Shown here: one piece after another, positions 1 through 64,000 of the stretch
Position numbering within the stretch: position 1 is the first letter of the stretch
Layout of the letters: each line of letters begins with the position of its first letter
Source of the DNA: Leucobacter massiliensis
GTDB lineage: Bacteria; Actinomycetota; Actinomycetes; Actinomycetales; Microbacteriaceae
Assembly (NCBI RefSeq): GCF_002982315.1
Contig: NZ_MWZD01000017.1
Location: 310,001 to 374,000 of the forward strand
Reading direction: 5' to 3'
DNA: 64,000 nucleotides
Notes under the pieces: generated by a model
The model's database searches: none
What the model was told of the DNA's origin: nothing
The model's input: the letters and a program-made list of their open reading frames with translations, nothing else
Translations under genes and position numbers: made by a program

Positions 1-1
1 G

Positions 2-625
2 ATCGCGATCCTCTACCGTACCAACGCCCAGTCCGCCCGCTTCGAGGAGGCGCTGACGCGGCGCGGCATCGGGACGCGCGTCCACGGGGCGCAACGGTTC
101 TTCGAGCGCGCCGATGTACGAAAGGCCGTGATGCTCATCCGCGGCGAGGCGAAGGTCGCCGACTCGCGTCCGCTCTTCCAGATCGTCAGCGATGCGCTGC
201 GGGCCAGCGGGTGGACCGCGAAGGCGCCCGAGGGCCCCGCGGAGCGAGAGCGCTGGGAGGCCCTGGGCGCGCTGCTGTCGCTCGTCGACGAGATGCCGCC
301 GGGCACCGGGATCCGCGAGTTCAGCGAGGAGCTGCTGGCTCGTCAGCGCAGCCAGCACGAGCCGACGCTGGAGGCGGTCACGCTCAGCGCGATCCACGCG
401 GCGAAGGGACTCGAGTGGTCGCTGGTGCATGTCGTCGGCCTGAGCGAGGGCATCCTGCCGATCGCGCACGCCGATGACGAGGAGAGCATCGAGGAGGAGC
501 GGCGGCTCTGCTACGTGGCCTTCACGCGGGCCCGCGATGTGCTGCGGCTCTCGGGGGTGGAGGGCGGGGCGCGCTCGCCGCGGCGACCCTCGCGTTTCGT
601 CAGCGAGGCCGGCCTGCTGCCCTGA
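2..625 (+). CDS. uvrD2: UvrD2-type ATP-dependent DNA helicase, 3' part (5' end outside window)
   Basis: This is the C-terminal half of a superfamily 1 helicase. The visible part opens with the segment ILYRTNAQS, typical of UvrD/Rep proteins, and contains VTLSAIHAAKGLEW (motif V) and RRLCYVAFTRARDVL (motif VI), which couple ATP hydrolysis to unwinding in repair. The reading frame is open from base 2, so the start lies upstream of the window. The protein stops shortly after motif VI and has no C-terminal HRDC domain, which mycobacterial UvrD2 carries. Its last 26 bases overlap the 3' end of the convergent cyclodehydratase-like gene. The neighbourhood with Zincin_2, Lon-like and UPF0182 genes matches the mycobacterial Rv3193c-Rv3198 region, which supports UvrD2 over PcrA/UvrD1. 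Confidence 0.85.
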   Translation: MAILYRTNAQSARFEEALTRRGIGTRVHGAQRFFERADVRKAVMLIRGEAKVADSRPLFQIVSDALRASGWTAKAPEGPAERERWEALGALLSLVDEMPPGTGIREFSEELLARQRSQHEPTLEAVTLSAIHAAKGLEWSLVHVVGLSEGILPIAHADDEESIEEERRLCYVAFTRARDVLRLSGVEGGARSPRRPSRFVSEAGLLP

Positions 626-1481
626 GGGAGGGTGCGCCAGCGGGACGTGCTGCAGCTGCGGCCGGGCTCGTGCCGTCGTCGGGCAGAGTGCACGCGCACT
701 CCTGATGGGGTGCGACCACGTCGACCAGCGGGGCGCCGCTCACGAGCCCGCGCCGCACCGGGATCACGTAGCGGATGATGTGCGCCGTGTCGTCGCCGGC
801 CTGCCAGGCGCGCAGCAGTTGCCCCGCGAAGGCCGCGACCATGTGGGCGGCGGCACCCGATTCACTGCTCGGCGTGCGGCCGGCGAGCTGCGATGCGAGG
901 ACCGGATAGGCGGGGTCGCGCCGCAGCAGCGCGAGCGTGACGCAGCTGTGGCAGGGTGAGCCTCTCGGCCCGACGAGCGGGCCGACGTGGACGGCGCCGT
1001 CGGTGAAGCGGACGAGCAGGTGCGGCACGCCGGCGATGAGCCAGCGCTGCGCTCGCCCGAGGGGTTCGAGGAAGCGCTCGACGTGAATCGCCAGCTCATG
1101 CGGGGCGTGCCCGTCGAGACCGCACAGACCCGTGCCGAGCAGCGCGTCCCGCAGCCCGGGCACTTCCCGGCCGTCGTCGCTGAGCACCGCGTTGAGCCGG
1201 CGCGAGAGCGGCCGGGGGCGGGGCGGCGGCTCCGAGACGAGGACCTCGCGCAGCTGTTGGAACAGGCGCTGGGCGTCGCCACGGGACACGCCGAGCGCGC
1301 GCACCGCCTCGCCCAGCCGGGGGCGTTCGATCCCGCGCAGCAGGCGCGCGAGCAGCCGCTGCTCGCGCGCGGTCGGATCGACGAGCCGGGTGTGCGCGCG
1401 TTCGAAGCCGACACGCAGGGTGTACGGGTCCTCCCAGCAGAGGGGCAGGTCGGGATCGATGCGGGTGAGGTGCGCGCTCAT
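600..1481 (-). CDS. TOMM cyclodehydratase / ocin-ThiF-like domain protein
   Basis: The 293-residue protein looks like the stand-alone 'bacteriocin biosynthesis cyclodehydratase' domain. It has an N-terminal winged-helix-like segment, a middle portion recalling an adenylation (ThiF-like) fold, and a paired cysteine signature SPCHSC near residue 185 with HQECAC near the C-terminus, like the Cys-x2-Cys / Cys-x-Cys zinc site of TOMM cyclodehydratase C domains. No precursor peptide or YcaO partner gene is visible nearby, so a role in azoline-peptide biosynthesis is unproven; this may be a domesticated orphan. The start chosen is the ATG at 1481; the frame is open further upstream, but that extension is arginine-rich and not family-like. 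Its stop overlaps uvrD2 tail to tail. Confidence 0.6.
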   Translation of the reverse strand: MSAHLTRIDPDLPLCWEDPYTLRVGFERAHTRLVDPTAREQRLLARLLRGIERPRLGEAVRALGVSRGDAQRLFQQLREVLVSEPPPRPRPLSRRLNAVLSDDGREVPGLRDALLGTGLCGLDGHAPHELAIHVERFLEPLGRAQRWLIAGVPHLLVRFTDGAVHVGPLVGPRGSPCHSCVTLALLRRDPAYPVLASQLAGRTPSSESGAAAHMVAAFAGQLLRAWQAGDDTAHIIRYVIPVRRGLVSGAPLVDVVAPHQECACTLPDDGTSPAAAAARPAGAPSLRAAGRPR

Positions 1482-1640
1482 AGCACGAGTGTGCGCGCTC
1501 TTTCCGCCTTCGGAGGAGTTATGCACAGGGGAATGGCGAAACCACCCTCGACGCGCGCTTCTCGATGGCTGGGAGCGAAGCCTCACCCACCTCGGGGCGC
1601 CGCGCATCGCCCACCCGCGGACCGCAGCGGCGCCAGCACC

Positions 1641-3059
1641 TCAGCGCGCGTCGCCTCCCGTGCCGCCGTCGCCCGTGCCGCCGTCGCCCCCCTCGTGCGG
1701 AGGAAGCTCGCCGTCGAGCAGCTGAGCCAGCGCCGTGTCGAACTCATCGGCCTCCGCGTCCGGCGCGGTGCCCGCGAGACCGAGGCGCTCCAGCAGGCGA
1801 GCCGGATGGTCGAGCTCCTCGGCGGTGGGCAGCAGGTCCGGGTGCGCCCACAGTCCGTCGCGCGTGGTCACATCGCTGCGCTCCGCCACGAGACGCCAGA
1901 GCGCCGCCGCCTCGCGCAGCCGCCGCGGCCGCAGCTCCAGGCCCACGAGCGAGCCGAAGGCGTGCTCGGCGGGGCCGCCGGTCGCACGTCGCCGGCGCAC
2001 CATCTCCGCGATCGCGTCGGCGCCGGGCAGCCGCTTCGCGGCGTCCGCGGTCACCACGTCCACCCAGCCCTCGATGAGGGCGAGCATGGTCTCCAGTCGC
2101 GCGTGCGCCGACTCCTGCGCCTCCGTCTTCGGCGGGATGAGGGCCCCGCCCGCGATGAGCTCCTGGATCTGCTCGGGGCGCTCGGGATCCAGCTCGCGAG
2201 CGAGCTCCTCGATGCGCTCGGTATCGATCCGGATCCCGCGCGCGTACTCGGTGATGGCGGTGAGCAGGTGCAGCCGCAGCCACTTCGTGTGCCGGAACAG
2301 CCTGGCATGCGCGAGCTCGCGCACGGCGAGGTAGAGGGTGACGGCCTCGGGGTCCTGGTCGAGGCCCTCCGCGAAGGCCGCGACGCCGGAGGGGAGCAGG
2401 GCCCCGCCCTCGCGGCCGGGACCCGAGAGCAGCGGGATGCCGATGTCGCCCGCAGAGACCACTTCGCCGGAGAGCCGCCCGACGATGGTGCCCAGCTGCA
2501 CGGCGAAGAGCGCCCCGCCCACGCTGCGGAGCATCGGGGTGGCCCCGCGCATCGCCTCGCTGAGTTCCTCGGGCATCTGCGTCTGCAGCGCGTCCGTGAG
2601 TGCGCGGGTGATCGACTCCGCCACGGGCTCCGCGAGCCCCACCCAGGTGTCGAAGGACTGCTGCACCCACTCGATGCGGCTCATCGTGCGCGGAGCGTCG
2701 GGGGTGGTTCCGAGCTCCGTGGCCTCGTCCAGCCAGAGCGTCGCCACGGGGAAGGCACGCTCGGCCGGCGCCGGGTCCGCCCCGGCCGAGCCGTCACCCG
2801 CGACCTCGATGGCGGTGCGCCGCGCGGCGGACCAGTCGATCCCCTCGCCGGGGTGCTGCATCGCACCCTGGAGCGTGGCGAAGAGCCCCTGCAGCGCCTG
2901 CGGGTCGATGGGGAGACCCGCGGCTTTCGCGAACTGCTCGGGATCCATGCCGGCGCCGGGCCCCCCGCCCGAGAGCATGCTGCGCAGCATGCGCTGCAGC
3001 TCCTCGAAGTCGTCGCCCCGCCCCTGGTCGCCCGCCTCGTTCCGGTCGTTCGCGCTCAT
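1641..3059 (-). CDS. Zincin_2 (DUF2342) putative zinc-dependent metalloprotease
   Basis: This 472-residue protein belongs to the DUF2342/Zincin_2 family, once labelled 'coenzyme F420 biosynthesis-associated', whose biochemical role is not established. The family signature REL-AHARLF-RHTKWLR is visible near residue 246, followed by the helical region LLTAITEYARGIRID. The HExxH-like zincin motif is degenerate here, so catalytic activity should not be assumed. The N-terminus is Gly/Met/Gln-rich (LQRMLRSMLSGGGPGAG), typical of the family. ATG at 3059 follows a GGAGG about 9 nt upstream. It is divergent from the Lon-like protease gene, the same arrangement as in mycobacteria (Rv3195/Rv3194c). Confidence 0.8.
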   Translation of the reverse strand: MSANDRNEAGDQGRGDDFEELQRMLRSMLSGGGPGAGMDPEQFAKAAGLPIDPQALQGLFATLQGAMQHPGEGIDWSAARRTAIEVAGDGSAGADPAPAERAFPVATLWLDEATELGTTPDAPRTMSRIEWVQQSFDTWVGLAEPVAESITRALTDALQTQMPEELSEAMRGATPMLRSVGGALFAVQLGTIVGRLSGEVVSAGDIGIPLLSGPGREGGALLPSGVAAFAEGLDQDPEAVTLYLAVRELAHARLFRHTKWLRLHLLTAITEYARGIRIDTERIEELARELDPERPEQIQELIAGGALIPPKTEAQESAHARLETMLALIEGWVDVVTADAAKRLPGADAIAEMVRRRRATGGPAEHAFGSLVGLELRPRRLREAAALWRLVAERSDVTTRDGLWAHPDLLPTAEELDHPARLLERLGLAGTAPDAEADEFDTALAQLLDGELPPHEGGDGGTGDGGTGGDAR

Positions 3060-3194
3060 TCCCGTTCCTCCGGTCGTCCGTTGCCCACCACGCTACGGCA
3101 CGGCGGTCAGATCCGCCTGCTAGATTGACCGTCGCTCGGCGATTCCGTTGCGCCCACTGCGAACAGCGGCACCGGGCCGGAAAGGACGTCGCGG

Positions 3195-4280
3195 GTGGAT
3201 CAGGATTCGGGCGAGCGGCGGCGCACTCGCACCCTGCTCGGCGCAACCGCGGTGGCCGGCGCGCTGCTGCTCGCGGCGGTGACCCCCTCGCCCTATGTGG
3301 TCGAGCAGCCGGGGCCGGTGGTGGACACGCTCGGGGAGGCTGAGGACGACGGGAAGAGCGTCCCCGTCATCTCGATCGAGGGAGCGGAGACCTACCCGAC
3401 CAGTGGCAGCCTCAACCTGCTCACCGTCTCGATCCTCGGCAACCGGGAGCAGCCGCGGAGCTGGCTCGCGCTCGTGCCCGCACTGCTCGACCCCACGCAG
3501 CGCATCGCCCCGGTCGACGAGTTCTTCCCGGAGGGAGTGACGGTGGAAGAGCGGGACACCGAGAACGCCGTGCTCATGGACTCCTCGCAGATGCAGGCAG
3601 CGGCGGCGGCGTTCCGCGCGCTCGGGCAGGAGGTGCGGACCGTGCTGACGGTCGCCGGCGTCGCCGAGAGCGGTCCGGCCGCAGGCGAGCTGGAAGCGGG
3701 GGACCGGATCGTGAGCCTCAACGGCCGGAAGCTGGCCGACTTCACGGAGCTGCGACGCGGCGTCGCGGCCTCGGAAGACCGAGCGGCCGTGCGCCTCGGG
3801 ATCGAACGGGACGGCGAGCCGCAGGAGCTCGAGCTGACGCCGCGTGCCCCCCGCGAGGGTGAGGAACCGATGCTCGGGATCACGGTCGCTGCCCGCTACG
3901 AGCTGCCGGCCGAGGTCGACTTCTCGCTCACCCGCATCGGCGGGCCGAGCGCGGGGCTGGTCTTCGCGCTCGCGGTGCTGGACCGGCTGACGCCGGGCGA
4001 GCTGCTGGAGGGGCACACCGTGAGCGGCACCGGGACGATCACGGATGCCGGCGAGGTCGGCGCCATCGGCGGTCTCGCGCAGAAGATGTGGGCGGCGGAT
4101 CGCGCGGGCAGCGAGCTGTTCCTCATGCCGCTCGCCAACTGCGCGGATCTGCCGGATCGGCGGCCGCCGGGCCTGCGGATCGCTCCGGTCGCCACTCTCG
4201 ACGAGGCCGTGCAGGCGATCGAGGCCGTGAATGCGGGGGAGGAGCCGCGGGGCGTGGAGCGCTGCGCCGCTGCGTCGTAG
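3195..4280 (+). CDS. PDZ-containing Lon-like serine protease (YlbL/LonD type)
   Basis: A 361-residue membrane-anchored protease. The N-terminus is short, with one membrane segment (ATAVAGALLLAAVTPSPYV, residues about 14-34). A PDZ domain lies around residues 150-225 (VAESGPAAGELEAGDRIVSLNG), followed by a Lon proteolytic domain. The catalytic dyad is visible: Ser252 in GGPSAGL and Lys297 in GLAQKM. The predicted site is outside the membrane, where it may degrade exported or envelope proteins. The GTG start at 3195 has AAAGGA 9 nt upstream; a -10-like TAGATT lies at 3121-3126. It is followed by the UPF0182 gene, as in other actinobacteria. Confidence 0.88.
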   Translation: MDQDSGERRRTRTLLGATAVAGALLLAAVTPSPYVVEQPGPVVDTLGEAEDDGKSVPVISIEGAETYPTSGSLNLLTVSILGNREQPRSWLALVPALLDPTQRIAPVDEFFPEGVTVEERDTENAVLMDSSQMQAAAAAFRALGQEVRTVLTVAGVAESGPAAGELEAGDRIVSLNGRKLADFTELRRGVAASEDRAAVRLGIERDGEPQELELTPRAPREGEEPMLGITVAARYELPAEVDFSLTRIGGPSAGLVFALAVLDRLTPGELLEGHTVSGTGTITDAGEVGAIGGLAQKMWAADRAGSELFLMPLANCADLPDRRPPGLRIAPVATLDEAVQAIEAVNAGEEPRGVERCAAAS

Positions 4281-4300
4281 ATGCCGTGCGGTGGGCGTGC

Positions 4301-4361
4301 ACCGTTCTCTCGAGTGTGTGCCGAAATCACCGCGACCAAGCGACACGCTCGCGAGAACGGT
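4301..4361. repeat. Long imperfect inverted repeat between the Lon-like and UPF0182 genes
   Basis: ACCGTTCTCTCGAGTGTGT at 4301-4319 is matched by the reverse complement of 4343-4361 at 17 of 19 positions, with a 23-base loop. In RNA one mismatch is a G-U pair. It lies 20 bases after the Lon-like stop. There is no T-tract, so it may be a factor-dependent terminator, a processing hairpin or a protein-binding palindrome. Confidence 0.6.
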
Positions 4362-4526
4362 ACACCATCGCGAAGGAGTCGGTGCACGGGGACACGAGCG
4401 CCGCGCCCGCAAGAGGTCCGGCGGAGGCGCCGCGCCGGGTTTCCTGTCAGCGGTGGACGATAGGGTGGTACGGACCTCGCCCGGCACCCTCACGGGTGCA
4501 CTCTGGACAGGAAGAGCTACAGAGAC

Positions 4527-7500
4527 GTGACCGACCAGAACGCAAGCGCGCCGGCCCGTCGGCGCCGGCTATCGCCGCTCGCCATCACCGTCATCCTCGT
4601 GGTGGTGCTGATCCTCGGCTTCCTCGCCGTGGCCGCGGTGCTGACCGAGGTGCTGTGGTACCGCCAGATCGGCTATCTGCCGGTGCTCACCACGCAGTGG
4701 ATCGCCGCGGGGACCATGTTCCTCATCGGCTTCCTGGGCATGGCGGTGCCGCTCTTCCTGTCGATCGACATCGCGTATCGCAAACGCCCCGTCTACGCGC
4801 GGCTCACGGCGCAGCTCGACCGTTACCAGGAGCTCTTCGAGCCGCTGCGCCGGCTCGTGAAGTGGGCGCTTCCCATCGTGGTGGGCCTCTTCGCCGGCTT
4901 CAGCACGGCGACGCAGTGGCAGACCGTGCTGCTCTGGCTCAACGGCTCCCCGGCGGGCACGAAGGACGCCCAGTTCGGCCTCGACATCTCCTTCTTCCTC
5001 TTCGATCTGCCGGTGCTGCGCGGCATCGTCGCCTTCGCCTCCGCGGTGGTGCTCCTCGCCCTGATCGCCGGCGTCGCGACCAGCTACCTCTACGGGGGGA
5101 TCTCCTTCGCGGGCCGTGACGTGCGGGTCTCGAAGGCAACGCGGATCCAGGCCGCCGTGCTCGCCACCGTCTACCTCCTGCTGCAGGCCGTGAGCCTCTG
5201 GCTCGATCAGTATGCGAGCCTCACGGGGAACGGCGGCCAGTGGACGGGCGCTCTCTTCCAGGACGTCCACGCCGTGATCCCGGGCAAGCAGATCCTCGCG
5301 GGCATCGCGGCCATCGTCGCCGTGCTCTTCCTCGTTACCGCCTTCACCGGAAAGTGGCGGCTGCCCGTGATCGGCACGGCGCTGTTCCTCGTGTCGAGCA
5401 TCGTGCTCGGCATCGGTTACCCCTGGGCCGTTCAGCAGTTCCAGGTGCAGCCCGATGAGAAGAGCCTCGAGGCCGAGTACATCGAGCGCAACATCGAGGC
5501 GACGCGCGCGGCCTACGGTCTGGACGCGGTCGAGACGGAGCGCTACGACGCGAAGACGGACGCCGAGCCCGGAGCCCTGCGCAACGATGCCGAGACGACG
5601 GCGAACATCCGCATCATCGACCCTGAGGTGGTCTCGCCCACCTTCGCCCAGCTGGAGCAGATCAGGCAGTACTACCAGTTCCCGTCGACGCTCAGCGTCG
5701 ATCGCTACGACATCGACGGCCGCGTCGAGGACACGGTGTCGGCGATCCGCGACATCGACATCAGCGACCAGAGCGGCTGGTACAACCGCACGCTCGTCTA
5801 CACCCACGGCTACGGCCTGGTCGCCGCCTACGGCAACCAGCGCTCACCCGGCGGCGAGCCCGTGTTCCTCGAGAACGGCATCCCGACGAGCGGCAAGCTC
5901 GGCACCTTCGAGCCGCGCGTGTACTTCGGCACGAACTCACCCGAGTACTCGATCGTAGGCGGTGAGCGCGACAAGCCGATCGAGCTCGATTTCCCGGCCG
6001 ACGCCGAGAGCGCGGCCGAGGCGACCGCGGAGGATCCGGAACCCGCCGACCCGGCCGCGAGCGACGAGCAGGCCGGCGGCGGCGAGCAGAAGACCGAGGT
6101 CGTCGAGGAGCCCTCCGGGCGCCAGAACATGACCACCTTCTCCGGCGAGGGCGGGCCGTCGCTCGACAACCTCTTCGCGAAGCTGATCTACGCGCTGAAG
6201 TTCCAGGACATGGAGATCCTCCTCTCGGGCGCGGTGGTCGACGGCTCGCAGATCCTCTACGACCGCGACCCCGTCCAGCGCGTGCAGAAGGTGGCCCCGT
6301 ACCTCACCATCGACGAGTCGCCCTACGCTTCGGTGGTCGACGGGCGCATCGTGTGGATCATCGACGGATACACCACCTCCGCCAACTACCCCTACTCGCA
6401 GCTGGGTGACATGAACGCCATGACGGTCGACGCCGACAACCGGCGCACGAACCCGATGCCCAACACGATCAACTACATCCGCAACTCCGTGAAGGCGACC
6501 GTGGACGCCTACGACGGGAAGGTGACGCTGTACGCCTGGGACACGGAGGATCCGCTGCTGCAGTCCTGGGGCAAGATCTTCCCGGGGACGCTCAAGGGCG
6601 TCTCGGACATGAGCGGCGAACTGCTCAGCCACGTGCGGTATCCGAGCGACCTCTTCAAAGTGCAGCGCTCGGTGCTCGGCCAGTACCACGTGACCGACGC
6701 GGACGCCTTCTACTCGGCGGAGGATCGCTGGCGGACGCCCGACGACCCGGTGTCGGGTGCCGCGGCGGGAGCCGACAAGCTCGCCCAGCCGCCGTACTAC
6801 CTCACGCTGGCGGCCGGAGCCGATGCGGAGCCCAACTACTCGATCTACTCGACCTACATTCCGGACCAGCAGGGCGAGGGCTCGCGAGACATCCTCACGG
6901 GGTACCTCGCCGCCAACTCGAACGCCGGTTCCGAGGCGGGCAAGGTCTCGGAGGAGTACGGCACCCTGAAGCTGCTGACGCTCCCGAAGGGGGACCCGAT
7001 TCCCGGACCGGGGCAGGTGCAGAACAGCTTCACGACCGACTCCGAGGTCTCCCGCCTGCTCAACATCCTGCGGCAGGGCGAGAGCCAGGTCATCAGCGGG
7101 AATCTGCTGACGCTGCCGGTGGGCGGCGGCCTGCTCTACGTGCAGCCCGTCTATGTCCAGGCCTCGTCCGGGACGAGCTTCCCGATCCTGCAGAAGGTGC
7201 TCGTCGCCTTCGGTGACAAGATCGCCTTCGAGGACACCCTCGACGAGGCGCTCGACTCCCTCTTCGGTGGCGACTCCGGCGCCAACGCCGGAGACGGCGG
7301 CGTGGAGGTCTCCGATCCGGTGACCGACGCAGGGACGGGCGATGAGGCGGAGCAGCCCTCGGACGCCGGGGAGCCGAGCAAGGACTCGGGCGCGGGCTCC
7401 TCGGGCGGGGATGCCTCCCTCGACGAGTCGCTGCGCGAGATGCAGCAGGCGATCAAGGACCGCGACGCGGCGATGCAGTCGGGAGACTGGGCGGCGTACG

Positions 7501-7556
7501 GCAAGGCGGACGAGCGACTGCGGAAGGCGCTGGAGGCGGCCCTCGCGGCCGAGTAA
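4527..7556 (+). CDS. UPF0182 family large membrane protein
   Basis: A 1009-residue member of the UPF0182 family, conserved in actinobacteria and cyanobacteria and of unknown function. Residues 1-300 hold about seven hydrophobic helices (for example LAITVILVVVLILGFLAVAA and VVLLALIAGVATSYLYGG); the large remainder (from about residue 310) is predicted to be outside the membrane and contains the conserved NYIRNSVKATVDAYDG block near residue 650. There is an acidic, low-complexity insert around residues 490-530 and an acidic C-terminal tail. The GTG start follows a leader of about 60 nt that begins at a TAGGGT hexamer at 4461. A hairpin at 7571-7603 follows the gene. Length is normal for the family. 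Confidence 0.9.
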   Translation: MTDQNASAPARRRRLSPLAITVILVVVLILGFLAVAAVLTEVLWYRQIGYLPVLTTQWIAAGTMFLIGFLGMAVPLFLSIDIAYRKRPVYARLTAQLDRYQELFEPLRRLVKWALPIVVGLFAGFSTATQWQTVLLWLNGSPAGTKDAQFGLDISFFLFDLPVLRGIVAFASAVVLLALIAGVATSYLYGGISFAGRDVRVSKATRIQAAVLATVYLLLQAVSLWLDQYASLTGNGGQWTGALFQDVHAVIPGKQILAGIAAIVAVLFLVTAFTGKWRLPVIGTALFLVSSIVLGIGYPWAVQQFQVQPDEKSLEAEYIERNIEATRAAYGLDAVETERYDAKTDAEPGALRNDAETTANIRIIDPEVVSPTFAQLEQIRQYYQFPSTLSVDRYDIDGRVEDTVSAIRDIDISDQSGWYNRTLVYTHGYGLVAAYGNQRSPGGEPVFLENGIPTSGKLGTFEPRVYFGTNSPEYSIVGGERDKPIELDFPADAESAAEATAEDPEPADPAASDEQAGGGEQKTEVVEEPSGRQNMTTFSGEGGPSLDNLFAKLIYALKFQDMEILLSGAVVDGSQILYDRDPVQRVQKVAPYLTIDESPYASVVDGRIVWIIDGYTTSANYPYSQLGDMNAMTVDADNRRTNPMPNTINYIRNSVKATVDAYDGKVTLYAWDTEDPLLQSWGKIFPGTLKGVSDMSGELLSHVRYPSDLFKVQRSVLGQYHVTDADAFYSAEDRWRTPDDPVSGAAAGADKLAQPPYYLTLAAGADAEPNYSIYSTYIPDQQGEGSRDILTGYLAANSNAGSEAGKVSEEYGTLKLLTLPKGDPIPGPGQVQNSFTTDSEVSRLLNILRQGESQVISGNLLTLPVGGGLLYVQPVYVQASSGTSFPILQKVLVAFGDKIAFEDTLDEALDSLFGGDSGANAGDGGVEVSDPVTDAGTGDEAEQPSDAGEPSKDSGAGSSGGDASLDESLREMQQAIKDRDAAMQSGDWAAYGKADERLRKALEAALAAE

Positions 7557-7570
7557 CCCGGAACCGCTCT

Positions 7571-7603
7571 GACGGCCCGGTCCCGCCGAGGGGCCGGGCC
7601 GTC
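7571..7603 (+). terminator. Hairpin after the UPF0182 gene
   Basis: GACGGCCCGG (7571-7580) pairs perfectly with CCGGGCCGTC (7594-7603), 15 bases after the stop codon. It has no T-tract, as is common in high-GC actinobacteria. Confidence 0.6.
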
Positions 7604-7785
7604 GAGCGTGTGCGGGAGGTGCTCCGGCCTCCTCCGCTCACATGAGACCTCAACGCACTGGGCGGGGATTCTCTTCGCGCTGAGACGAGCGTCGGAGAGG
7701 CGCGGTCCGAGACGGACGGGGGAGCTGGACGCGGAGGGCACCGGCTGAGCGCGGGGCGTTCGCCGCGCTGCCCCGAGGGAAAGGC

Positions 7786-7827
7786 GAAGGCCCCTGGCCT
7801 GGGATGAATCCCAGGTCAGGGGCCTTC
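7786..7827 (-). terminator. Original chromosomal terminator of the tRNA-fMet gene
   Basis: A 19-bp stem with one mismatch (7786-7804 with 7809-7827, loop TGAA) lies immediately beyond the tRNA 3' fragment at 7833. In the uninterrupted chromosome it would have followed the minus-strand tRNA-fMet gene. Its core resembles the element-borne hairpin at 17027-17062. Confidence 0.6.
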
Positions 7828-7832
7828 TCGTG

Positions 7833-7871
7833 GTTGCGGGGGCAGGATTTGAACCTACGACCTCCGGGTTA
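7833..7871. repeat. Left attachment site: tRNA-fMet 3' fragment
   Basis: This 39-bp copy matches 17069-17107 exactly. On the minus strand it runs from the anticodon loop to the acceptor end of tRNA-fMet. The 5' half of the tRNA is missing here, so it is a non-functional remnant made by integration. Confidence 0.9.
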
Positions 7872-7954
7872 CGACTGTTCTATTCTTGACCTATCCTCGA
7901 ACAGGTCACCTTGCCTTAGAAAACACAGGCATCTACCTACACAGAGGGCACTTT

Positions 7955-8012
7955 TGTCTACCGGAGTTTGATACGTGTCTACCGGACTATGCGGGTACTT
8001 GTGCGGGTACTT
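7955..8012. promoter_or_regulatory. Left integrase/excisionase arm-type sites
   Basis: Two copies of TGTCTACCGGA (7955-7965, 7976-7986) are followed by two copies of GCGGGTACTT (7991-8000, 8003-8012) with a 12-bp repeat period. The same block occurs in the same order and orientation near the right end (16960-17002). Direct repeats just inside both att cores are what arm-binding sites of tyrosine integrases or Xis look like. Function is inferred from position and duplication. Confidence 0.65.
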
Positions 8013-8050
8013 ATATTGCTTTGAACCACTGCATAAAGTACCCTCAAGAC

Positions 8051-9322
8051 ATGAGCAAGACCCTGCACCGCGCGCCCTCTACCCGCCTCGAACCCGGCCA
8101 GCACTCCGTGGATCGCGTCACGCCCGTCTGGAACGACGACCGTGGGGCATGGACGATGAAGTGGAGCGTGCGGCTCAAGGATGGCCGTCTGATCGCCGGA
8201 AAGCGCGCCCAGGGCGCGACGAAGGCGCAGGTGCGGCAGCGCGCTCGCGAGGCCGCCGAGGAACTCCTGAAGACGGGCGGCATGCACGGCGCGTGGAGGG
8301 GCACCTCGGGCCTCGCCGACTACATCGCGCAGGTCTCGATGCCCGAAGTCGAGAAGAACACCAACGCGAACACGCTGGCCCGCTACCGCCTGGCTCTGAA
8401 GCAGCTCGTCGGCGGCTGCGACGACCACAAGCACGAGAACTCGCTCAAGGGCCACAGCATCGCGTCTGGGGCGCGTTTCCGCGTATTGGAGGCATGCTTG
8501 CAGGAGATCGCCGCTCTGCACGGCTCTGAGAGCGCCAGGCAGGCGCGTACGGTGCTCGGCAAGTACGTCGTGCAGCAGCTCATCCGCGAGGGCCTGCTCG
8601 AAAGCAACCCGCTCGCGGGTATGAGCATCGACCTCAAGACGGGGGCCCGTGAGAACACGAACCGCCGGGGCGGCAGCCAGTCGCTCAGCCGCGAGCAGTG
8701 GCTCGCCGTACTTGAGTACCTGCTCGCGCTCGACCCTGAGGATGTTGAGAAGCCGCGTCGCGGCCGTTGGACTCGCGAGGATGCCGTGGCGAAGCGCCGT
8801 GCGACCATCGATCTCGCGCTGTTGCAGGCGACGACGGGGCTGCGTCAGAGCGAGGCGAACCGCATCGACTGGTCGCTCGTCAGTATGACCAAGGACGGCA
8901 AAATGCTGATCTACGTGCCCAAGCACATCGCGAAGAACAAGAAGCCGCGCACTGTGCCGGTGCTCGATCCCCGTGTGGTCGAGCGGCTGAATGAGCGCCG
9001 GGCCGCCGGCGCTCTCGTCATCGGCTCGCCAACCAATCAGACGGTGGTCTGGGATCGTCGGAATTGCTCGGGTGCGACGAGTGCGCTCTACGACGAGGTG
9101 GCGGAGGCTCTGGGCATCGAGATCATGGGCACCGAGGCAGGGCGCTCGCATATCTGGCGCGCGACGCTCAACACGGTGACGGCGGCGCTCGGTGTGCCGG
9201 AGGAGATCAGGTCTGCGAACTTCGGGCATGATGCCGAGACGAACCGGGGCGCGTACCTCGACCACACGAACGCGGACGCGATGTTGGCGGCCTACGCCAA
9301 GCTGCACGACACGCCGAAGTAG
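8051..9322 (+). CDS. int: Tyrosine site-specific integrase
   Basis: A 423-residue phage-type integrase that would recombine the element with the tRNA-fMet gene. The N-terminal part contains an AP2-like arm-binding segment (WTMKWSVRLKDGRLIAGKRA) and a core-binding SAM-like region. The catalytic domain shows Arg265 in TGLRQSEANRIDW, the beta-hairpin lysine region IAKNKKPRTVPV, His367 and Arg370 in SHIWRA, and the nucleophile Tyr402 in GAYLDHT. The ATG at 8051 is chosen because the longer open frame would run through the arm repeats and almost into the att site. The gene begins 180 bases from the left att core and points into the element. Confidence 0.92.
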   Translation: MSKTLHRAPSTRLEPGQHSVDRVTPVWNDDRGAWTMKWSVRLKDGRLIAGKRAQGATKAQVRQRAREAAEELLKTGGMHGAWRGTSGLADYIAQVSMPEVEKNTNANTLARYRLALKQLVGGCDDHKHENSLKGHSIASGARFRVLEACLQEIAALHGSESARQARTVLGKYVVQQLIREGLLESNPLAGMSIDLKTGARENTNRRGGSQSLSREQWLAVLEYLLALDPEDVEKPRRGRWTREDAVAKRRATIDLALLQATTGLRQSEANRIDWSLVSMTKDGKMLIYVPKHIAKNKKPRTVPVLDPRVVERLNERRAAGALVIGSPTNQTVVWDRRNCSGATSALYDEVAEALGIEIMGTEAGRSHIWRATLNTVTAALGVPEEIRSANFGHDAETNRGAYLDHTNADAMLAAYAKLHDTPK

Positions 9323-9526
9323 ACATCGGCCCATTCGTCGGTATGGCCCGGTAGGGTGGTAAATACCTCGCGCGGTGCGTGCGGGGTGGCTGTGGACACT
9401 CGGCTCGTGACCGAGGGTGAGAGATCACCTCCAGGTCGGCCAGAAGTACTCGGGAGTACGCACCCGGGAAATGCTCGTTTATCTGGAAACGGGCTCGGTC
9501 GCACCTCATCTGAATGAGGTGCCGAC

Positions 9527-9763
9527 ATGGCCATGAAGACTTCCACCGCGACCGTCGTCGCGCTGACCCCCGCGCGTGTGTCGAGCGATGCCGCCGCGCG
9601 CTACCTCGGTCTTGAGCCTCAGACGCTCACCAACTGGCGGAACCTCGGCAAGGGGCCCCGCTTCACCCGCGACGGCAAGCCGGGCAGCCGGGTCTTCTAC
9701 CGGGTCTCCGACCTTGACGCTTGGCTTGACGAACAAGCCGTGCGGTCGAACTCTGCCGTCTGA
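9527..9763 (+). CDS. xis: Excisionase-like helix-turn-helix protein
   Basis: A 78-residue protein of the MerR/HTH_17 excisionase type. The sequence shows the usual arrangement: SSDAAARYLGLEPQTLTNWR (helix-turn-helix) followed by a wing, GPRFTRDGKPGSRVFYRVSDLDAWL. Proteins of this size next to a tyrosine integrase usually bend attachment-site DNA and drive excision, or repress the element. It is 204 bases downstream of the integrase on the same strand. ATG at 9527 is used; an in-frame ATG at 9533 is possible. Role as Xis is inferred from fold and position. Confidence 0.75.
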   Translation: MAMKTSTATVVALTPARVSSDAAARYLGLEPQTLTNWRNLGKGPRFTRDGKPGSRVFYRVSDLDAWLDEQAVRSNSAV

Positions 9764-9790
9764 CCCCCGCAAGAGCCGTCTCAACAATGA

Positions 9791-9841
9791 GACGACCCTC
9801 GCGGTATCCGGGCGTTGACAGCGCACCGGGCGAGGGTCGTC
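9791..9841. repeat. 11-bp inverted repeat upstream of the rep gene
   Basis: GACGACCCTCG (9791-9801) and CGAGGGTCGTC (9831-9841) are perfect complements with a 29-base loop that can form a second small stem. It ends just before the ribosome binding site (GGAAAG) of the RepB-like gene. It could control rep translation or be part of a rolling-circle double-strand origin. Confidence 0.5.
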
Positions 9842-9852
9842 GGAAAGAATCC

Positions 9853-10878
9853 ATGACCAAGAATACCTCACAGAAGCGGGTCTCGCGCTATCGCGGACGC
9901 CGCCACCGCGCCTACAAGTTCGAGGTGCGCTCTGCCTTCGTGTCGCGTGAGCGGCTGCATGCCGCCCTCCGCGTCTCCGGCACGGTCGAGGAGCACCTGT
10001 TCACCGGCCACTACCGCGACGACACCGAGCGGCATGTGCAGGGTTACCTGCGCACGGCGCGCGGCTCGAAGCTCACCGAGCGCGAGGCTGTAGCCCGCAT
10101 CGCCGCCGGTGGCATCCCTCCCGAGCTGATCCGCGTGGTGCCCTTGGCGGGGCGCAATGCGGTGGAGGCGTTCGCCCACTACCTGACGCACGTCGACGAG
10201 ATGCTGCAAGCCCGGTACCACCGCGAGGAGTTCTTCGCGAGCGATCCCGAGGGCATCTGGGCACGTGTCGATGCCTGGCTCGGGCGCAAGGCGCGTGCCG
10301 ACGAGAAGAGCGACACCGAGGCGCTGGTCGAGCGTCTGCGCCAGCGACTCATGGACGGCGAGATTGCGCTCCACGATGTCCAGCTCGACTACCCGAAGCT
10401 GTGGGCTGCCTATCGGGGCAGGTTCAGCGGCCTTGAGAACGTGCGCGAGAATGCCCGCAAGCTGCGCGAGGAGGCCGAGGAGCTGCGCGAGTATCAGCGC
10501 CGGGAGCAGGCGCGAAAGGCTGCCGCTGACGGGCCCGCTGTGCCCGCCGTTCCTGTCGATGACGAGGCCCGTGAGCATCGCGCCTGTGAGCGTCGCGAGA
10601 CCGAGGATCGCGCGCTGGCCGAGTCGGCTGAGCGGCGCGCTCGTGAGGATCGTGAGCGCGAAGCGCGTGACCGCGAGCACGATGCCCGGATCGACGCGCG
10701 CGTGCGTCAGCTCGACCGCCGCCAGGAGCTGCGGAAGCTGATGGACGCCCGCGAGGTCGAGCTGCGAATGCAGGCAGAGCATGACGGGCTCGACGCCGAA
10801 GCGCTCGAAGACCTGCTGCTCGATGACGAGACCTTGAACCAGTACGACGCCGAGCTGAATGCCCTCGTTCCCATGTAG
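9853..10878 (+). CDS. RepB-like (Rep_2-type) plasmid replication initiator, putative
   Basis: A 341-residue protein. The N-terminal part (residues about 25-135) resembles rolling-circle initiators of the Rep_2/RepB type: a GHYRDDTERHVQGYL stretch followed by the conserved NAVEAFAHYLTHVDEMLQARY segment, which in that family ends the catalytic domain ('YLTH.D.P.K..Y'). The second half is a long, highly charged coiled coil (residues about 195-300, Arg/Glu-rich). The start is the ATG at 9853 with GGAAAG upstream; the longer frame from 9787 runs through the hairpin. If correct, the excised circle could replicate on its own. The HUH metal motif is not clear-cut, so the call is moderate. Confidence 0.5.
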   Translation: MTKNTSQKRVSRYRGRRHRAYKFEVRSAFVSRERLHAALRVSGTVEEHLFTGHYRDDTERHVQGYLRTARGSKLTEREAVARIAAGGIPPELIRVVPLAGRNAVEAFAHYLTHVDEMLQARYHREEFFASDPEGIWARVDAWLGRKARADEKSDTEALVERLRQRLMDGEIALHDVQLDYPKLWAAYRGRFSGLENVRENARKLREEAEELREYQRREQARKAAADGPAVPAVPVDDEAREHRACERRETEDRALAESAERRAREDREREARDREHDARIDARVRQLDRRQELRKLMDAREVELRMQAEHDGLDAEALEDLLLDDETLNQYDAELNALVPM

Positions 10879-10956
10879 ACCCGAGCTGCCCACGAGTGGC
10901 GGCTGCGAGCACCCGACCGGGTGCGAGCTGACGACAACGACGAAGGAAGTACACCG

Positions 10957-11229
10957 ATGAGCGAGATCGACTACGCGGCTCTGGACGCCGCCGACCGTGA
11001 CCAGACGCCGAAGAGTTCGCCGAGGGTGCGGGCGGCGGTGAAGAGCACCGCTGAGCGCGTCGAGGAGGCTGCGGCTGCGCTGGCGAGGCTTGAGGCGCAG
11101 CTCGCCGAGGAGCGCGAGCTTGCCGTGCTGCGCGCCGCCTACGCGGCGCAGCACGGTGCCGAGGCCAAGAAGTCGATGAAGCGCACGGCGCTGATCGACG
11201 CGTTGGCTGAGTCGTTCGGGATCGCGTGA
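10957..11229 (+). CDS. Small coiled-coil protein of unknown function
   Basis: A 90-residue protein, mostly one alpha-helix: residues about 28-60 form an Ala/Glu-rich heptad pattern (AERVEEAAAALARLEAQLAEERELAVLRAAY). A strong ribosome binding site (GAAGGAAG, 10942-10949) precedes the ATG at 10957. It lies between the Rep-like and mob genes on the same strand. I do not recognise a family; a role in replication or as a relaxosome accessory is only suggested by position. Confidence 0.6.
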   Translation: MSEIDYAALDAADRDQTPKSSPRVRAAVKSTAERVEEAAAALARLEAQLAEERELAVLRAAYAAQHGAEAKKSMKRTALIDALAESFGIA

Positions 11230-11256
11230 GCCGATGCCGAACGCCGGGGTTGGGGT

Positions 11257-11397
11257 CAAGGGGCGGGGCTTAGCCCCGGCCCCTTGCCAGCCGTATTTGT
11301 GGGAGGTGAGCGCAGCGAAACCGACCACAAATGCGTTGCTGGCCGGGTCACGGGCGCCTCACTCTGCCAGCAACAGCAGCGGTGAGGTGCCCGTGAC
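11257..11397. other. Candidate origin of transfer (oriT) / mob regulatory region
   Basis: The gap before mobC is dense in inverted repeats: a G/C hairpin at 11257-11286; ATTTGTGG (11295-11302) with CCACAAAT (11325-11332); GTTGCTGG (11335-11342) with CCAGCAAC (11367-11374); and GTCACGGGCGCCTCAC (11347-11362) with its near-perfect complement at 11382-11397. The last two pairs interleave (A-B-A'-B'), so they cannot fold together as simple hairpins. This position, directly upstream of a mobC-mobA pair, is where oriT usually lies. The nick site is not identified. Confidence 0.5.
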
Positions 11398-11436
11398 CGC
11401 ACGGAGTGCGCCGACGACGAGCGAGGAGACGAGACG

Positions 11437-11895
11437 ATGAACGACAGTGAAGAGACGAAGACGACGCGCGAGGAGTTGGTGCACGACGTGCATCTGCGCC
11501 TCACGGAAGACGACATGCGCCTGGTGCGCGGTGTCGCCGAGGCGTTGGGCGTGACGCAGAGCAAGGCGCTGCGGCTGATGCTGCGTCGGCTCGACGGCGG
11601 TGCGGCGGCGGTCGCTGCGGCCCCGGTGCTCGACGATGTGCGCGACGCGCTCGAGCGGTTCGCACGAGCGCACGAGCTGCACGCGGTCGCGCTCGACCGG
11701 GTGGGAGCAAACCTCAACCAGATCGCGCGGCACCTCAACTCTGGGGAGCGTGCACACGATCACGAGGTGATCGCCGTGTTCGATCAGACGCGGCGTGCGC
11801 TGCGCGACACGAGGCTCTACCTGGGCCGCGACCCGGAGAAGATGCTCCGGTGGCTCGGCCTGCACGAGCTGATGATCGAGAGCGAGGCTGCCTGA
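11437..11895 (+). CDS. mobC: MobC-family relaxosome protein
   Basis: A 152-residue mobilization accessory protein. The N-terminal segment (VHLRLTEDDMRLVRGVAEALGV) looks like a ribbon-helix-helix/helical DNA-binding unit, and the C-terminal half holds the MobC signature VGANLNQIARHLNSG at about residues 88-102. MobC proteins help the relaxase melt and nick oriT. The ATG at 11437 follows a GAGGAGACGAG region. The stop codon overlaps the relaxase start (TGATG), so the two are translationally coupled. Confidence 0.8.
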   Translation: MNDSEETKTTREELVHDVHLRLTEDDMRLVRGVAEALGVTQSKALRLMLRRLDGGAAAVAAAPVLDDVRDALERFARAHELHAVALDRVGANLNQIARHLNSGERAHDHEVIAVFDQTRRALRDTRLYLGRDPEKMLRWLGLHELMIESEAA

Positions 11896-13226
11896 TGGCA
11901 TCGAGTGCGATGAGCCCGACCACGAGCACGGGTCGCGGCTGCAACTACATGGTGCGCGGCACCGCGCACGACGGTTCGGGAGAGCCCCGCGCCGTCTACG
12001 TCGGCGGTGTCGGCGGCATCATCCCGGCGGTCGCGCCGGGACAGTTCGCGGCGATCCGCCGCCGGTTCGGGAATGAGGGTGCCAAGCGCCAGGGCATCAT
12101 GGGCTACATCTCGTTCAGCCGCGAGGAGCTTGACCCCGACGACCCCGACGCGGGTCTCAAGGCGCTGCGCATCGGGCAGCGCCTTGTCAACAAGCAGTAC
12201 CCCGGTCACCCTGCCCTGCTCGCGGTGCAGCGCGACGGGGTGGGTGGCCTGTGGCATGTGCACTTCCTCGTGTCGGCGGTCAGCGACCGCGACGCGGTGC
12301 ACATCTACCGGCGCAAGCCCCGCAAGGGCGAGCAGCCTGAGCCCGACGGCCTCATCGAGCAGCAGGATGCCCGCGCCGCCGGGCGTGCGGTCAGCTCCGC
12401 GATGACGAACGCGTGGCGGTTGCAGCACACGGTAGACAGCGTGCTCGCCGACGAGGAGTTCATGCAGTCCATCGGGCTCACGGCCTACGACAACGAGGCG
12501 CTAATGGAAGAGCGCCGCGTCGGCATGGCCGACCGCGCGACCGCTGCCGAGCTTGAGGATCAGCACGCGGGCAACGACTGGCGCGCGCATCTGCGGGCGG
12601 TGGTTGCCGACGCGCAGGCCGAGGCGACGAGCCTGGACGAGTACCGCGATCTGCTCAGCGCTCGCGGCATCGAGCTGAAGACGCGCAAGAGCAAGACGGG
12701 AACCGACTTCGGCGACGGGGTGCCGGTGAACTTCAGCTACCGGCTCACCGACGCGCTCGGCAAGCAGCGCAACGCTCGCGCCGGTGGCCGTGACGGCATC
12801 GGCGACGAGTTGGGATCGGCGGCAACGCTCGCGCGTATCGAGCAAAACATCGCTCCGCAGCCGCAGCCGCAGCCGCAGCCGCAGTCTCTGCCCGCACCGA
12901 CCCCCGCGCTGCAGCAGGCGGCACCGTCGTTCAGCAGTGGGCTCGCGGGACTCCGCCGCCAGCGAGACGAGGAAGAGCACGAGGCGCAGACGGTAGAGCG
13001 CGTGGCGGCATACGAGAGCCCTTCTGAGGCTGTGGAAGCGCCCGAGGTGAGCACGGCCCCGCCGAAGGCGACAAAGGCTGTCAGCGGGCCGCCTGTGAAG
13101 CCTCGGCGCAGGCCCGCGCCGTTCGTGGTCGAGACTGACCGCGAGCGGCTGGCCAGGGAGATGCGCGAGGAACGGCAGCAGCCTCGCCCGCAGACCCCTG
13201 CCGAGCAGTACGGCTTCGGGGAGTGA
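11895..13226 (+). CDS. mobA: MobA-type relaxase
   Basis: A 443-residue relaxase that would nick oriT and pilot the single strand. The catalytic histidine motif is visible as GLWHVHFLVSAV (His121 and His123), preceded by a conserved AVQRDGVGG stretch, a layout typical of MobA/VirD2-like HUH relaxases. A candidate upstream tyrosine lies in the N-terminal 20 residues (RGCNYMV). A Pro-Gln repeat (residues about 320-330) separates the enzymatic part from a basic, disordered C-terminal tail. The ATG at 11895 shares one base with the mobC stop. It is followed by a strong hairpin. Confidence 0.8.
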   Translation: MASSAMSPTTSTGRGCNYMVRGTAHDGSGEPRAVYVGGVGGIIPAVAPGQFAAIRRRFGNEGAKRQGIMGYISFSREELDPDDPDAGLKALRIGQRLVNKQYPGHPALLAVQRDGVGGLWHVHFLVSAVSDRDAVHIYRRKPRKGEQPEPDGLIEQQDARAAGRAVSSAMTNAWRLQHTVDSVLADEEFMQSIGLTAYDNEALMEERRVGMADRATAAELEDQHAGNDWRAHLRAVVADAQAEATSLDEYRDLLSARGIELKTRKSKTGTDFGDGVPVNFSYRLTDALGKQRNARAGGRDGIGDELGSAATLARIEQNIAPQPQPQPQPQSLPAPTPALQQAAPSFSSGLAGLRRQRDEEEHEAQTVERVAAYESPSEAVEAPEVSTAPPKATKAVSGPPVKPRRRPAPFVVETDRERLAREMREERQQPRPQTPAEQYGFGE

Positions 13227-13274
13227 CCCCCCTTCTGAGGGCAACGGTGCGCAGCACCGGCGGCAGCCAGAAAG

Positions 13275-13311
13275 ATTTGAGGGCTCAGGATGACCTCCTG
13301 AGCCCTCAAAT
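13275..13311. terminator. Bidirectional terminator between mobA and the envelope operon
   Basis: A perfect 16-bp stem (13275-13290 with 13296-13311) with a 5-base loop, AT-rich at the outer ends, lies between convergent genes and can serve both strands. Confidence 0.85.
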
Positions 13312-13323
13312 ATCTGATCGGTG

Positions 13324-14160
13324 TCAGCCGTAGCAGATGGGCTTGTCGGGCGGGCATCCGCCGCCACTCTGGCCGGGAGGGGGCGCGATCTGCGTGCCGC
13401 CGCCGTTGCTGCCGCCGCCTCCGCCGGGGTTGCCCCCGCCGTCGCCGCCCCAGTTGCCGCTGTTGCCGGAGTTGCCGCTGTCCCAGCTCTGCTGCTCGGC
13501 GGCCTGGCGAACGGCCTCCTCGGCAGCCGCCTGCTCGGCGGCCTGGCGCGCGGCTTCTGCTGCTGCGGCTTCCTCGGCGGCCTTCTTCTCCGCGGCGAGG
13601 CGAGCGGCCTCATCGGCCTGGAAGAGGGCGAAGTCCTCGGTGAGCGCGGTGGACGCGGTGTCCAGGGCCTTGGCCGCGTCGGTCACGGCCTTCGCCTGAG
13701 CAGTGGCCTGCTCGGCGTCGTCGCGGGTCTCGCAGGCTTCGGCGAGCGCCTCCTCGGCCTCGGCGAGCCCCGCCTTGGCGTCGGTGACGTCCTTGACGAA
13801 GTCCGCGCCGCTCTGGCGAGCGGGCACGGCCTTGACCTCGGGCTTGTCGCCCTCGGCCTTCTGGGCCTTCACCTCTTCGACGGCCTTGCGGTCGGCGTAG
13901 GCGGTGCTGGTGCCTCCGGCTGGTAGCTCGGTGTTCTCCACGGCGGTCAGCGCATCGGTGGCAGATGCAGCCGCCTCCTGGGCAGCGTTGTGAGCCGTCT
14001 CGGCGTTCTCGAGCGCGACGTCGCACAGGCGCGCGGTCTCGGCCTTGTAGGTGTTCACGCTGACAACGGCGGCGATCCCGCCACCGGCGACGAGCGCCGC
14101 TGCGATGAGCGGCACCCAGAAGCGCGTGCGTTTGCGCCTCGGGGCCGCATCGGGCGTCAC
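13324..14160 (-). CDS. Membrane-anchored coiled-coil protein with Gly-rich tail, unknown function
   Basis: A 278-residue protein. After a basic start (RRKRTR) there is one membrane helix (FWVPLIAAALVAGGGIAAVVSV, residues about 14-35), so the rest is probably outside. Residues about 40-220 are Ala/Glu-rich helices likely to form a long coiled coil, ending in repeated AAEEAAAAEAARQAAEQ. The tail is Gly/Asn-rich (DGGGNPGGGGGSNGGG) and ends in CPPDKPICYG, two cysteines four residues from each other. It overlaps the upstream two-TM gene by 4 bases (ATGA). It may span the wall as a tether or spacer. No family is recognised; it is the last gene of the element's envelope operon. Confidence 0.65.
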   Translation of the reverse strand: MTPDAAPRRKRTRFWVPLIAAALVAGGGIAAVVSVNTYKAETARLCDVALENAETAHNAAQEAAASATDALTAVENTELPAGGTSTAYADRKAVEEVKAQKAEGDKPEVKAVPARQSGADFVKDVTDAKAGLAEAEEALAEACETRDDAEQATAQAKAVTDAAKALDTASTALTEDFALFQADEAARLAAEKKAAEEAAAAEAARQAAEQAAAEEAVRQAAEQQSWDSGNSGNSGNWGGDGGGNPGGGGGSNGGGTQIAPPPGQSGGGCPPDKPICYG

Positions 14161-14960
14161 TTCTTGAGCCTCACGGTCACTGGTACGTTCATCGCTGCGC
14201 GGGTCTTGTTGCCCTGGTCGATCATCGTGCCGATCATCGCGCCCTGCATGCTCGCGTTGATGACGCCGTTGACCTGGGCCACCCGGGTGGCCCGCTGCTG
14301 CTCAGCGATCTGGGCTGCGTGCATGTCCAGAATCGCCTGGTGGCGTTGATCTTCGATGAGCGCGTTCACGGCCTCTTGCACGGTGGATGCGCGGCCATCG
14401 TGAACGATGTGCCAGCACGCGCCCACGTCCACGGAGTTGCGGTACTTCTCCGGGAACCATCCGTTGTAGTTCTCGCGGTATTCTTTGCGGGCTGCGGCGA
14501 GCTGTGCGTCGATGGGGCCAACCTCGGGTGCGGCAAGCTGAGCGATCTGCTGCGCGGCAGCCTGGTTCGCGGCTTCGATCTGCGCGTTCTTCGCGGGCAC
14601 TCGCCCATTGCGGACGGCGACGAGCACACCCGCCAGAATCAAGGCCACCGGCAGAGGGGTGAGGAAGAGCGCGGCCACACCGACAGGCGGCTGGGCGCTG
14701 CTGTCGCTCTGGTAGGCGTTGCTCCATGCCGACATCGCGCCGAAGAAGATCATCGTGACGATGATCGTCAGTGCGATGGTGCCGATCAGTACCCAGAGCC
14801 AGTACATTCCGGCGCGCCACTTCGAGATGTACGGGGTGTAGAGATGCGCGTGACGTTGGTAGGCCGCTTCCTTCTGCTGTTGCAGGCTCTCGAAGCGCTG
14901 CAACAGGTGGAATAGGCCAGCGATTCGCTGTTCGAGTTGTGCTCGTGGCTGGGTGTTCAT
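14157..14960 (-). CDS. Two-TM membrane protein, unknown function
   Basis: A 267-residue protein. An N-terminal amphipathic helix (residues about 8-40) precedes two membrane helices, WLWVLIGTIALTIIVTMIFFG (about 55-75) and VGVAALFLTPLPVALILAGVLVAV (about 92-116). The remaining 150 residues are probably cytoplasmic, with helices rich in Ala/Gln and the segment WFPEKYRNSVDVGACWHIVHDGRA. The ribosome binding site AAGGAAC precedes the ATG at 14960. It is coupled to the coiled-coil gene downstream. No known family; position suggests an envelope complex with its neighbours. Confidence 0.65.
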   Translation of the reverse strand: MNTQPRAQLEQRIAGLFHLLQRFESLQQQKEAAYQRHAHLYTPYISKWRAGMYWLWVLIGTIALTIIVTMIFFGAMSAWSNAYQSDSSAQPPVGVAALFLTPLPVALILAGVLVAVRNGRVPAKNAQIEAANQAAAQQIAQLAAPEVGPIDAQLAAARKEYRENYNGWFPEKYRNSVDVGACWHIVHDGRASTVQEAVNALIEDQRHQAILDMHAAQIAEQQRATRVAQVNGVINASMQGAMIGTMIDQGNKTRAAMNVPVTVRLKK

Positions 14961-14981
14961 GTCTTCTGTTCCTTTCGCGAG

Positions 14982-15833
14982 CTACTGGCGCACCAGCATG
15001 ACGGCGGTCTGGCCGTTCCAAATGCGGTCTTGGTCAGGCAGGTCTGTGCCTGCGTAGTAATCGGGCAGCGCGATGGGGGTGCCTGCCGGGTAGAACGTGC
15101 CGAACGGTGCGCCCGGTGCGATGTAGGCGATGCCGCCGTCGCCGTTCAGGTCGCCTCGATCAACGAGTTCCTTGGTGGCGCCGCTGTCGTAGGTGGCCGT
15201 CGGCAGGGCGATGGTCACGCACCCGTTCTGATCATTGCTCTCGGCGGTAGGGCACCAGTGACCGTTGGCGTCGCCGCCCACTGTTTCCTCAGTAGCGGGC
15301 GCTTGATCTTCGGCGATCACTGCGCCTGAGTCTTCATCCCAGGTGTAGGTAGTCGTGGTGAGGATCGGGGGCGTGTTCGCGCCTCCTGGCACTGCGAAGG
15401 TGAGTGCTATGGCGCTGTCGTCGATGCGCTCCGTGACAGCGTCAGGTGTTCTGGCCTGGGCGCGTTCGGTTACGGTCGCTGCCGGGATGAACTGGCCCCG
15501 GTTGAAGAACATCACGGGCGTGATCTCGAACGCGGTGCAGCATTCCGCAGGGCGCAGCACGATGTAGGACAGCTCGGCGCACTCGTCGTATCCGCTCACA
15601 TCGCTGTACTCGCCTGCGGTATCCCACGCACGGGTGGTCTCGACCTTGTTCGCCCACTTCTCAAGCGCTTCGAGACCGGTGAGTCCTGAGCATTCCTTTG
15701 GTGCCGGGGCTTCTGCCTCGGTGGGTGCGCTGGGCTCGGGCTCGCTCGGGGTCGAGCAGCCGGTGAGGGCGATCAGCAGCGCTACCCCCACCGCTGCCTT
15801 CATCGTGATGGACTTCTTCGTCAAGGCGCGCAT
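14982..15833 (-). CDS. LppP/LprE-type lipoprotein
   Basis: A 283-residue exported lipoprotein. The signal peptide (MRALTKKSITMKAAVGVALLIALTGC) ends in the lipobox LTGC with Cys26; a Pro/Glu-rich linker follows. The middle part, YDECAELSYIVL...VMFFNRGQFI...TYTWDE, matches the pattern of the LppP/LprE lipoprotein family of actinobacteria. The C-terminal portion contains extra cysteines (CCTAF, HWCPTAESNDQNGC) likely to form disulfides. It is the first gene of the minus-strand envelope operon, 21 bases upstream of the two-TM gene. Function in the family is unclear; on a mobile element, surface exclusion or host-fitness roles are possible. Confidence 0.7.
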   Translation of the reverse strand: MRALTKKSITMKAAVGVALLIALTGCSTPSEPEPSAPTEAEAPAPKECSGLTGLEALEKWANKVETTRAWDTAGEYSDVSGYDECAELSYIVLRPAECCTAFEITPVMFFNRGQFIPAATVTERAQARTPDAVTERIDDSAIALTFAVPGGANTPPILTTTTYTWDEDSGAVIAEDQAPATEETVGGDANGHWCPTAESNDQNGCVTIALPTATYDSGATKELVDRGDLNGDGGIAYIAPGAPFGTFYPAGTPIALPDYYAGTDLPDQDRIWNGQTAVMLVRQ

Positions 15834-15988
15834 GACGGGGCCTCATTTCCTGTCGTAGTGACGTGATCGCCGACAGGTCGGGCCGTTAGGGGGCTGAGGA
15901 CACCGGCACTGGCGAGGTGCGCGGGCGGTTGTTCCCGTCTCTGCCGAGGCGGAACGAGACCGCCTACATATCCAACCTTATCGCGTCA

Positions 15989-16006
15989 AGACCATTCAAA
16001 TAGTCT
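15989..16006. promoter_or_regulatory. Candidate operator near the XRE regulator start
   Basis: AGACCATTCAAATAGTCT is a near-palindrome (AGAC...GTCT ends, 14 of 18 positions symmetric) in an AT-rich patch 30 bases upstream of the XRE gene and within the divergent intergenic region to the lipoprotein operon. Binding by the XRE protein is inferred. Confidence 0.35.
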
Positions 16007-16036
16007 CGTATTCGAGCGGAAAACGCGATTGCGTTG

Positions 16037-16315
16037 ATGGATATGCCCGCCGAGCAAGACCCCGAGATCGAGGCCGAAGAGATCCTGAAGCAGATCTTCG
16101 CGTCGAATCTGCGGGCGTACCGTCGGGAGCGCGGCATCTCGCAGCTGGCTCTCGCGAACGAGCTGGGTCTGAGTCCGGCCTACTACGGCTCCATCGAGCG
16201 GGGCCAGCGGAACCTTCAGTTCTCGACGGTCGGCAGGATCGCTGACAGCATCGGCGTGCACCCGTTCGACCTGCTGACCGGTCACGAGCCGCCGCCCGAG
16301 GACGACGACGAATAG
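16037..16315 (+). CDS. XRE-family helix-turn-helix regulator
   Basis: A 92-residue repressor-like protein. The DNA-binding domain spans residues about 20-78: FASNLRAYRRERGISQLALANELGLSPAYYGSIERGQRNLQFSTVGRIADSIGV is the classical XRE five-helix pattern (shown here only as a region). The tail is acidic (PPPEDDDE). Start codons TTG 16034, ATG 16037 and ATG 16043 are all possible; ATG 16037 is used. It is divergent from the envelope operon and likely controls that operon or itself. Confidence 0.8.
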   Translation: MDMPAEQDPEIEAEEILKQIFASNLRAYRRERGISQLALANELGLSPAYYGSIERGQRNLQFSTVGRIADSIGVHPFDLLTGHEPPPEDDDE

Positions 16316-16409
16316 GCGCACTGCCGGAGCGGCCAATATCCAGTCGCAGGAACGTGCCACGTACCACTTTCGCGGAACTTCAGGCGATGGCCAGAAGATC
16401 GAGATTCGA

Positions 16410-16797
16410 GCAAAAGGGTGTACGCACAGCAGGCCCCACCGAAACCCGAGCAATCGACCGGGCGAGCAGTTTCCCTGGTTTACCAACGTTCTGCGCACGC
16501 GCACGCACGCGAGTTAGTCGCGTGACCGCCGCAGCCATGTACCAAAGTGCGTACACCCTTTTGCCTCTCGCGCTCCAAAAGGGTGTACGCGCTCTCGGCA
16601 GCGCCGCGACCTCGTTCTGCCGCGTGACTCCGCCACTTCTGACCGCTGATCCGCCGCAGAACCTGCGTACACCCTTTTGCGTTACCCAGTAGCAAAAGGG
16701 TGTACGCACGCTAGGGCAGCCCTGCGGCCCGGTTAGCCGCGTGATTCTGCGGTTCTCCGCCGCCGAACTGCCCCGATTCCTGCGTACACCCTTTTGC
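16410..16797. repeat. Array of six 17-bp repeats in alternating orientation (three inverted-repeat units)
   Basis: The motif GCAAAAGGGTGTACGCA occurs at 16410-16426 (+), 16548-16564 (-), 16576-16590 (+, 15 bp), 16664-16680 (-), 16692-16708 (+) and 16781-16797 (-). Orientation alternates strictly. This makes three units, each an inverted repeat enclosing 70-120 bp, and units are separated by about 11 bp. The enclosed sequences are related: each contains a version of GTTAGCCGCGTGATTCTGCGG near the middle. No convincing gene fills 16316-17068 apart from this array, the right arm sites and a terminator. Candidate roles are a replication origin or partition site for the excised element, a structured RNA array, or nested small mobile repeats. 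Confidence 0.8.
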
Positions 16798-16959
16798 GGA
16801 GCTCTCAATGCCCGACCCGGCGCAGCACCGGCGGCACGACGGTGCCCTGCGCCCGCGAAGCGGGGGCAGGGCACATGTCACAGACCCGTGCCGGGCCCGC
16901 GCCGACTTCTCAGCTCGCGCCGTTGCGGCTGGATCGCCGATCTTCGCTGAGACTACCGC

Positions 16960-17002
16960 TGTCTACCGCCAGAACATCATGCGGGTACTTTTGCGGGTAC
17001 TT
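16960..17002. promoter_or_regulatory. Right integrase/excisionase arm-type sites
   Basis: TGTCTACCGCC (16960-16970) is followed by two copies of GCGGGTACTT (16981-16990, 16993-17002) with the same 12-bp period as at the left end. The block lies 66 bp inside the right att core. Confidence 0.65.
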
Positions 17003-17026
17003 CGACACCTTCACGAGAAAAGCCAA

Positions 17027-17062
17027 CAGCCCCTGACCTGGTTTTCACCTGATCAGGGGCTG
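17027..17062. terminator. Element-borne terminator next to the right att site
   Basis: CAGCCCCTGA (17027-17036) pairs with TCAGGGGCTG (17053-17062) and is followed on the plus strand by five T's. On the minus strand it lies 7 bases beyond the tRNA-fMet acceptor end, so it replaces the tRNA's original terminator at 7786-7827, whose core it resembles. Confidence 0.75.
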
Positions 17063-17068
17063 TTTTTC

Positions 17069-17107
17069 GTTGCGGGGGCAGGATTTGAACCTACGACCTC
17101 CGGGTTA
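17069..17107. repeat. Right attachment site within tRNA-fMet
   Basis: Second copy of the 39-bp direct repeat, identical to 7833-7871. Here it forms the 3' half of the intact tRNA-fMet gene. Confidence 0.9.
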
Positions 17108-17143
17108 TGAGCCCGGCGAGCTACCGAACTGCTCCACCCCGCG
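17070..17143 (-). tRNA. Initiator tRNA-fMet (anticodon CAU)
   Basis: The 74-nt minus-strand sequence folds as a full cloverleaf and is close to bacterial initiator tRNA: it begins CGCGGGGTGGAGCAG and ends GCCCCCGCAA, giving the C1-A72 mismatch that marks initiators. The anticodon stem has the three G-C pairs (GGG-CTCATAA-CCC) that bind the ribosomal P site. CCA is not encoded. A TACTGT -10-like hexamer (17156-17161) lies 12 bases upstream. The gene is the integration target of the element on its left. Confidence 0.95.
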
Positions 17144-17298
17144 GCACAAGAATTAACAGTAGCACGGATCCCGCCGAGGTGCGAATCGGGGGCGGCCGAG
17201 CGCTGTGGGCGGGCGTGTCGCGACGCTCGCGCGGAAGCGCAGCATCGACGGTGACGCGCGATCGCGCGTTCACGATCCGCACGCTCAGGAGGAACTCC

Positions 17299-17487
17299 AT
17301 GTCCAGAACCGATCCCCGAAGACCGCGCGCCGTCCCCGAGCCCACGGGCGCGGTGCGCTCCGCCCGCGCCGGCGGCCTCGCCCGCCGGCTTGCCGCGGGC
17401 AAGGCCCCGGTCAGGGCGGTGTCCGCGCGGTCGGTGCGGTGGCACCGGGCCGAGGGGGAGCGGGTGATGCGCGGGGGTGAGCGCTGA
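17299..17487 (+). CDS. Small basic protein, first gene of the ParB-like operon
   Basis: A 62-residue, strongly basic protein (about 16 arginines) with no recognisable domain. A good ribosome binding site, AGGAGGA, lies 6 bases before the ATG at 17299. The stop overlaps the next start (TGATG), coupling it to the Cys-rich protein gene. Such a composition suits a nucleic-acid-binding protein, but that is a guess. Confidence 0.5.
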   Translation: MSRTDPRRPRAVPEPTGAVRSARAGGLARRLAAGKAPVRAVSARSVRWHRAEGERVMRGGER

Positions 17488-17852
17488 TGGGGCGCGTGGT
17501 TCGGCGCGAGGTGGTCGCGGTGCGGTGCGAACTCGCGACACGGCGACGCGGCGCACCGAGCTGCGCTGCGGTGGCGCCGCTGACTCCCAGGCCCGCGGGA
17601 TGCGGCTGGGAGGAGCAGGTGACGGAACTGGCTCGCCTGGTCGACGCAGGATGGGCGTTCGTGCTCTGCGCCTCATTGCGCTGCTACTGCAGCACGCACG
17701 CCGACCGCGTGCGTGACTGTACCTGCCGCACCCACCCGGATCGCTCGCACCTCTGTGCGGCGCACGGCGATGCCGAGGGGCTGGTGTGGACCGCGAGGCA
17801 GCTGCCGGCCGCGGCGGCCGCGGAGCTGGCGCAGCCGGGGGCCGCGGCGTGA
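17487..17852 (+). CDS. Cys/His-rich small protein, putative zinc-binding, unknown function
   Basis: A 121-residue protein. The C-terminal half carries a dense cluster, CASLRCYCSTHADRVRDC followed by TCRTHPDRSHLCAAH: seven cysteines and several histidines within about 35 residues, which suggests one or two zinc sites. It is translationally coupled to both neighbours (TGATG upstream, GTGA downstream). No family is recognised. Confidence 0.5.
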   Translation: MGRVVRREVVAVRCELATRRRGAPSCAAVAPLTPRPAGCGWEEQVTELARLVDAGWAFVLCASLRCYCSTHADRVRDCTCRTHPDRSHLCAAHGDAEGLVWTARQLPAAAAAELAQPGAAA

Positions 17853-18913
17853 GCGAGGGGGTGAACCGGCACGAGTTCCGTCAGCGCTGGCGTCCGCTCT
17901 CGGTGGATGAGGTGATCGTGCGGAAGCGGCAGCGGAAGCTGAACTCCGAGCATGTGCGTCAGTTGAGGGAATCTTTCGACGCGCTGGGCGGGCAGCTGCA
18001 GCTCCAGCCGATCGTGGTCGACTCGTGCATGGTCCTCGTCGACGGTGCTCATCGGCTACAGGCTGCGAAGGAAGCCGGGTGGACGCACATCTCGGCGCTT
18101 GTGCTCGACGGAGTGAGTGACGAGGACCGGCGTCTGCTGGAGGTGGAAGCGAACCGAGTGCGGCTCCAGCTGAGCCCGGTAGAGCTCGAGGAGGCGTGGA
18201 AGAACGTTTACGAACCCGCATTCCGCGCGCGAGCGAGGAGGCGGCAGGCCGAGGGCGGAACGCGGGGGCTCCTCACCCGCGGTGTCATCGGCGCGGCCGC
18301 GCATTCGTCGTCAGTTACTGGAAGTTCCAGTAACTGGATCTCGACGACGGGCACGGATCCCGCCGGGCGCGTGTCGCTGCCGCGGGCGGCGAAGGAAGCG
18401 ACGGGCCTGTCGATCGAGACGCTGAACAAGATCACGGAAATCCGTGCGCTCTCGGAGTCGGAGTCCGTTCCGGAGGAGTTGCGTGAGGCTGCTCGACGAG
18501 GGCTGGAGAAGCTCACGAGGCCGGGAGCGCCAGTGGATGCGGTGCACAGGGCCTTGCTGCTGCGGCAGGAGCGGGCGCGTCGCGCTGCGCTGCATCCGGC
18601 GGAGCTGCGACGTCAGGAGCTTGAGAGGATCCTGGACCAAGCGGTGAGGGAGACGACGCTACTCGCCGAGCGGTTCGCCGGCTCCTGGGGAGAGGAACTG
18701 GCTGCCGCGGCGAGACTCGGGCGAGGCGCCGCAGAATCCCTGCGGGCGGTACGCGTCGCGTTGACCCGAGCGCTCGCATCGACGGTGGTCCGCGAGTGCC
18801 AGCTGGATCCTATTCCCGTGAGCCGGCTGTCCCGCGTCGGCGGAGAGGTGACACGGATGCTGTCGGAGCAGTCCATCACGGGGCTGGAGCTGGAGGCCGA
18901 CGATGTCCGGTGA
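17849..18913 (+). CDS. ParB-like (ParB/Srx fold) protein
   Basis: A 354-residue protein. Residues about 15-115 form a ParB N-terminal domain: PLSVDEVIVRKRQRKL, LQPIVVDSCMVLVDGAHRL (the DGxHR box typical of ParB/sulfiredoxin folds) and QAAKEAGW. ParB proteins of this type can hydrolyse CTP or act as nucleases, and bind DNA; the GxHRL variant is common in phage and plasmid relatives. The rest has helical, Arg/Glu-rich segments and no clear HTH. The GTG at 17849 overlaps the previous stop (GTGA), and its end overlaps the next gene by 11 bases. There is no ParA nearby, so chromosome-type partition is unlikely; a regulatory role is possible. A 25-bp palindrome lies inside the gene at 18312-18336. 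Confidence 0.65.
   Translation: MSEGVNRHEFRQRWRPLSVDEVIVRKRQRKLNSEHVRQLRESFDALGGQLQLQPIVVDSCMVLVDGAHRLQAAKEAGWTHISALVLDGVSDEDRRLLEVEANRVRLQLSPVELEEAWKNVYEPAFRARARRRQAEGGTRGLLTRGVIGAAAHSSSVTGSSSNWISTTGTDPAGRVSLPRAAKEATGLSIETLNKITEIRALSESESVPEELREAARRGLEKLTRPGAPVDAVHRALLLRQERARRAALHPAELRRQELERILDQAVRETTLLAERFAGSWGEELAAAARLGRGAAESLRAVRVALTRALASTVVRECQLDPIPVSRLSRVGGEVTRMLSEQSITGLELEADDVR
18312..18336. repeat. 25-bp perfect palindrome inside the ParB-like gene
   Basis: CAGTTACTGGAA (18312-18323) and TTCCAGTAACTG (18325-18336) are exact complements with a single central G. The site is markedly AT-richer than its surroundings. parS sites are often near or within parB genes, so this may be a binding site for the encoded protein. 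Confidence 0.6.
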
Positions 18914-19730
18914 CGGGCACGAGTTCGAGCCGTTCCCGGCGCGAGCGGCGGGAGTCAGCCGCTTCGATGCGCGTCGCCAGCGAGCCGCGCTCGCGGAGTT
19001 CGCGGCGGATGGCGCGGCGTTCCTCCGCAAGTCGGAGGGGCTCGCGTTCATCGAACAGCTGTACGTGTTCTTCGTGCCCAAGCTCATGGCTCTCGCTGCC
19101 AGCTACGGTTATGCGCTGGATCGAGATGAGGCGGCGAACGTGATCCTGGAGCGGCTCCTGTCCTCGCGGCGGCGGGGCGAGAAGGGTGCGGCGCGGCGGG
19201 CGGCTGCTGCCGAGAGCCCCTTCGGCTACCTGTGGGCGTGCGCAGTCGACTGGGTGCGTCGCCAGTGGGGGACGCGGGCCGCCCCCTTGGAGCGGGCGGC
19301 GGACGCGGGGACCTCATTCGAGGTGCCGGAACGCGAATCGCCGTACACGCCCCTCGAGGAGGTGGTTCGGCTGACGTTCGCAGTCCTGGCGGAGGCGATG
19401 GGCGAGGAGGAGCGCGGGGCGGTGTACGAACTGCTGAGGTGGCTTGCGCTGAACCCGCCGCAGCGCCTCTCGTACGAGGCCGAGGACCGGATCGCGGCGC
19501 ACCGTCGCTGCCCGAAGCTCACGGCCGAGCAGGTCGTCGCCGTGATGAAGATCGCCCGCGGCGCCCGCCCGAACACGGCGGCGACCAGCTTGATGGGCCA
19601 GTTCCTCCTCGACCCCGGCTTCCGGCCGTCGCAGTCGGGGTCGCATGCCCGGGCGCTGACGCGCTTCAGGCGCGAGTTCCGTGCCGGCGCTGCGACCTTG
19701 CGGACGCGAGCGGCAGGGAGCGCGAGGTGA
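18903..19730 (+). CDS. Unknown protein with a possible sigma-70-region-2-like segment
   Basis: A 275-residue protein, last gene of the ParB-like operon (its ATG overlaps the ParB-like stop by 11 bases). The stretch IEQLYVFFVPKLMALAASYG with DEAANVILERLL, then SPFGYLWACAVDWVRRQWG, recalls sigma-70 region 2 (helices that bind the polymerase and -10 DNA), and a later helical part could stand in for region 4. The resemblance is weak. It may be a replication or packaging protein instead. No terminator is obvious directly after it; the promoter of the SLH gene follows. Confidence 0.4.
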   Translation: MSGDGHEFEPFPARAAGVSRFDARRQRAALAEFAADGAAFLRKSEGLAFIEQLYVFFVPKLMALAASYGYALDRDEAANVILERLLSSRRRGEKGAARRAAAAESPFGYLWACAVDWVRRQWGTRAAPLERAADAGTSFEVPERESPYTPLEEVVRLTFAVLAEAMGEEERGAVYELLRWLALNPPQRLSYEAEDRIAAHRRCPKLTAEQVVAVMKIARGARPNTAATSLMGQFLLDPGFRPSQSGSHARALTRFRREFRAGAATLRTRAAGSAR

Positions 19731-19830
19731 GATCCGCTCCGCGGATCGGGGGCGGATCCGGGGCCGCTCGGGCGCCGACACCGCGGGCGCCGGGCCGGAT
19801 GAGGAGGTGCCCTGGTGCGCACCGTGTTCC

Positions 19831-19858
19831 GTGACGCTCCCCGGAGCTGTCGTATACT
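19831..19858 (+). promoter_or_regulatory. Promoter of the SLH/CAP gene
   Basis: A -35-like GTGACG (19831-19836) and -10 TATACT (19853-19858) are 16 bp apart; the gene's AAGGAGGAG ribosome binding site lies at 19872-19880. Confidence 0.55.
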
Positions 19859-19882
19859 CACAGAAACAGGCAAGGAGGAGCA

Positions 19883-21853
19883 ATGGGACTCCGCGGTGTA
19901 ACCAAAGTTTTAGCCGTCATGTTACTGTGCGGGCTGTTCCCGGGCGGTCCCGGTGCACCGCCGATCGCAGGCCCTCCAGCGCCGTCCGCGGCTGATGCCC
20001 GTGTCGCGACTGCGGGAGCCACCTTGCCGGTATCCGGGGGGACCAGGCGGTTCGCGGACGTGCCGCGCTCGCATCAGTTCTACCGGCCGATCACGTGGAT
20101 GTATGCGGAGGGCCTGTCCACGGGGATCAAGTCGGCCGCGGGGGTGCGGTATGCGCCGAAGGACGGCGTGTCGCGGGAGGCGATGGCTGTGTTCCTGTAC
20201 CGGATGGAGGGTGCCACGTATCGTGGTCCTGCTCGGTCGCCGTTCGTGGATGTGCGCCCGGGGGATAAGTTCTATGACGAGATCGCGTGGATGTACGCGG
20301 AGGGCTTGTCGACCGGCATCAAGCAGGCGTCGGGGAAGCCGAAGTACGCGCCGAAGGCGACGGTGTCGCGCGAGGCGATGGCCGCGTTCATCTACCGCCT
20401 CGAAGGCGCTCGCGCCGGCGTGCCCGCGGTGTCGCCATTCGCTGATTTACGGCGGGGCGATCCGTTCTACCGCGAGATCGCGTGGATGTACGCCGAGGGC
20501 CTGTCTACCGGGATCAAGCAGAAGTCGGGGAAGCCGAAGTACGCGCCGAAGGCGCGGGTGTCTCGTGAGGCGATGGCAGCGTTCCTCTACCGGCTGGCAG
20601 GTGAGCCGGCGGTCATCGATTCCGGTTCGCTGACGATTGCTGGCACGCCCGCGGTGGGGGAGACCGTGACCGCGCAGACGGACGGCTGGCAGCCGGAAGG
20701 GGTGTTGTTCACGTACCAGTGGTTCCTCGACGGCGCATCGATTGCGGGGGCGATTGGCCGCTCGCTCGTGCTGGATGCCTCGGCCGAGGGGAAGCGGGTG
20801 CAGGTCCGGGTGCGGGCGAGCGTGCCAGGGGCGGTCGCGGTGTCGATGACGTCGCCGCCGAGCCTGGTGGCTCCGAAGCAGCTTGATCCGACGCCTGGGA
20901 CGCGGCCGACGATCTCGGGGACGGCGCAGGTCGGGAAGACCGTCACCGTTCGGCTGGGCTCGTGGGCGGTGCCCCCGTCCGTGTCGTGGCTGATCGACGG
21001 GAAGACCGTGGGCACGGGCGCCTCGCTCGTGCTCGCTCCCGAGCACGGCGGGAAGACGCTCGCGGTGCGGGCGACGGCGCAAGCACCGGGGTACGTGGCG
21101 ACCACGCTGCAGAGCAGTCCGGTCACGGTCGCGCTCGGGAAGATCACGGGGACCAAGCCGAAGATCGTCGGGTCGATCCGCGCCGCGGAGACGGTGTCCG
21201 TGGACGCGGGGGCCTGGTCGGTACAGCCGAAGACATACTGGGTTCCCAATCTGCAGAAAGCGCTCGATACGGGCGGCAGTCTCGACCCCGATGACGAGGA
21301 CTTCGTCGGCAACCTCTACCGCCCGTCGAGTACGTTTACGCTCTGGGACGAAGGAACGACCATCACGGTCATCGCCGTAGCTGACGCGCCGGGCTACGGG
21401 CGCTTGGTGATGGTCAGCGACACGTACACGGTGCTGGGCTTGGACACGGCCGCGGTCGAGAAGGAGATCCATCGGCTCGTCAACGAGTACCGGGTGTCGC
21501 AGGGGCTGCAGGCGATGGTGTGGGACGACCGCCTCGCGTTGGGTGCGCGGACGTGGGTGCAGCAGCTCAACGCCACCGAGACCTTCACCCACTCGACCAC
21601 CGAGTGGCGCAAGCAGTACGCCTCCACCACCTGGGGCACCGGGGAGAACATCGGCCGCTTCTGCGGTTCGGGTTCCAGCACGGTTGCCTCGGCCGCAAAC
21701 GGAGCGGTGAAGAGGTGGATCGCTTCAAGCGATCATCTTCGCAACATCACGACTTCGAGTTGGGATACCACTGGCGTCGGTGTCGACGTGCGGACGTTCA
21801 GGGACGGCCTCATGTGCGTCACCTCCTCGCAGATCTTTGAGAATCGCCCCTGA
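19883..21853 (+). CDS. Exported SLH / Ig-like / CAP-domain surface protein
   Basis: A 656-residue secreted protein. A signal peptide (KVLAVMLLCGLFPG...) is followed by three SLH-like repeats at residues about 55-110, 119-175 and 185-238, each with F-A/V-D, ITWMYAEGLSTGIK and VSREAMAAFLYR; these usually bind secondary wall polymers. Two Ig-like/bacterial A2-type modules follow (about 250-335, 340-425; GETVTAQTDGW, GKTVTVRLGSW). The C-terminus (from about 521) is a CAP/SCP domain: LVNEYRVSQGLQAMVWDDRLALGARTW, THS and GENIG. CAP domains bind lipids or have proteolytic relatives. A strong RBS precedes the ATG. Confidence 0.85.
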   Translation: MGLRGVTKVLAVMLLCGLFPGGPGAPPIAGPPAPSAADARVATAGATLPVSGGTRRFADVPRSHQFYRPITWMYAEGLSTGIKSAAGVRYAPKDGVSREAMAVFLYRMEGATYRGPARSPFVDVRPGDKFYDEIAWMYAEGLSTGIKQASGKPKYAPKATVSREAMAAFIYRLEGARAGVPAVSPFADLRRGDPFYREIAWMYAEGLSTGIKQKSGKPKYAPKARVSREAMAAFLYRLAGEPAVIDSGSLTIAGTPAVGETVTAQTDGWQPEGVLFTYQWFLDGASIAGAIGRSLVLDASAEGKRVQVRVRASVPGAVAVSMTSPPSLVAPKQLDPTPGTRPTISGTAQVGKTVTVRLGSWAVPPSVSWLIDGKTVGTGASLVLAPEHGGKTLAVRATAQAPGYVATTLQSSPVTVALGKITGTKPKIVGSIRAAETVSVDAGAWSVQPKTYWVPNLQKALDTGGSLDPDDEDFVGNLYRPSSTFTLWDEGTTITVIAVADAPGYGRLVMVSDTYTVLGLDTAAVEKEIHRLVNEYRVSQGLQAMVWDDRLALGARTWVQQLNATETFTHSTTEWRKQYASTTWGTGENIGRFCGSGSSTVASAANGAVKRWIASSDHLRNITTSSWDTTGVGVDVRTFRDGLMCVTSSQIFENRP

Positions 21854-21869
21854 GCTACACCCTCCTCTT

Positions 21870-21908
21870 CAGCGGCACCCCGGGCGTTCCGTTCCCGAGG
21901 TGCCGCTG
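21870..21908 (+). terminator. Terminator after the SLH/CAP gene
   Basis: CAGCGGCACC (21870-21879) pairs with GGTGCCGCTG (21899-21908), followed by TTCTT, 17 bases after the stop. Confidence 0.8.
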
Positions 21909-22016
21909 TTCTTCGTGACTGCGCGCAGGGCTCCTTCTTCATAGGTGAGCGGCTCCCTGCGATCCGAGGGGAGTCGTTCGCCGAGGCAAACGGATACCCC
22001 ATGAAGGAGGATGTCG

Positions 22017-25000
22017 ATGCGATCGACCCACCACACTGCAGACGGGCCGCCCCGGTCTGCACGAGCGAAGCGCGGCCGCAGCCGGCGCTTCGCCGCCTCT
22101 CTGCTGGCCGGGCTGATGCTGGCCGGTACGATCCCCGCTGTCGGCGTCACCGCGGCGACCCCGGCACGCGCGGAGACGGGGTACTCCTCGTCGTCGATTC
22201 TCGGGCAGGGCGCTCGCCCCTTCTTCGCGTATGTGAAGGCGGGCGAGTACCTGTGGGTGAAGACGGACCAGGAGACCGACTACATCAAGTCCCAGACGGG
22301 CACGGAGTACTCCTGGTCCGCCGGAGGTCGCCTGTACGGGCCGGCAGCGGAGGACGGCGTGTGGCAGGTGTACCTCGCCACCGGAGACCCCGACAACCCG
22401 GAGGGTTCCTGGGAGATCGAGGCCCGCACCGGCTCGTCCGCGTCGACCGCGGTCGACGGGCGGGTGTGGACGAACCGGTACTACACGCGCCAGACCGACG
22501 GCGAGAACCCGGCGCAGGCGAACCTGGACTTCTGGATGGTGAACGACACCGGCTACCAGTACCGGGTGGAGCTCAGGGGCTTCCGTGGCATGAACTCGGT
22601 GATCCAGGCGGATGCGATCGGGAACATGACCGAGGCCGGCTCCTGCATCTCGGCCTATGAGTCCGTCGAGTACCGTTCGGGTCAGGAAGCCACGATGAAC
22701 TGCGGCGACCTCTACCGCATCTTCTTCGCACAGCCCGCGGCCGACCTCCCAGCCACGGCGAACATGGCCGGCAAGACCGTGTACGTCGCGCCGCCGCCCC
22801 TGACGAAGCAGGGACTCGAGGACGAGTCGGAGCTCAGCTATGTGAAGGCCAAGCCGGGGTCCTTCGCCGGGACGTTCACGGCGAAGATCCCGCCGCGTTT
22901 CGAGGGCAACTACGTGCTCCAGATCGACACGAACGGGAACGACTCCTACGGGGATCCCGGCGACCTCTCCTTCCCCCGGAGCGCCGATGGGTCGGGCTCC
23001 TACCCGTTCGTGTGGGACGGGAAGGACAAGTCCGGGAAGGCGGTCCCGGTGTCGGGAAAGAAGATGAACGCCCGCATCCTGTTCAGCAAGGTCGGCGAGA
23101 TGCACATCATTCAGCGCGACGTGGAGGGCCGTGACGGCATCCGTGTCACGCGCATGAACGGTGACAAACCGGGGGACCAGACCGTTTCGTGGGATGATTC
23201 CAGCCTGTCCAAGAGCAACCGTTCGACGGTCACGGCCGTGCTGGATGCCGGCGACGGCGTGGACTCGTCCGGTGTCGTGCATGGGTGGGACTACGACTAC
23301 TCCGCAGGCTGCCACGAGATGGAGGATCGATGCGGGGCGTGGGGTAATAACCGGTCGATCGACGACTGGGTGGTGAACGCGGTCGACGCCAAAGCGGAGG
23401 TGCAGGCGTTTGGTGGTGATCCGTCGATCGCGCTGGAGAAGACCGCGGACCGCAGCAGCTATTCCGCGGCGGGGGAGGTCGTGACGTACACCTTCCGTGT
23501 GACGAACACCGGGAACCTCGATCTTGAGAACGTCGCGGTGACCGAGACCGAGTTCTCGGGCGCCGGCGAGCTGTCGCCGGTGGTGTGCCCGGCGACGACG
23601 CTCGGCGCGGGCGCCTGGATGGACTGCACCGCCACCTACACGGTGCAGCAGGCAGACGTGGAGCGGGGCACGATCACCAACGCGGCCCTCGCAACGGGCA
23701 CTCCGCCCGGCGAGGACCCCGTCGCCTCGCGACCGGATGACGTGGAGATCCCCGCGGCCGACCGGCCCGTGATCTCCCTGCTGAAAGAGATCGCGAACCC
23801 CGCAGCCGGGAGCCCCGGCTGGTCATCGTCGACGAGCTTCGAGAAGGACCAGACCCTGGAATACCGCTTCACGGTGAAGAACACGGGGAATCTCACGCTC
23901 ACGAACATCGCGGTCGAGGAGGCCGCGTGGAACGGATCGGGCAGCCTCTTCGCGCTCGCGTGCCCCGCCGATCTCGTGCTCCCACCGGGCGAGGCGACCG
24001 TGTGCACCGCCACCTACACGCCGGCGTCGCAGGAGGACGTGGACCGGGGCACGATCGACAACACGGCAGTCGCGCACGGCGACGCGGTCCGGCATCCGGA
24101 CGTGACCTCTGACCCGTCGTCTGCGGTCGCGGTCGCACCGCACGCACCGGCGCTGCAACTCGTGAAGACCGCCGACAAGACCGAATACACGGCACCCGGC
24201 GAGGTCATCACCTACACCTTCACCGTGACGAACGTGGGCAACCTGACCATGCGCGACATCGCCGTCACCGAGACGCAGTTCTCGGGCGCCGGCGAGATGA
24301 CCCCGGTCGCGTGCCCCGCCGACGTCGTCCTCGCACCGGCCGAGTCCACCGAGTGCACTGCCAGCTACACGGTGCAGCAGGCGGACCTCGACCGCGGCGA
24401 GATCACGAACGCGGCAACCGCAAGCGGCACCCCGCCGGACGGGCCGCCGGTGGAGACGCCACCCAGCGAGGTCGAAGTGCCCGGCATCCAGACCCCGCGC
24501 CTCGCCCTCGACAAGACCGTTGACCGCGACAGCTACCGCGTCGGCGATGTGCTGAACTACTCCTTCACAGTCACCAACGACGGCAACGTCACGGTCGACG
24601 AGGTCAGCGTGGAGGAGCTCGACTTCACCGGCGCTGGCGAGATGAGCCCGGTCGCGTGCCCGGCCGACGTGGTTCTCGCCCCCGGCGAGTCGACTGTATG
24701 CACCGCCACCTACACGGCGACGCAGGCGGACGTGGACGCCGGAGGGATCGACAACCTCGCGATCGCCCACGGCACAGACCCCGGCGACACGCCAGTGGAC
24801 TCCAACGAAGACCCCGCCGAGGTGCCGACCGTCTGGGAATCGCAGCTCGTCCTCGAGAAGAGCATCGACCAGCCCACGTACCAGGCCGGTGACACGCTCA
24901 CGTACACCTTCACCGTGACGAACACCGGCACCGTGACTGAGTACAACGTCACGGTCGAGGAGGTGTCCTTCAACGGGTCCGGCACCATCAGTGAGATCGC

Positions 25001-25376
25001 CTGCCCCGCCGAGGAGACGCAGGCGCTCGCTCCGGGCGCCTCGGTGAGCTGCACCGCGAGCTACACGCCGAGCCTTGAAGACCAGGGCAACCTCGACGCC
25101 CTGGTCAACGTCGCCGTCGCGACCGGCAACCCGGGCGACCCGGAAAACCCTGAGGTGCGGTCCAACGAGGACGACGCCCAGGCCACCCCGGAGCCGATTC
25201 CGCCCGTCCCGTCCCGTCAGCCCCTGGCCACCACCGGCGGGAGCGGCCTGGCCGCACCGATGCTCGCAGGCATCGCACTGCTGACCGCAGGCGCAGCCAC
25301 GGTGCTGCTCGTAACACGCCGCCGCCACGCCGCGGACACCGTGCGCGAGTGCGCCGACGCCAAAGACTTCGTCTAG
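22017..25376 (+). CDS. Large DUF11-repeat cell-surface protein with LATTG sortase anchor
   Basis: A 1119-residue wall protein. A basic signal peptide (RFAASLLAGLMLAGTIPAVGV...ARAE) precedes an N-terminal domain of about 440 residues rich in Trp/Tyr, of no family I recognise. Five DUF11-type beta-sandwich repeats follow, starting near residues 469, 584, 711, 824 and 941; each has a YTFTVTNTGN-like strand, the V-E box, and a CPA...CTATYT cysteine pair. The end holds LATTG (from residue 1070), a hydrophobic helix and RRR, the signature for a class E-type sortase (LAxTG). The ATG at 22017 is preferred over 22011 because it sits 6 nt after AAGGAGG. Likely a fibrous adhesin or stalk. Confidence 0.85.
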   Translation: MRSTHHTADGPPRSARAKRGRSRRFAASLLAGLMLAGTIPAVGVTAATPARAETGYSSSSILGQGARPFFAYVKAGEYLWVKTDQETDYIKSQTGTEYSWSAGGRLYGPAAEDGVWQVYLATGDPDNPEGSWEIEARTGSSASTAVDGRVWTNRYYTRQTDGENPAQANLDFWMVNDTGYQYRVELRGFRGMNSVIQADAIGNMTEAGSCISAYESVEYRSGQEATMNCGDLYRIFFAQPAADLPATANMAGKTVYVAPPPLTKQGLEDESELSYVKAKPGSFAGTFTAKIPPRFEGNYVLQIDTNGNDSYGDPGDLSFPRSADGSGSYPFVWDGKDKSGKAVPVSGKKMNARILFSKVGEMHIIQRDVEGRDGIRVTRMNGDKPGDQTVSWDDSSLSKSNRSTVTAVLDAGDGVDSSGVVHGWDYDYSAGCHEMEDRCGAWGNNRSIDDWVVNAVDAKAEVQAFGGDPSIALEKTADRSSYSAAGEVVTYTFRVTNTGNLDLENVAVTETEFSGAGELSPVVCPATTLGAGAWMDCTATYTVQQADVERGTITNAALATGTPPGEDPVASRPDDVEIPAADRPVISLLKEIANPAAGSPGWSSSTSFEKDQTLEYRFTVKNTGNLTLTNIAVEEAAWNGSGSLFALACPADLVLPPGEATVCTATYTPASQEDVDRGTIDNTAVAHGDAVRHPDVTSDPSSAVAVAPHAPALQLVKTADKTEYTAPGEVITYTFTVTNVGNLTMRDIAVTETQFSGAGEMTPVACPADVVLAPAESTECTASYTVQQADLDRGEITNAATASGTPPDGPPVETPPSEVEVPGIQTPRLALDKTVDRDSYRVGDVLNYSFTVTNDGNVTVDEVSVEELDFTGAGEMSPVACPADVVLAPGESTVCTATYTATQADVDAGGIDNLAIAHGTDPGDTPVDSNEDPAEVPTVWESQLVLEKSIDQPTYQAGDTLTYTFTVTNTGTVTEYNVTVEEVSFNGSGTISEIACPAEETQALAPGASVSCTASYTPSLEDQGNLDALVNVAVATGNPGDPENPEVRSNEDDAQATPEPIPPVPSRQPLATTGGSGLAAPMLAGIALLTAGAATVLLVTRRRHAADTVRECADAKDFV

Positions 25377-25388
25377 GTGAGCAAGCAT

Positions 25389-25429
25389 GAGCTGAGGCCC
25401 CGGCCGCCCCGCGGCCGGGGCCTCAGCTC
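25389..25429 (+). terminator. Terminator after the DUF11-repeat gene
   Basis: A perfect 19-bp G/C stem (25389-25407 with 25411-25429) with a 3-base loop, starting 12 bases after the stop codon. Confidence 0.85.
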
Positions 25430-25619
25430 TGTCCGTGCCACGCCCGAGCTTTGCGAGCGAAGGCGGAGTTTCGCCTCTCCGGCGAGGAGCGTGACCGGTG
25501 ACAGGCGAAGCGACGAGATGATCAATCGGGAAGCGCAGACGTGCAGTGGGAATGCAGCACCCGCAAACCGAATTCATAGGCTGAGGGTTCATGCTGGACG
25601 TACAGGAAGGGAGTCTCCG

Positions 25620-27338
25620 ATGACCAACACCCCCGAATACGACCAGCAGGGCTCGCAGGGCGCCTCCGCGTCCGCGGGCGGCGCCGACGCCACCGCGTCG
25701 TTCCCGCCCGCGGCCGGGGGTGCCGCGCCCCAGAGCACGGACGGCACCTGGCCGCAGGCCGCGGTTCCAGGTCAGCAGCCGACGCAGCCCACGGTTCCGC
25801 TCCCCGGCGCGGGCGCGGCGCACGATCTCACCAGGCCGGCCGCCGCCCAGCAGCCCCACCACCCCGACCCGGCCCAGCACTCCGGGTATCCGCAGACGGA
25901 ACAGCAGCCGTACCCGGTTTCGCAGCCGGCGCCGCACGGCCATCCGCAGCAGCAGGCGCCAGGGCACGACTCCGGCTCGCACCTCCCGCAGCACCAGTTC
26001 GCCTCTGCGTCCCAGCAGCCGCTCGGAGCGGAGCACCCGCACACCGTTCCCCACGGCCTCGGCGCCGGCGCGCATGAGCAGGACCATCGTCACCAGGCCC
26101 AGCCGAAGAGCCGTGCAGGCGCGCTCCTCGCCGGCCTCGCGGCCGGTGCCCTGATCGGCGGGGTGGTCGGTGGCGGGGTCGCTGCGGTCGTGGCCTCCAA
26201 CATCGGACCCCAGAGCAACGCCGCGGGTGGCGGAGGGTCGATCACGCTCAACAACGCCGAGAACGCGACGGCGATCTCCGGGGTCGCCGCGGTCGCCACA
26301 CCGAGCGTCGTCACGCTTGAGGTGTCGAGCAGCTCCGCAGCGGGTTCCGGCTCTGGTGTGATCTTCAGCGAGGACGGATACATCGTCACGAATGCGCACG
26401 TGGTCACCCTCGACGGGGCAGCCGAGGAGGGCGCGACCATACGCGTCAAGCTGAGCGACGGCCGCATCTTCGACGGCGAGCTCGTCGGTGTCGACCCGTA
26501 CGCCGACCTCGCCGTGGTCAAGATCGACGCGGATGGGCTGACGCCCATCAAGGTCGCCGACTCCGACAAGCTCGACGTGGGAGACCTGACGGTCGCGATC
26601 GGTGCGCCGCTCAACCTGCCCAACACGGTCACCAGCGGCGTCGTGAGCGCGCTCAACCGCGGCATTTCCGTGGGCAGCCCGCTCATCCCACAGAACCCCT
26701 CCACACCCGACGACGGTGGCCAGGGCGGCGACGGAGGCGAAGGAGGCGACGGCGGCAACGGGTTCCCCTGGGACTTCCGCTTCGGCCTGCCCGACGAGCA
26801 GCAGCAGCCTCAGCAGAGCACGGGCGGCACCGTCACCCTCCCCGTCATCCAGACCGACGCCTCGATCAACCCCGGCAACTCCGGAGGCGCGCTCCTCAAC
26901 GGCAACGGCGAGTTGATCGGGATCAACGTCGCCATCGCCTCGACGGCGGCCTCGGGGGAGACGGCGGGCAGCGTCGGCCTCGGCTTCGCCATCCCGTCGA
27001 ACCTCGCGAGCCGCGTTGCCGAGCAGATCATCGCAGGGGAGCAGCCCTCGCACGGGCTGCTCGGTGCCTCGGTCGGCGATTCCTCGCAGGATACGGACGC
27101 TGACGCGAACGTGGCCGGCGGCCTGCTGGTCGACGTGACCCGAGGCGGCGCGGCCGACAAGGCCGGCCTGCGCGCGGGCGACGTGATCACCGCGGTCGAC
27201 GGGGTCCCCGCAGTCGACGGCACCTCGGTCTCCGCGCTGATCCGCCTGCATCCCGGCGACAGCAAGGTGACGATCGACTACAGCCGCGACGGCAGGGCCG
27301 GGCAGACGGAGGCCACGCTCGGCACGCTGGAGTGGTGA
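25620..27338 (+). CDS. HtrA/DegP-type membrane-bound serine protease with PDZ domain
   Basis: A 572-residue envelope protease. The first 160 residues are a cytoplasmic Pro/Gln/His-rich tail; one membrane helix follows (GALLAGLAAGALIGGVVGGGV, about 166-190). The trypsin-like domain has the full triad: His260 in IVTNAHVV, Asp296 in YADLAVVKID and Ser421 in NPGNSGGAL. A Gly/Asp-rich loop (DDGGQGGDGGEGGDGGNG) is inserted before the serine. A PDZ domain (about 480-570, GLRAGDVITAVDG) ends the protein. It would degrade or refold misfolded exported proteins. ATG at 25620 is taken; the frame is open upstream but without coding character. Confidence 0.92.
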   Translation: MTNTPEYDQQGSQGASASAGGADATASFPPAAGGAAPQSTDGTWPQAAVPGQQPTQPTVPLPGAGAAHDLTRPAAAQQPHHPDPAQHSGYPQTEQQPYPVSQPAPHGHPQQQAPGHDSGSHLPQHQFASASQQPLGAEHPHTVPHGLGAGAHEQDHRHQAQPKSRAGALLAGLAAGALIGGVVGGGVAAVVASNIGPQSNAAGGGGSITLNNAENATAISGVAAVATPSVVTLEVSSSSAAGSGSGVIFSEDGYIVTNAHVVTLDGAAEEGATIRVKLSDGRIFDGELVGVDPYADLAVVKIDADGLTPIKVADSDKLDVGDLTVAIGAPLNLPNTVTSGVVSALNRGISVGSPLIPQNPSTPDDGGQGGDGGEGGDGGNGFPWDFRFGLPDEQQQPQQSTGGTVTLPVIQTDASINPGNSGGALLNGNGELIGINVAIASTAASGETAGSVGLGFAIPSNLASRVAEQIIAGEQPSHGLLGASVGDSSQDTDADANVAGGLLVDVTRGGAADKAGLRAGDVITAVDGVPAVDGTSVSALIRLHPGDSKVTIDYSRDGRAGQTEATLGTLEW

Positions 27339-27366
27339 GTCTCAGAAGCCGCTGACCCCTTCGCGC

Positions 27367-27406
27367 GCGGGCGCCGCGGACCCCTCGGGGCATCCGCGGC
27401 GCCCGC
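27367..27406 (+). terminator. Terminator after the htrA-type gene
   Basis: GCGGGCGCCGCGGA (27367-27380) pairs perfectly with TCCGCGGCGCCCGC (27393-27406). Confidence 0.8.
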
Positions 27407-27484
27407 CGTCGCACGGAGCTCCGCGCCGGATTCACACCGCTCGCGAGTCCCCTCTGCCGCGGCGGGACCGCTGCCGAAATGGCT

Positions 27485-27490
27485 TACAGT
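27485..27490 (+). promoter_or_regulatory. -10 hexamer for a leaderless transcript (double glycerophosphotransferase)
   Basis: TACAGT lies 6 nt before the GTG at 27497, the spacing shared by several genes in this window. It favours GTG 27497 over the upstream ATG 27479, which would precede the transcription start. Confidence 0.5.
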
Positions 27491-27496
27491 GGTGGG

Positions 27497-29866
27497 GTGA
27501 GCAGCCCAGGATTCACCTTCGCGAGTGGAAACCTCAGCAAGCTCCTCGCCATTCCCCGTTACCTGCTCGCCGCCCTGCTGTCCTGGTTCGTCCCCAGGGA
27601 CCCCCGTCGCTGGGCGTTCGGGAGCGGAGTGGGCGTGGGGGAAGGCGCCCTCGCCGTCGCGCGTGTCCTGCGCCGCGACGATCCCGAGGCCGCCATTGTG
27701 TGGCTCGTCGCCGACGAGGCCGAGGCGGATGCCGCCCGCGCCGAAGGCTTCGAGCCGGTGCACCGGCGATCTCGCGCCGGCTTCTGGGCGACGCTGCGTG
27801 CCGGGCAGATCGTGGTCACGCACGGACTCGGCGACGTCAACCGCTTCGGCGTCACCGGCGCCACGGTGGTGCAGCTCTGGCATGGTGCGCCCCTCAAGCG
27901 GCTCCACCTCGACTCGCCCGTCACCACGGAGCTGCGCGCACCGGCGCCCATCCGCGCCGTCCTCCGGCGCATGTACCTTGCGGGATCCCGCGAGGTCGAC
28001 CTCTTCGTGGCAGGCTCGCCGATCGCCGCGGAGCGCCTCCGCTCCGCCTTCCGCGTCGTACCGGGCAAGGTGCGCGTGCTCGGCGATCCGCGCGACGACG
28101 CGCTCGCGGCCCAGGCGCGCGAGCCGATGCTCGCTGAGCGCGCCCGGGGGGAGTTGCGCCGGATCCTGGCGGAGGCGGGCACCGAGATCCCCGCTGACGC
28201 CACCCTGCTGCTGTACGCCCCGACGTGGCGCGACGGCGAACCCGACCCGGCCGTACCCGACGAGGCGGAGGCGGAGCTGCTGCGTGCCGCACTCGAACAG
28301 AGCGGCGCCCACCTGCTCGTGCGCCGTCACCCGCTCGGGCGAGGCACGAGCGACGGGCTCCTGGGCGATCGCATCCACGCCCTCGGCAGCGATCTCCTGC
28401 GCGACCCGACGCCGCTGCTGGGAGGCGTCGACGCGGTGATCACCGACTACTCATCGATCGCGCTGGACTTCGCGCTGCTCGGCCGGCCGATCGTCTGGTT
28501 CGCCCCCGACCTTGAACGCTACGGTGCGAGCCGCGGCCTTTACGAGCCCCTCGAAGTGACGAGCGCCGGGCGCGTGCTGCGCGACTGGGGAGCCGTGGCG
28601 GCACGGATCGTCGAGCTCGCACCGGGATCCCGGGAGGCGCGCCTCGCCGGGGCGGAAGCCCGAGCTCTGGCGGCCCGCTACCACGCGCACCCCGAGGGAG
28701 GGGCGGCCGAACGGGTGCTCGCCGAGATCCGGCGGCTGCGGAGGCCCGCGCGCGAGCTCGTCGTCCCCGGAGCGGTCTTCTTCGAGAGTTTCTACGGGCG
28801 CCAGATCGGCTGCAATCCGCTCGCCATCGACCGGGAGATCGCCGGCCGCTTCCCCGGCGTCACGCGCTACTGGAGCGTCACGAGCGAGACGCAGCAGGTC
28901 CCGCCGGGAGCGATCCCCCTGCTCGTCGGCGGGCGCGAGTGGCTTGCGGCGCGCCGCACCGCCCGCCTCCTCGTCGTCAACGACTGGCTGCGTTTCGGCT
29001 TTCGCAGGGCACGGGGGCAGACGGTCCTGCAGACGTGGCACGGCACCATGCTCAAGCACCTCGCTCTCGGCAGGCCCGATGTCGGCCTGCGCACGCGCAT
29101 CGCGATCCGCCGCGAGAGTCGCAGGTGGAGCCTCCTGCTGTCGCAGAACGACCACTCGAGCGGCCAGTTCCGCAGCAGCTACGCCTATCGCGGGGAGATC
29201 CTCGAGCTCGGCTACCCCCGTGACGACCGGCTCGCCCGCTCCGTGGCGGGGGACCGGCCGAACCCGGTCGCCGTCCGGGCTGCGCGTGCGGCGCTCGGGA
29301 TCGACGCAGACGCGCGGGTCCTCGCCTACGCGCCGACGTGGCGCGACGGCGGCCTGACGCTCGTGGACGAGCTCGACGTCCGCCGCCTCGCCGAGGAGCT
29401 GGGGGACGAGTGGGTCGTCGTGGCCCGCGGTCACACGCGCACGCACGCCTTCGGTGCCTACGGCGGAGCGCGCGTGATCGACGCCTCTCGTCACCCGGAC
29501 GTCAACGACGTCATCCTCGCCGCGGATCTCCTGGTCACCGACTACTCCTCGATCATGTTCGACGCCGCCGTGGCGCGCGTGCCGATGGCGTTCTTCGTGC
29601 CCGATCTGGCCGCCTACCGCGATCGGGAACGCGGTTTCACCCTCGACTTCGAGCGGGAGGCTCCCGGGCCGCTCCTGACGCAACGCGAAGCCCTCGTCGC
29701 GCGCGCGCACGAACTCGCCTCCGAGGGCGCCGAGGCCGAGTGGCTCCGCGCCTGCGCCGGCCGCGCCGCGGAATGGCGCGCCCGCTATGCGCCCCACGAC
29801 GACGGCCACGCCGCCGAGCGCGTGGTCGAGGTACTCGCGGAGCGGGGTGCTCTGCCCCGCGAGTAG
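27497..29866 (+). CDS. Tandem two-domain CDP-glycerol glycerophosphotransferase (TagF-like)
   Basis: A 789-residue enzyme with two complete glycerophosphotransferase domains in one chain. Domain 1 shows VVQLWHGAPLKRL, LLYAPTWRDG and VDAVITDYSSIALDFALLGRPIVWF; domain 2 (from about residue 425) shows VLQTWHGTMLKHLALG, LAYAPTWRDGG, GHTRTH and AADLLVTDYSSIMFDAAVARVPMAFF. The His in WHG and the DYSS loop are those used by TagF to transfer glycerol-phosphate (or related polyol-phosphate) units to a growing teichoic acid at the inner membrane face. Two intact domains suggest alternate linkages or priming plus extension. An alternative ATG at 27479 exists. Confidence 0.85.
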   Translation: MSSPGFTFASGNLSKLLAIPRYLLAALLSWFVPRDPRRWAFGSGVGVGEGALAVARVLRRDDPEAAIVWLVADEAEADAARAEGFEPVHRRSRAGFWATLRAGQIVVTHGLGDVNRFGVTGATVVQLWHGAPLKRLHLDSPVTTELRAPAPIRAVLRRMYLAGSREVDLFVAGSPIAAERLRSAFRVVPGKVRVLGDPRDDALAAQAREPMLAERARGELRRILAEAGTEIPADATLLLYAPTWRDGEPDPAVPDEAEAELLRAALEQSGAHLLVRRHPLGRGTSDGLLGDRIHALGSDLLRDPTPLLGGVDAVITDYSSIALDFALLGRPIVWFAPDLERYGASRGLYEPLEVTSAGRVLRDWGAVAARIVELAPGSREARLAGAEARALAARYHAHPEGGAAERVLAEIRRLRRPARELVVPGAVFFESFYGRQIGCNPLAIDREIAGRFPGVTRYWSVTSETQQVPPGAIPLLVGGREWLAARRTARLLVVNDWLRFGFRRARGQTVLQTWHGTMLKHLALGRPDVGLRTRIAIRRESRRWSLLLSQNDHSSGQFRSSYAYRGEILELGYPRDDRLARSVAGDRPNPVAVRAARAALGIDADARVLAYAPTWRDGGLTLVDELDVRRLAEELGDEWVVVARGHTRTHAFGAYGGARVIDASRHPDVNDVILAADLLVTDYSSIMFDAAVARVPMAFFVPDLAAYRDRERGFTLDFEREAPGPLLTQREALVARAHELASEGAEAEWLRACAGRAAEWRARYAPHDDGHAAERVVEVLAERGALPRE

Positions 29867-29924
29867 GTGCGGGAAGCGCGACGGCCCGGGCGGGCGATCC
29901 TGCCGCCGGGGAGCCGCGCGCCGC

Positions 29925-30923
29925 TCAGATCCGCGAGCGGTCGACGACCCGGCCGCCGCCCAGCAGGATCCCCCGGAGGAAACCGGAGCCCCAGCTCAGG
30001 TGCATCGTGACGAGCGCCGCGGCGGTGAGGACGCGGTCCCGCGCCCCCCGCTGCCCGGGGATCCGGAGCACGGCCACCGCGATCCCGAGCGCGTACAGCG
30101 CGAGCGGCGCGAGCAGCACGGCCCAGCCGGAGGCCAGCGGAAGGAACCCGAGAGCGCCGAGCGCGAGCGCCACCAGGCTCGTCGCGATCCCGAGCACGAG
30201 CGCCCCGGGCACGAAGAACCGCCAGGGGTTCTCGCGGCCGTAGCGGCGGACGAGCACGGCGCGCCAGGTGCCGGTGGCGAAGAACTGGCGAGCGAGGTCC
30301 CCGAGCGAGGCGCGCGGCCAGTAGGTCACGCCCAGTGCGGGCTCGAACCACACGGTGTAGCCGGCCCGGCGCAATCGCAGGTTCAGCTCCCAGTCTTCGC
30401 CACGCAGGATCGCCGGGTCGTAGCCGCCGACCGCGTCGAGGGCCTCCCGCCGGAAGATGCCGAGGTAGGCGGACTCCGCCGGGCCCGCGCGGCCGTCGCC
30501 GTGGTACGCCCCCCCACCCAGCCCGAAGGGGCTGTTGTAGCCGCGAGCGATCGCCCGCTGCACGGGTCCGCGGCCGGCGGCGCGCATGATGCCGCCCACG
30601 TTCGCGGCCCCCTCGCGCTGGAGCGCGGCGATCCCGAGCCGCGTGTAGTCGGGGGTGAGCTCGGAGTGCGCATCGACCCTGACCACGATGGGGTGGCGGC
30701 TCGCGGCCCCCGCGGGGTTGAGCCCCGCCGGAATGTCTCGCTCGGGGTGGGGCACGAGCCGCACCCGCGGATCCTCGGCGGCGAGTCTTCGCGCGATGTC
30801 GTCGCTGCGGTCCCGCGAGGGGCCGAGGGCGAGCACGAGCTCCTTCTCGCCGGCGTAGTCCTGAGCCAGGATGGTGCGCACCGCGGACTCCAGGAACGGT
30901 TCCTCGTTGAGGACCGGCATCAC
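29925..30923 (-). CDS. GT2 glycosyltransferase (ExoA-like) with C-terminal membrane helices; start unclear
   Basis: A family 2 glycosyltransferase: MPVLNEEPFLESAV (nucleotide-sugar strand), VVRVDAHSELT (DxD-like DAH), ESAYLGIFRREAL and GEDWELNLRLRRAG (the ED/acceptor region). The C-terminal 100 residues hold three or so membrane helices (GALVLGIATSLVALALGALGFL...). It likely adds sugars to a surface polymer. GTG at 30923 is the first start in frame, yet the frame upstream still reads a family-like ISPLPAQPPVSYV with no start codon. ATG at 30963 would reach it only if one base is removed, so a frameshift or error at the second codon is suspected. It is divergent from the next gene. Confidence 0.8.
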   Translation of the reverse strand: MMPVLNEEPFLESAVRTILAQDYAGEKELVLALGPSRDRSDDIARRLAAEDPRVRLVPHPERDIPAGLNPAGAASRHPIVVRVDAHSELTPDYTRLGIAALQREGAANVGGIMRAAGRGPVQRAIARGYNSPFGLGGGAYHGDGRAGPAESAYLGIFRREALDAVGGYDPAILRGEDWELNLRLRRAGYTVWFEPALGVTYWPRASLGDLARQFFATGTWRAVLVRRYGRENPWRFFVPGALVLGIATSLVALALGALGFLPLASGWAVLLAPLALYALGIAVAVLRIPGQRGARDRVLTAAALVTMHLSWGSGFLRGILLGGGRVVDRSRI

Positions 30924-31039
30924 GTAGCTGACCGGCGGCTGGGCCGGCAGCGGGCTGATACATGAGCTGAATCAGGAAAGTATCTCTAAAAACGCGTAAA
31001 CGACGCTCCATAAGCAAGTCTCCCACAGCTGCGGCGGGC

Positions 31040-31045
31040 TACCCT
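31040..31045 (+). promoter_or_regulatory. -10 hexamer for a leaderless transcript
   Basis: TACCCT is followed after 6 nt by the ATG at 31052. An AT-rich stretch (30957-31020) lies upstream. Confidence 0.5.
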
Positions 31046-31051
31046 GGGGGG

Positions 31052-32275
31052 ATGCAACTGGCGAAGGATGCGAAGCGGGCGGTGCGCCTGACGCGACGGG
31101 TGCTCAAGGGAAGACGATCCTATTTCGAGCTGCGATCCCTGCTGGAGGAACGCGGGCCCCTCCCGGAGGGCCGCTACCGCGTCGGCGTCTACTTCGCCGA
31201 CAGCGACGTGAACATCTATCAGATGCGGCAGTGGTATGCGCCGCTGCGCGAGCTCTCACGCGAACTGCCGGTGCTCGTGCTGGCGCGCAATGCGGCCGGT
31301 GCGCTCCGCCTGAGCCGTGAGAGCGGACTCGACGTCGCCTTCGTGCAGAAGGTCACCGACATCGAGCGGGTGCTCGAGGAGCAGCCGCTCGAGGTGATCC
31401 TCTACGTGAACCAGAACACGCGCAACTTCCAGATGATGCGCTACGGCCGGCGGTGGCACGTGTTCGTGAACCACGGCGAGAGCGACAAGATGTACATGAC
31501 GAGCAACCAGCACAAGGCGTACGACTACGCCTTCGTCGCGGGTGACGCGGCACGCGAGCGCCTGTCGCGCGCGCTCTGGGAGTACGACGTGGAACGGCGC
31601 ACGATCCCGATCGGACGGCCGCAGGCCGATCACCTGGGTGGGCGCCCGCCCTTCGAGCCCGACGGGCGCACCGTGGTCCTGTACGCGCCGACCTGGGAGG
31701 GGGACCGGCCCGCGGCCAGCTACGGCTCCGTGCTCACGCACGGCGAGACGCTCGTGCGCGCGCTCGTCGCGAGCGGCAGGCACCGCGTGGTGTACCGTCC
31801 CCACCCGCGCAGCGGCGTCGTCGATCCGGCCTTCGGTGCGGCCAATCGCCGCATCATCGCCATGCTCGAGGAGGCGAACGCGAAGGATCCCGCCGCCCGG
31901 CACGTCTTCGATGACGCCCCGACGCTCGGCTGGCAGCTCAGCCTCCCGGACGTGGCGATCTGCGACATCTCGGCGATGGTCTACGATCGCTTGGCGACGG
32001 GCAAGCCGCTGATGGTGACGAGGCCGACTGCGCCCGATGCGGTCGTCGACGAGGGCGGCTATCTCAGCGTCTGCGAGTGGCTGGGAGCCGCCGAGGCGCC
32101 GGACATCGTCGCGCAGCTGGACCGGGTGATCGGCGACTCCGCGGCGCGTGAACGGCTCGGCACCTGGTCGCGGCACTACTTCGGCGACACCAGTCCGGGC
32201 GCCCCGACTGCCCGCTTCCACGCGGCGATCCGTGAGCTGCTGGCGCGCGCCGAGGAGTGGCGCTCGCGCGGCTGA
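31052..32275 (+). CDS. CDP-glycerol glycerophosphotransferase family protein
   Basis: A 407-residue single-domain relative of TagB/TagF. It shows the family signatures in order: WHVFVNHGESDKMY (the H-G element), ADHLGG, VVLYAPTWEGDRP, VVYRPHPRSG and LPDVAICDISAMVYDRLATGKPLMV (the D-S-A-M loop in place of DYSS). The first 35 residues are basic and probably lie on the membrane face. It would transfer a polyol-phosphate during teichoic acid priming or side-chain addition. It lies next to the GT2 gene and the TagGH-type exporter genes, which supports one polymer pathway. Confidence 0.8.
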   Translation: MQLAKDAKRAVRLTRRVLKGRRSYFELRSLLEERGPLPEGRYRVGVYFADSDVNIYQMRQWYAPLRELSRELPVLVLARNAAGALRLSRESGLDVAFVQKVTDIERVLEEQPLEVILYVNQNTRNFQMMRYGRRWHVFVNHGESDKMYMTSNQHKAYDYAFVAGDAARERLSRALWEYDVERRTIPIGRPQADHLGGRPPFEPDGRTVVLYAPTWEGDRPAASYGSVLTHGETLVRALVASGRHRVVYRPHPRSGVVDPAFGAANRRIIAMLEEANAKDPAARHVFDDAPTLGWQLSLPDVAICDISAMVYDRLATGKPLMVTRPTAPDAVVDEGGYLSVCEWLGAAEAPDIVAQLDRVIGDSAARERLGTWSRHYFGDTSPGAPTARFHAAIRELLARAEEWRSRG

Positions 32276-32367
32276 GGGGCGGAACGACAGGGCGGGGCTC
32301 GCCCGCGTCCGCGAGACGGCCTGGTGACGTGCCGGCCCCGCTGCGGGAGCCGGAGCCGACGTCGTCG

Positions 32368-33126
32368 CTACGCCGGGTGGTCCCGGTTGTAGCGTTCGAG
32401 CACCTCGTCGATGGGGCCGTCGAGCGCGAGCCGGCCGCCGTCGAGGTAGAGTCCGCGGCTGCAGAAGCGGCGCAGATCTCGTTCACTGTGCGAAACCAGG
32501 AACAGCGTCTTGCCCTCGGCCAGCAACTGCTCGATGCGGCGGTAGCACTTCGCCCTGAAAGCCCGGTCGCCCACCGCGAGCACCTCGTCGACGAGCAGCA
32601 CGGGCTCGTCCAGCTGTGAGATCAGCGAGAATGCGACGCGCACCTTCATGCCGCTCGACAGATGCTTGAAGGGAGTGTCGACCACCTCCTCGGCCTCAGC
32701 GAAAGCGATGATCTCGTCGAAGCGGTCCGCGATCTGGCGCCTGCTCAGGCCGTGCAGCCCTGCCGCGAGCTGCACGTTGTCGCGCACGGTGAGATCGCCG
32801 ACGAAACCGCCGGTGATCTCGATCAGCGGTGCCACCCCGGCGCGCACCCGCACGCGGCCCTCGTCAGGGAACAGCACGCCGGCGACGAGCTTCAGCAGCG
32901 TCGACTTGCCCTGGCCGTTCCGCCCGACCACGCCGATCGCCTCGCCCGCGCGCACCTCGAAGGAGACGCCGCGCAGCGCCCAGAACTCGCCCGGCCGGCT
33001 GCGCCGAGCGCGACTCGAGAGCAGGTCCTTGAAACTGCGCCGCGAACCTCGATTGCGCCGGAACCGCACGCCCAGATCACGGGCGGAGATGATCGCCTCG
33101 TCGTGTGCCGTCGTCTGGCCGGTCAT
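32368..33126 (-). CDS. TagH-type ABC transporter ATP-binding protein (polymer export)
   Basis: A 252-residue ATPase. Walker A is GRNGQGKST, the signature is LSSGMKVRVAFSLI and Walker B is PVLLVDEVLAVGD, with a switch His in LVSHSERDL. The N-terminal RRNRGSRRSFKDLL and the GVAPLIEITGGF motif are those of TagH/Wzt-type subunits, which drive export of lipid-linked teichoic acid or O-antigen-like polymers. The ATG at 33126 overlaps the permease stop (TGATG). It is short, without the extra C-terminal carbohydrate-binding domain found in some Wzt proteins. Confidence 0.9.
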   Translation of the reverse strand: MTGQTTAHDEAIISARDLGVRFRRNRGSRRSFKDLLSSRARRSRPGEFWALRGVSFEVRAGEAIGVVGRNGQGKSTLLKLVAGVLFPDEGRVRVRAGVAPLIEITGGFVGDLTVRDNVQLAAGLHGLSRRQIADRFDEIIAFAEAEEVVDTPFKHLSSGMKVRVAFSLISQLDEPVLLVDEVLAVGDRAFRAKCYRRIEQLLAEGKTLFLVSHSERDLRRFCSRGLYLDGGRLALDGPIDEVLERYNRDHPA

Positions 33127-33914
33127 CACAGCTCCTTCAGGACGCCGCCGATGGTCCGGCGGAAGACGAGCATGCCGATCAGCAGGATCGCAATCGAGAG
33201 CGCCGCAGAGACGCCGATGAGCGGCCAGTTCAGCTGATCGGGAAAGAAGCCGGCGCGGAAGAGCGCGAAGATCCCCGAGAGCGGGTTGAGCCAGGCGAGC
33301 GGCTGCGCGAAGGCGGGGAGATCGGCGGCCCCGTAGATCACGGGGGAGCCGTAGAAGAGGACCCGCAGCACGAGCTTGCTGGCACGTTCGAGGTCGCGGA
33401 AGAAGACCGTGAGCGGAGCGATGATGAGGCCGATACCCAGGATCAGCGCGGTGAACAGCACGATCGCGAGCGGCAGGAGGAGCAGTCCCCAGCCCGGACG
33501 GGCGCCGGAAGCGAAGGCGAAGACCGCCAGCACGGGCAGGCTGAGCAGGAACTCGACTCCCTTCGAGCACACGATGCGGCCGACCCAGATCCAGTGCGGC
33601 AGCGACACCGAGCGCACGAGCCGCACGTCGCGCAGGAAGGCGCGGGTCGAATCGGAGACGGCGCCGTTGAACCACACCCACGGCAGCATGGCGGTGAGCA
33701 AGAAGACGATGTAGGGAGCCTCGCCGACTGTGCGGGAGAACACCTGGGTGAAGATGAACCAGTAGATCAGGCTCATGAGCAGGGGGTCGAGGATCGACCA
33801 CAGATAGCCGAGAACGGATGTGGAGTAGCGCACCTTCAGGTCGCGTCGGCTCAGCAGCCACAGCGACGACCACGCGCTCGAGCGCAGCGGCCGGTACTCG
33901 GAGGAGGAAGTCAC
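33126..33914 (-). CDS. TagG-type ABC transporter permease (polymer export)
   Basis: A 262-residue membrane protein with six predicted helices, matching ABC2-type polymer exporters: SVLGYLWSILDPLLMSLIYWFIF near the N-terminus, then LLTAMLPWVWF, a basic loop RDVRLVRSVSLPHWI and the final AALSIAILLIGMLVFRRTI. It pairs with the adjacent ATPase. The GTG at 33914 is preferred: the family start (TSSSEYRPLRSSAW...) begins there and a CAGAAT hexamer lies 7 nt upstream. The longer frame is Arg/Pro-rich and not family-like. Confidence 0.88.
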   Translation of the reverse strand: MTSSSEYRPLRSSAWSSLWLLSRRDLKVRYSTSVLGYLWSILDPLLMSLIYWFIFTQVFSRTVGEAPYIVFLLTAMLPWVWFNGAVSDSTRAFLRDVRLVRSVSLPHWIWVGRIVCSKGVEFLLSLPVLAVFAFASGARPGWGLLLLPLAIVLFTALILGIGLIIAPLTVFFRDLERASKLVLRVLFYGSPVIYGAADLPAFAQPLAWLNPLSGIFALFRAGFFPDQLNWPLIGVSAALSIAILLIGMLVFRRTIGGVLKEL

Positions 33915-34106
33915 GACAGCTATTCTGCCCGCTCCGGTGGTGTGGGCCCGCATCGGCGCACACGCGGCGCCTCGGTCGGGCGGCGGCGGTCGCCAAAGAC
34001 GGCGCCGCCGGGCGCTCCGGTGCCGCACGCGCCCCTCTTCGTCGTCCGTGCGGTTCTGCGGGCCGGACGCGCCGAGGGGGCGTCCGACGTCACTCGGATG
34101 ATTTGC

Positions 34107-34112
34107 TAAATT
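34107..34112 (+). promoter_or_regulatory. -10 hexamer for a leaderless transcript
   Basis: TAAATT lies 6 nt before the GTG at 34119. Confidence 0.5.
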
Positions 34113-34118
34113 GGACTC

Positions 34119-35021
34119 GTGCCGCCCGAGACCTCATCCGCCATGTCCGCCCCCGAAGCGGAAGCCGAGGCCCGGACCCCGCGAACGGGCCGCATCCAGG
34201 TTCCGGTTCCCTCTGTCGTGCGGGCTCGCGAGCGCGGCCGCGTCGCCGAGCAGAACCCGGTCGTGCTGCGGACCGAGATGCTGACGAAGACCTACGGCAA
34301 CCTGGTCGCCGCCGGGGACGTCTCCATTGACGTGCACGCCGGATCCTTCACCGGCATCGTCGGCCCGAACGGCGCCGGGAAGACGACGACGCTCTCGATG
34401 ATCAGCGGGCTGCTGCGCCCCACCTCCGGGCGCGTGACGGTGGGCGGGGTCGACGTGTGGGCCGACGGTCCCGCGGCGAAGCGTCTCATCGGAACGCTTC
34501 CCGATCGCCTGCGCCTGTTCGACCGGCTCACCGGGGCGCAGCTGCTCTACTATTCCGGGGTGCTCTACGGCGTGCCCGAGGCGGCCGTCGCGGAGCGCTC
34601 GGCTGAGCTGGCCGAGGCATTCGGGCTGGAGTCGGCGCTCGGCAGGCTGGTGTCCGACTACTCGGCGGGCATGCAGAAGAAGATCGCGCTCGCCTGCTCC
34701 ATGATCCACGCTCCCGAGGTGCTCGTGCTCGACGAGCCCTTCGAGACCATCGACCCCGTGTCCGCCTCGAACGTGACCGAGATCCTCGAGAAGTTCGTGG
34801 GCGGCGGCGGCAGCGTGATCATGTCGAGTCACAGCCTCGACCTCATTCAGCGCGTCTGCGATCACGTCTCGATCATCGTCGATGGCAGCGTGATCGCGCA
34901 GGGCACCGTCGATGCCGTGCGCGACGGAGTGAGCCTGGAAGAGCGTTTCACGCTGCTCACCGGCATTGACGACAGCAGGAAGGGGCTCGAGTGGTTGCAC
35001 GGCTCTTCCGACTCCGACTAG
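34119..35021 (+). CDS. ABC transporter ATP-binding protein
   Basis: A 300-residue ATPase of the CcmA/ABC-2 type. Walker A is GPNGAGKTTT, the signature YSAGMQKKIALA, Walker B VLVLDEPFETID and the switch His SSHSLDL. The first 45 residues are Pro/Arg-rich and likely a disordered tail. It overlaps the following membrane gene by 31 bases, which marks the pair as one exporter. Substrate cannot be told; drugs, lipids or peptides are possible. Confidence 0.88.
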   Translation: MPPETSSAMSAPEAEAEARTPRTGRIQVPVPSVVRARERGRVAEQNPVVLRTEMLTKTYGNLVAAGDVSIDVHAGSFTGIVGPNGAGKTTTLSMISGLLRPTSGRVTVGGVDVWADGPAAKRLIGTLPDRLRLFDRLTGAQLLYYSGVLYGVPEAAVAERSAELAEAFGLESALGRLVSDYSAGMQKKIALACSMIHAPEVLVLDEPFETIDPVSASNVTEILEKFVGGGGSVIMSSHSLDLIQRVCDHVSIIVDGSVIAQGTVDAVRDGVSLEERFTLLTGIDDSRKGLEWLHGSSDSD

Positions 35022-36562
35022 CGCTTCTCGGCGGGAGGTTCCGGGGCTCCTTCGGCCGCGGTCTGCGCGCTGCGCTCGGTGCGCTCCTGCTCACGGCAGC
35101 AGCGGTGGCGCTCGCGCTGCTCCCCGTTCTGCTGCTCCCGGCGGGAACGGACCGGGCCATCGCCGATCAGCTGATCGGTGCGCTCGTCCTCCTCGCCGTC
35201 CTGCTCGTCCCGTTCTTCGAGAATCGACGGCATCTCGAACCGCGGCAGTTCGCGCAGCTCCCCGCCGGTCCGGCCGCGATCGCCTGTGCGTTGCTGATCA
35301 CCACCGTGGTCAGCTGGCCGTTCCTGCTGCTGCTCGTCTGGCTGGGTGCCCTCGGGGCGCTGCGCCCCGAGTGGCATGACCCGGGATGGTTCGCGCCGCT
35401 CGCACTGGGGCTCGCTGCCCTCTTCGCGCTCACCTCGGCGCGGCTCGCGTCCGCACTCTCGAAGCTCCTCGTGGGCCGTCGTCTCGCTGGGGCCGTGCGC
35501 ACGGTCGGCGCCGTGCTGCTCGTCGCATTCCTGCCCGTGGCGGTGTTCGCGGGGGCCTCGATCATCCGTGCTGAGGGCCGGGCTGCGGCGGTGGAGGCCG
35601 CGCAGCTCGTGGGGTGGACGCCGTTCGGTGCGCCGTTCGCGGCACTCGCCTTCGCCGCCGACGGCGAGCTCGACGCCGCCCTCGTCCGGCTGGCCGTGCT
35701 CGCCGGCGGGCTCATCCTGCTCCTCGCGGCCTGGATCCCGATTGCGGTGGTCTCCGCCCAGAGCGTCGAACGCCCCGCCGATCCCGGGGCCGCGCGCACC
35801 GGTCTCGGGTGGTTCGAGCGTTTCGCCGCCCGCCCCTCTCAGGTGATCGCGGCGCGCCAGCTCACCTACTGGGCGCGGGATCCCCGATACCGGGTGGCGT
35901 TGTTCGCGATCCCGATCGCCCCAGCGGTGATGATGCTCGCCTTCTGGATCGCCGGAGCCGAGCTGAACGCCCTGTCGCTCGTGCCACTGCCCGTGATCCT
36001 CCTGCTGCTCGGATGGTCGCAGCACAACGACGTCTCCATGGACTCGACCGCCATCTGGGAGCACGTGGCCAGCGGAGTGCGCGGCCGCGCCGACCGCACC
36101 GGGCGCCTCGCCCCAGTGATGATGCTCGGCGTTCCGCTCGCGCTCATCGGGTCGAGCATCACGGTGACCGTGCTGGGGGACTGGCGGGTCCTGCCCGCGG
36201 TGATCGGGATGAACCTCGCGGTCCTCCTCGTGGCCTGCGCCGTCTCGAGCGTCTTCTCGGTCGCGATGCCGTATCCGGCGACCCGTCCCGGAGAGAGCCC
36301 CTTCGTGCAGCCGCAGTGGTCGGGTTCGGGCTCGGGTCTGGCGCAGACGCTGTCGATGCTGATCGCGCTCGCGCTGTCGGTTCCTCCTGTGTGGTTCTCC
36401 GTGCTCGCGATCATCGACGTCGCCTTCGTCGAGAACATCTGGGCGCTCGTGTTCGGCGTCGGCTACGGCGCCGTGGTGCTCGCGCTCGGCGTGCTGCTCG
36501 GCGGCTGGCTCTTCGATCGCAGCGGCCCCGAGCTGATCGCGGTCACCCAGGTCTTCGACTGA
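34991..36562 (+). CDS. Multi-helix membrane protein, permease partner of the preceding ATPase
   Basis: A 523-residue protein with about 12 membrane helices (for example ALLLTAAAVALALLPVLLLP near the start, LVLLAVLLVPFFENR, LARLAVLAGGLILLLAAW and VVLALGVLLGGWLF near the end). The cytoplasmic loop RPSQVIAARQLTYWARDPRYRVAL is typical of actinobacterial ABC-2 permeases of the 'YbhR/transporter' kind. The GTG at 34991 lies inside the ATPase gene, so expression is coupled. Substrate unknown. Confidence 0.75.
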   Translation: MVARLFRLRLALLGGRFRGSFGRGLRAALGALLLTAAAVALALLPVLLLPAGTDRAIADQLIGALVLLAVLLVPFFENRRHLEPRQFAQLPAGPAAIACALLITTVVSWPFLLLLVWLGALGALRPEWHDPGWFAPLALGLAALFALTSARLASALSKLLVGRRLAGAVRTVGAVLLVAFLPVAVFAGASIIRAEGRAAAVEAAQLVGWTPFGAPFAALAFAADGELDAALVRLAVLAGGLILLLAAWIPIAVVSAQSVERPADPGAARTGLGWFERFAARPSQVIAARQLTYWARDPRYRVALFAIPIAPAVMMLAFWIAGAELNALSLVPLPVILLLLGWSQHNDVSMDSTAIWEHVASGVRGRADRTGRLAPVMMLGVPLALIGSSITVTVLGDWRVLPAVIGMNLAVLLVACAVSSVFSVAMPYPATRPGESPFVQPQWSGSGSGLAQTLSMLIALALSVPPVWFSVLAIIDVAFVENIWALVFGVGYGAVVLALGVLLGGWLFDRSGPELIAVTQVFD

Positions 36563-36620
36563 GGATGGGCGGCCCCGGCAGCTCCCGGGAGGTGGCCGCC
36601 TCGTCCGTTGGCGGCGGGGG

Positions 36621-36626
36621 TAGACT
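36621..36626 (+). promoter_or_regulatory. -10 hexamer for a leaderless transcript
   Basis: TAGACT lies 6 nt before the ATG at 36633. Confidence 0.5.
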
Positions 36627-36632
36627 GGCCGC

Positions 36633-36914
36633 ATGGGAATGTTCATGCGACGCGATGCAGACCCCGGCGCTCCCGCCGGAGGAACGGACGTCCTCGATCG
36701 AGAGCTCGAGAAGCTGCTCGAGGACGCGCAGATCGAGGACGGCGACCACGAGCGTTTCTCGCACTACGTCCCGAAGGACAAGATCCTCGAATCAGCGGTC
36801 ACCGGAAAGCCGGTGCGGGCGCTGTGCGGAAAGAAGTGGACTCCCTCGCGCGACCCCGAGAAGTTTCCCGTGTGCCCGGACTGCAAGCGCGTCTACGAGC
36901 GGATGCGCAAGTAG
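36633..36914 (+). CDS. DUF3039 family protein
   Basis: A 93-residue protein of the actinobacterial DUF3039 family, function unknown. The core HYVPKDKILESAVTGKPVRALCGKKW and the final FPVCPDCKRVYERM hold a Cys-x2-Cys pair plus a third cysteine and a histidine, a likely zinc site. It is monocistronic and convergent with pncB. Confidence 0.85.
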   Translation: MGMFMRRDADPGAPAGGTDVLDRELEKLLEDAQIEDGDHERFSHYVPKDKILESAVTGKPVRALCGKKWTPSRDPEKFPVCPDCKRVYERMRK

Positions 36915-36968
36915 CCTGCCCTCAGCCTGCTTCCGCGCGAGGCCGGGTGGCCGGGCGGCCGCTCGGGA

Positions 36969-38291
36969 TCAGCGGTATTCGGTGGGGATGGCGGGATCGC
37001 CGCGGGTGAGGCTGCGTGCGACGATGGGCAGTTCCCGCGTGCGCGCTTCGTGACGAGACCGGGCGGCCGCGATTCCCGCGGCTCCGGTGCTGCCGGGCTG
37101 GACGACGCCGTCGACGACGAGCGGGGCGAGCACCTCGCGGGTGATGCCGGCGAGTTCCGCGCCCTCCGGCTCGCCGCCAGGACCGTCTCCCAGGAAGATC
37201 AGCTCGGCGGTCGCGACGCCCCGGTCGTCGTAGGCGCGACGCACGCTCTTGCGGCCGCCGACCGAGGCCTTCTCCGCGGACTTCTTCGCCACCGACACCC
37301 ACTCGCCCGCCGCGTTCTCATGGGCGACGAGCTTGTACACCATGCCCATCGTCGGGGATCCTGAACCGACGACGACGGAGGTGCCGACGCCGAAGCTGTC
37401 GACCGGGGAGGCCGCGAGCGCCGCGACCGTGTACTCGTCGAGGTCGTTCGTGACGGTGATGCGGGTGCCGGTGGCGCCGAGCTCGTCGAGGAGCTGGCGC
37501 ACGCGGGCGACGACGACCGGGAGATCGCCGGAGTCGATGCGCACCGCGCCGAGCTCGGGACCGGCGACCTCGACGGCGGTGCGCACGCCCTGCTCGATGT
37601 CGTAGGTGTCGACGAGCAGGGTCGTGCCGGTGCCGAGCGCGGCGATCTGGGCTTCGAAGGCCTCGCGTTCGGTCTCGTGCAGCAGGGTGAAGCTGTGCGC
37701 GGCGGTCCCCATGGTCGGGATCCCGTAGTTGCGTCCGGCCTCGAGGTTCGAGGTGGCGCTGAAGCCCGCGATGTAGGCGGCCCTGGCGGCCGCCACGGCG
37801 CTGCGCTCGCCGGTGCGCCGCGATCCCATCTCGGCGAGCGGTTTGCCGGCGGCGGCGTGGCGCATGCGGGAGGCTGCCGTGGCGACCGCGGAGTCGGAGT
37901 TGAGGATGCTGAGCGCCAGCGTTTCGAGCAGCACGCCCTCGGCGAAGCTGGACTCCACGATCACCAGCGGCGAGCCGGGGAAGAACACCTCGCCCTCGGG
38001 ATACCCCCAGATCGTGCCGCCGAAGCGGAAGTCGGCGAGCCAGTCGAGGGTCTCGTCGCTCACGATCCGCTGTTCGCGGAGGAACTCGAGCTCCGGTTCC
38101 GCGAAGCGGAAGCGCTCGATCGCCTCAAGCAGGCGGCCGGTACCCGCCACGACGCCGTAGCGCCGCGCCCCCGCGAGGCGGCGGGCGAAGAGCTCGAAGA
38201 CGCTGCGCCGGTGGGCGGTGCCGGCGCGCAGCGCGGCGTCGACCATGGTGAGCTCGTAGTGGTCGGTGAGCAGGGCCGTCGAGGTGTTCAC
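36969..38291 (-). CDS. pncB: Nicotinate phosphoribosyltransferase
   Basis: A 440-residue enzyme of NAD salvage: nicotinate + PRPP + ATP to nicotinate mononucleotide. Recognisable segments are LLTDHYELTMVDAAL at the start, ARRLAGARRYGVVAGTGR, the GTAAHSFTLLHE stretch with the histidine that is phosphorylated in the family, LVDTYDIEQGV, and VRIDSGDLPVV, then GVGTSVVVGSG for PRPP binding. Length is normal. The GTG at 38291 follows a TAGGCT hexamer at the leaderless spacing. Confidence 0.93.
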   Translation of the reverse strand: MNTSTALLTDHYELTMVDAALRAGTAHRRSVFELFARRLAGARRYGVVAGTGRLLEAIERFRFAEPELEFLREQRIVSDETLDWLADFRFGGTIWGYPEGEVFFPGSPLVIVESSFAEGVLLETLALSILNSDSAVATAASRMRHAAAGKPLAEMGSRRTGERSAVAAARAAYIAGFSATSNLEAGRNYGIPTMGTAAHSFTLLHETEREAFEAQIAALGTGTTLLVDTYDIEQGVRTAVEVAGPELGAVRIDSGDLPVVVARVRQLLDELGATGTRITVTNDLDEYTVAALAASPVDSFGVGTSVVVGSGSPTMGMVYKLVAHENAAGEWVSVAKKSAEKASVGGRKSVRRAYDDRGVATAELIFLGDGPGGEPEGAELAGITREVLAPLVVDGVVQPGSTGAAGIAAARSRHEARTRELPIVARSLTRGDPAIPTEYR

Positions 38292-38297
38292 GCGGAC

Positions 38298-38303
38298 AGC
38301 CTA
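38298..38303 (-). promoter_or_regulatory. -10 hexamer for a leaderless pncB transcript
   Basis: On the minus strand TAGGCT is followed after 6 nt by the GTG at 38291. Confidence 0.5.
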
Positions 38304-38388
38304 TCCGGTCGCGGTGGCGTGCCGGGGGCCGTTCGGGGCCGGGGTTCGCCGCTGTGCTGCTGCTCCGCCGCGGCGTCACCGGGAGACG

Positions 38389-41300
38389 TCATCGGAAGTC
38401 GCGGGATGCGGTGCCGGCTGGGGCGGCGAGCGGTTCGAAGCTCTCGGCGATCACGTTGACGATCCCCTCGGGAGAGCGCTCCAGCATGCCCCGCACGAGC
38501 AGGGCGGGAGCGGATCGGGCGACGAGACGGTTGCGAAGCCACACGTCGCGCCAGGTGACGACGTTGACGCTGCCGGCCTCGTCCTCGAGCGTGACGAAGA
38601 CGATGCCGCCGGCGGTGCCGGGTCGCTGGCGGTGCGTCACGAGGCCGGCGACCTCGACCACGGTGCCGGGGCGCGCGCGGGCGACGTGATCGGAGCGCAC
38701 GACGCCGCGCGCGTCGAGGGTGTCCCGGAGCAGCGCCAGGGGGTGGGCGGTGAGCGGGATCCCGGTGCTCCAGAGATCCAGGGCGGTCTGCTCGGCGGGA
38801 TCGAGCACGGGCAGCAGCGGGGGCTGGATGTGCACCGCGATGCCGGGCAGGAAGCGCTCTCTGTTGTCGGCCGCGGGAGCGGCGGACCAGAGCGCCTCCC
38901 GGCGTCCGATCCCGAGGCTCTCGCAGGCTCCCGAAGCGGCCAGCGCCTCGATCCGGGTACGGTCGAGGTCGGCGCGTCTGGCGAGGTCGGCGAGGCTCTC
39001 GAACGGGCCGCGCTCCCGGGCGCGCACGATGCGCTCGGCTGCGGCGGTCTCGATGCCGCGGACCGCGGTGAGGCCGAGGCGGGTCGCGAAGGCGCCATCC
39101 CGGCGATGCGTGGCGCTGGTGTCCCGTGTGCCCTCCGCGAAGGGTCCCACGGGCGGCTGCTCCCGCGCGAGGCAGGAATCGGGCCCCGTGGGCTGAGTCG
39201 CCGCGGGGTGGAACGGTTCGAGCGCGGCGTGCGCCTCCGAGCGCTGTACGTCTGGCGGGAGCACCTCCACTCCGTGCCGGCGGGCGTCCTGCACCAGTTC
39301 GCGGGGCGAGTAGAAGCCCATCGGCTGCGAACGCAGCAGGCCCGCGAGGAAGGCGGCCGGGTAGTGCAGCTTGAACCAGGAGCTCATATAGACGAGCAGC
39401 GCGAAGCTGAGGGAGTGGCTCTCGGCGAAGCCGAAATCGGCGAAGGACCGGATCTGCTCGTAGAGACGCGCCGCGTCCTCGTCGGAGATCCCATTGCGCC
39501 GCATGCCCGCGAAGAGCTTCGCCTGCAGGCTGTCGATGCGCTCCTGGCCGCGTTTGGACCCCATGGAGCGGCGCAGCAGGTCGGCGTCCTCCGCCGAGCA
39601 GCCACCGATCGCGGTGGCCATCTGCATCAGCTGCTCCTGGAAGATCGGTACGCCCAGCGTGCGTTCGAGCACCGGAGCGAGCCGCGGATGCGGGTAGGTG
39701 ACGGGCTCCTGTCCGCTGCGCCGGCGCAGGTAGGGGTGCACCGCTCCGCCCTGGATGGGGCCGGGGCGGATGAGCGCGATCTCGATGACGAGGTCGTAGA
39801 AGCGGCGGGGTTTCAGCCGGGGCAGCGTGTTCAGCTGTGCGCGGCTCTCCACCTGGAAGACCCCGACAGCATCGGCCCGGCAGAGCATGTCGTAGACGCC
39901 CGGCTCTTCGCGCGGGATCGTTTCGAAGGTCCACCGCTCGCCGGTGCCGGCGGCGACGAGGTCCATCGTCTTCTGCAGCGCGCTGAGCATGCCCAGGCCC
40001 AGCATGTCGAACTTGACGAGGCCCATCGCCGCGCAGCTGTCCTTGTCCCACTGCAGCACGGTGCGGCCGTCCATGCGCGCGTGCTCGATCGGGCAGACTT
40101 CGCCGACGGGGCGCTCCGTGAGCACCATCCCTCCCGAGTGGATGCCCAGGTGGCGGGGCGCGGTGAGGAAGCGGCCCGCCAGCCGCTGCACGGGGAGCGG
40201 GATCGGGCTCTCGGGGTCCTCCTCGATGCCGCTCCAGCGCTCCACGCTCTTCGTCCAGGCGCGCTGCTGGCCGGCTCCGAAGCCGAGGGCCTTCGCGGCG
40301 TCGCGGATCGCTGCCTTCGGCCGGTAGCTGATGACGTTGGCGACCTGGGCGGCGTTGCGCCTGCCGTAGCGCTCGTAGACGTACTGGATGATCTCCTCGC
40401 GCCGCTCCGAGTCGAAGTCGACGTCGATGTCGGGCTCTTCGTCGCGCATGCTCGACAGAAAGCGCTCGAAGGGGAGGTCGTAGAAGATGGAGTCGACGGC
40501 GGTGATGCCGAGCACGAAGCAGACGGCCGAGTTCGCGGCAGAGCCGCGCCCCTGGCACAGGATCCCGCGCTCGCGGGCTTCGCGAACGAGGTCGTGCACG
40601 ATGAGGAAGTAGCCCGGGAAGTCTTTCTCCGCGATCACCCCGAGTTCCCGTTCGAGCCGCGCGCGGCTCGACTCGGGGAGCGGGGAGCCGTAGCGGCGTT
40701 CCGCGCCCTCCCAGACGAGCCGGCGCAGCCACTCCATCTGGGTGATGCCGGAGGGAATGTCGAGCCGGGGCAGCCGAGGGCGGGCGGCTTTGAGCGGGAA
40801 GGCGAGTTCTCGCGCGAGCGGCACGGTGCGGGCGACGGCATCGGGGTAGTCGCGGAAACGGCGGAGCACTGCGGCCCCGCTGCGCAGGTGGGCGGACCCG
40901 GTGGCGGCCAGATACGGGTCGAGTTCGTCGAGGCTGCGTCGTGCGCGCACGGCCGACATGGCCTCGGCGAGCGGCGCCTGAGCGCGGCTCGCATAGTGGA
41001 CGTTGCCGGTGACGAGGGCGGGAAGCCCGCGGTCCGCCGCGAGCGCGGCGAGCCGGGCATTGCGCGAGTCGTCACCGGGGTGACCCTGGTGGCTGAGCTC
41101 GACGTAGACGTTGTCCTCGCCGAACAGTGCGGCGAGCCGGTCGAGCTCGGCCCGTGCGGCGGTCTCGGCATCGGCTCGATTCGAGGGGGCAGGGTGTGAG
41201 GCGCCCGCGGCTTCGAGCGCGCGTCGCACGGAGCCTTTGCGGCAGCCGGTGAGGATCACCCACTCGCCTGCGGCTGCCTCGGCGAGCTCTTCCAGCGTGT

Positions 41301-41928
41301 AGACCGGCCGGCCCTTCTCCCCGCCCGCCAGCTGGGCCTCGGTGATGGCGCCCGCGAGGCGATGGTATCCCTGCGTGCCGCGGGCGAGGACCAGCAGGTG
41401 CGCACCCGCCGGATCGGCCGCCCCCAGTTGCGGGGCGTCGAGTCCGAGGGAGAGTTCGGCGCCGTAGACGGTGAGCAGAGGCTTCCCGCCGGACTCGGCA
41501 GCCGCGCGCGCCTGCGCCTCGGCGGCCTCGGCGAACAGGGCCGCGCCGTAGAGGCCGTCGTGGTCGGTCAGCGCGAGACCGTCGAGACCCAGCCGCGCGG
41601 CCTCGGCGACGAGCTGCTCGGGTGAGGAGGCGCCGTCGAGGAAGCTGTAGTGGGAGTGGGCGTGAAGCTCGGCATAGGGCACCTCGGCCTCTGCGTCGGC
41701 CTCGGCGACCGGGCCTGCTGCCGGTGCCCGCGGCACCGTGCCGGGGGCGGGAACCGGGACGGGCGTGGGGGCGGAGACCGGCCCGCGCACGGCATCAGCG
41801 GCCGCCGCGGGGCCGCTCTCGGGACCTGTGCCGGCCGGCGGCGCGGGCGTCGGCTCGGGGCCGGGGCCGCGGAGTGAGAGCCGTCGCTCGAACTCGTGCC
41901 ACGGGAGGGGGGAGTTGCTCCACTTCAT
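38389..41928 (-). CDS. dnaE2: Error-prone DNA polymerase III alpha subunit DnaE2 (ImuC)
   Basis: A 1179-residue C-family polymerase for mutagenic lesion bypass. It has the PHP domain start AELHAHSHYSFLDGASSPEQL (from about residue 72), the polymerase site with PDIDVDFDSERREEI, the finger region with FQVESRAQLNTLPRL, IQGGAVHPYLRRR, and the final OB-fold (RPGTVVEVAGLVTHRQRPGTAGG). Unlike most DnaE2 proteins it has an extra Pro/Ala-rich tail of about 45 residues before the PHP domain. ATG at 41928 follows GAGGATC and begins 10 bases after the imuB stop. The three genes imuA'-imuB-dnaE2 form one SOS-controlled operon behind the LexA box at 44391. Confidence 0.92.
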   Translation of the reverse strand: MKWSNSPLPWHEFERRLSLRGPGPEPTPAPPAGTGPESGPAAAADAVRGPVSAPTPVPVPAPGTVPRAPAAGPVAEADAEAEVPYAELHAHSHYSFLDGASSPEQLVAEAARLGLDGLALTDHDGLYGAALFAEAAEAQARAAAESGGKPLLTVYGAELSLGLDAPQLGAADPAGAHLLVLARGTQGYHRLAGAITEAQLAGGEKGRPVYTLEELAEAAAGEWVILTGCRKGSVRRALEAAGASHPAPSNRADAETAARAELDRLAALFGEDNVYVELSHQGHPGDDSRNARLAALAADRGLPALVTGNVHYASRAQAPLAEAMSAVRARRSLDELDPYLAATGSAHLRSGAAVLRRFRDYPDAVARTVPLARELAFPLKAARPRLPRLDIPSGITQMEWLRRLVWEGAERRYGSPLPESSRARLERELGVIAEKDFPGYFLIVHDLVREARERGILCQGRGSAANSAVCFVLGITAVDSIFYDLPFERFLSSMRDEEPDIDVDFDSERREEIIQYVYERYGRRNAAQVANVISYRPKAAIRDAAKALGFGAGQQRAWTKSVERWSGIEEDPESPIPLPVQRLAGRFLTAPRHLGIHSGGMVLTERPVGEVCPIEHARMDGRTVLQWDKDSCAAMGLVKFDMLGLGMLSALQKTMDLVAAGTGERWTFETIPREEPGVYDMLCRADAVGVFQVESRAQLNTLPRLKPRRFYDLVIEIALIRPGPIQGGAVHPYLRRRSGQEPVTYPHPRLAPVLERTLGVPIFQEQLMQMATAIGGCSAEDADLLRRSMGSKRGQERIDSLQAKLFAGMRRNGISDEDAARLYEQIRSFADFGFAESHSLSFALLVYMSSWFKLHYPAAFLAGLLRSQPMGFYSPRELVQDARRHGVEVLPPDVQRSEAHAALEPFHPAATQPTGPDSCLAREQPPVGPFAEGTRDTSATHRRDGAFATRLGLTAVRGIETAAAERIVRARERGPFESLADLARRADLDRTRIEALAASGACESLGIGRREALWSAAPAADNRERFLPGIAVHIQPPLLPVLDPAEQTALDLWSTGIPLTAHPLALLRDTLDARGVVRSDHVARARPGTVVEVAGLVTHRQRPGTAGGIVFVTLEDEAGSVNVVTWRDVWLRNRLVARSAPALLVRGMLERSPEGIVNVIAESFEPLAAPAGTASRDFR

Positions 41929-41938
41929 CGCAGGATCC

Positions 41939-43628
41939 TCAGTCGTAGTGTCCCTCGGCGAACCACTCTCCGCCCGAGTAGAGCAGCAGCCAGGCATCGC
42001 CGTCCTCCAGCTGCAGTTGCAGCCTGAAGCGGGCCGGGGTGCCTCGCCACCAGCGCTCGCGGATCGCCCAGGGGCGCGACCAGCCGAGCGCCGGGGCGTG
42101 GAGCGTGGTGCCGTCGATGCCGAGCCTGGCGGGATCGGCGGAGAGACGGTCTTCGTCATCGACGTGGACCGGCCGGCCGGCCGCGTCGCTGAGTCGCGCT
42201 GGAATCGGCTGCGGGAACACGCTGCTGGGTTTCGGCCCGGGGAGGGCGCCCGGCCAGGGACCCGCTGCCGTGCTCGGCGAATCGCGCGGAGCCTCGGTTC
42301 CCCACGGGGCGAAACGCTGACGTTCGGCGAGCAGCCGCCCTCCGCGCAGCTCCTGGGTGCCGACACCGCTGTGACCGAGCCGGCTCTGTGCTCGGCTGAG
42401 GTGGTGGTGCACCCGTTCGTCGGGCTCGGTGCTCCACAGGCCCGGCTCGTGCGCTGCCGCACGGTCGGTGTGGACCGGGACCAGGCGCACGTGGGCGATG
42501 CCGGCCGACTCCCGGCCGTCCCCGTCCGGGGCTCCCGCTGCTCCGGACGGTGCCGAGATCGCGGAGGCCTGCCAGCGGATCCGGTTGACCACGTCGGGAG
42601 CGGTGAAGTGCCGCGGGTGACTCCAGACCCGCTCGTGGCGCACGCCGATGTCGTCGGTGAGCTCGACTCGCAGGGCGGTGCACACCAGCCGATCCCGCGT
42701 CAGCCCCGAGAGCATGCGTTCGGCGAGCGACATGCAGGCAAAGGCGAGCTGCTCGGTGCTGTCGAGCGGGGGTTCGAGGGCGAGTTCGGCGTGCAGCTCC
42801 TGGGCGGGGTCTCTGCGCACCGGCGGCGGACGCTCGCCGGTGCGCAGAGACGCCGGCGGGTCCGAAGCGCTCGCGCACCGCCTCCTCTGGCAGTGCGGCG
42901 AGCGCACCCAGCGTGCGGATGCCGAGACCGTGCAGCACCTCCGCGAAGTCCGGGTCTGCGGCCCGCGCCACCGGCAGCGGGCTGAGGAACGCGGGGGAGG
43001 TGCCGGGCGGCACGATATGCACGCCCGGCCGGGGTGAGACGATGCCCGGATCCGTCGACAGCGCCCTGGCCGCCTGCTCCGCGGCGAAGCGCCCATCGGC
43101 GATCCCCACTCGCGCCTCGGGGAGGGCCGACTGCTCTGCCAGGCGCAGGATGACCTCGGCTGCTTCGTCCTCGCCGCCGTAGTAGCGGGCCGGACCGCGC
43201 GCGCGGAGCGCGCACAGGCCCGGACGCAGCGGTTCGACGCCCGGCACCAGTCGCTCCAGGGCCGCCAGCACCGGCGCGAAGCGCCGCTCGTCGACCTCCG
43301 GATCGTGCGGGTGCATGCGCAGCTCGGGGCAACGCGCCTGCGCCTCGCTCTCCCGCAAGCCGAGGCGCACGCCCTCGGCCCGGGCCTCGACCGAGCAGGC
43401 CGCTACCCGGCGCTTGGCGATGAGCGCGAGGGGTGCCCTCGCCTCCGCGTCCGTGGCTCCGCGCGGCACTGAGCGCAGAGACTCCGTGGACTGCGCCTGC
43501 TCCGTGGACTGTGCATGCTCGATGCGGTGAGCGTGCACCGGCCAGTCGGGGATCCAGAAGACGATCACCCGTTCGGCCGTGGCCGGCTCGGTCTGCGCGC
43601 CGGCGGCGACCGCCGCCCGGCCGTTCAT
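41939..43628 (-). pseudogene. imuB: imuB, Y-family polymerase-like mutasome adaptor, frameshifted
   Basis: The N-terminal part (from ATG 43628) reads VIVFWIPDWPVHA, CPELRMHPHDPEVDE and LHGLGIRTLGALAALP, then RERFGPAGVSAHRRAS, all typical of ImuB. After about 42830 this frame loses family character, and the match resumes one frame over (PPPVRRDPAQELHAELALEPPLDSTEQLAFA) to the stop at 41939. A single-base change around the CCGCCGCCGG run (about 42825-42835) would restore one 560-residue protein. ImuB normally links the polymerase DnaE2 to the beta clamp. The break lies inside a perfect inverted repeat (42809-42851). It may be a real mutation, a slippage site or an assembly error. Confidence 0.8.
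42809..42851. repeat. Perfect 16-bp inverted repeat at the imuB frameshift
   Basis: GTCTCTGCGCACCGGC (42809-42824) and GCCGGTGCGCAGAGAC (42836-42851) are exact complements separated by 11 bases. The point where the imuB frame must change falls in the loop or arms. Perfect palindromes at frameshifts can come from template switching during replication. Confidence 0.8.
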
Positions 43629-44380
43629 CGTGGCACCAGCCGGTGTACTCCGGCGACGGCGGGATCGGGCGAGATGCTGGCGACCGTGCGGCCCGGCGCC
43701 GTGCGGCTCGGGGTCGTGCGGCTCGCGGCGCGGCTGCCTCGTGCGATCGTCCCGCTGGCGGCGGTCCCGTCCGCGACCGTCCCGCCCGCGAAGCGGACGA
43801 CGTGCTCGCGCGTGCCCAGTCGGTCACGGCTCTGCACCGTGAGCTCACGGTCTTCGAGCATTCCCCTCCCGCGACCGAGGCCGTGCCAGCGGGAGGACAC
43901 CACGTGGAGGGTGCTTTCGGCGCGTGGCCAGCTCCCGAGCGCGACCAGGGTCGAACCATGCTCTCTGAGCCGCGCCGAGATGCGCTCCGCTTCTCCTGGC
44001 CTGGGCTGCGCCGGTGCGTGCAGCGCCACCACTGTCAGCACTTCGCTGAGCGCTCCGGCGATCCCCAGAGCGTCCTCGCCCGGATGGGGGATGAGCACGC
44101 AACGGTCGAGTGCGAGCCCCAGCTCGGCGGCGGCTTCTGCCCCGAATGCCGGACAGCCGATCACCCCGCACCAGGAGCCCGCCGCAGAGGCGTCTGCGAG
44201 CAGCGCCAGGGCCAGCTGCTGCGAGCCCTGCACCGCGTAGCTCGCACCGCGGCGCAGGGCGCCGTCGGGGAAGAGGGGTCGCAGCCCCGGAGCCGTGGGG
44301 AGGGCGCGATCGTCGAGCCGCAGCGGCTGCATCTCGGCGATGCGCTGCTGCAGCGAGCGGACGGTCGCTGCGGAAGACAT
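43625..44380 (-). CDS. imuA': ImuA'-type mutasome protein
   Basis: A 251-residue RecA-like accessory protein of the mutasome. It is degenerate compared with RecA: PLFPDGALRRGASYAVQGSQQLALALLADA stands in for the Walker region, and CVLIPHPGEDALGIAGALSEVLTVVALHA for the middle strands. The C-terminus is Thr/Arg-rich and low in complexity. Position directly before imuB (4-base ATGA overlap) and dnaE2, and behind a LexA box, makes the assignment firm. The ATG at 44380 sits 6 nt after a GAATAT hexamer that overlaps the LexA box. Confidence 0.8.
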   Translation of the reverse strand: MSSAATVRSLQQRIAEMQPLRLDDRALPTAPGLRPLFPDGALRRGASYAVQGSQQLALALLADASAAGSWCGVIGCPAFGAEAAAELGLALDRCVLIPHPGEDALGIAGALSEVLTVVALHAPAQPRPGEAERISARLREHGSTLVALGSWPRAESTLHVVSSRWHGLGRGRGMLEDRELTVQSRDRLGTREHVVRFAGGTVADGTAASGTIARGSRAASRTTPSRTAPGRTVASISPDPAVAGVHRLVPR

Positions 44381-44386
44381 GGAGCA

Positions 44387-44392
44387 ATATTC
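44387..44392 (-). promoter_or_regulatory. -10 hexamer of the imuA'-imuB-dnaE2 operon
   Basis: GAATAT on the minus strand is 6 nt from the ATG at 44380 and shares two bases with the LexA box, so LexA would block the promoter directly. Confidence 0.5.
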
Positions 44393-44406
44393 GAACATAT
44401 GTTCGA
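44391..44406. promoter_or_regulatory. LexA (SOS) box
   Basis: TCGAACATATGTTCGA is a perfect match to the actinobacterial/Gram-positive LexA consensus (TCGAAC-N4-GTTCGA). It extends by two more bases on each side as a 20-bp palindrome. It lies 10 bases upstream of imuA' and 71 bases upstream of the divergent DUF2469 gene. Confidence 0.95.
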
Positions 44407-44464
44407 ATAAGTCAAGCCGGTGCGAGGCGTCGCGCAGCACGTCCGGCGGCGTGCGAATACGTCG

Positions 44465-44470
44465 TAGGAT
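44465..44470 (+). promoter_or_regulatory. -10 hexamer before the DUF2469 gene
   Basis: TAGGAT lies 7 nt before the ATG at 44478; the spacer GGGAGGG could also act as a weak ribosome binding site. Confidence 0.45.
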
Positions 44471-44477
44471 GGGAGGG

Positions 44478-44801
44478 ATGAACGAGGACGAGCTAGACGA
44501 TTACGAGCGCGAGGCCGAGCTGTCGCTGTTCCGGGAGTACCGCGACATCGCCAGCCAGTTTCGCTACGTGGTCGAGACCGAACGCCGGTTCTACCTCGCC
44601 AATGAGGTCGAGCTGCAGCGGAGGGACGCTGGAAGCGACTTCTACTTCGAGCTCTCGATGACGGATGTGTGGGTGTGGGATGTCTACCGCGCCGATCGCT
44701 TCGTGAAGTCGGTCCGCGTGCTCACCTTCAAGGACGTCAACGTGGAGGAGCTCTCGGCTCGCGAGTTCTCGCTGCCCCAAGAGCTGGCGCTCGACGAGTA
44801 G
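44478..44801 (+). CDS. DUF2469 family protein
   Basis: A 107-residue acidic protein of the actinobacterial DUF2469 family (Rv2901c-like), function unknown. The family pattern is clear: EYRDIASQFRYVVETERRFYLANEVEL, then FELSMTDVWVWDVYRADRFVKSVRVLTFKDVNVEEL. It is conserved near rnhB, xerC, dprA and comM in actinobacteria, consistent with the neighbours here. Confidence 0.9.
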   Translation: MNEDELDDYEREAELSLFREYRDIASQFRYVVETERRFYLANEVELQRRDAGSDFYFELSMTDVWVWDVYRADRFVKSVRVLTFKDVNVEELSAREFSLPQELALDE

Positions 44802-44943
44802 CGGCCGCTCCGCGGTGTGCGCGGTGCTCCGCACGGAGGCAGAGCTTCGTCCACAGCGGGGATGATCCGGGATCCGCCGGAAACCTCTCAACAGATGCGG
44901 GAGCGGCGTCCCGCGCAGCGCGGCCCCGTGCGAGAGTCGGTGC

Positions 44944-45564
44944 ATGCTCACCACACGCTTCCGGCTGCTGCTCGGCCGACTCCGGCTGTTGCCCGGCCGC
45001 CTCGCGCCGCTGCTGCTCGCGCCCGCGCTGCTCGCGCCCGGAGCGACGGCGTCCGCTCCCGTCGCGGATCCCCGCCCGGTGCTTCTCGCGGATCCCCGCC
45101 CGGTGCTCGGCGAGCTCACGCCCTTCGCGGCTGATGCGCCCGCGGCCACCCCGCTCTGGGTGCCTCCGCTCTCCGGGCGACTCGACATCACGGGACCGTA
45201 CCGGGCTCCGCCCCATCGCTACGGGGCCGGCCACCGGGGCATCGACCTGAGGGCCAGTCCGGGCGACTCGGTCGTCGCCCCGGCCGCCGGCACGGTCACC
45301 TTCTCGGGCCGGGTGGTCGATCGGGAAGTGGTGTCGGTCCGGGTCGATGAACGCACCGTGTACTCGCTGGAGCCCGTGCGCGGCGGCGTCGTGGCCGGAA
45401 GCCAGGTGGCGGCTGGCGCGCTGCTCGGCGAGGTGGACCGGGGCGGGCACTGCGGCACGGAATGCGTGCATCTCGGGGTGCGGGTGGAGGGGGAGTACGT
45501 CACCCCGTTGCGGTACCTCCTGCCCCGGCCCCGCTTGCTCCCGACGGGTGGCGAGCCCCCGTGA
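44944..45564 (+). CDS. Exported M23-type (LytM) peptidase-like protein
   Basis: A 206-residue secreted protein. A hydrophobic, Leu/Arg/Pro-rich signal region (residues 1-40) is followed by a tandem repeat of ADPRPVL, and then an M23 fold: GHRGIDLRASPGDSVVAPAAGTVTFSG and CVHLGVRVEGEYV. The first His/Asp pair (HRGID) and the second His (VHLGV) are visible, but the usual HxH (HLH/HVH) is not complete, so it may be a non-catalytic LytM protein that regulates a wall hydrolase. Convergent with xerC. Confidence 0.8.
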   Translation: MLTTRFRLLLGRLRLLPGRLAPLLLAPALLAPGATASAPVADPRPVLLADPRPVLGELTPFAADAPAATPLWVPPLSGRLDITGPYRAPPHRYGAGHRGIDLRASPGDSVVAPAAGTVTFSGRVVDREVVSVRVDERTVYSLEPVRGGVVAGSQVAAGALLGEVDRGGHCGTECVHLGVRVEGEYVTPLRYLLPRPRLLPTGGEPP

Positions 45565-45656
45565 CCGGTGCCGGGACGAGCGGTGCCCGGCTCGACCGGT
45601 GAACTCCAAGGCCCTGCAGCGCGGCCGCGGTCCTCCGAGGTGCGCCTGTCGCCGTG

Positions 45657-45675
45657 GAGCTCTCTCTGAGAGCTC
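45657..45675. terminator. Small hairpin between convergent genes
   Basis: GAGCTCTC (45657-45664) pairs with GAGAGCTC (45668-45675), loop TCT, between the M23-like gene and xerC. Confidence 0.4.
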
Positions 45676-45704
45676 GGCGCAGGGGCCGGCGGCGCGCGCG
45701 GGGC

Positions 45705-46718
45705 TCAGGCGCGCGGGTGGGCTCTCCGGTAGCTCTCTGTGAGCCGTTCGGCCGAGACATGTGTGTAGATCTGGGTGCTCGAGAGGCTCGAGTGCCCGAG
45801 CATCTCCTGCACGACTCGCAGCTCGGCACCGCCATCGAGCAGGTGCGTGGCCGCCGTGTGCCGCAGGGCGTGCGGTCCGCGCGGACCCCCGCCGGGCTCC
45901 TGCTGGAGCTCCCGGGACACGAGCCGGTACACGGCGCCCGGGCTGAGTCTGCCGCCCCGGTTCCCGAGGAGGAGCGAGACGCCGTCAGCGGGCTCGGCGC
46001 GGGCGGCGAGCGCCGGCCGGGCCTCGCCGAGGTAGCGTTCGAGCACCCGGGCCGCGGGTGCGCCGAGCGGCACCACGCGCTCCTTGCCGCCCTTGCCGAG
46101 CACCCGCACGGTGCGTTCCCTGCGATCGAGGCCGGCGATGGGCAGTGAGCAGAGCTCCGAGACGCGCAGAGCGGTCGCGTAGAGCAGCTCGAGCACGGCC
46201 TGGTCGCGGATCTGCGCGGGGTCGCCGGACTCGGCGCGGCGCGCGGCGCGGTCCAGGATGCGGGTCATCTGCTCGTCTGCGAGCACGCGGGGCAGTTCGC
46301 GGGGAGCCTTGGGCGTGCGGAGCCGTGAGGCGGGATTGCCGGGCACGAGCCTTCGGCGTTCGAGCCACGCGCCGAAGGACTTCAGTGTCGCCACGTTGCG
46401 GGCGAGCGTTGCCGGAGCGAGGCCGCGCTGCTGCCGATCCCAGAGCCATCCGCGGAAGAGCTCGAGGTCGCAGTCGGAGACCGCGGGCTCGCGTTCGGGC
46501 GTGTCGCCCGAGAGTTCGGGGGCCGAGAGCGGGCTGTCGCCTGCGGCGTGACGTGACGCGGACCCGTGCGCCGCCCCGGGCACTGCCGCGAGCGACGCCC
46601 GGGCGAAACGAGCGAGGTCGAGCAGGTCGCGCCGATACGCGCGCACCGTGTGCTCCGAGTACCCGTACTCGTACTGCACGGCGTCGAGGAAGGCTGCGAT
46701 CGCCGCTGTCAACTGCAT
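45705..46718 (-). CDS. xerC: Tyrosine recombinase XerC
   Basis: A 337-residue recombinase for resolving chromosome dimers. The N-terminal SAM-like domain reads YEYGYSEHTVRAYRRDL; a Pro/Glu-rich insert of about 35 residues follows (ASRHAAGDSPLSAPELSGDTPE), longer than usual. The catalytic part has LLYATALRVSELCSL (Arg), LGKGGKERVVPL (Lys), HALRHTAATHLLDGG (His-x2-Arg) and LGHSSLSSTQIYTHVS (Tyr). It is not next to the integrated element and is a chromosomal gene; the conserved setting supports XerC over a phage integrase. A GAGAAT hexamer lies 6 nt upstream of the ATG. Confidence 0.9.
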   Translation of the reverse strand: MQLTAAIAAFLDAVQYEYGYSEHTVRAYRRDLLDLARFARASLAAVPGAAHGSASRHAAGDSPLSAPELSGDTPEREPAVSDCDLELFRGWLWDRQQRGLAPATLARNVATLKSFGAWLERRRLVPGNPASRLRTPKAPRELPRVLADEQMTRILDRAARRAESGDPAQIRDQAVLELLYATALRVSELCSLPIAGLDRRERTVRVLGKGGKERVVPLGAPAARVLERYLGEARPALAARAEPADGVSLLLGNRGGRLSPGAVYRLVSRELQQEPGGGPRGPHALRHTAATHLLDGGAELRVVQEMLGHSSLSSTQIYTHVSAERLTESYRRAHPRA

Positions 46719-46793
46719 GTGCTCATTCTCGCCGAGTCGGCCTTGTGCGGGCAGGGCCTGTGCCGGTGTTTCGCGTTGGCGGCGGGTGCCGCT

Positions 46794-47699
46794 TCAGCTT
46801 CCGGCCAGGCTCATGCTCTGGGCGTATCTGATGCCGAGCTCGAAGCGTGACGCCACGCCTGCGGCGGACATGGCCTCGGAGACCCGCCGGCTCACCGTGC
46901 GCATCGAGAGCCCCAGTGCCTCCGCGATCCGCGCATCGGTCCACCCGAGCGACATGAGGCTCAGCACCTCGGCCGCTCCGCGCGCGTAGGACTCCCATGG
47001 GAGCGCCGAGACCCAGTGGTCGTCGAAGACCCGTTGCAGCGGGGCGACGATCGAGGAGCGGCGCGTCAGGAAGTAGCTCTCTTCCTTCGAGTCGGGCTCT
47101 GCCGCCGAGAGCACCGCTGCGGAGCGGTTGTACACCGCGAAGAGGAACGGCGATGAGCGTACGCGCACATCCACTCCCTCCCCGGCGACGAACCGCGCGA
47201 GTTCGTGCAGCGGTCCTTCGGCGTCGCGGGGAGGGAGCAACAGTCGGATCTGCACGGTGCCGGTGCTCAGGACGTGATGCAGCAGCTCCGACTCGATCTC
47301 GCTGCTCCAGTCGGTGGTGTCGAGTTCGGGGAGGTCGGGAACGACCAGGTCCATCCTGAGCGGTGCCGAGCCGCGCTCGTGGAGCAGATTCCACCAGTGC
47401 TGCCAGAAGCCGTTGTAGCCGTAGAGCACCTGCTCGCCGGTGACGAGCCCTTCCGCGTGGAGCCACTGCTCGTAGTGGGATTGCAGGATCGCCAGCGACT
47501 CGGGCGGGAAGTCCACCGATCCGTATTCCGGCCGCTGCAGCGTGAGGTATCCGTTCTCGATCATTCCGAGTCCCGCATCGACCAGTGCGTCGACCATGCG
47601 CCGGTGCCGTGCGTCCGCCGGGTAGCGCCGCAGACCGAGCCGGCTCACTTCCTCGTAGTCGCGGTGCAGTTTGATGGGCAGAGCGTGCATCTCATCCAC
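46794..47699 (-). CDS. LuxR-type transcriptional regulator
   Basis: A 301-residue regulator. The C-terminal HTH (about residues 240-290) reads EVLSLMSLGWTDARIAEALGLSMRTVSRRVSEAMSAAGV, a LuxR/GerE pattern. The N-terminal 200 residues include a MarR/TrmB-like winged segment (RHRRMVDALVDAGLGMIENGYLTLQ), and a sensor-like middle part of unknown ligand. The start is taken as GTG 47699, 6 nt after TACCGT. The longer ATG at 47738 would place the start codon inside the terminator stem at 47736-47786. It lies downstream of, and codirectional with, the aerolysin-like gene. Confidence 0.75.
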   Translation of the reverse strand: MDEMHALPIKLHRDYEEVSRLGLRRYPADARHRRMVDALVDAGLGMIENGYLTLQRPEYGSVDFPPESLAILQSHYEQWLHAEGLVTGEQVLYGYNGFWQHWWNLLHERGSAPLRMDLVVPDLPELDTTDWSSEIESELLHHVLSTGTVQIRLLLPPRDAEGPLHELARFVAGEGVDVRVRSSPFLFAVYNRSAAVLSAAEPDSKEESYFLTRRSSIVAPLQRVFDDHWVSALPWESYARGAAEVLSLMSLGWTDARIAEALGLSMRTVSRRVSEAMSAAGVASRFELGIRYAQSMSLAGS

Positions 47700-47705
47700 G
47701 CAGGA

Positions 47706-47711
47706 ACGGTA
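47706..47711 (-). promoter_or_regulatory. -10 hexamer for the LuxR-type regulator
   Basis: TACCGT on the minus strand is followed after 6 nt by the GTG at 47699. Confidence 0.45.
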
Positions 47712-47735
47712 ACACAGACGGAGTCCAGGAATATT

Positions 47736-47786
47736 CATCGGCCGGTTGTGCTCGCCGGACGGGCCTGGGAGCGCAACCGGCCGATG
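47736..47786 (-). terminator. Terminator of the aerolysin-like gene
   Basis: CATCGGCCGGTTG (47736-47748) and CAACCGGCCGATG (47774-47786) are perfect complements. The stem starts 15 bases past the stop of the 47802-50783 gene and is followed on the minus strand by AATATT. Confidence 0.75.
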
Positions 47787-47801
47787 TGCGGTGGGCGCGA
47801 G

Positions 47802-50783
47802 CTATGGGGTGTCGTGCCGATCGGCGGCCCGCGCCGAGGGGGTGGCACGTCGCGCGCGTGCCAGCGCCCATGCGCCGGCCGCGAGCGCGAGCAGGGCCGC
47901 CGGGATGAGTGCCGGGGCCGCTTCAGGCGCGCCTGTCCGTGCCAGTCCGCCGGTCGCCTGGGGCGTGTCTGCGGGCGGCTCGTCGCTCGGCCGCGGGGCG
48001 TCGTCCGCCTCATCGGGCTCGGTCTCCTCGGGCACGGGTGCCTGATCCGGCAGGACCTCGATGGGGAACTCCCGTGTGCTCTCCCCTGCGGCGTTCTGCG
48101 CGCGCACCGTGATGCGGTAGGCGCCGGCTGCGGTCGGCGTGCCGTCGATCGCGATCTCCTCGCGGAGAGCCGAGCTCAGCTCTGCCCAGTCCACTTCGGC
48201 GTCGGAGCCGACGGAGGTCACGGTTACCTGCATGTCGTCTGACGGGGTGGCGCGCACGAGCCACGCGACCGGTGCGCCGACGCGGATGTCCGGCGTTGTT
48301 GCTGCGTCGTCGAGTCGTTCGAGCGTGATGGACGGCGCGTCGTAGACCTCGATGCGGAGCGTGCGCGATTCGCCCTCGGCTGAGGGACCGACGGTGATCT
48401 CCCACGATCCCTCCGCCTCGGGAACGCCGCTCAGGGAAGCGGCGGCGCCGTCGAAGCTCAGTCCCGGGGGAAGCTCGCCGGCGATCGCGAGCGGATCGCC
48501 GCCGGGTGCCATCTGGGCAATGCTCAGTTCCGCGTGCTGCTGGAGCGGGATACGCAGCACTTCGCCGTCGTGGTAGGCGAAGTGCGGATCGCCGCTCACT
48601 TCGAGCCGCAGCTCGGAGGAGCTTTCGCGCGCATCCTCCGCGGAGGGGTGGGGGCTTTGCTCGGAGACGCGGATCACGGTCACACCTGCTGCCGTCGGGG
48701 TACCCAGGAGCCGGGGCGAACCGTCCTGGTCGTGCTCGATGCGCAGGCCGCCGGGCTTATCTCGGGCGCCTCCGTGCTCGTCCAAGAACTCGACCGAGTA
48801 GGCCGCGTCGGTGCCGGGTTCGGCGACGAGCGGGATCGACACGGGGTCGCCGACACGCACCGAGTATCCCGCAGCTGAGGGGAATACCGTGGGGGCGGGG
48901 TCGATCTGGATCTTCGCCTCGGTGGGCGCCGCCCCCTCGCCCGTGAAGCTCAGCGTGAAGGTTCCCACTTCCGTCGGGATTCCCGCCAGGGTGCCGGTTG
49001 CCGGGTCGAAGGCGAGTCCGGGAACTTCACCGTTCGCGAGGGTCACCGCGTCACCGAACTCGCTGGTGCCGGCGAGGACCACCGAGTACGGGCGGCCCGC
49101 GAATCCTTCCGGTAGCTCAGGGCTCTCGTCCGCGCTCTTTCCTGCGAGCGAGGCCGCCGCGACCGGTGCGGTTTGCTGCGATAGGTACGTCTGGCTCTCG
49201 TACCTCATGGCACCGCCGTTCTCGTAGGCGGCGAAACTGAGCTTGCGCCCGACCGCGTCCTCGGTGATCCGGTAGTCGCGGTCGGTGGCGCCGGCGATCT
49301 CACGATCGTCCGCGAACCACTGGTAGCGCACGTCGAGGGGAGGGTCGCCCGCGGGCTCGATGAAGTGCACTTCGGCGGAGACGGTGTCGCCGGGCTGCGG
49401 GGAGAGGCTGCCTGGCCGGGTCGTCACGCGGAACGGAGCACCCGGTTCGAGGACGGTCGCGCCCTGGGCGATGCAGGACTTGCGTTCGCGGCTGTTCACA
49501 TTGGCGACGGTGGTCGAGACCGGCTGGCCTGCACTGTTCTTCTTCGCCACGGTGAGCGGGCCGTTGAACTTCCACACCCGGCCGAGTGCGGTGCCGCTCT
49601 TCCAGTTGCCGAACGCGGTCACCGCGGGCACGCTGACGACGGCCATACCCCACTTGCCGGCCGGAACCTCCATCGTGATGGTGCGCGAGTCGGTTCTGCT
49701 GTTCGTGTTGGCGTACTCGACGTGGCCGTTGATCTTCACGCCGACCTTGGTGCCCGATTCCTTCGACTCCTGCTCGATGCTGCCCTCGATGCCCAGGCCG
49801 ACCGCCCACTGGTCGGTGTGCTGCTGCTCGGTCGTGACGCTCTGGGTGACGGTTCCCGAACCGTTCGAGTTGTCGATGCCCTGCCACCAGCCGCCGGCCA
49901 CGCAATCGAGGCTGACCGTCGATTCGGAGAACACCGTCGCCTCCTTCGCGGGGTCGAGAGCGATGGCATCCGGAAGGAAGTACCCGTCGCTCGTCGCTTC
50001 GTTGTGCTTGCCGACGTAGTTCATCGCGAGGTCGAGCGGCCGTGTCCAGAGGTTCTTCCCGGTGAAGGCTTTGAACGGTGCCCGTCCGTGGAAGGCGGCA
50101 GCGCCGAGCGCCATGCGCTCGCGCAGGAACCCCCACTCGGTGCGGTCCTCGGTGTCGTTCAGCACCGAGAACTGCAGGCTCGGGTTCCGCTCGGCGGCAT
50201 CGCCCGCGCAGTCCGGGGTGATGCCGCGGGTGCGTCCGTTCGGGTTCTTCGGCTCCGCGCCGTCGAATCCGGCACCCTGGCTGAACAGGCAGTGCTGCGG
50301 GTACTTCCAGCTCCTCAGGATGAAGATCGGGGAGTCGTGGTCGTCCCTCAGATTGGCCTCCGGATCGGTGTCGTCGCGCTGCGCGGTGAGATCGGTGCTC
50401 GCGGGGGCGGTGGACAGCGGCTCGATCACCCAGTTCTTACTGGCATCGTTATTGCACTTCGTCCACTGCACGCCGTGCTCGTGCCCGTCGTTCTTGCCGC
50501 CTTCCGTGGCGAGACAGCTGGTCCCACGCGGCCCCTCGATGCGGACGGTGCCGGGGTACACCGGACTCGGGACGAGGTTCCAGCTCTTTCCCGGAGGGGC
50601 GGCGAAGCCGTCGCTGCCCACGCCGATGGACAAGGCCCTGCCCGCTCCCTGCCCGTCCGCGGCCTGCGCGTCGCCGGCGTCCGTGAAGACGGTGAGCGGC
50701 AGCGCCAATGCCCCGCAGATCGCGACTGAAAGCAGCAGGCGTGCCGTTCGTCTCGAGCCTCGTCCCCGGTGGGTCTGCGTCAC
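47802..50783 (-). CDS. Large exported protein with aerolysin/ETX-MTX2-like segment and LARTG anchor
   Basis: A 993-residue wall-anchored protein. After the signal peptide (LLLSVAICGALALPLTVF...AQAADG) comes a region of about 100 residues resembling a beta-trefoil lectin (SCLATEGGKN...GVQWTKCNND). At about 300-420 is a Ser/Thr-rich stretch of alternating residues, GSGTVTQSVTTEQQHTDQW through GIEGSIEQESKESGTKVGVKINGHVEY to TITMEVPAGKWGMAVVSVP, the pattern of aerolysin/ETX-MTX2 pore-forming proteins. Four or so Ig-like (He_PIG) modules follow, with GVPEAEGSWEITV and GIPTEVGTFTLSF. It ends LARTG (about 947), a hydrophobic helix and RARR, a class-E-type sortase signal. GTG 50783 has AAAGGAGT 6 nt upstream. 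The pore-forming assignment is pattern-based. Confidence 0.65.
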   Translation of the reverse strand: MTQTHRGRGSRRTARLLLSVAICGALALPLTVFTDAGDAQAADGQGAGRALSIGVGSDGFAAPPGKSWNLVPSPVYPGTVRIEGPRGTSCLATEGGKNDGHEHGVQWTKCNNDASKNWVIEPLSTAPASTDLTAQRDDTDPEANLRDDHDSPIFILRSWKYPQHCLFSQGAGFDGAEPKNPNGRTRGITPDCAGDAAERNPSLQFSVLNDTEDRTEWGFLRERMALGAAAFHGRAPFKAFTGKNLWTRPLDLAMNYVGKHNEATSDGYFLPDAIALDPAKEATVFSESTVSLDCVAGGWWQGIDNSNGSGTVTQSVTTEQQHTDQWAVGLGIEGSIEQESKESGTKVGVKINGHVEYANTNSRTDSRTITMEVPAGKWGMAVVSVPAVTAFGNWKSGTALGRVWKFNGPLTVAKKNSAGQPVSTTVANVNSRERKSCIAQGATVLEPGAPFRVTTRPGSLSPQPGDTVSAEVHFIEPAGDPPLDVRYQWFADDREIAGATDRDYRITEDAVGRKLSFAAYENGGAMRYESQTYLSQQTAPVAAASLAGKSADESPELPEGFAGRPYSVVLAGTSEFGDAVTLANGEVPGLAFDPATGTLAGIPTEVGTFTLSFTGEGAAPTEAKIQIDPAPTVFPSAAGYSVRVGDPVSIPLVAEPGTDAAYSVEFLDEHGGARDKPGGLRIEHDQDGSPRLLGTPTAAGVTVIRVSEQSPHPSAEDARESSSELRLEVSGDPHFAYHDGEVLRIPLQQHAELSIAQMAPGGDPLAIAGELPPGLSFDGAAASLSGVPEAEGSWEITVGPSAEGESRTLRIEVYDAPSITLERLDDAATTPDIRVGAPVAWLVRATPSDDMQVTVTSVGSDAEVDWAELSSALREEIAIDGTPTAAGAYRITVRAQNAAGESTREFPIEVLPDQAPVPEETEPDEADDAPRPSDEPPADTPQATGGLARTGAPEAAPALIPAALLALAAGAWALARARRATPSARAADRHDTP

Positions 50784-50888
50784 GTCGATACTCCTTTGAT
50801 CTCTGCGCCGGTTGTGGTCACTCCGAGGATCGTATGGCGCGGCGCGGCGTGGTCCGCGCGGATGGCGCATAGTCGCCATCCGGCGCTG

Positions 50889-52328
50889 TCAGCCTCTGCG
50901 GATCAGCGACCATCCGGTCTCCGCCCTGCCCCGGGCCTCGCGACGCTCCACCGTCCCGAGCAGCTCGAGCTCGACGAGGGCCGCGTGTGCCTCGGCGAGG
51001 GTGAGCCCCGCCCGGCGGGCGACGTCCAGCGCGGTCCGCGCACCGCGCAGGGGCAGAGCGTCGAGTGCGCGCCGGTGATCCGCTGGCGGCCGCGCCGATC
51101 CTCCCGTTCCGCTCTGATCCTGAGGGCCCGCGGCTCCCGCATCCGGGGCCCGGCCGGTCGGCTGGCGCTCGCCGTCGTGCGGGCCCGCCGACGGCCTGCC
51201 GGGCTCCGGTGCGAAGAAGGCCGGCCCGTCGAGCTGTTCGAGGAACTCGCACAGCTCGGCACCGTTGGTGACGAGGGTCGCACCGTAGTCCCGGATCAGC
51301 CGGTGGCAGCCGGCTGAGGCGGCGCTGGTGACGGGGCCGGGCACCGCCGCGAGACCGCGCCCCAGCTCGGCCGCGTGCCCGGCGGTGTTGATGCTGCCAG
51401 AGGTCGCCCCCGCCTCGGTCACGAGGGTCGCCCGGGTGAGCGCGGCGATGGAGCGGTTGCGCTGCAGGAAGCGCCAGCGCGTCGGAGTGGAGCCCGGCAC
51501 CATCTCCGAGCAGACCGCGCCGGACGCCGCGATCCGGTCCAGCAGGCTCTCGTGCGCTCGCGGGTAGGGCACATCGGCGCCCCCGGCCAGCACGGCGACC
51601 GTGGGGGAGTCGAGCGCCAGCGCCGCGCGGTGCGCGGTCGCGTCGATCCCGTAGGCGGCTCCCGAGACCACGGTCGCGCCCAGCGTGCAGACGGCCTCGG
51701 TGAGCTCGGCCGTGATGTGCGAACCGTAGGAGGTGCAGGCCCGGGCCCCCACGACCGCGAGTGCCGCGCGGCCCAGCAGGGCGGGGTCTCCGCGCACCCA
51801 GAGCGCCGGAGGAGCGTGGTCACCGAGGTCGCCGATCGCCCTCGGCCAGTCGCTCGCCTCCGGCGTGACCACCCGCATTCCGCGCTCCACGCCCGCCTGC
51901 AGATCTGCGAGCGTCGCCGCGCGGTCGAGGCGCAGCCGCCACCGCTCCAGCCCCCGCCGGAGCGCCGGGCCGGCAGGCTCCTCGCCCGTGCGCTCCCGCA
52001 CGAGATCCCGCACCCGCGCGGCCGAGGCATTCGCCGCCAGCTGCTCCAGCGCCGTCACCGGGCCGAGCGCGCGGAGGAGACCGCCCGCGAGCGAATCGCC
52101 GGGCTCGACGAGCCGGGACCAGACGATCCGGGCGAGCAGCACGTCTCCGGCGTCCGGTGACGGATCGGCGCTCGCCGTAGCGACCGTGCCGGGGGCGCCG
52201 TCGGCGGGCCGGCCCCGGTCTTCGGGATCGTCTCGGGAGCAGCCGGGCATCGCGATGCCGTGCGTGAGTCGCTCGAGCAGCGATCGCATCTCGGCATCCG
52301 CCCGGATCCGGAGCTCTGCAGCGTTCAC
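50889..52328 (-). CDS. dprA: DNA processing protein DprA
   Basis: A 479-residue protein that loads RecA on incoming single-stranded DNA during transformation. The Rossmann fold is clear: ALAVVGARACTSYGSHITAEL, VVSGAAYGIDATAHRAAL, VAVLAGGADVPYPRAHESLL, FLQRNRSIAALTRATLVTEAG and GSINTAGHAAELGRGLAAVPG. A winged-helix (DML1-like) domain forms the C-terminus after a linker of about 60 Pro/Ala/Arg residues. It overlaps the comM remnant by 4 bases (ATGA). Confidence 0.92.
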   Translation of the reverse strand: MNAAELRIRADAEMRSLLERLTHGIAMPGCSRDDPEDRGRPADGAPGTVATASADPSPDAGDVLLARIVWSRLVEPGDSLAGGLLRALGPVTALEQLAANASAARVRDLVRERTGEEPAGPALRRGLERWRLRLDRAATLADLQAGVERGMRVVTPEASDWPRAIGDLGDHAPPALWVRGDPALLGRAALAVVGARACTSYGSHITAELTEAVCTLGATVVSGAAYGIDATAHRAALALDSPTVAVLAGGADVPYPRAHESLLDRIAASGAVCSEMVPGSTPTRWRFLQRNRSIAALTRATLVTEAGATSGSINTAGHAAELGRGLAAVPGPVTSAASAGCHRLIRDYGATLVTNGAELCEFLEQLDGPAFFAPEPGRPSAGPHDGERQPTGRAPDAGAAGPQDQSGTGGSARPPADHRRALDALPLRGARTALDVARRAGLTLAEAHAALVELELLGTVERREARGRAETGWSLIRRG

Positions 52329-53695
52329 GGTGCATCACCCCCGCGTAGCACGAGGGCCTGCGCGATCTCGGCACGGCCCGGGCGATCTCGTTCCGCGAGA
52401 TCCGCGATGCTCCAAGCGACGCGCAGGACCCGGTCGTAACCCCGCAGGGTCAGCGAGCCGAGTGCCAGCGCACGGTCGAGCACCGCGGTGTCCGCGCGCG
52501 GGAGTCTGCCGCTGCCTCCGCGCAGCCAGTTGCCGGGCACCTCGGAGTTCACCTCCCATGGCGTGCCGCGCAGCCGCTCCGCCGCCCGGCTGCGAGCCGC
52601 GGCGACGCGCTCGCGCAGTTCGAGGCTGGTGGGAGCCGGACCCCCGACGTCGAGCTGCAGCACGCTCGACACCCGCCGCACGCCGAGTCGCAGGTCGATG
52701 CGATCGTGGAGCGGGCCCGAGATGCGCTGCAGGTACTTGATGCGCGTGCCAGGCGAGCAGCGGCACTGCTCGGCGGTGTCGGGCGAGCCCGCGTTGCCGC
52801 AGGGGCAGGGGTTGGCGGCGAGGACGAGCTGGATCTTCGCGGGGAGCGCGGTGCGCAGCCTGGCGCGGTGGATCTCGATCCGCCCCGATTCGAGCGGCTG
52901 GCGCAGCGCATCCAGCACGCTGCGGGGGAACTCCGGCGCCTCGTCGAGGAAGAGCACGCCGTGGCAGGCGCGGGTGATGGCCCCAGGCCGCACTCCGCCG
53001 CCGTCGCCGCCGCCGACGATCGAGACCACCGACGCGGTGTGGTGCGGTGCCTCGAATGGCGGGCGCCGTACGAGACGGGTGAGCGGCACTCCGCCGAGCG
53101 CGGCGATGCTGCTCGCGGTGAGCGATTCGCTCGGGGAGAGATCGGGAAGGATCGAGGGCAGACGCGAAGCCAGCAGCGTCTTTCCGGCGCCGGGCGGGCC
53201 GAGCATGGAGAGATGATGGCGCCCGGCCGCCGCGACCACGAGTGCCTCGACCGCCTCGGGCTGACCGACCACGTCTGCAATGTCGAGCGCGTCGCTCTCG
53301 CCGGCTTGCCGCGTCTCCGGAGACGGGTCCGGGGCCGCGGCCGGGGTCGCGGCTGCGGCGCCGCGCTCGCCGCGGTGCCACGCCACGGCGCTCGCGAGGT
53401 CGGGCACGGCGACGACCTCGATGCCGGGCACCAGCGCCGCTTCCGCCCCGTTTGCCGCCGGCACCATCACCCGTTCGAAGCCGAGTTCACGGGCTGCGAG
53501 CACGGCGGGCAGCAGGCCTGCGGGGCGGCGCAGCTCACCGTCGAGCCCGAGTTCGCCGAGGTGCGCCACTTCGGGCAGCCGCCGCGCGGGCAGGTGCTCC
53601 GAGGCGGCCAGAGCTGAGAGCGCGATCGCGAGGTCGAAGCCGGAGCCCTGTTTGGGCAGCGACGCCGGGCTGAGGTTGATGGTCAGCAGGCATCG
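52325..53695 (-). pseudogene. comM: comM (YifB family Mg-chelatase-like ATPase), 5' end cut off by a prophage
   Basis: The remnant contains LTINLSPASLPKQGSGFDLAIAL near its broken end, then HLGELGLDGELRRPAGLLPAVLAARELG, Walker A GPPGAGKTLL, PFEAPHHTASVVSIVGGG, the zinc-like cysteines NPCPCG and CRCSPG, and the C-terminal ISGPLHDRIDL. A normal ComM is about 510 residues. Here the first 90 or so residues are absent: upstream of TTIN... the frame meets a stop at 53696-53698 and phage sequence begins. The GTG at 53569 is the first internal start but lies inside the fold. ComM is the branch-migration helicase of natural transformation, so the gene should be inactive while the prophage is in place. 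Its 5' part is expected at the other prophage end. Confidence 0.85.
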
Positions 53696-53733
53696 TTACC
53701 TGCCAGCCTGTCGTCTCCGTCGGCGGTAGGGCG

Positions 53734-53739
53734 TAGGGT
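53734..53739 (+). promoter_or_regulatory. -10 hexamer for the leaderless prophage-edge gene
   Basis: TAGGGT lies 6 nt before the ATG at 53746, just inside the prophage end. Confidence 0.5.
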
Positions 53740-53745
53740 TCCCGC

Positions 53746-54033
53746 ATGCCTGGTTTCAGTCCTCGAGTCGGGTGGCGTGTAGCCGACGATGTTGCCTGCG
53801 CGCTTGCGCGGGCGGTCCTGGGCAGCCCGACCGCGACCGTGCGCTACATCGACGAGGTCTACGGACGAGAGCCGGGCAGGGTGTACTTCATCCACGTCGC
53901 GGACCGGGAGGGGCCAGTGGTCCGCCGCAAGGTCCTGCCGTTGGAGCTCGATCGGTTGCGCAGTGCCCACGGTGCGCAGCTCGACCTTGCGGTGACGCGA
54001 ATGATGCTCGCTGATTGCCTGAATGCGCCGTAG
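53746..54033 (+). CDS. Small hypothetical protein at the prophage edge
   Basis: A 95-residue protein with no known family: ARAVLGSPTATVRYIDEVYGREPGRVYFIHVADREG in the middle reads like a small alpha/beta fold. It is the only plus-strand gene in this part of the prophage, with its own -10 hexamer and a terminator. Such isolated genes at prophage ends are often expressed in the lysogen (morons), so it may serve the host or block other phages. Function unknown. Confidence 0.6.
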   Translation: MPGFSPRVGWRVADDVACALARAVLGSPTATVRYIDEVYGREPGRVYFIHVADREGPVVRRKVLPLELDRLRSAHGAQLDLAVTRMMLADCLNAP

Positions 54034-54044
54034 ACGCACGAAAG

Positions 54045-54079
54045 CACCCCCTCCCGGCCCGAAGGGCTAGGAGGGGGTG
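54045..54079. terminator. Bidirectional terminator between the edge gene and the lysis genes
   Basis: CACCCCCTCC (54045-54054) pairs with GGAGGGGGTG (54070-54079), with further pairing inside, between convergent genes. Confidence 0.8.
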
Positions 54080-54100
54080 TAGTCGTGTGGGGTAGGGCTG

Positions 54101-54436
54101 TCAGCGTGCGTAGCGGGGTTCGTAGTGGGGTGTGGCTTCGCTGCCGAGCATCCACTTCTCGAAGGAGGGCCAGCGGCGGCCGAGGTGGCGGGCGAGGGCG
54201 TACCAGGCCCAGATCACCAGGGCGGTGAGGGCTGCCTGGATCAGCCACGCCGCGGTGACTCCGACGAGCGGGACACCGCCGGCGGCCGCGGCTTCGACGA
54301 GCACGCCATCGATCCAGGCAAGGGCCGCGGCGATCCCCGGGACTGCGGCGATCAGGCGCGCGAGCAGCACACCGATCAGGGCGGGCACGACGGTGCGCAC
54401 GACGGCGGTGCGGGTGTCGGTCGTCTTGGTGGTCAC
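54101..54436 (-). CDS. Two-TM phage membrane protein, putative holin
   Basis: A 111-residue protein with two hydrophobic helices, VVPALIGVLLARLIAAVPGIAAALAW and LVGVTAAWLIQAALTALVIWAWYAL, a short loop between them and a charged tail (RHLGRRWPSFEKWM). Size, topology and position behind the endolysin fit a holin. It overlaps the DUF2746 gene by 4 bases. Confidence 0.55.
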   Translation of the reverse strand: MTTKTTDTRTAVVRTVVPALIGVLLARLIAAVPGIAAALAWIDGVLVEAAAAGGVPLVGVTAAWLIQAALTALVIWAWYALARHLGRRWPSFEKWMLGSEATPHYEPRYAR

Positions 54437-54807
54437 GGTTTCTCCTTCGCAGGGTTGAGGGTGTCTTCGATCTCTTCACGCCATTCGGCGGAGTCGTCGA
54501 GGTGCTTGTTCAGGGTGCGCCGCACTTCGCCGATCTCCCGACCCAGGTCGATCGTTCGGCTGTCGACTCGTCCCAGGTCTCGGCGCATGCCGCGGAACTC
54601 TGCCATGACCGCAGCCTGGTTGTGGTCGATGTTGTCGCGCAGGTTGTAGGTTTCCCCGGTCGGGAGGGTGTGCGAGTTCGCTACCTGCTCCTCTGCGGAC
54701 TCCGCGGCCTTCTTCGCGCGCCGCGTATCGAAGCTGATCTTCCCGATGAGGGCTGCCAGGACGACCTGCGCGGCACCGATGACGGCGACCATGACGGGTT
54801 CGCTCAT
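54433..54807 (-). CDS. DUF2746-type phage membrane protein
   Basis: A 124-residue protein found in actinophages beside lysis genes. An N-terminal helix (VMVAVIGAAQVVLAALIGKI) is followed by a charged coiled coil with FRGMRRDLGRVDSRTIDLGREIGEVR. Function is unknown; it may be a second holin or a spanin-like protein. The ATG at 54807 overlaps the stop of the 36-residue gene upstream (TGA within ATGAGC). Confidence 0.7.
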   Translation of the reverse strand: MSEPVMVAVIGAAQVVLAALIGKISFDTRRAKKAAESAEEQVANSHTLPTGETYNLRDNIDHNQAAVMAEFRGMRRDLGRVDSRTIDLGREIGEVRRTLNKHLDDSAEWREEIEDTLNPAKEKP

Positions 54808-54914
54808 TCGTCTCGCCTTCCGTAGCGGTCGGCCAGCCACTTCGCGCCGGTGATCGCGCCGAGGATCGCGAGCGCTACGCCGCCGCCGGCGAGGATCACC
54901 GCGAGGTCGTTCAC
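54804..54914 (-). CDS. 36-residue membrane protein in the lysis cassette
   Basis: A short gene: GTG 54914 to TGA at 54804. The peptide has one hydrophobic helix (LAVILAGGGVALAILGAITG) and a basic/acidic end (RYGRRDE). It overlaps the endolysin stop (GTGA) and the DUF2746 start, so all four lysis genes are coupled. The overlap at both ends is good evidence that it is translated. It may be a minimal holin or antiholin. Confidence 0.65.
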   Translation of the reverse strand: MNDLAVILAGGGVALAILGAITGAKWLADRYGRRDE

Positions 54915-55567
54915 CGCTGCATCTTCCGTGCGTCGGCGATGAGCTCCTGAAGCGTCTTCGGCGTCAGCCACACCTCGGGGGTGCCGATCGCCTTGAGGTT
55001 CGCCGCTTCCTCTGCGTTCTGCAGGATCACGAACCCGCCAGTGGGGCCCGCGTAGACGCCGTGCTTGCCGTGCTCGGTGGAGCGGTAGATGATTCCGCGC
55101 ATGTCTTCTTCTCCTTCGGTGGTGCCGGTGAAGATCACCGGGTTCATGGTTCTCGGGTTGATCCAGTTGCCGCCGTTCCAGTACTCGTCCCAGCGCAGCT
55201 CCCAGTGGATGTGCACGCCGGTCGACCAGCCGGTGTCACCGGCCCCGCCGATGCGCTGACCGGCCTTCACTACCTGCCCCGCAGCGACCTCGATCGTGTC
55301 GAGGTGCGCGAGGTGCGCGATCAGGCCGTCTGCGCGGCGGATCCTGACGACTTTCGCTTGGCCGTTCGCCCAGATGTCGGTTCCGGGCAGGCGTCCTGAC
55401 GCGCCGTCGCCGCCGGCGAAGATCACGACCCCGTCGAACGGAGCGATCACTGCGTCGCCTCTCTGGGCGGCGAGGTCGATGCCCATGTGGGTTCCGCCGC
55501 GGGTGCCGGCCTCTTCGGTGATTACCGGGTTCAGGGACGGCCAGAGCACGATCTGATCTGTCGCCAT
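54911..55567 (-). CDS. Phage endolysin, M23-type peptidase
   Basis: A 218-residue lysin. The M23 domain (residues about 15-135) has all metal ligands: HMGIDLAAQRGDAV (His, Asp), and GWSTGVHIHWELRWDEY (HxH). The last 60 residues (ADLKAIGTPEVWLTPKTLQELIADARKMQR region) form a small helical unit, perhaps wall binding. ATG at 55567 is chosen because it is preceded by AAAGGAGGGGG; the GTG 15 bases upstream lies inside that ribosome binding site. Confidence 0.88.
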   Translation of the reverse strand: MATDQIVLWPSLNPVITEEAGTRGGTHMGIDLAAQRGDAVIAPFDGVVIFAGGDGASGRLPGTDIWANGQAKVVRIRRADGLIAHLAHLDTIEVAAGQVVKAGQRIGGAGDTGWSTGVHIHWELRWDEYWNGGNWINPRTMNPVIFTGTTEGEEDMRGIIYRSTEHGKHGVYAGPTGGFVILQNAEEAANLKAIGTPEVWLTPKTLQELIADARKMQR

Positions 55568-55742
55568 GCCCCCTCCTTTCACAGGTGCAAGCCCCTCACG
55601 GGGAGGGGCCGAGGATGGATTGGACGCCGGCGAGGATCATCGCATCGGTGATCACGTCGGGTCTGGCACCGGCACGCGGAGACCGCTCCGGAGGCGAAGG
55701 CTCGCCGCTCCCAGCCTCCTCTCCTGGGAAAGCGAGGAGGTT

Positions 55743-55766
55743 GGGAGCCACCAGATTGTGGCTCCC
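55743..55766 (-). terminator. Hairpin after the fibre gene
   Basis: GGGAGCCAC (55743-55751) and GTGGCTCCC (55758-55766) are perfect complements starting 15 bases past the fibre stop at 55781. The gap 55568-55780 otherwise holds only a possible 51-codon frame (55596-55751, GTG in the stem), which I do not regard as firm. Confidence 0.65.
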
Positions 55767-55780
55767 TTCGGAGTGGTCGA

Positions 55781-57847
55781 TCAGACGTAGTTCGGGGTGG
55801 TGCTGATCGTTCCGGTGCCGCCGTTGACTGCCGAAAAGTTGGCTCGGAACATGTTCGCGAAGATCCACACCTCGGAGGTGCCGGCGTTCGCGTAGACGCC
55901 GACGCCTAGATTGCCGGGACGGCTCGTCGCGTGGTTGCCGGTGATGCCGATGCGGCGGGCATAGCCTGTCACGCGGATGCAGCCTTCGGTATTCGTGGCG
56001 GCGTACCAGTCCATGATCGAGTTGCCTGTGATCAGGACCTCCGCGTTCGCTGTCTCGGATTCGGCGGCGTCCACACAGATCGCAGCCTTGCTGTCCGCGA
56101 CGTTGGTGATGACGTTGTTCGAGATCACGGCGTTGCGGCGGCGGCCGTACAGCAGGATCGCCTCCAACCCGGTCCCGATGATCCGACACGACGAGATGGT
56201 GAGTCCGTAGGTCGAAAGGGTGACCGGGTTCGAGGAGCATATGATGCCTCGCTGAGCGGCGTTCCGGATCACGCAGCGGTCGATCATCGCGTTCGTGCAA
56301 GTCTCCATGCGGATGCCCGCCCCGACCACATTGCTGATGCTGCAGCCTGTGATGAGGACGTTCATCCAGTAGATCGCGCCGATGCCGTTGCCGTAGTAGT
56401 CGGAGCCGGTGGTGGCCTCGACGACGCAGTCGCGGATCGTGATGTTCGTGTGTAGCGCGCTCGACCCTGGCGCCCGATCGTGGGTGCCGACGATCGCTCC
56501 CGGTGCGCCAGCATTGGCTGAGGCGCGGGACACGCACGAATCGACAACGATGTCGTTGCACATAGTGTTATCGAACGGACCAGGGGATCCTGAGCCGTCG
56601 AAATTACTGTCGATCTGGATGGCTTCGCCCGGCACGGGAGACGCGGTCCGGAAGAAGCCCTCGAAACGGCAGTCACGGATCCGTGCCCCGTTCACCGCGA
56701 GAACCTCAACATGGTGCGCGCGGACGTTGCGGATCGTGACCCCCTCGATCAGGACGTTCCGGCAGCATGCGAAGAAAAACCCGTCGCCGCCGGCGTTGTA
56801 TGCCTCGTCGTGGCCGCGAGCATCCCAGATGCCGCCCACGATCGCCAGGTCCGAGTTCCCGGCATAGCCGCCCGCGACGGCCCCGTTGAAGTTGGTGAGC
56901 ATGTTCCCGAAGTTGCTGACCTTGCGGATCGTTGCGCCCTCGGCCTCGATGCGAATGTTCGAGGCGGGGATTCGGATCGTCTCCGAGATCCCCCACGTGC
57001 CCGGGGGAATGATGAGGGTGCCACCGCCGAGACCCGCCAGATACGCGAGCGCTGCCGCGATCGCCGCGCTCGAGGAGATCGTCAGCGACGGTGTCGCCCC
57101 GAAGCTCACGATGTTCGCGACCGCGCCGACGCGGCGGTCGATGTACGCCTTGTTCGCGCCGTCCGTGTCCGCGGCGGGCGTCGCGATGCCGGGGAGAACG
57201 CCGCCCGCGCCGCGCAGAGGGATCGTGGATGCGGTCGCGGTGCCCGCGGTGGGGAGCTGCTCGAGAGGCACCTTCCCTGCGACCTTGTCGGCTTTCCCAT
57301 CGATGCGGCCGTTGAGCACGGCCGGGTCGATCGAGTCCGCCGCGGCGACCGCACGATCCGCCTCAGCGCCGGCCGTGGTCGCGGCGGTTTCCGCGTCCTC
57401 GACGGCCTGATTCAGGCCCACGAGGCCACCGAGCGCGTCGACGAGTTCCTTACCGTTATCGATCGCGGCTACGGTGTCGTCTCGGGCGGACTCGACCGCG
57501 ACGAGCCACGGGGGCGGCCCCCACGGTGACGCCGGTACACCAGCCGACTCCACCACAGGAAGGCTGCGGTACTCGACAGCCTCCTGATCGGGAACTGCGG
57601 TCCACCAATCGTGGGTACGTCCTCCGAACATCTCCCTTACACGCACCGCCGTCGTCGGCGGATTCGCAGGAAGAGCGAACGCGGCGCCGTCCAGCGCGCG
57701 CAGCTCACCTTCGACGACCTGGGCTACGGCGATTGACCGGGTGACCAGCAGGTCTCCGGTGTCAATGCGCTGGGCTTGTGCGAACTCGATTCTGCCGTTC
57801 TCCGGCTGGCCGGCGCTGTCGGCGATGGTGCCGGAAATGATCGTCAT
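55781..57847 (-). CDS. Phage tail fibre / receptor-binding protein with right-handed beta-helix
   Basis: A 688-residue protein. The N-terminal part (1-150) has the typical opening of actinophage fibres (TIISGTIADSAGQPENGRIEFAQ, then a proline-rich section) and a helical linker. From about residue 245 the pectate-lyase-3-like start VSFGATPSLTISSSAAIAAAL introduces parallel beta-helix coils rich in N/G/V/I pairs (VLIEGVTIRNVRAHHVEVLAVNGARI; NITIRDCVVEAT; VLITGCSISNV; TISSCRIIG; VISNNVITNV). It should bind or cleave host surface polysaccharide. The teichoic-acid cluster of this strain is a plausible target. RBS AAGGGAG precedes the ATG. Confidence 0.85.
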   Translation of the reverse strand: MTIISGTIADSAGQPENGRIEFAQAQRIDTGDLLVTRSIAVAQVVEGELRALDGAAFALPANPPTTAVRVREMFGGRTHDWWTAVPDQEAVEYRSLPVVESAGVPASPWGPPPWLVAVESARDDTVAAIDNGKELVDALGGLVGLNQAVEDAETAATTAGAEADRAVAAADSIDPAVLNGRIDGKADKVAGKVPLEQLPTAGTATASTIPLRGAGGVLPGIATPAADTDGANKAYIDRRVGAVANIVSFGATPSLTISSSAAIAAALAYLAGLGGGTLIIPPGTWGISETIRIPASNIRIEAEGATIRKVSNFGNMLTNFNGAVAGGYAGNSDLAIVGGIWDARGHDEAYNAGGDGFFFACCRNVLIEGVTIRNVRAHHVEVLAVNGARIRDCRFEGFFRTASPVPGEAIQIDSNFDGSGSPGPFDNTMCNDIVVDSCVSRASANAGAPGAIVGTHDRAPGSSALHTNITIRDCVVEATTGSDYYGNGIGAIYWMNVLITGCSISNVVGAGIRMETCTNAMIDRCVIRNAAQRGIICSSNPVTLSTYGLTISSCRIIGTGLEAILLYGRRRNAVISNNVITNVADSKAAICVDAAESETANAEVLITGNSIMDWYAATNTEGCIRVTGYARRIGITGNHATSRPGNLGVGVYANAGTSEVWIFANMFRANFSAVNGGTGTISTTPNYV

Positions 57848-57868
57848 CTCAACTCCCTTGGGGTCTGT

Positions 57869-58399
57869 TTAGAGGACGGGCTGCACGTCAATCTGCAGTC
57901 CGACTGCGGTCGCGAACCCGTCGGTGGGGTGGGCTTGCGCGGTGAATGTGTAGGGTCCAGGCCCAGGCATCATCACGATCCACGACCGTTGAGCGGTGCC
58001 TGCATCTGAGGCGCCGCCGAGCGCCATAGCTCGTGCAAGTACGGCATCGGGTGTGCCCCCGAGCGCGCGGTCACGAGTGAATCCCGGCGCGGAGAAGGTC
58101 AGAATCGTGCTGCCACCGGTACTACCCCCCGTGACCGTGACCCGAAACTTCCGAGACAGGGAGGACGCCTCCACGGAAGGTGGTGCGGGCATCCACGATG
58201 CTCCCGTGTGCATTGCGCCGGTCGAGTTCGTAAACACCTTGGCGGCGTCCTCGAGCTTCTCCACCGTCTCCTGCAACCGCATCAATACGCGGTCGCGTTC
58301 TGTCCCGGTGGGGCTCTGCACGTCCGCGAGTGATCGCTGTATGCGGCGCAGCTCGGTGGGGAGACGCTTGTCGGCCGGCGTGTAGAAGCGGGTCACCAT
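57869..58399 (-). CDS. Phage tail-associated protein, unknown
   Basis: A 176-residue protein. A charged N-terminal helix (PTELRRIQRSLADVQ...VLMRLQETVEKLEDAAKVF) is followed by a beta-rich domain (FRVTVTGGSTGGSTILTFSAPGF, PYTFTAQAHPTDGFATAVGLQIDV). It sits between minor tail and fibre genes and overlaps the former by 7 bases. Likely a structural connector. Confidence 0.6.
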   Translation of the reverse strand: MVTRFYTPADKRLPTELRRIQRSLADVQSPTGTERDRVLMRLQETVEKLEDAAKVFTNSTGAMHTGASWMPAPPSVEASSLSRKFRVTVTGGSTGGSTILTFSAPGFTRDRALGGTPDAVLARAMALGGASDAGTAQRSWIVMMPGPGPYTFTAQAHPTDGFATAVGLQIDVQPVL

Positions 58400-59508
58400 G
58401 ACGTCATCCCCGCGACTACGACCCCGTACCAGTCGTTGTCGTGCGACCCGGAGACTTCGAGGATGCGCCGAGGGTACGATCCGTCAGGGATCAGCCAGTG
58501 GTCAGTGACCTCGATGGTGCACCAATCGCCATGGCGGAGTCCGTCTGCTCGTTCAGCGCGAACCGCGAAGCTCCAATACTGAATCGGGCTTGCACCATCT
58601 TCGAGTCTGCGTCGAGCCCAGGCGTCGAGAGTGGCCTGTTCGGACACCGAGGAGTGGGATGAATCCCACACCTCGGATAGTGGCACTCCAGCCTCAATGA
58701 GCGACGTGCCTGTAGCTCGACCCACCAGTACGCGGTCATCGTCTTTGCCGCCGGTGAAGATCGCGGTCTGGGTAAGGAACTCGGGGCTGATTTTCGCGTT
58801 CAGGTCTTTGATGTCAGGCTCGGCGCCGCCTGACTGCCAGGTGTGCCAGAACGCCGAGACGAGTTCTCGTGCGGTGTCGGTGGCTGTGACGAAGGTCCAC
58901 CTGAGTCTGTCGTTCTCGTCGACGCTCGGTACCCAGTCCCACTCGACACCCCCCTCGAGCTCTGAGATATCCTCGATCGCGTCCTGAACGGGCTTCCCCG
59001 AGACCGCTGTCCAGGACTTCTCTCGGGTGCCGGAACGGTCCGCTTCGAAACTGACCGGGAGCTGCCCACCGGGGTGCGACAGGGCCTGCTGGATGAGACG
59101 CTTCATCATGGTCCCGTACTCCACCCCGGAAACACGGGTATCGCGCGATGCGATCGGTAGGCCGTCAGCGTCGACCAGCGGCCAGTAGGGGTAGGGCAAA
59201 ACGTAACGCCGGTCGAATATCGACTCCGGGCCCCGGAAGGGGAAGACAACGTGATGAGTGCCGTCCCGGTCAGTGTCACCTTCCGGGATCGAGAGAATCC
59301 CAGCGGCTCGCACTCGCCCGTCATCCTCAGACACCGACACCGCGTACTTCCGCGGCACCATGAACTGCCACCAGGAGCGCCCGGTGTAGCCCGGGATCGT
59401 GACGGCTGCTTCGTCAGCCCGACACACCCCCGTCGACCAAGTGATCGCAGAGAAGTCGAGCTCGGTGACCATCTCACCTGTGGTCGTTTCGTGGAGTAGC
59501 GCGCGCAT
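58393..59508 (-). CDS. Minor tail protein (Gp37-like)
   Basis: A 371-residue tail protein like Gp37-type proteins of siphoviruses: MRALLHETTTGEMVTELDFSAITW at the start, IPGYTGRSWWQFMVPRKYAV, a central DAIEDISELEGGVEWDWVP and a C-terminal WARRRLEDGASPIQYWSFAVRA domain. It likely forms the baseplate hub or central fibre. ATG at 59508 follows AAGGAGGG. Confidence 0.75.
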   Translation of the reverse strand: MRALLHETTTGEMVTELDFSAITWSTGVCRADEAAVTIPGYTGRSWWQFMVPRKYAVSVSEDDGRVRAAGILSIPEGDTDRDGTHHVVFPFRGPESIFDRRYVLPYPYWPLVDADGLPIASRDTRVSGVEYGTMMKRLIQQALSHPGGQLPVSFEADRSGTREKSWTAVSGKPVQDAIEDISELEGGVEWDWVPSVDENDRLRWTFVTATDTARELVSAFWHTWQSGGAEPDIKDLNAKISPEFLTQTAIFTGGKDDDRVLVGRATGTSLIEAGVPLSEVWDSSHSSVSEQATLDAWARRRLEDGASPIQYWSFAVRAERADGLRHGDWCTIEVTDHWLIPDGSYPRRILEVSGSHDNDWYGVVVAGMTSW

Positions 59509-59525
59509 CGACACCCTCCTTCGTG

Positions 59526-60389
59526 TTACATCGAGACGAACAGGTAAACGCCCATGTTGACCGCCGAGGACGTGTCGTTGTGCAGGTGCACGGTGCAGCT
59601 ACTGGCCGTGAGGTTGTTCACGGTCGCGTGCGCTCCACGACTTCCGCTGCGCGGGGATGCGATCGCAATCACCGGAGCCGAAGAGAACGTGCCGGCCGGG
59701 AACGCGACGGGCTCAGAGATTGTCGAGTTGGCAGGCACGGAACGCACTGCGAGCTCGCGCCGGTAGGTGATGGTCTGGTCCGGGGCGACGCGCTTCCATG
59801 CCGTCGCGGTGCGCTGCCAGAGCACATCCGCGACCATCGCAAGCTGCCCCGGGGTGGCAAGGAAGGCGTCCCGCTGTGCGGCCGTGCGAAACGGGAGGAC
59901 GCCTCCAGCGCACACGGTCGTCTGGAACGTTTGAGTGCCGACCGCTGCACTCGTGCTCGTGTTCCCTGCGGAAACCCGGAAGCGCGCCAGTTCAACCGCA
60001 CCGGAGGGAAGCGCGGGAGGCTGTGGGACCGAACTCGCGAGCCCTTGCGCGACGAACACAGCTTCGACCGTCTCGCCAGCGCCAACATCAGCCGGACGTG
60101 AGTAAATGATGTCGATGCGAGCGTTCGAAGACGGAGCCGGCGAGGTCGCCACCGACTCGAGTTCCGGTGAGGGACCGATGAGGACGGTCCTTCCTTCCAC
60201 ACGCACCGCAACGAAAGGGGAAACGTCGTAGTACCAGTCGGAGCGGCCGCGCACAAGATCCGCGCGCGAGGGCATCACCCCTGCCAGCGGAACCCCGACA
60301 GCATCTCGAACGACGAGGCCCGCAAGTGCCGCCCCAACTTCCGCACCCTGCCAGTCGTAGTCGTCCGAGAGAAACCCGGGAATCGGCAT
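59526..60389 (-). CDS. Phage minor tail protein with C-terminal Ig/fibronectin-like domain
   Basis: A 287-residue protein. The N-terminal 200 residues (MPIPGFLSDDYDWQGAEVGAALAGL..., RADLVRGRSDWYYDVSPFVAVRVEGRTVLIG, ...NARIDIIYSRPADVGAG) match baseplate upper-type proteins. The C-terminus is a beta domain, TYRRELAVRSVPANSTISE...SSAVNMGVYLFVSM. The ATG at 60389 overlaps the Dit-like stop (TGATG); the longer upstream frame belongs to that gene. Confidence 0.7.
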   Translation of the reverse strand: MPIPGFLSDDYDWQGAEVGAALAGLVVRDAVGVPLAGVMPSRADLVRGRSDWYYDVSPFVAVRVEGRTVLIGPSPELESVATSPAPSSNARIDIIYSRPADVGAGETVEAVFVAQGLASSVPQPPALPSGAVELARFRVSAGNTSTSAAVGTQTFQTTVCAGGVLPFRTAAQRDAFLATPGQLAMVADVLWQRTATAWKRVAPDQTITYRRELAVRSVPANSTISEPVAFPAGTFSSAPVIAIASPRSGSRGAHATVNNLTASSCTVHLHNDTSSAVNMGVYLFVSM

Positions 60390-61234
60390 CACATTGCTCC
60401 AATCCTGTAGTCGGCCCACATCTTCGGGTCGCCAGCGCGCCCCTCCACGTCGAACCGGAATTCGTGCGTTTCCCCCGCGGGGATCGCAAACCACTGCCTC
60501 GCCGTCATCCAACGCGTCAACTCCGCCGCACCCATCTGGGCTCGGCGGATGCGGGAGTCAAGCGTGACGAACTCCCCATCGGGGATCGGCCATTCCAAGC
60601 GGAGCCGTCTGCCATCGGTGATGTCGCGCACCGTGACCGCGTCGAAACCACCTGACACCGTGATCACGGGATTCAGGGCTATCGCGCCCGGGTTCGGGAC
60701 GAGCAGCCGAGCCGCTTCCGAGGTTCGACCCGTGTTCCACGGAGTGCGCTTGGGAAGTCGCAGACCCCCCTCGATGACGGGTAATCCGACCGGACCCAGG
60801 CGCTGCTGCGGACCGTAGCGACGCGGATCAGGTGCAACCATGTCGACGATGAACCGCGTCCACTTCCGTCCCCGGTCGGGGTCGATCTTGAGCGTGTCGA
60901 TCTCCACCCACCGCTCCCAGATACCCCCGACTGTAGACACGCGCATCGGACCGGCGCCGGCGGCGAGCGCGGCCTCGAGGCGGTCGCGTACGGCGTGGAG
61001 TTCGGCATTGCTGCCGGTGTAGATGTGGCCTGTGAGGGTGATCACGCGGGAGTCGCGGAGGACTTTGGAGCGCGGGAATCGGCCGTGGCCTCCCGGGATG
61101 CTGTCGGCCGTGCCGCGTACGTCCGGGAGGCCCCACCAGCCTTCGAGGTTCGACCAGATCAGACCGGCGTCGGGTTCTTTCGCACCGGCGAGGGTGACGC
61201 CGAGGAGGTCAACCCAGATGATTTCCTCATCCAA
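60389..61234 (-). CDS. Distal tail (Dit)-like protein
   Basis: A 281-residue tail tip protein: WVDLLGVTLAGAKEPDAGLIWSNLEGWWGLP, the RVITLTGHIYTGSNAELHAVRDRLEAAL segment of siphovirus tail-component proteins, then a beta-rich half (RWTRFIVDMVAPDPRRYGP). It forms the hub between tail tube and baseplate. The start is TTG at 61234: GGAGG lies 6 nt upstream, and the nearby ATG is in another frame. It overlaps the tape measure stop by 8 bases. Confidence 0.8.
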   Translation of the reverse strand: MDEEIIWVDLLGVTLAGAKEPDAGLIWSNLEGWWGLPDVRGTADSIPGGHGRFPRSKVLRDSRVITLTGHIYTGSNAELHAVRDRLEAALAAGAGPMRVSTVGGIWERWVEIDTLKIDPDRGRKWTRFIVDMVAPDPRRYGPQQRLGPVGLPVIEGGLRLPKRTPWNTGRTSEAARLLVPNPGAIALNPVITVSGGFDAVTVRDITDGRRLRLEWPIPDGEFVTLDSRIRRAQMGAAELTRWMTARQWFAIPAGETHEFRFDVEGRAGDPKMWADYRIGAM

Positions 61235-64000
61235 CGATTACCTCCTCGACGCCACGGCCAATCTGCTTGCCGACGATCCGGGGATCGCGGTCGTACATCT
61301 TGACCTCGGTGTTCACATTCACGGTGCGGGCCGACCCGGCACCCTCGGGTGTTGGGCCATCGCCCGGCGCGCGGCCGCCGATGTCGGACGATGCAGTGAC
61401 GGTCGCGGTGACGGTCTCCATAGCGTCCTGGGCACGCTTCGCCGCGCTCTGAGCCATCTCCACCAGGGAATCGCCGAGCTCCGGGGCTTCGCGGTCCACT
61501 CCGGCGACGGCGCCGCGCACAACGTCGCGGCCCGGCTGGATCATCCGCCTGGCTGGCGACTTGATCCCGAAGAAGTCCTTGAACCCCTGGAACGCGGAGC
61601 CTGCGAGATCGACAATCGCGTCGACCAAGGCGCCGGCCATCGAACCGAGTCCGTTGATGATCCCCATCACGATCTGCACGCCAAGGTCGAGCCAGTCGAC
61701 CCCCATCAGCCCGTCCCAGATCGCCGAGACGATCTGCGGGAGCATCTCGATGATCTGCGGGATCGCGCCGACCAGTCCCTTGATCAGTGCGACGATCAGC
61801 TCGATACCTGCCTTGATGAGTTCGGGCAGCATCGTCAGCAGCCCGGTGACGAGCTGGATGATGAGATTGATCGCCGCGGTGATGAGCTGCGGCAAAGCCT
61901 GGATCAGGCCCTTCACCAGGGACAGCAGCAGGTCGATGCCGGCCTGGATGATCATCGGGAGGTTCTCGATGATCGCCGAGAGCAGACCCATGACCAGGTC
62001 GAGGGCCGCCTGCAGCAGCGTCGGCAGCGCCGTGATCAGGCCCTGCACCAGCGCCATCAGGAGCTGGATCCCGCCCTCGATGATCATCGGGAGCGCGGAG
62101 ACGATCGCCGTCAGCAGCCCGGACATCAGCTGCAGCGCGCCCTCGATGATCATCGGCAGGTTCGTGACGATCGCGCTGATCAGCCCCTGGAGGAGTGCGA
62201 CCCCGCCCTCGATGAGCACAGGGATCGCGGCCACCAGACCCTGCACGAGCGCCGTCACGATCGACGTCGCCGCCTGCAGGAACGCGGGCAGCTGCGCGAG
62301 GATCGACTCCACCAGCTGCGGCACGAACGCCGCGACCTGAGAGACGATCCCGGGGAGCGCGGCGACGACCTGGTTGAGGATTCCCGTGATGCTGGACACC
62401 AGCCCGGACAGGTCACCGCCCGAGAGTGCGAACCCGGCGAACGCCGCGGCCACGATCCCAAGCGGGGATGCCAGCGCCGCGAGCGCCCCGCCGAAACCAG
62501 GAAGCAGCGCCCCCAGCGGCCCGAGCCGCGCCAGGACCGAGGCGAGCCCGCCGGCGCCGAGCGCGGTCATCGCTCCCGCGAGGGGACCGATGATGCCGGA
62601 TAGCCCCTCAAGAGCGGTCCCCGCGATCCCGCCGCCCTCGCTCAGCTTGGTGAGGAAGTCGGTGACCCGCTGGATGCCGGGGCCCACGACGGCGTCGAGC
62701 TTCTCCCCGAACGCGGCGGCCCGCTCCTCGAGCGGAGCCATCGCGGCGGTAATCGCTTGCAGGAGGGGAGCGATCCGGGCGAACAGCCCGTACATCTCGC
62801 CCGTGTCCTTGTTGATGCCGCCGAAAATCCCGGCGCCCGAACGTCCGAGGGACGCGAGCATGTTCTTCCACGCGCCGGGGACGGTCTTGCCGATCTCGTC
62901 CGCGACGGTGCCGGCGGCAGCCTCCGCGGCGGCCGAGAAGGTCTCGAAGTCGACCTTGCCCTCGGAGGCCATCTTGAAGACCTCGCCCGCGGTGACGCCC
63001 ATCTGGTCGGCGAGCGCCTGGTAGATCGGGATGCCGCGGTCGGCGAGCTGCGAGATGACGTCGTTCTGGACGCCGTTCGCCTGCGTGGCGGCACGGTTGA
63101 AGATGCCGCCCATCTCCTCCATGGACATGCCTGCCGCGGAGGCGTTGTTCGCGATCCGCTTCAGGTGCCCTTGCAGGGCCTCGCCGGGTCCGATGCCGGC
63201 AGCCACCGCTGACGCGGCCACGGTCGCGGCTTCGCCGAGGCCGAACGCCGTGCCCTTCACCGACGCAGTCGCGTCGTTCATGATCGAGGCGACGGCCTGA
63301 CCGTCATGGCCGAGACCCGTGAGCTTCGCGCGCGCCGTGTCGATCGAGGTCAGACGCGAGAGGCCCGCGCCGAGAGAGACACCGATCGCCGCGCCTGCGG
63401 CCGCGACTCCCGCGGTCGCTGCGTTCTGGATGCCGGAGGCGAGCGCCTGGCCGGCAGCGGAGCCCGCGCGCGACGCGGCGGAGACGACCGACTGGAAGGC
63501 GCTGGCCGTCGCAGAGCCGAGCCGGCCGAGGCCGGTGGCGAACGTCGACCCGAGGCGGCCCGCTGCCGCTGCGCCGGCGGTGCCGAGCTTCGAGAACAGG
63601 GCCCCGACTTGCGTCGACACCGGGGACAGCCACGTCGAGACGCGCTGGCCGAGGCGCACAAACGGCGACGCGAGCAGGGTGCCCGCGGCAGCGACGTACT
63701 GCGCCATCGGAGCGAACGCGCTGCCGACGTAGGAGCCCAGCGAGGACAGCTGCGTGCGGACGGAGGTCAGGCTCCTCGCGAGCCCGCCCCCGACCATCGA
63801 CGCGAGCGAGCCGAACGACTTCGACACGGCCTGCGCCTGCAGCGACGCCCAGTTCCCGAGCTTCGTGTTCCGGGCGAGGACCGTCATCTCTTTCGCGACC
63901 CCGCCGATGGATCCCGCGATCCCGGTGAACGCGGACTTGCCGGCGCGCGCGTCGGCGTAGCCGGCGCGGAGGTTCGTGAAGAACCCGGCGAGGCCGTTGC
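61227..64000 (-). CDS. Tail tape measure protein (5' end outside window)
   Basis: At least 923 residues, still open at the window end. The N-terminal part is an Ala/Ser-rich coiled coil with a TMP core (GLGEAATVAASAVAAGIGPGEALQGHLKRIANNASAAGMSMEEMGGIFNRAATQANG), the TP901-type region. Residues about 530-760 (61700-62350) hold around ten repeats of a 22-residue hydrophobic unit: ALPMIIEGGIQLLMALVQGLI, then ALPTLLQAALDLVMGLL and so on. Such repeats set tail length and are thought to act in membrane insertion. The C-terminal end is RPGRDVVRGAVAGVDREAPELG with a charged tail. Several in-frame ATGs exist; the true start is to the right. Confidence 0.9.
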   Translation of the reverse strand, partial: NGLAGFFTNLRAGYADARAGKSAFTGIAGSIGGVAKEMTVLARNTKLGNWASLQAQAVSKSFGSLASMVGGGLARSLTSVRTQLSSLGSYVGSAFAPMAQYVAAAGTLLASPFVRLGQRVSTWLSPVSTQVGALFSKLGTAGAAAAGRLGSTFATGLGRLGSATASAFQSVVSAASRAGSAAGQALASGIQNAATAGVAAAGAAIGVSLGAGLSRLTSIDTARAKLTGLGHDGQAVASIMNDATASVKGTAFGLGEAATVAASAVAAGIGPGEALQGHLKRIANNASAAGMSMEEMGGIFNRAATQANGVQNDVISQLADRGIPIYQALADQMGVTAGEVFKMASEGKVDFETFSAAAEAAAGTVADEIGKTVPGAWKNMLASLGRSGAGIFGGINKDTGEMYGLFARIAPLLQAITAAMAPLEERAAAFGEKLDAVVGPGIQRVTDFLTKLSEGGGIAGTALEGLSGIIGPLAGAMTALGAGGLASVLARLGPLGALLPGFGGALAALASPLGIVAAAFAGFALSGGDLSGLVSSITGILNQVVAALPGIVSQVAAFVPQLVESILAQLPAFLQAATSIVTALVQGLVAAIPVLIEGGVALLQGLISAIVTNLPMIIEGALQLMSGLLTAIVSALPMIIEGGIQLLMALVQGLITALPTLLQAALDLVMGLLSAIIENLPMIIQAGIDLLLSLVKGLIQALPQLITAAINLIIQLVTGLLTMLPELIKAGIELIVALIKGLVGAIPQIIEMLPQIVSAIWDGLMGVDWLDLGVQIVMGIINGLGSMAGALVDAIVDLAGSAFQGFKDFFGIKSPARRMIQPGRDVVRGAVAGVDREAPELGDSLVEMAQSAAKRAQDAMETVTATVTASSDIGGRAPGDGPTPEGAGSARTVNVNTEVKMYDRDPRIVGKQIGRGVEEVIVG

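Follow-up and report, generated by a model that had tools for sequence, protein, structure and literature searches.

The analysed stretch of Leucobacter massiliensis DNA (64,000 nucleotides, hereafter the window) contains an integrative mobilizable element of about 9.2 kb bounded by a 39-bp direct repeat. The left att repeat (7833..7871, +) is identical to the right one (17069..17107, +), which constitutes the 3' part of a tRNA-Met gene (17069-17143, -). The genes of the element are arranged in the order of a tyrosine integrase (8051..9322, +), whose Phage_integrase match lies below the Pfam cut-off, an HTH_17 excisionase-like protein (9527..9763, +), a Rep-like protein of 341 amino acids (9853..10878, +), a small ORF, a MobC-like protein (11437..11895, +), a MobA/VirD2-like relaxase (11892..13226, +), three cargo genes and an XRE (HTH_3) protein (16037..16315, +), and they are followed by an array of repeats. 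The leader directly 5' of rep (9757..9852, +) includes a 12-bp stem (9791-9802 / 9830-9841) and ends at a likely ribosome-binding site of rep. Between the XRE stop codon and the array there are 94 bp, and another 271 bp separate the array from the tRNA-Met gene with the right att site. The array is far from rep in the integrated element and about 2 kb from it in the circle, where the two are separated by the integrase and excisionase genes on one side and by the relaxase and cargo genes on the other. No copies of the arms were found near rep, even with up to four mismatches allowed.

When up to three mismatches were accepted, GCAAAAGGGTGTACGCA matched six times in the window, in the orientation + - + - + - and within 16410-16797, exactly as the first-pass annotation of this DNA had described. 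Five of these arms are exact, and the one at 16575 has two mismatches at its ends. Shuffled sequences contained 0.02 such matches on average, and in 100 shuffles six were never reached, which confirms that the array is real and far beyond chance. The arms delimit three units with a total length of 388 bp, separated by spacers of 10 bp (units 1 and 2) and 11 bp (units 2 and 3). Unit 1 (16410-16564, 155 bp) lies between arm 1 (16410..16426, +) on the left and arm 2 (16548..16564, -) on the right, unit 2 (16575-16680, 106 bp) between the mismatched arm 3 (16575..16591, +) and arm 4 (16664..16680, -), and unit 3 (16692-16797, 106 bp) between arm 5 (16692..16708, +) and arm 6 (16781..16797, -). The central motif of unit 2, CCGCGTGACTCCGCCA (16620..16635, +), and the central interrupted palindrome of unit 3, CCGCGTGATTCTGCGG (16737..16752, +), are both placed 29 bp from the 15-bp arm core on each side; the central stem of unit 2 is poorly kept in the window copy (3 of 5 pairs). 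A core common to all units had been proposed, and GCCGCGTGA is indeed present in units 2 and 3, but unit 1 holds only the near match GTCGCGTGA, which is not kept in four other copies of this unit. The pairing of GGGCAG with CTGCCC was found again in unit 3. Unit 1 includes an alternating purine-pyrimidine tract, GCGCACGCGCACGCACGCG (16493..16511, +).

A 15-mer scan of GTDB contigs (257 billion bases) returned at least 119 stretches. Among the 119 listed, 116 have a single copy, as chance predicts in a collection of this size, and three have two or more exact copies, namely those of a Microbacterium metagenome-assembled genome (MAG; L014), Leucobacter musarum (L070) and Actinomyces minihominis (L109). 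In the own genome (3.14 Mb, 24 contigs), all six copies of the 14-mer arm core are located within the array. A dispersed repeat with scattered single copies, which the first-pass annotation had named as the outcome that would contradict its view, was rejected, as six copies lie in one place and 116 of the 119 stretches listed have a single copy. Searching the genus with Rep (54 genomes) gave matches in four genomes and five loci, i.e., the window element, a sister element in the same genome (G000:C5), L. musarum (G253), G786 and G802. A search of the family (398 genomes) with the Rep of the sister element added G051, and the Microbacterium MAG also has a Rep match. All seven Rep loci found are accompanied by an array in their genome. 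The sister element (L215, approximately 10100-16700) adjoins a tRNA-Val gene and is characterized by a divergent Rep, a different relaxase and an array of its own.

The Rep family is rare in the sample of the order, where a profile search of 337 genomes gave matches in the own genome only. The search of 396 genomes of the order with the array DNA returned the own genome and four short matches. One of these, in a genome of the same family (G668:C4), is a lone stretch of 30 bp near 241095 (L217 6096-6125) that matches the unit 3 core at 93%, and no arms can be recognised around it. In A. minihominis (L109 1545-1828), a two-unit array lies beside integrase remains and one of its arms is damaged by an insertion; no Rep match was found in this genome, and the array looks like a relic. 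Plasmid and phage records gave no match to the array, and plasmid records none to either Rep class. Viral contigs contained no Rep relative and no class B end sequence, and the viral stretches with the 14-mer had one copy each (69/69). No array was present within about 1.5 kb on each side of 13 of 15 integrase loci, i.e., those of more distant elements with related integrases after exclusion of the known ones. The array and its Rep were also not found in the titles and abstract beginnings of the literature searched.

Two classes of array can be distinguished in the seven elements. Class A comprises the window element, L. musarum, G786 and the Microbacterium MAG, with arms reading CAAAAGGGTGTACGC in the order + - + - + -, and class B comprises the sister element, G051 and G802, with arms reading AAATGACGGTACA in the order + - + - - +. 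The start-to-start distances of the arms are identical in 4/4 complete class A arrays (138/27/89/28/89), and those of class B are 128/25-26/74/13/23-24, with the order kept in 3/3. The strict alternation noted previously is therefore kept in class A but not in class B, and the order of the arms, expected to be conserved in relatives, is conserved within each class and differs between the classes. Across pairs of the four class A arrays, identity amounts to 96.5% in the arms, 82% in the interior of unit 2, 87% in that of unit 3, and 72% and 64% in the spacers. Position-wise identities of the unit 1 interior and the 3' flank are spoilt by indels; unit 1 was aligned instead, and its five copies have a mean column identity of 87%. 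With up to five substitutions allowed, the class A core is centred 29/29 bp between the 15-bp arms in 8/8 units tested. The two classes share a core, which reads CCGCGTGATTCTGCGG in class A units 2 and 3 and CCGCGGAATCATGCGG in class B unit 2, with the middle six bases inverted; this inversion of the central-motif loop makes a nick fixed to one strand less likely at this position. The interiors of units 2 and 3 are alike between the classes in most of the comparisons: the score was reached by 0-1 of 100 shuffles, with 10 of 12 comparisons of unit 3 with unit 2 at 0 and the other two at 0 or 1. The interiors of unit 1 were not clearly alike in the shuffle comparison; class B unit 1 also holds a similar alternating purine-pyrimidine tract. 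Protein coding by the array was rejected, since substitutions are even over the three phases (9/9/12 and 12/21/18); the comparison with G786 (41/40/38) is blurred by an indel pair. Just upstream of the class B array, a second cluster of short TGTACCCAGT-like repeats is located (L215 14927-15034), which is also visible in G051 and G802.

In G802, AAATGACGATACA replaces AAATGACGGTACA in each of the six arms, which thus share one G to A change, and the rest of its array differs from that of the sister element at 39 of 199 sites. The same change in six arms could hardly have arisen from independent neutral changes, but would be expected from a change in the binder or from conversion of one arm by another. 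In this assembly, which has 6% contamination, Rep and the array are on different contigs.

To determine which component of the elements the arm type goes with, each module was compared with each element by tblastn, with absence called at E 1e-3. Arm type matches Rep class in 7/7 elements, the identity to the Rep of the window being 65-100% in the four class A elements and 29-31% in the three of class B. G051 had been chosen for its class B Rep, so that class B arms were expected before the result was seen, and six were found. The match is based on seven elements and two Rep classes, which is essentially one switch of arm type. The other modules are distributed differently. Elements with the tRNA-Met-type integrase have either class A arms (window element; Microbacterium MAG, 95%) or class B arms (G051, 95%). 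The tRNA-Val-type integrase, with identities given to that of the sister element, occurs with class A arms in L. musarum (80%) and G786 (78%); in the sister element itself and in G802 (77%) it is found together with class B arms. The window-type excisionase is likewise found with both, i.e., in the MAG (class A, 89%) and in G051 (class B, 86%), so that integrase and excisionase genes have been swapped between elements with the arms unchanged. The relaxases of G786 (class A) and G802 (class B) share 90% identity over residues 2-241, but that of G786 is 34% identical to the relaxase of the window element. MobC and the small ORF after rep are present in three class A elements and in no class B element; both are absent from G786, and as this absence alone separates them from the arms, they are weaker witnesses. 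Since integrase and excisionase, or relaxase and cargo, stand between the array and rep in the circle, simple linkage is not an easy explanation of the match.

The Rep has no match in Pfam, NCBIfam or solved structures by sequence comparison, and no SF3 helicase match was found in it. Residues 13-118 are predicted to adopt an HUH/OBD-type fold. In the comparison of this region with structures (VIA-align), the best 22 of 50 rows listed are replication initiators, the top rows including those of circovirus (10.1), nanovirus (9.8), geminivirus (9.7) and pMV158 RepB (8.9), and the next row after the initiators scores 7.7. The underlying model is moderate in quality (mean pLDDT 71.9, pTM 0.33), Foldseek returned only two PDB matches for it at E <= 0.001, and the model of the class B Rep, folded without an alignment, was useless (pLDDT 38). 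YLxH (motif III) is present in 16/16 rows of alignment A1 and 17/17 rows of alignment A5, and motif II reads H-x-Q in 16/16 rows of A1 and 16/17 rows of A5, the one other row being gapped there. H-U-H is therefore absent from motif II, as its second His is Gln in Rep; the H-U-Q form of this motif occurs in CRESS Reps. Pfam Rep_OBD (PF01719) gave no match at E <= 1 in the own genome, and the control matched in Lactococcus lactis. Most sites at which the Reps of the sister element and G051 agree and that of G802 differs (Rep genes of L216, L240 and L215) lie after residue 150 of 228, and the region past residue 150 may possibly be the place where the reading of the arms changed.

At the level of sequence, the array, its conserved geometry, the arm-Rep match in 7/7 elements, the concerted arm change in one element and the Rep motifs are firmly established, and together they point to a probable function. 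An array that follows an HUH Rep and combines fixed geometry with concerted arms is best explained as a Rep binding locus, in the way that iterons serve the Reps of geminiviruses and nanovirids (PMC10653810), and the arm spelling, which always matches Rep across the seven elements, suggests that the array is probably recognised by Rep for copying. It is therefore probable, with a fair margin of doubt, that the array is the Rep-recognition (iteron) locus and the likely replication origin of the excised circle, which would be copied in the rolling-circle mode. After excision of the element as a circle, the HUH-type Rep would bind the six arms as inverted pairs around the central motif, and this binding would bend or open the DNA. 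Rep may then nick the origin in or near the array, and rolling-circle replication would follow. If arms and Rep change together in sequence, sister elements would be expected to ignore each other's arrays. This agrees in part with the function guessed from the sequence at the outset, of which replication or binding by a Rep-like protein is the best reading of the comparative data, but the suggested link to XRE was not supported. The description of the array as a cis site that is carried by the element and is distinct from direct-repeat iteron arrays, CRISPRs and parS sites was also supported.

Rep could also bind the array and nick elsewhere. The nick site would then be the hairpin 5' of rep, and the array would be accessory, serving copy control, Rep titration or incompatibility; we regard this arrangement as rather unlikely, though worth keeping in mind. 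Rolling-circle plasmids are known that combine conserved nick regions with divergent bind sites, and the rep leader is 87% identical over columns in 7/7 elements of both classes, even though their Reps are only about 30% identical. Moreover, two pairs of its 12-bp stem have a two-sided change. However, the end of the leader is the apparent ribosome-binding site of rep, so that the leader may simply control rep translation, and, being common to both classes, it cannot underlie the arm-Rep match. A quite different role, in which the array is a single-strand origin and hairpins formed by the inverted arms on the displaced strand start lagging-strand synthesis, is very unlikely. Single-strand origins are known in integrative elements, for example in ICEBs1 (PMC4595007), and each unit is predicted to be foldable through its arms. 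Nevertheless, the arm pairing is broken in 4/12 class A units and the interiors have no meaningful covariation, and a folding role leaves unexplained both the same base change in all six arms and the fact that the arms follow Rep. The broken arm pairing also weighs against a structured RNA encoded by each unit, which had been considered before and is now most improbable. The long arms give strong predicted hairpins, and in unit 1 of L. musarum the same change, a compensatory one, affects both arms (A to G, T to C); yet two-sided change was seen in only 1/26 pairs (9 sequences), the covariation term of RNAalifold was -0.06 kcal/mol, Rfam gave only tRNA above the gathering score, and the two arm types have little common sequence.

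The neighbouring genes offer two further candidates, both barely credible in view of the module comparison. An operator array for XRE or for the excisionase would agree with the XRE gene 94 bp upstream in the window and with the usual operator length of 17 bp. This neighbourhood, which the first-pass annotation had described correctly for the window, is not fixed in relatives: XRE relatives occur only in the MAG (66%) and G786 (35%), where identities refer to the XRE protein of the window, and none was found by tblastn (E 1e-3) in L. musarum, the sister element, G051 and G802, i.e., in four of the six other elements. The XRE gene thus adjoins the array in some elements only, the other array neighbours vary as well, and the window-type excisionase accompanies both arm types. 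Recombination sites, either arm-type sites of the integrase or a shufflon-like invertible array, are suggested by alternating inverted repeats that adjoin an integrase gene or an att site. Against them stand integrases that are 77-80% identical and yet occur with both arm types, the presence of one arm type with unrelated integrases, and the order and orientation of units, which are the same in 4/4 class A arrays.

For the array as a Rep-recognition locus, the closest parallels include the origins of CRESS-DNA viruses, whose Reps are the best structural matches of the predicted Rep domain. The origins of nanovirids and geminiviruses resemble the array in having Rep-specific short repeats that vary with Rep between related replicons, and those of nanovirids have iterons on both sides of a stem-loop, some of them inverted (PMC10653810). 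The layout of iterons around a stem-loop is present in the array, with the centred core described above, but the 5-pair central stem is complete in only 5/9 class A units. The central TGATTC of the array recalls the geminivirus nonanucleotide TAAGATTCC, given for two genera in the same paper, and this is a lead only; TATTAC, the end of the CRESS nonanucleotide, occurs on neither strand of the array. The repeats of CRESS-virus origins are bound by the cognate Rep only, and the same may apply to the array, where arm type corresponds to Rep class in 7/7 elements. The differences are that the array belongs to a bacterial integrative element, that its Rep has no SF3 helicase match, and that arms of 13-17 bp are arranged in three units over 388 bp. 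It is possible, although more doubtful than not, that the three symmetrical units (arm, central TGATTC motif and inverted arm) are a bacterial chromosomal-island relative of CRESS-virus origins, each unit being a potential Rep-assembled origin, that the helicase-less HUQ/YLxH Reps form a family outside Pfam and NCBIfam, and that the joint change of Rep and arms leads to compatibility groups. The window element and its sister, which belong to different classes in the same genome, fit such groups as one case. Integrative elements are regarded as the ancestors of CRESS-DNA viruses (PMC6668415), and the same paper mentions an actinobacterial cluster of integrated HUH elements.

Rolling-circle plasmids of the pMV158/pE194 type and the YLxH supergroup of integrative plasmids (pCRESS4-8) differ in that the Rep described here has no PF01719 match and has H-U-Q as motif II. 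The pMV158 bind locus consists of direct repeats (DDR), as the title of entry 8amu indicates, in contrast to the inverted repeats spread over 388 bp in the array. SGI1, another mobilizable island, also encodes a rep of its own and has 17-bp repeats in its origin (PMC7433901), but these are direct iterons that lie just 3' of rep; moreover, its Rep is unrelated and a DnaA box is present. Iteron oriV regions of theta plasmids and SGI1 have direct repeats, unlike the orders + - + - + - or + - + - - + found here. Repeats of alternating orientation are also a feature of BIMEs and REP elements (PMC2817692), but REPs are dispersed with many copies per genome, unlike the six copies in one place. If the proposed function is correct, the elements represent a natural experiment on the joint change of specificity of a rolling-circle initiator and its binding sites, with two arm types and an intermediate-looking one-base variant, the Reps of the second type and of the variant being 80% identical. 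Moreover, a Rep family without a database model, together with a testable origin, would be added to integrative elements.

The DNA that follows the array in the window (16798-16920) resembles the terminator and the 3' end of a tRNA-Val-type integrase gene. In L. musarum and G786, such a gene lies at the corresponding position, the similarity being about 90% over array and flank, and the window looks as if its element had lost a tRNA-Val-type integrase and taken a tRNA-Met one.
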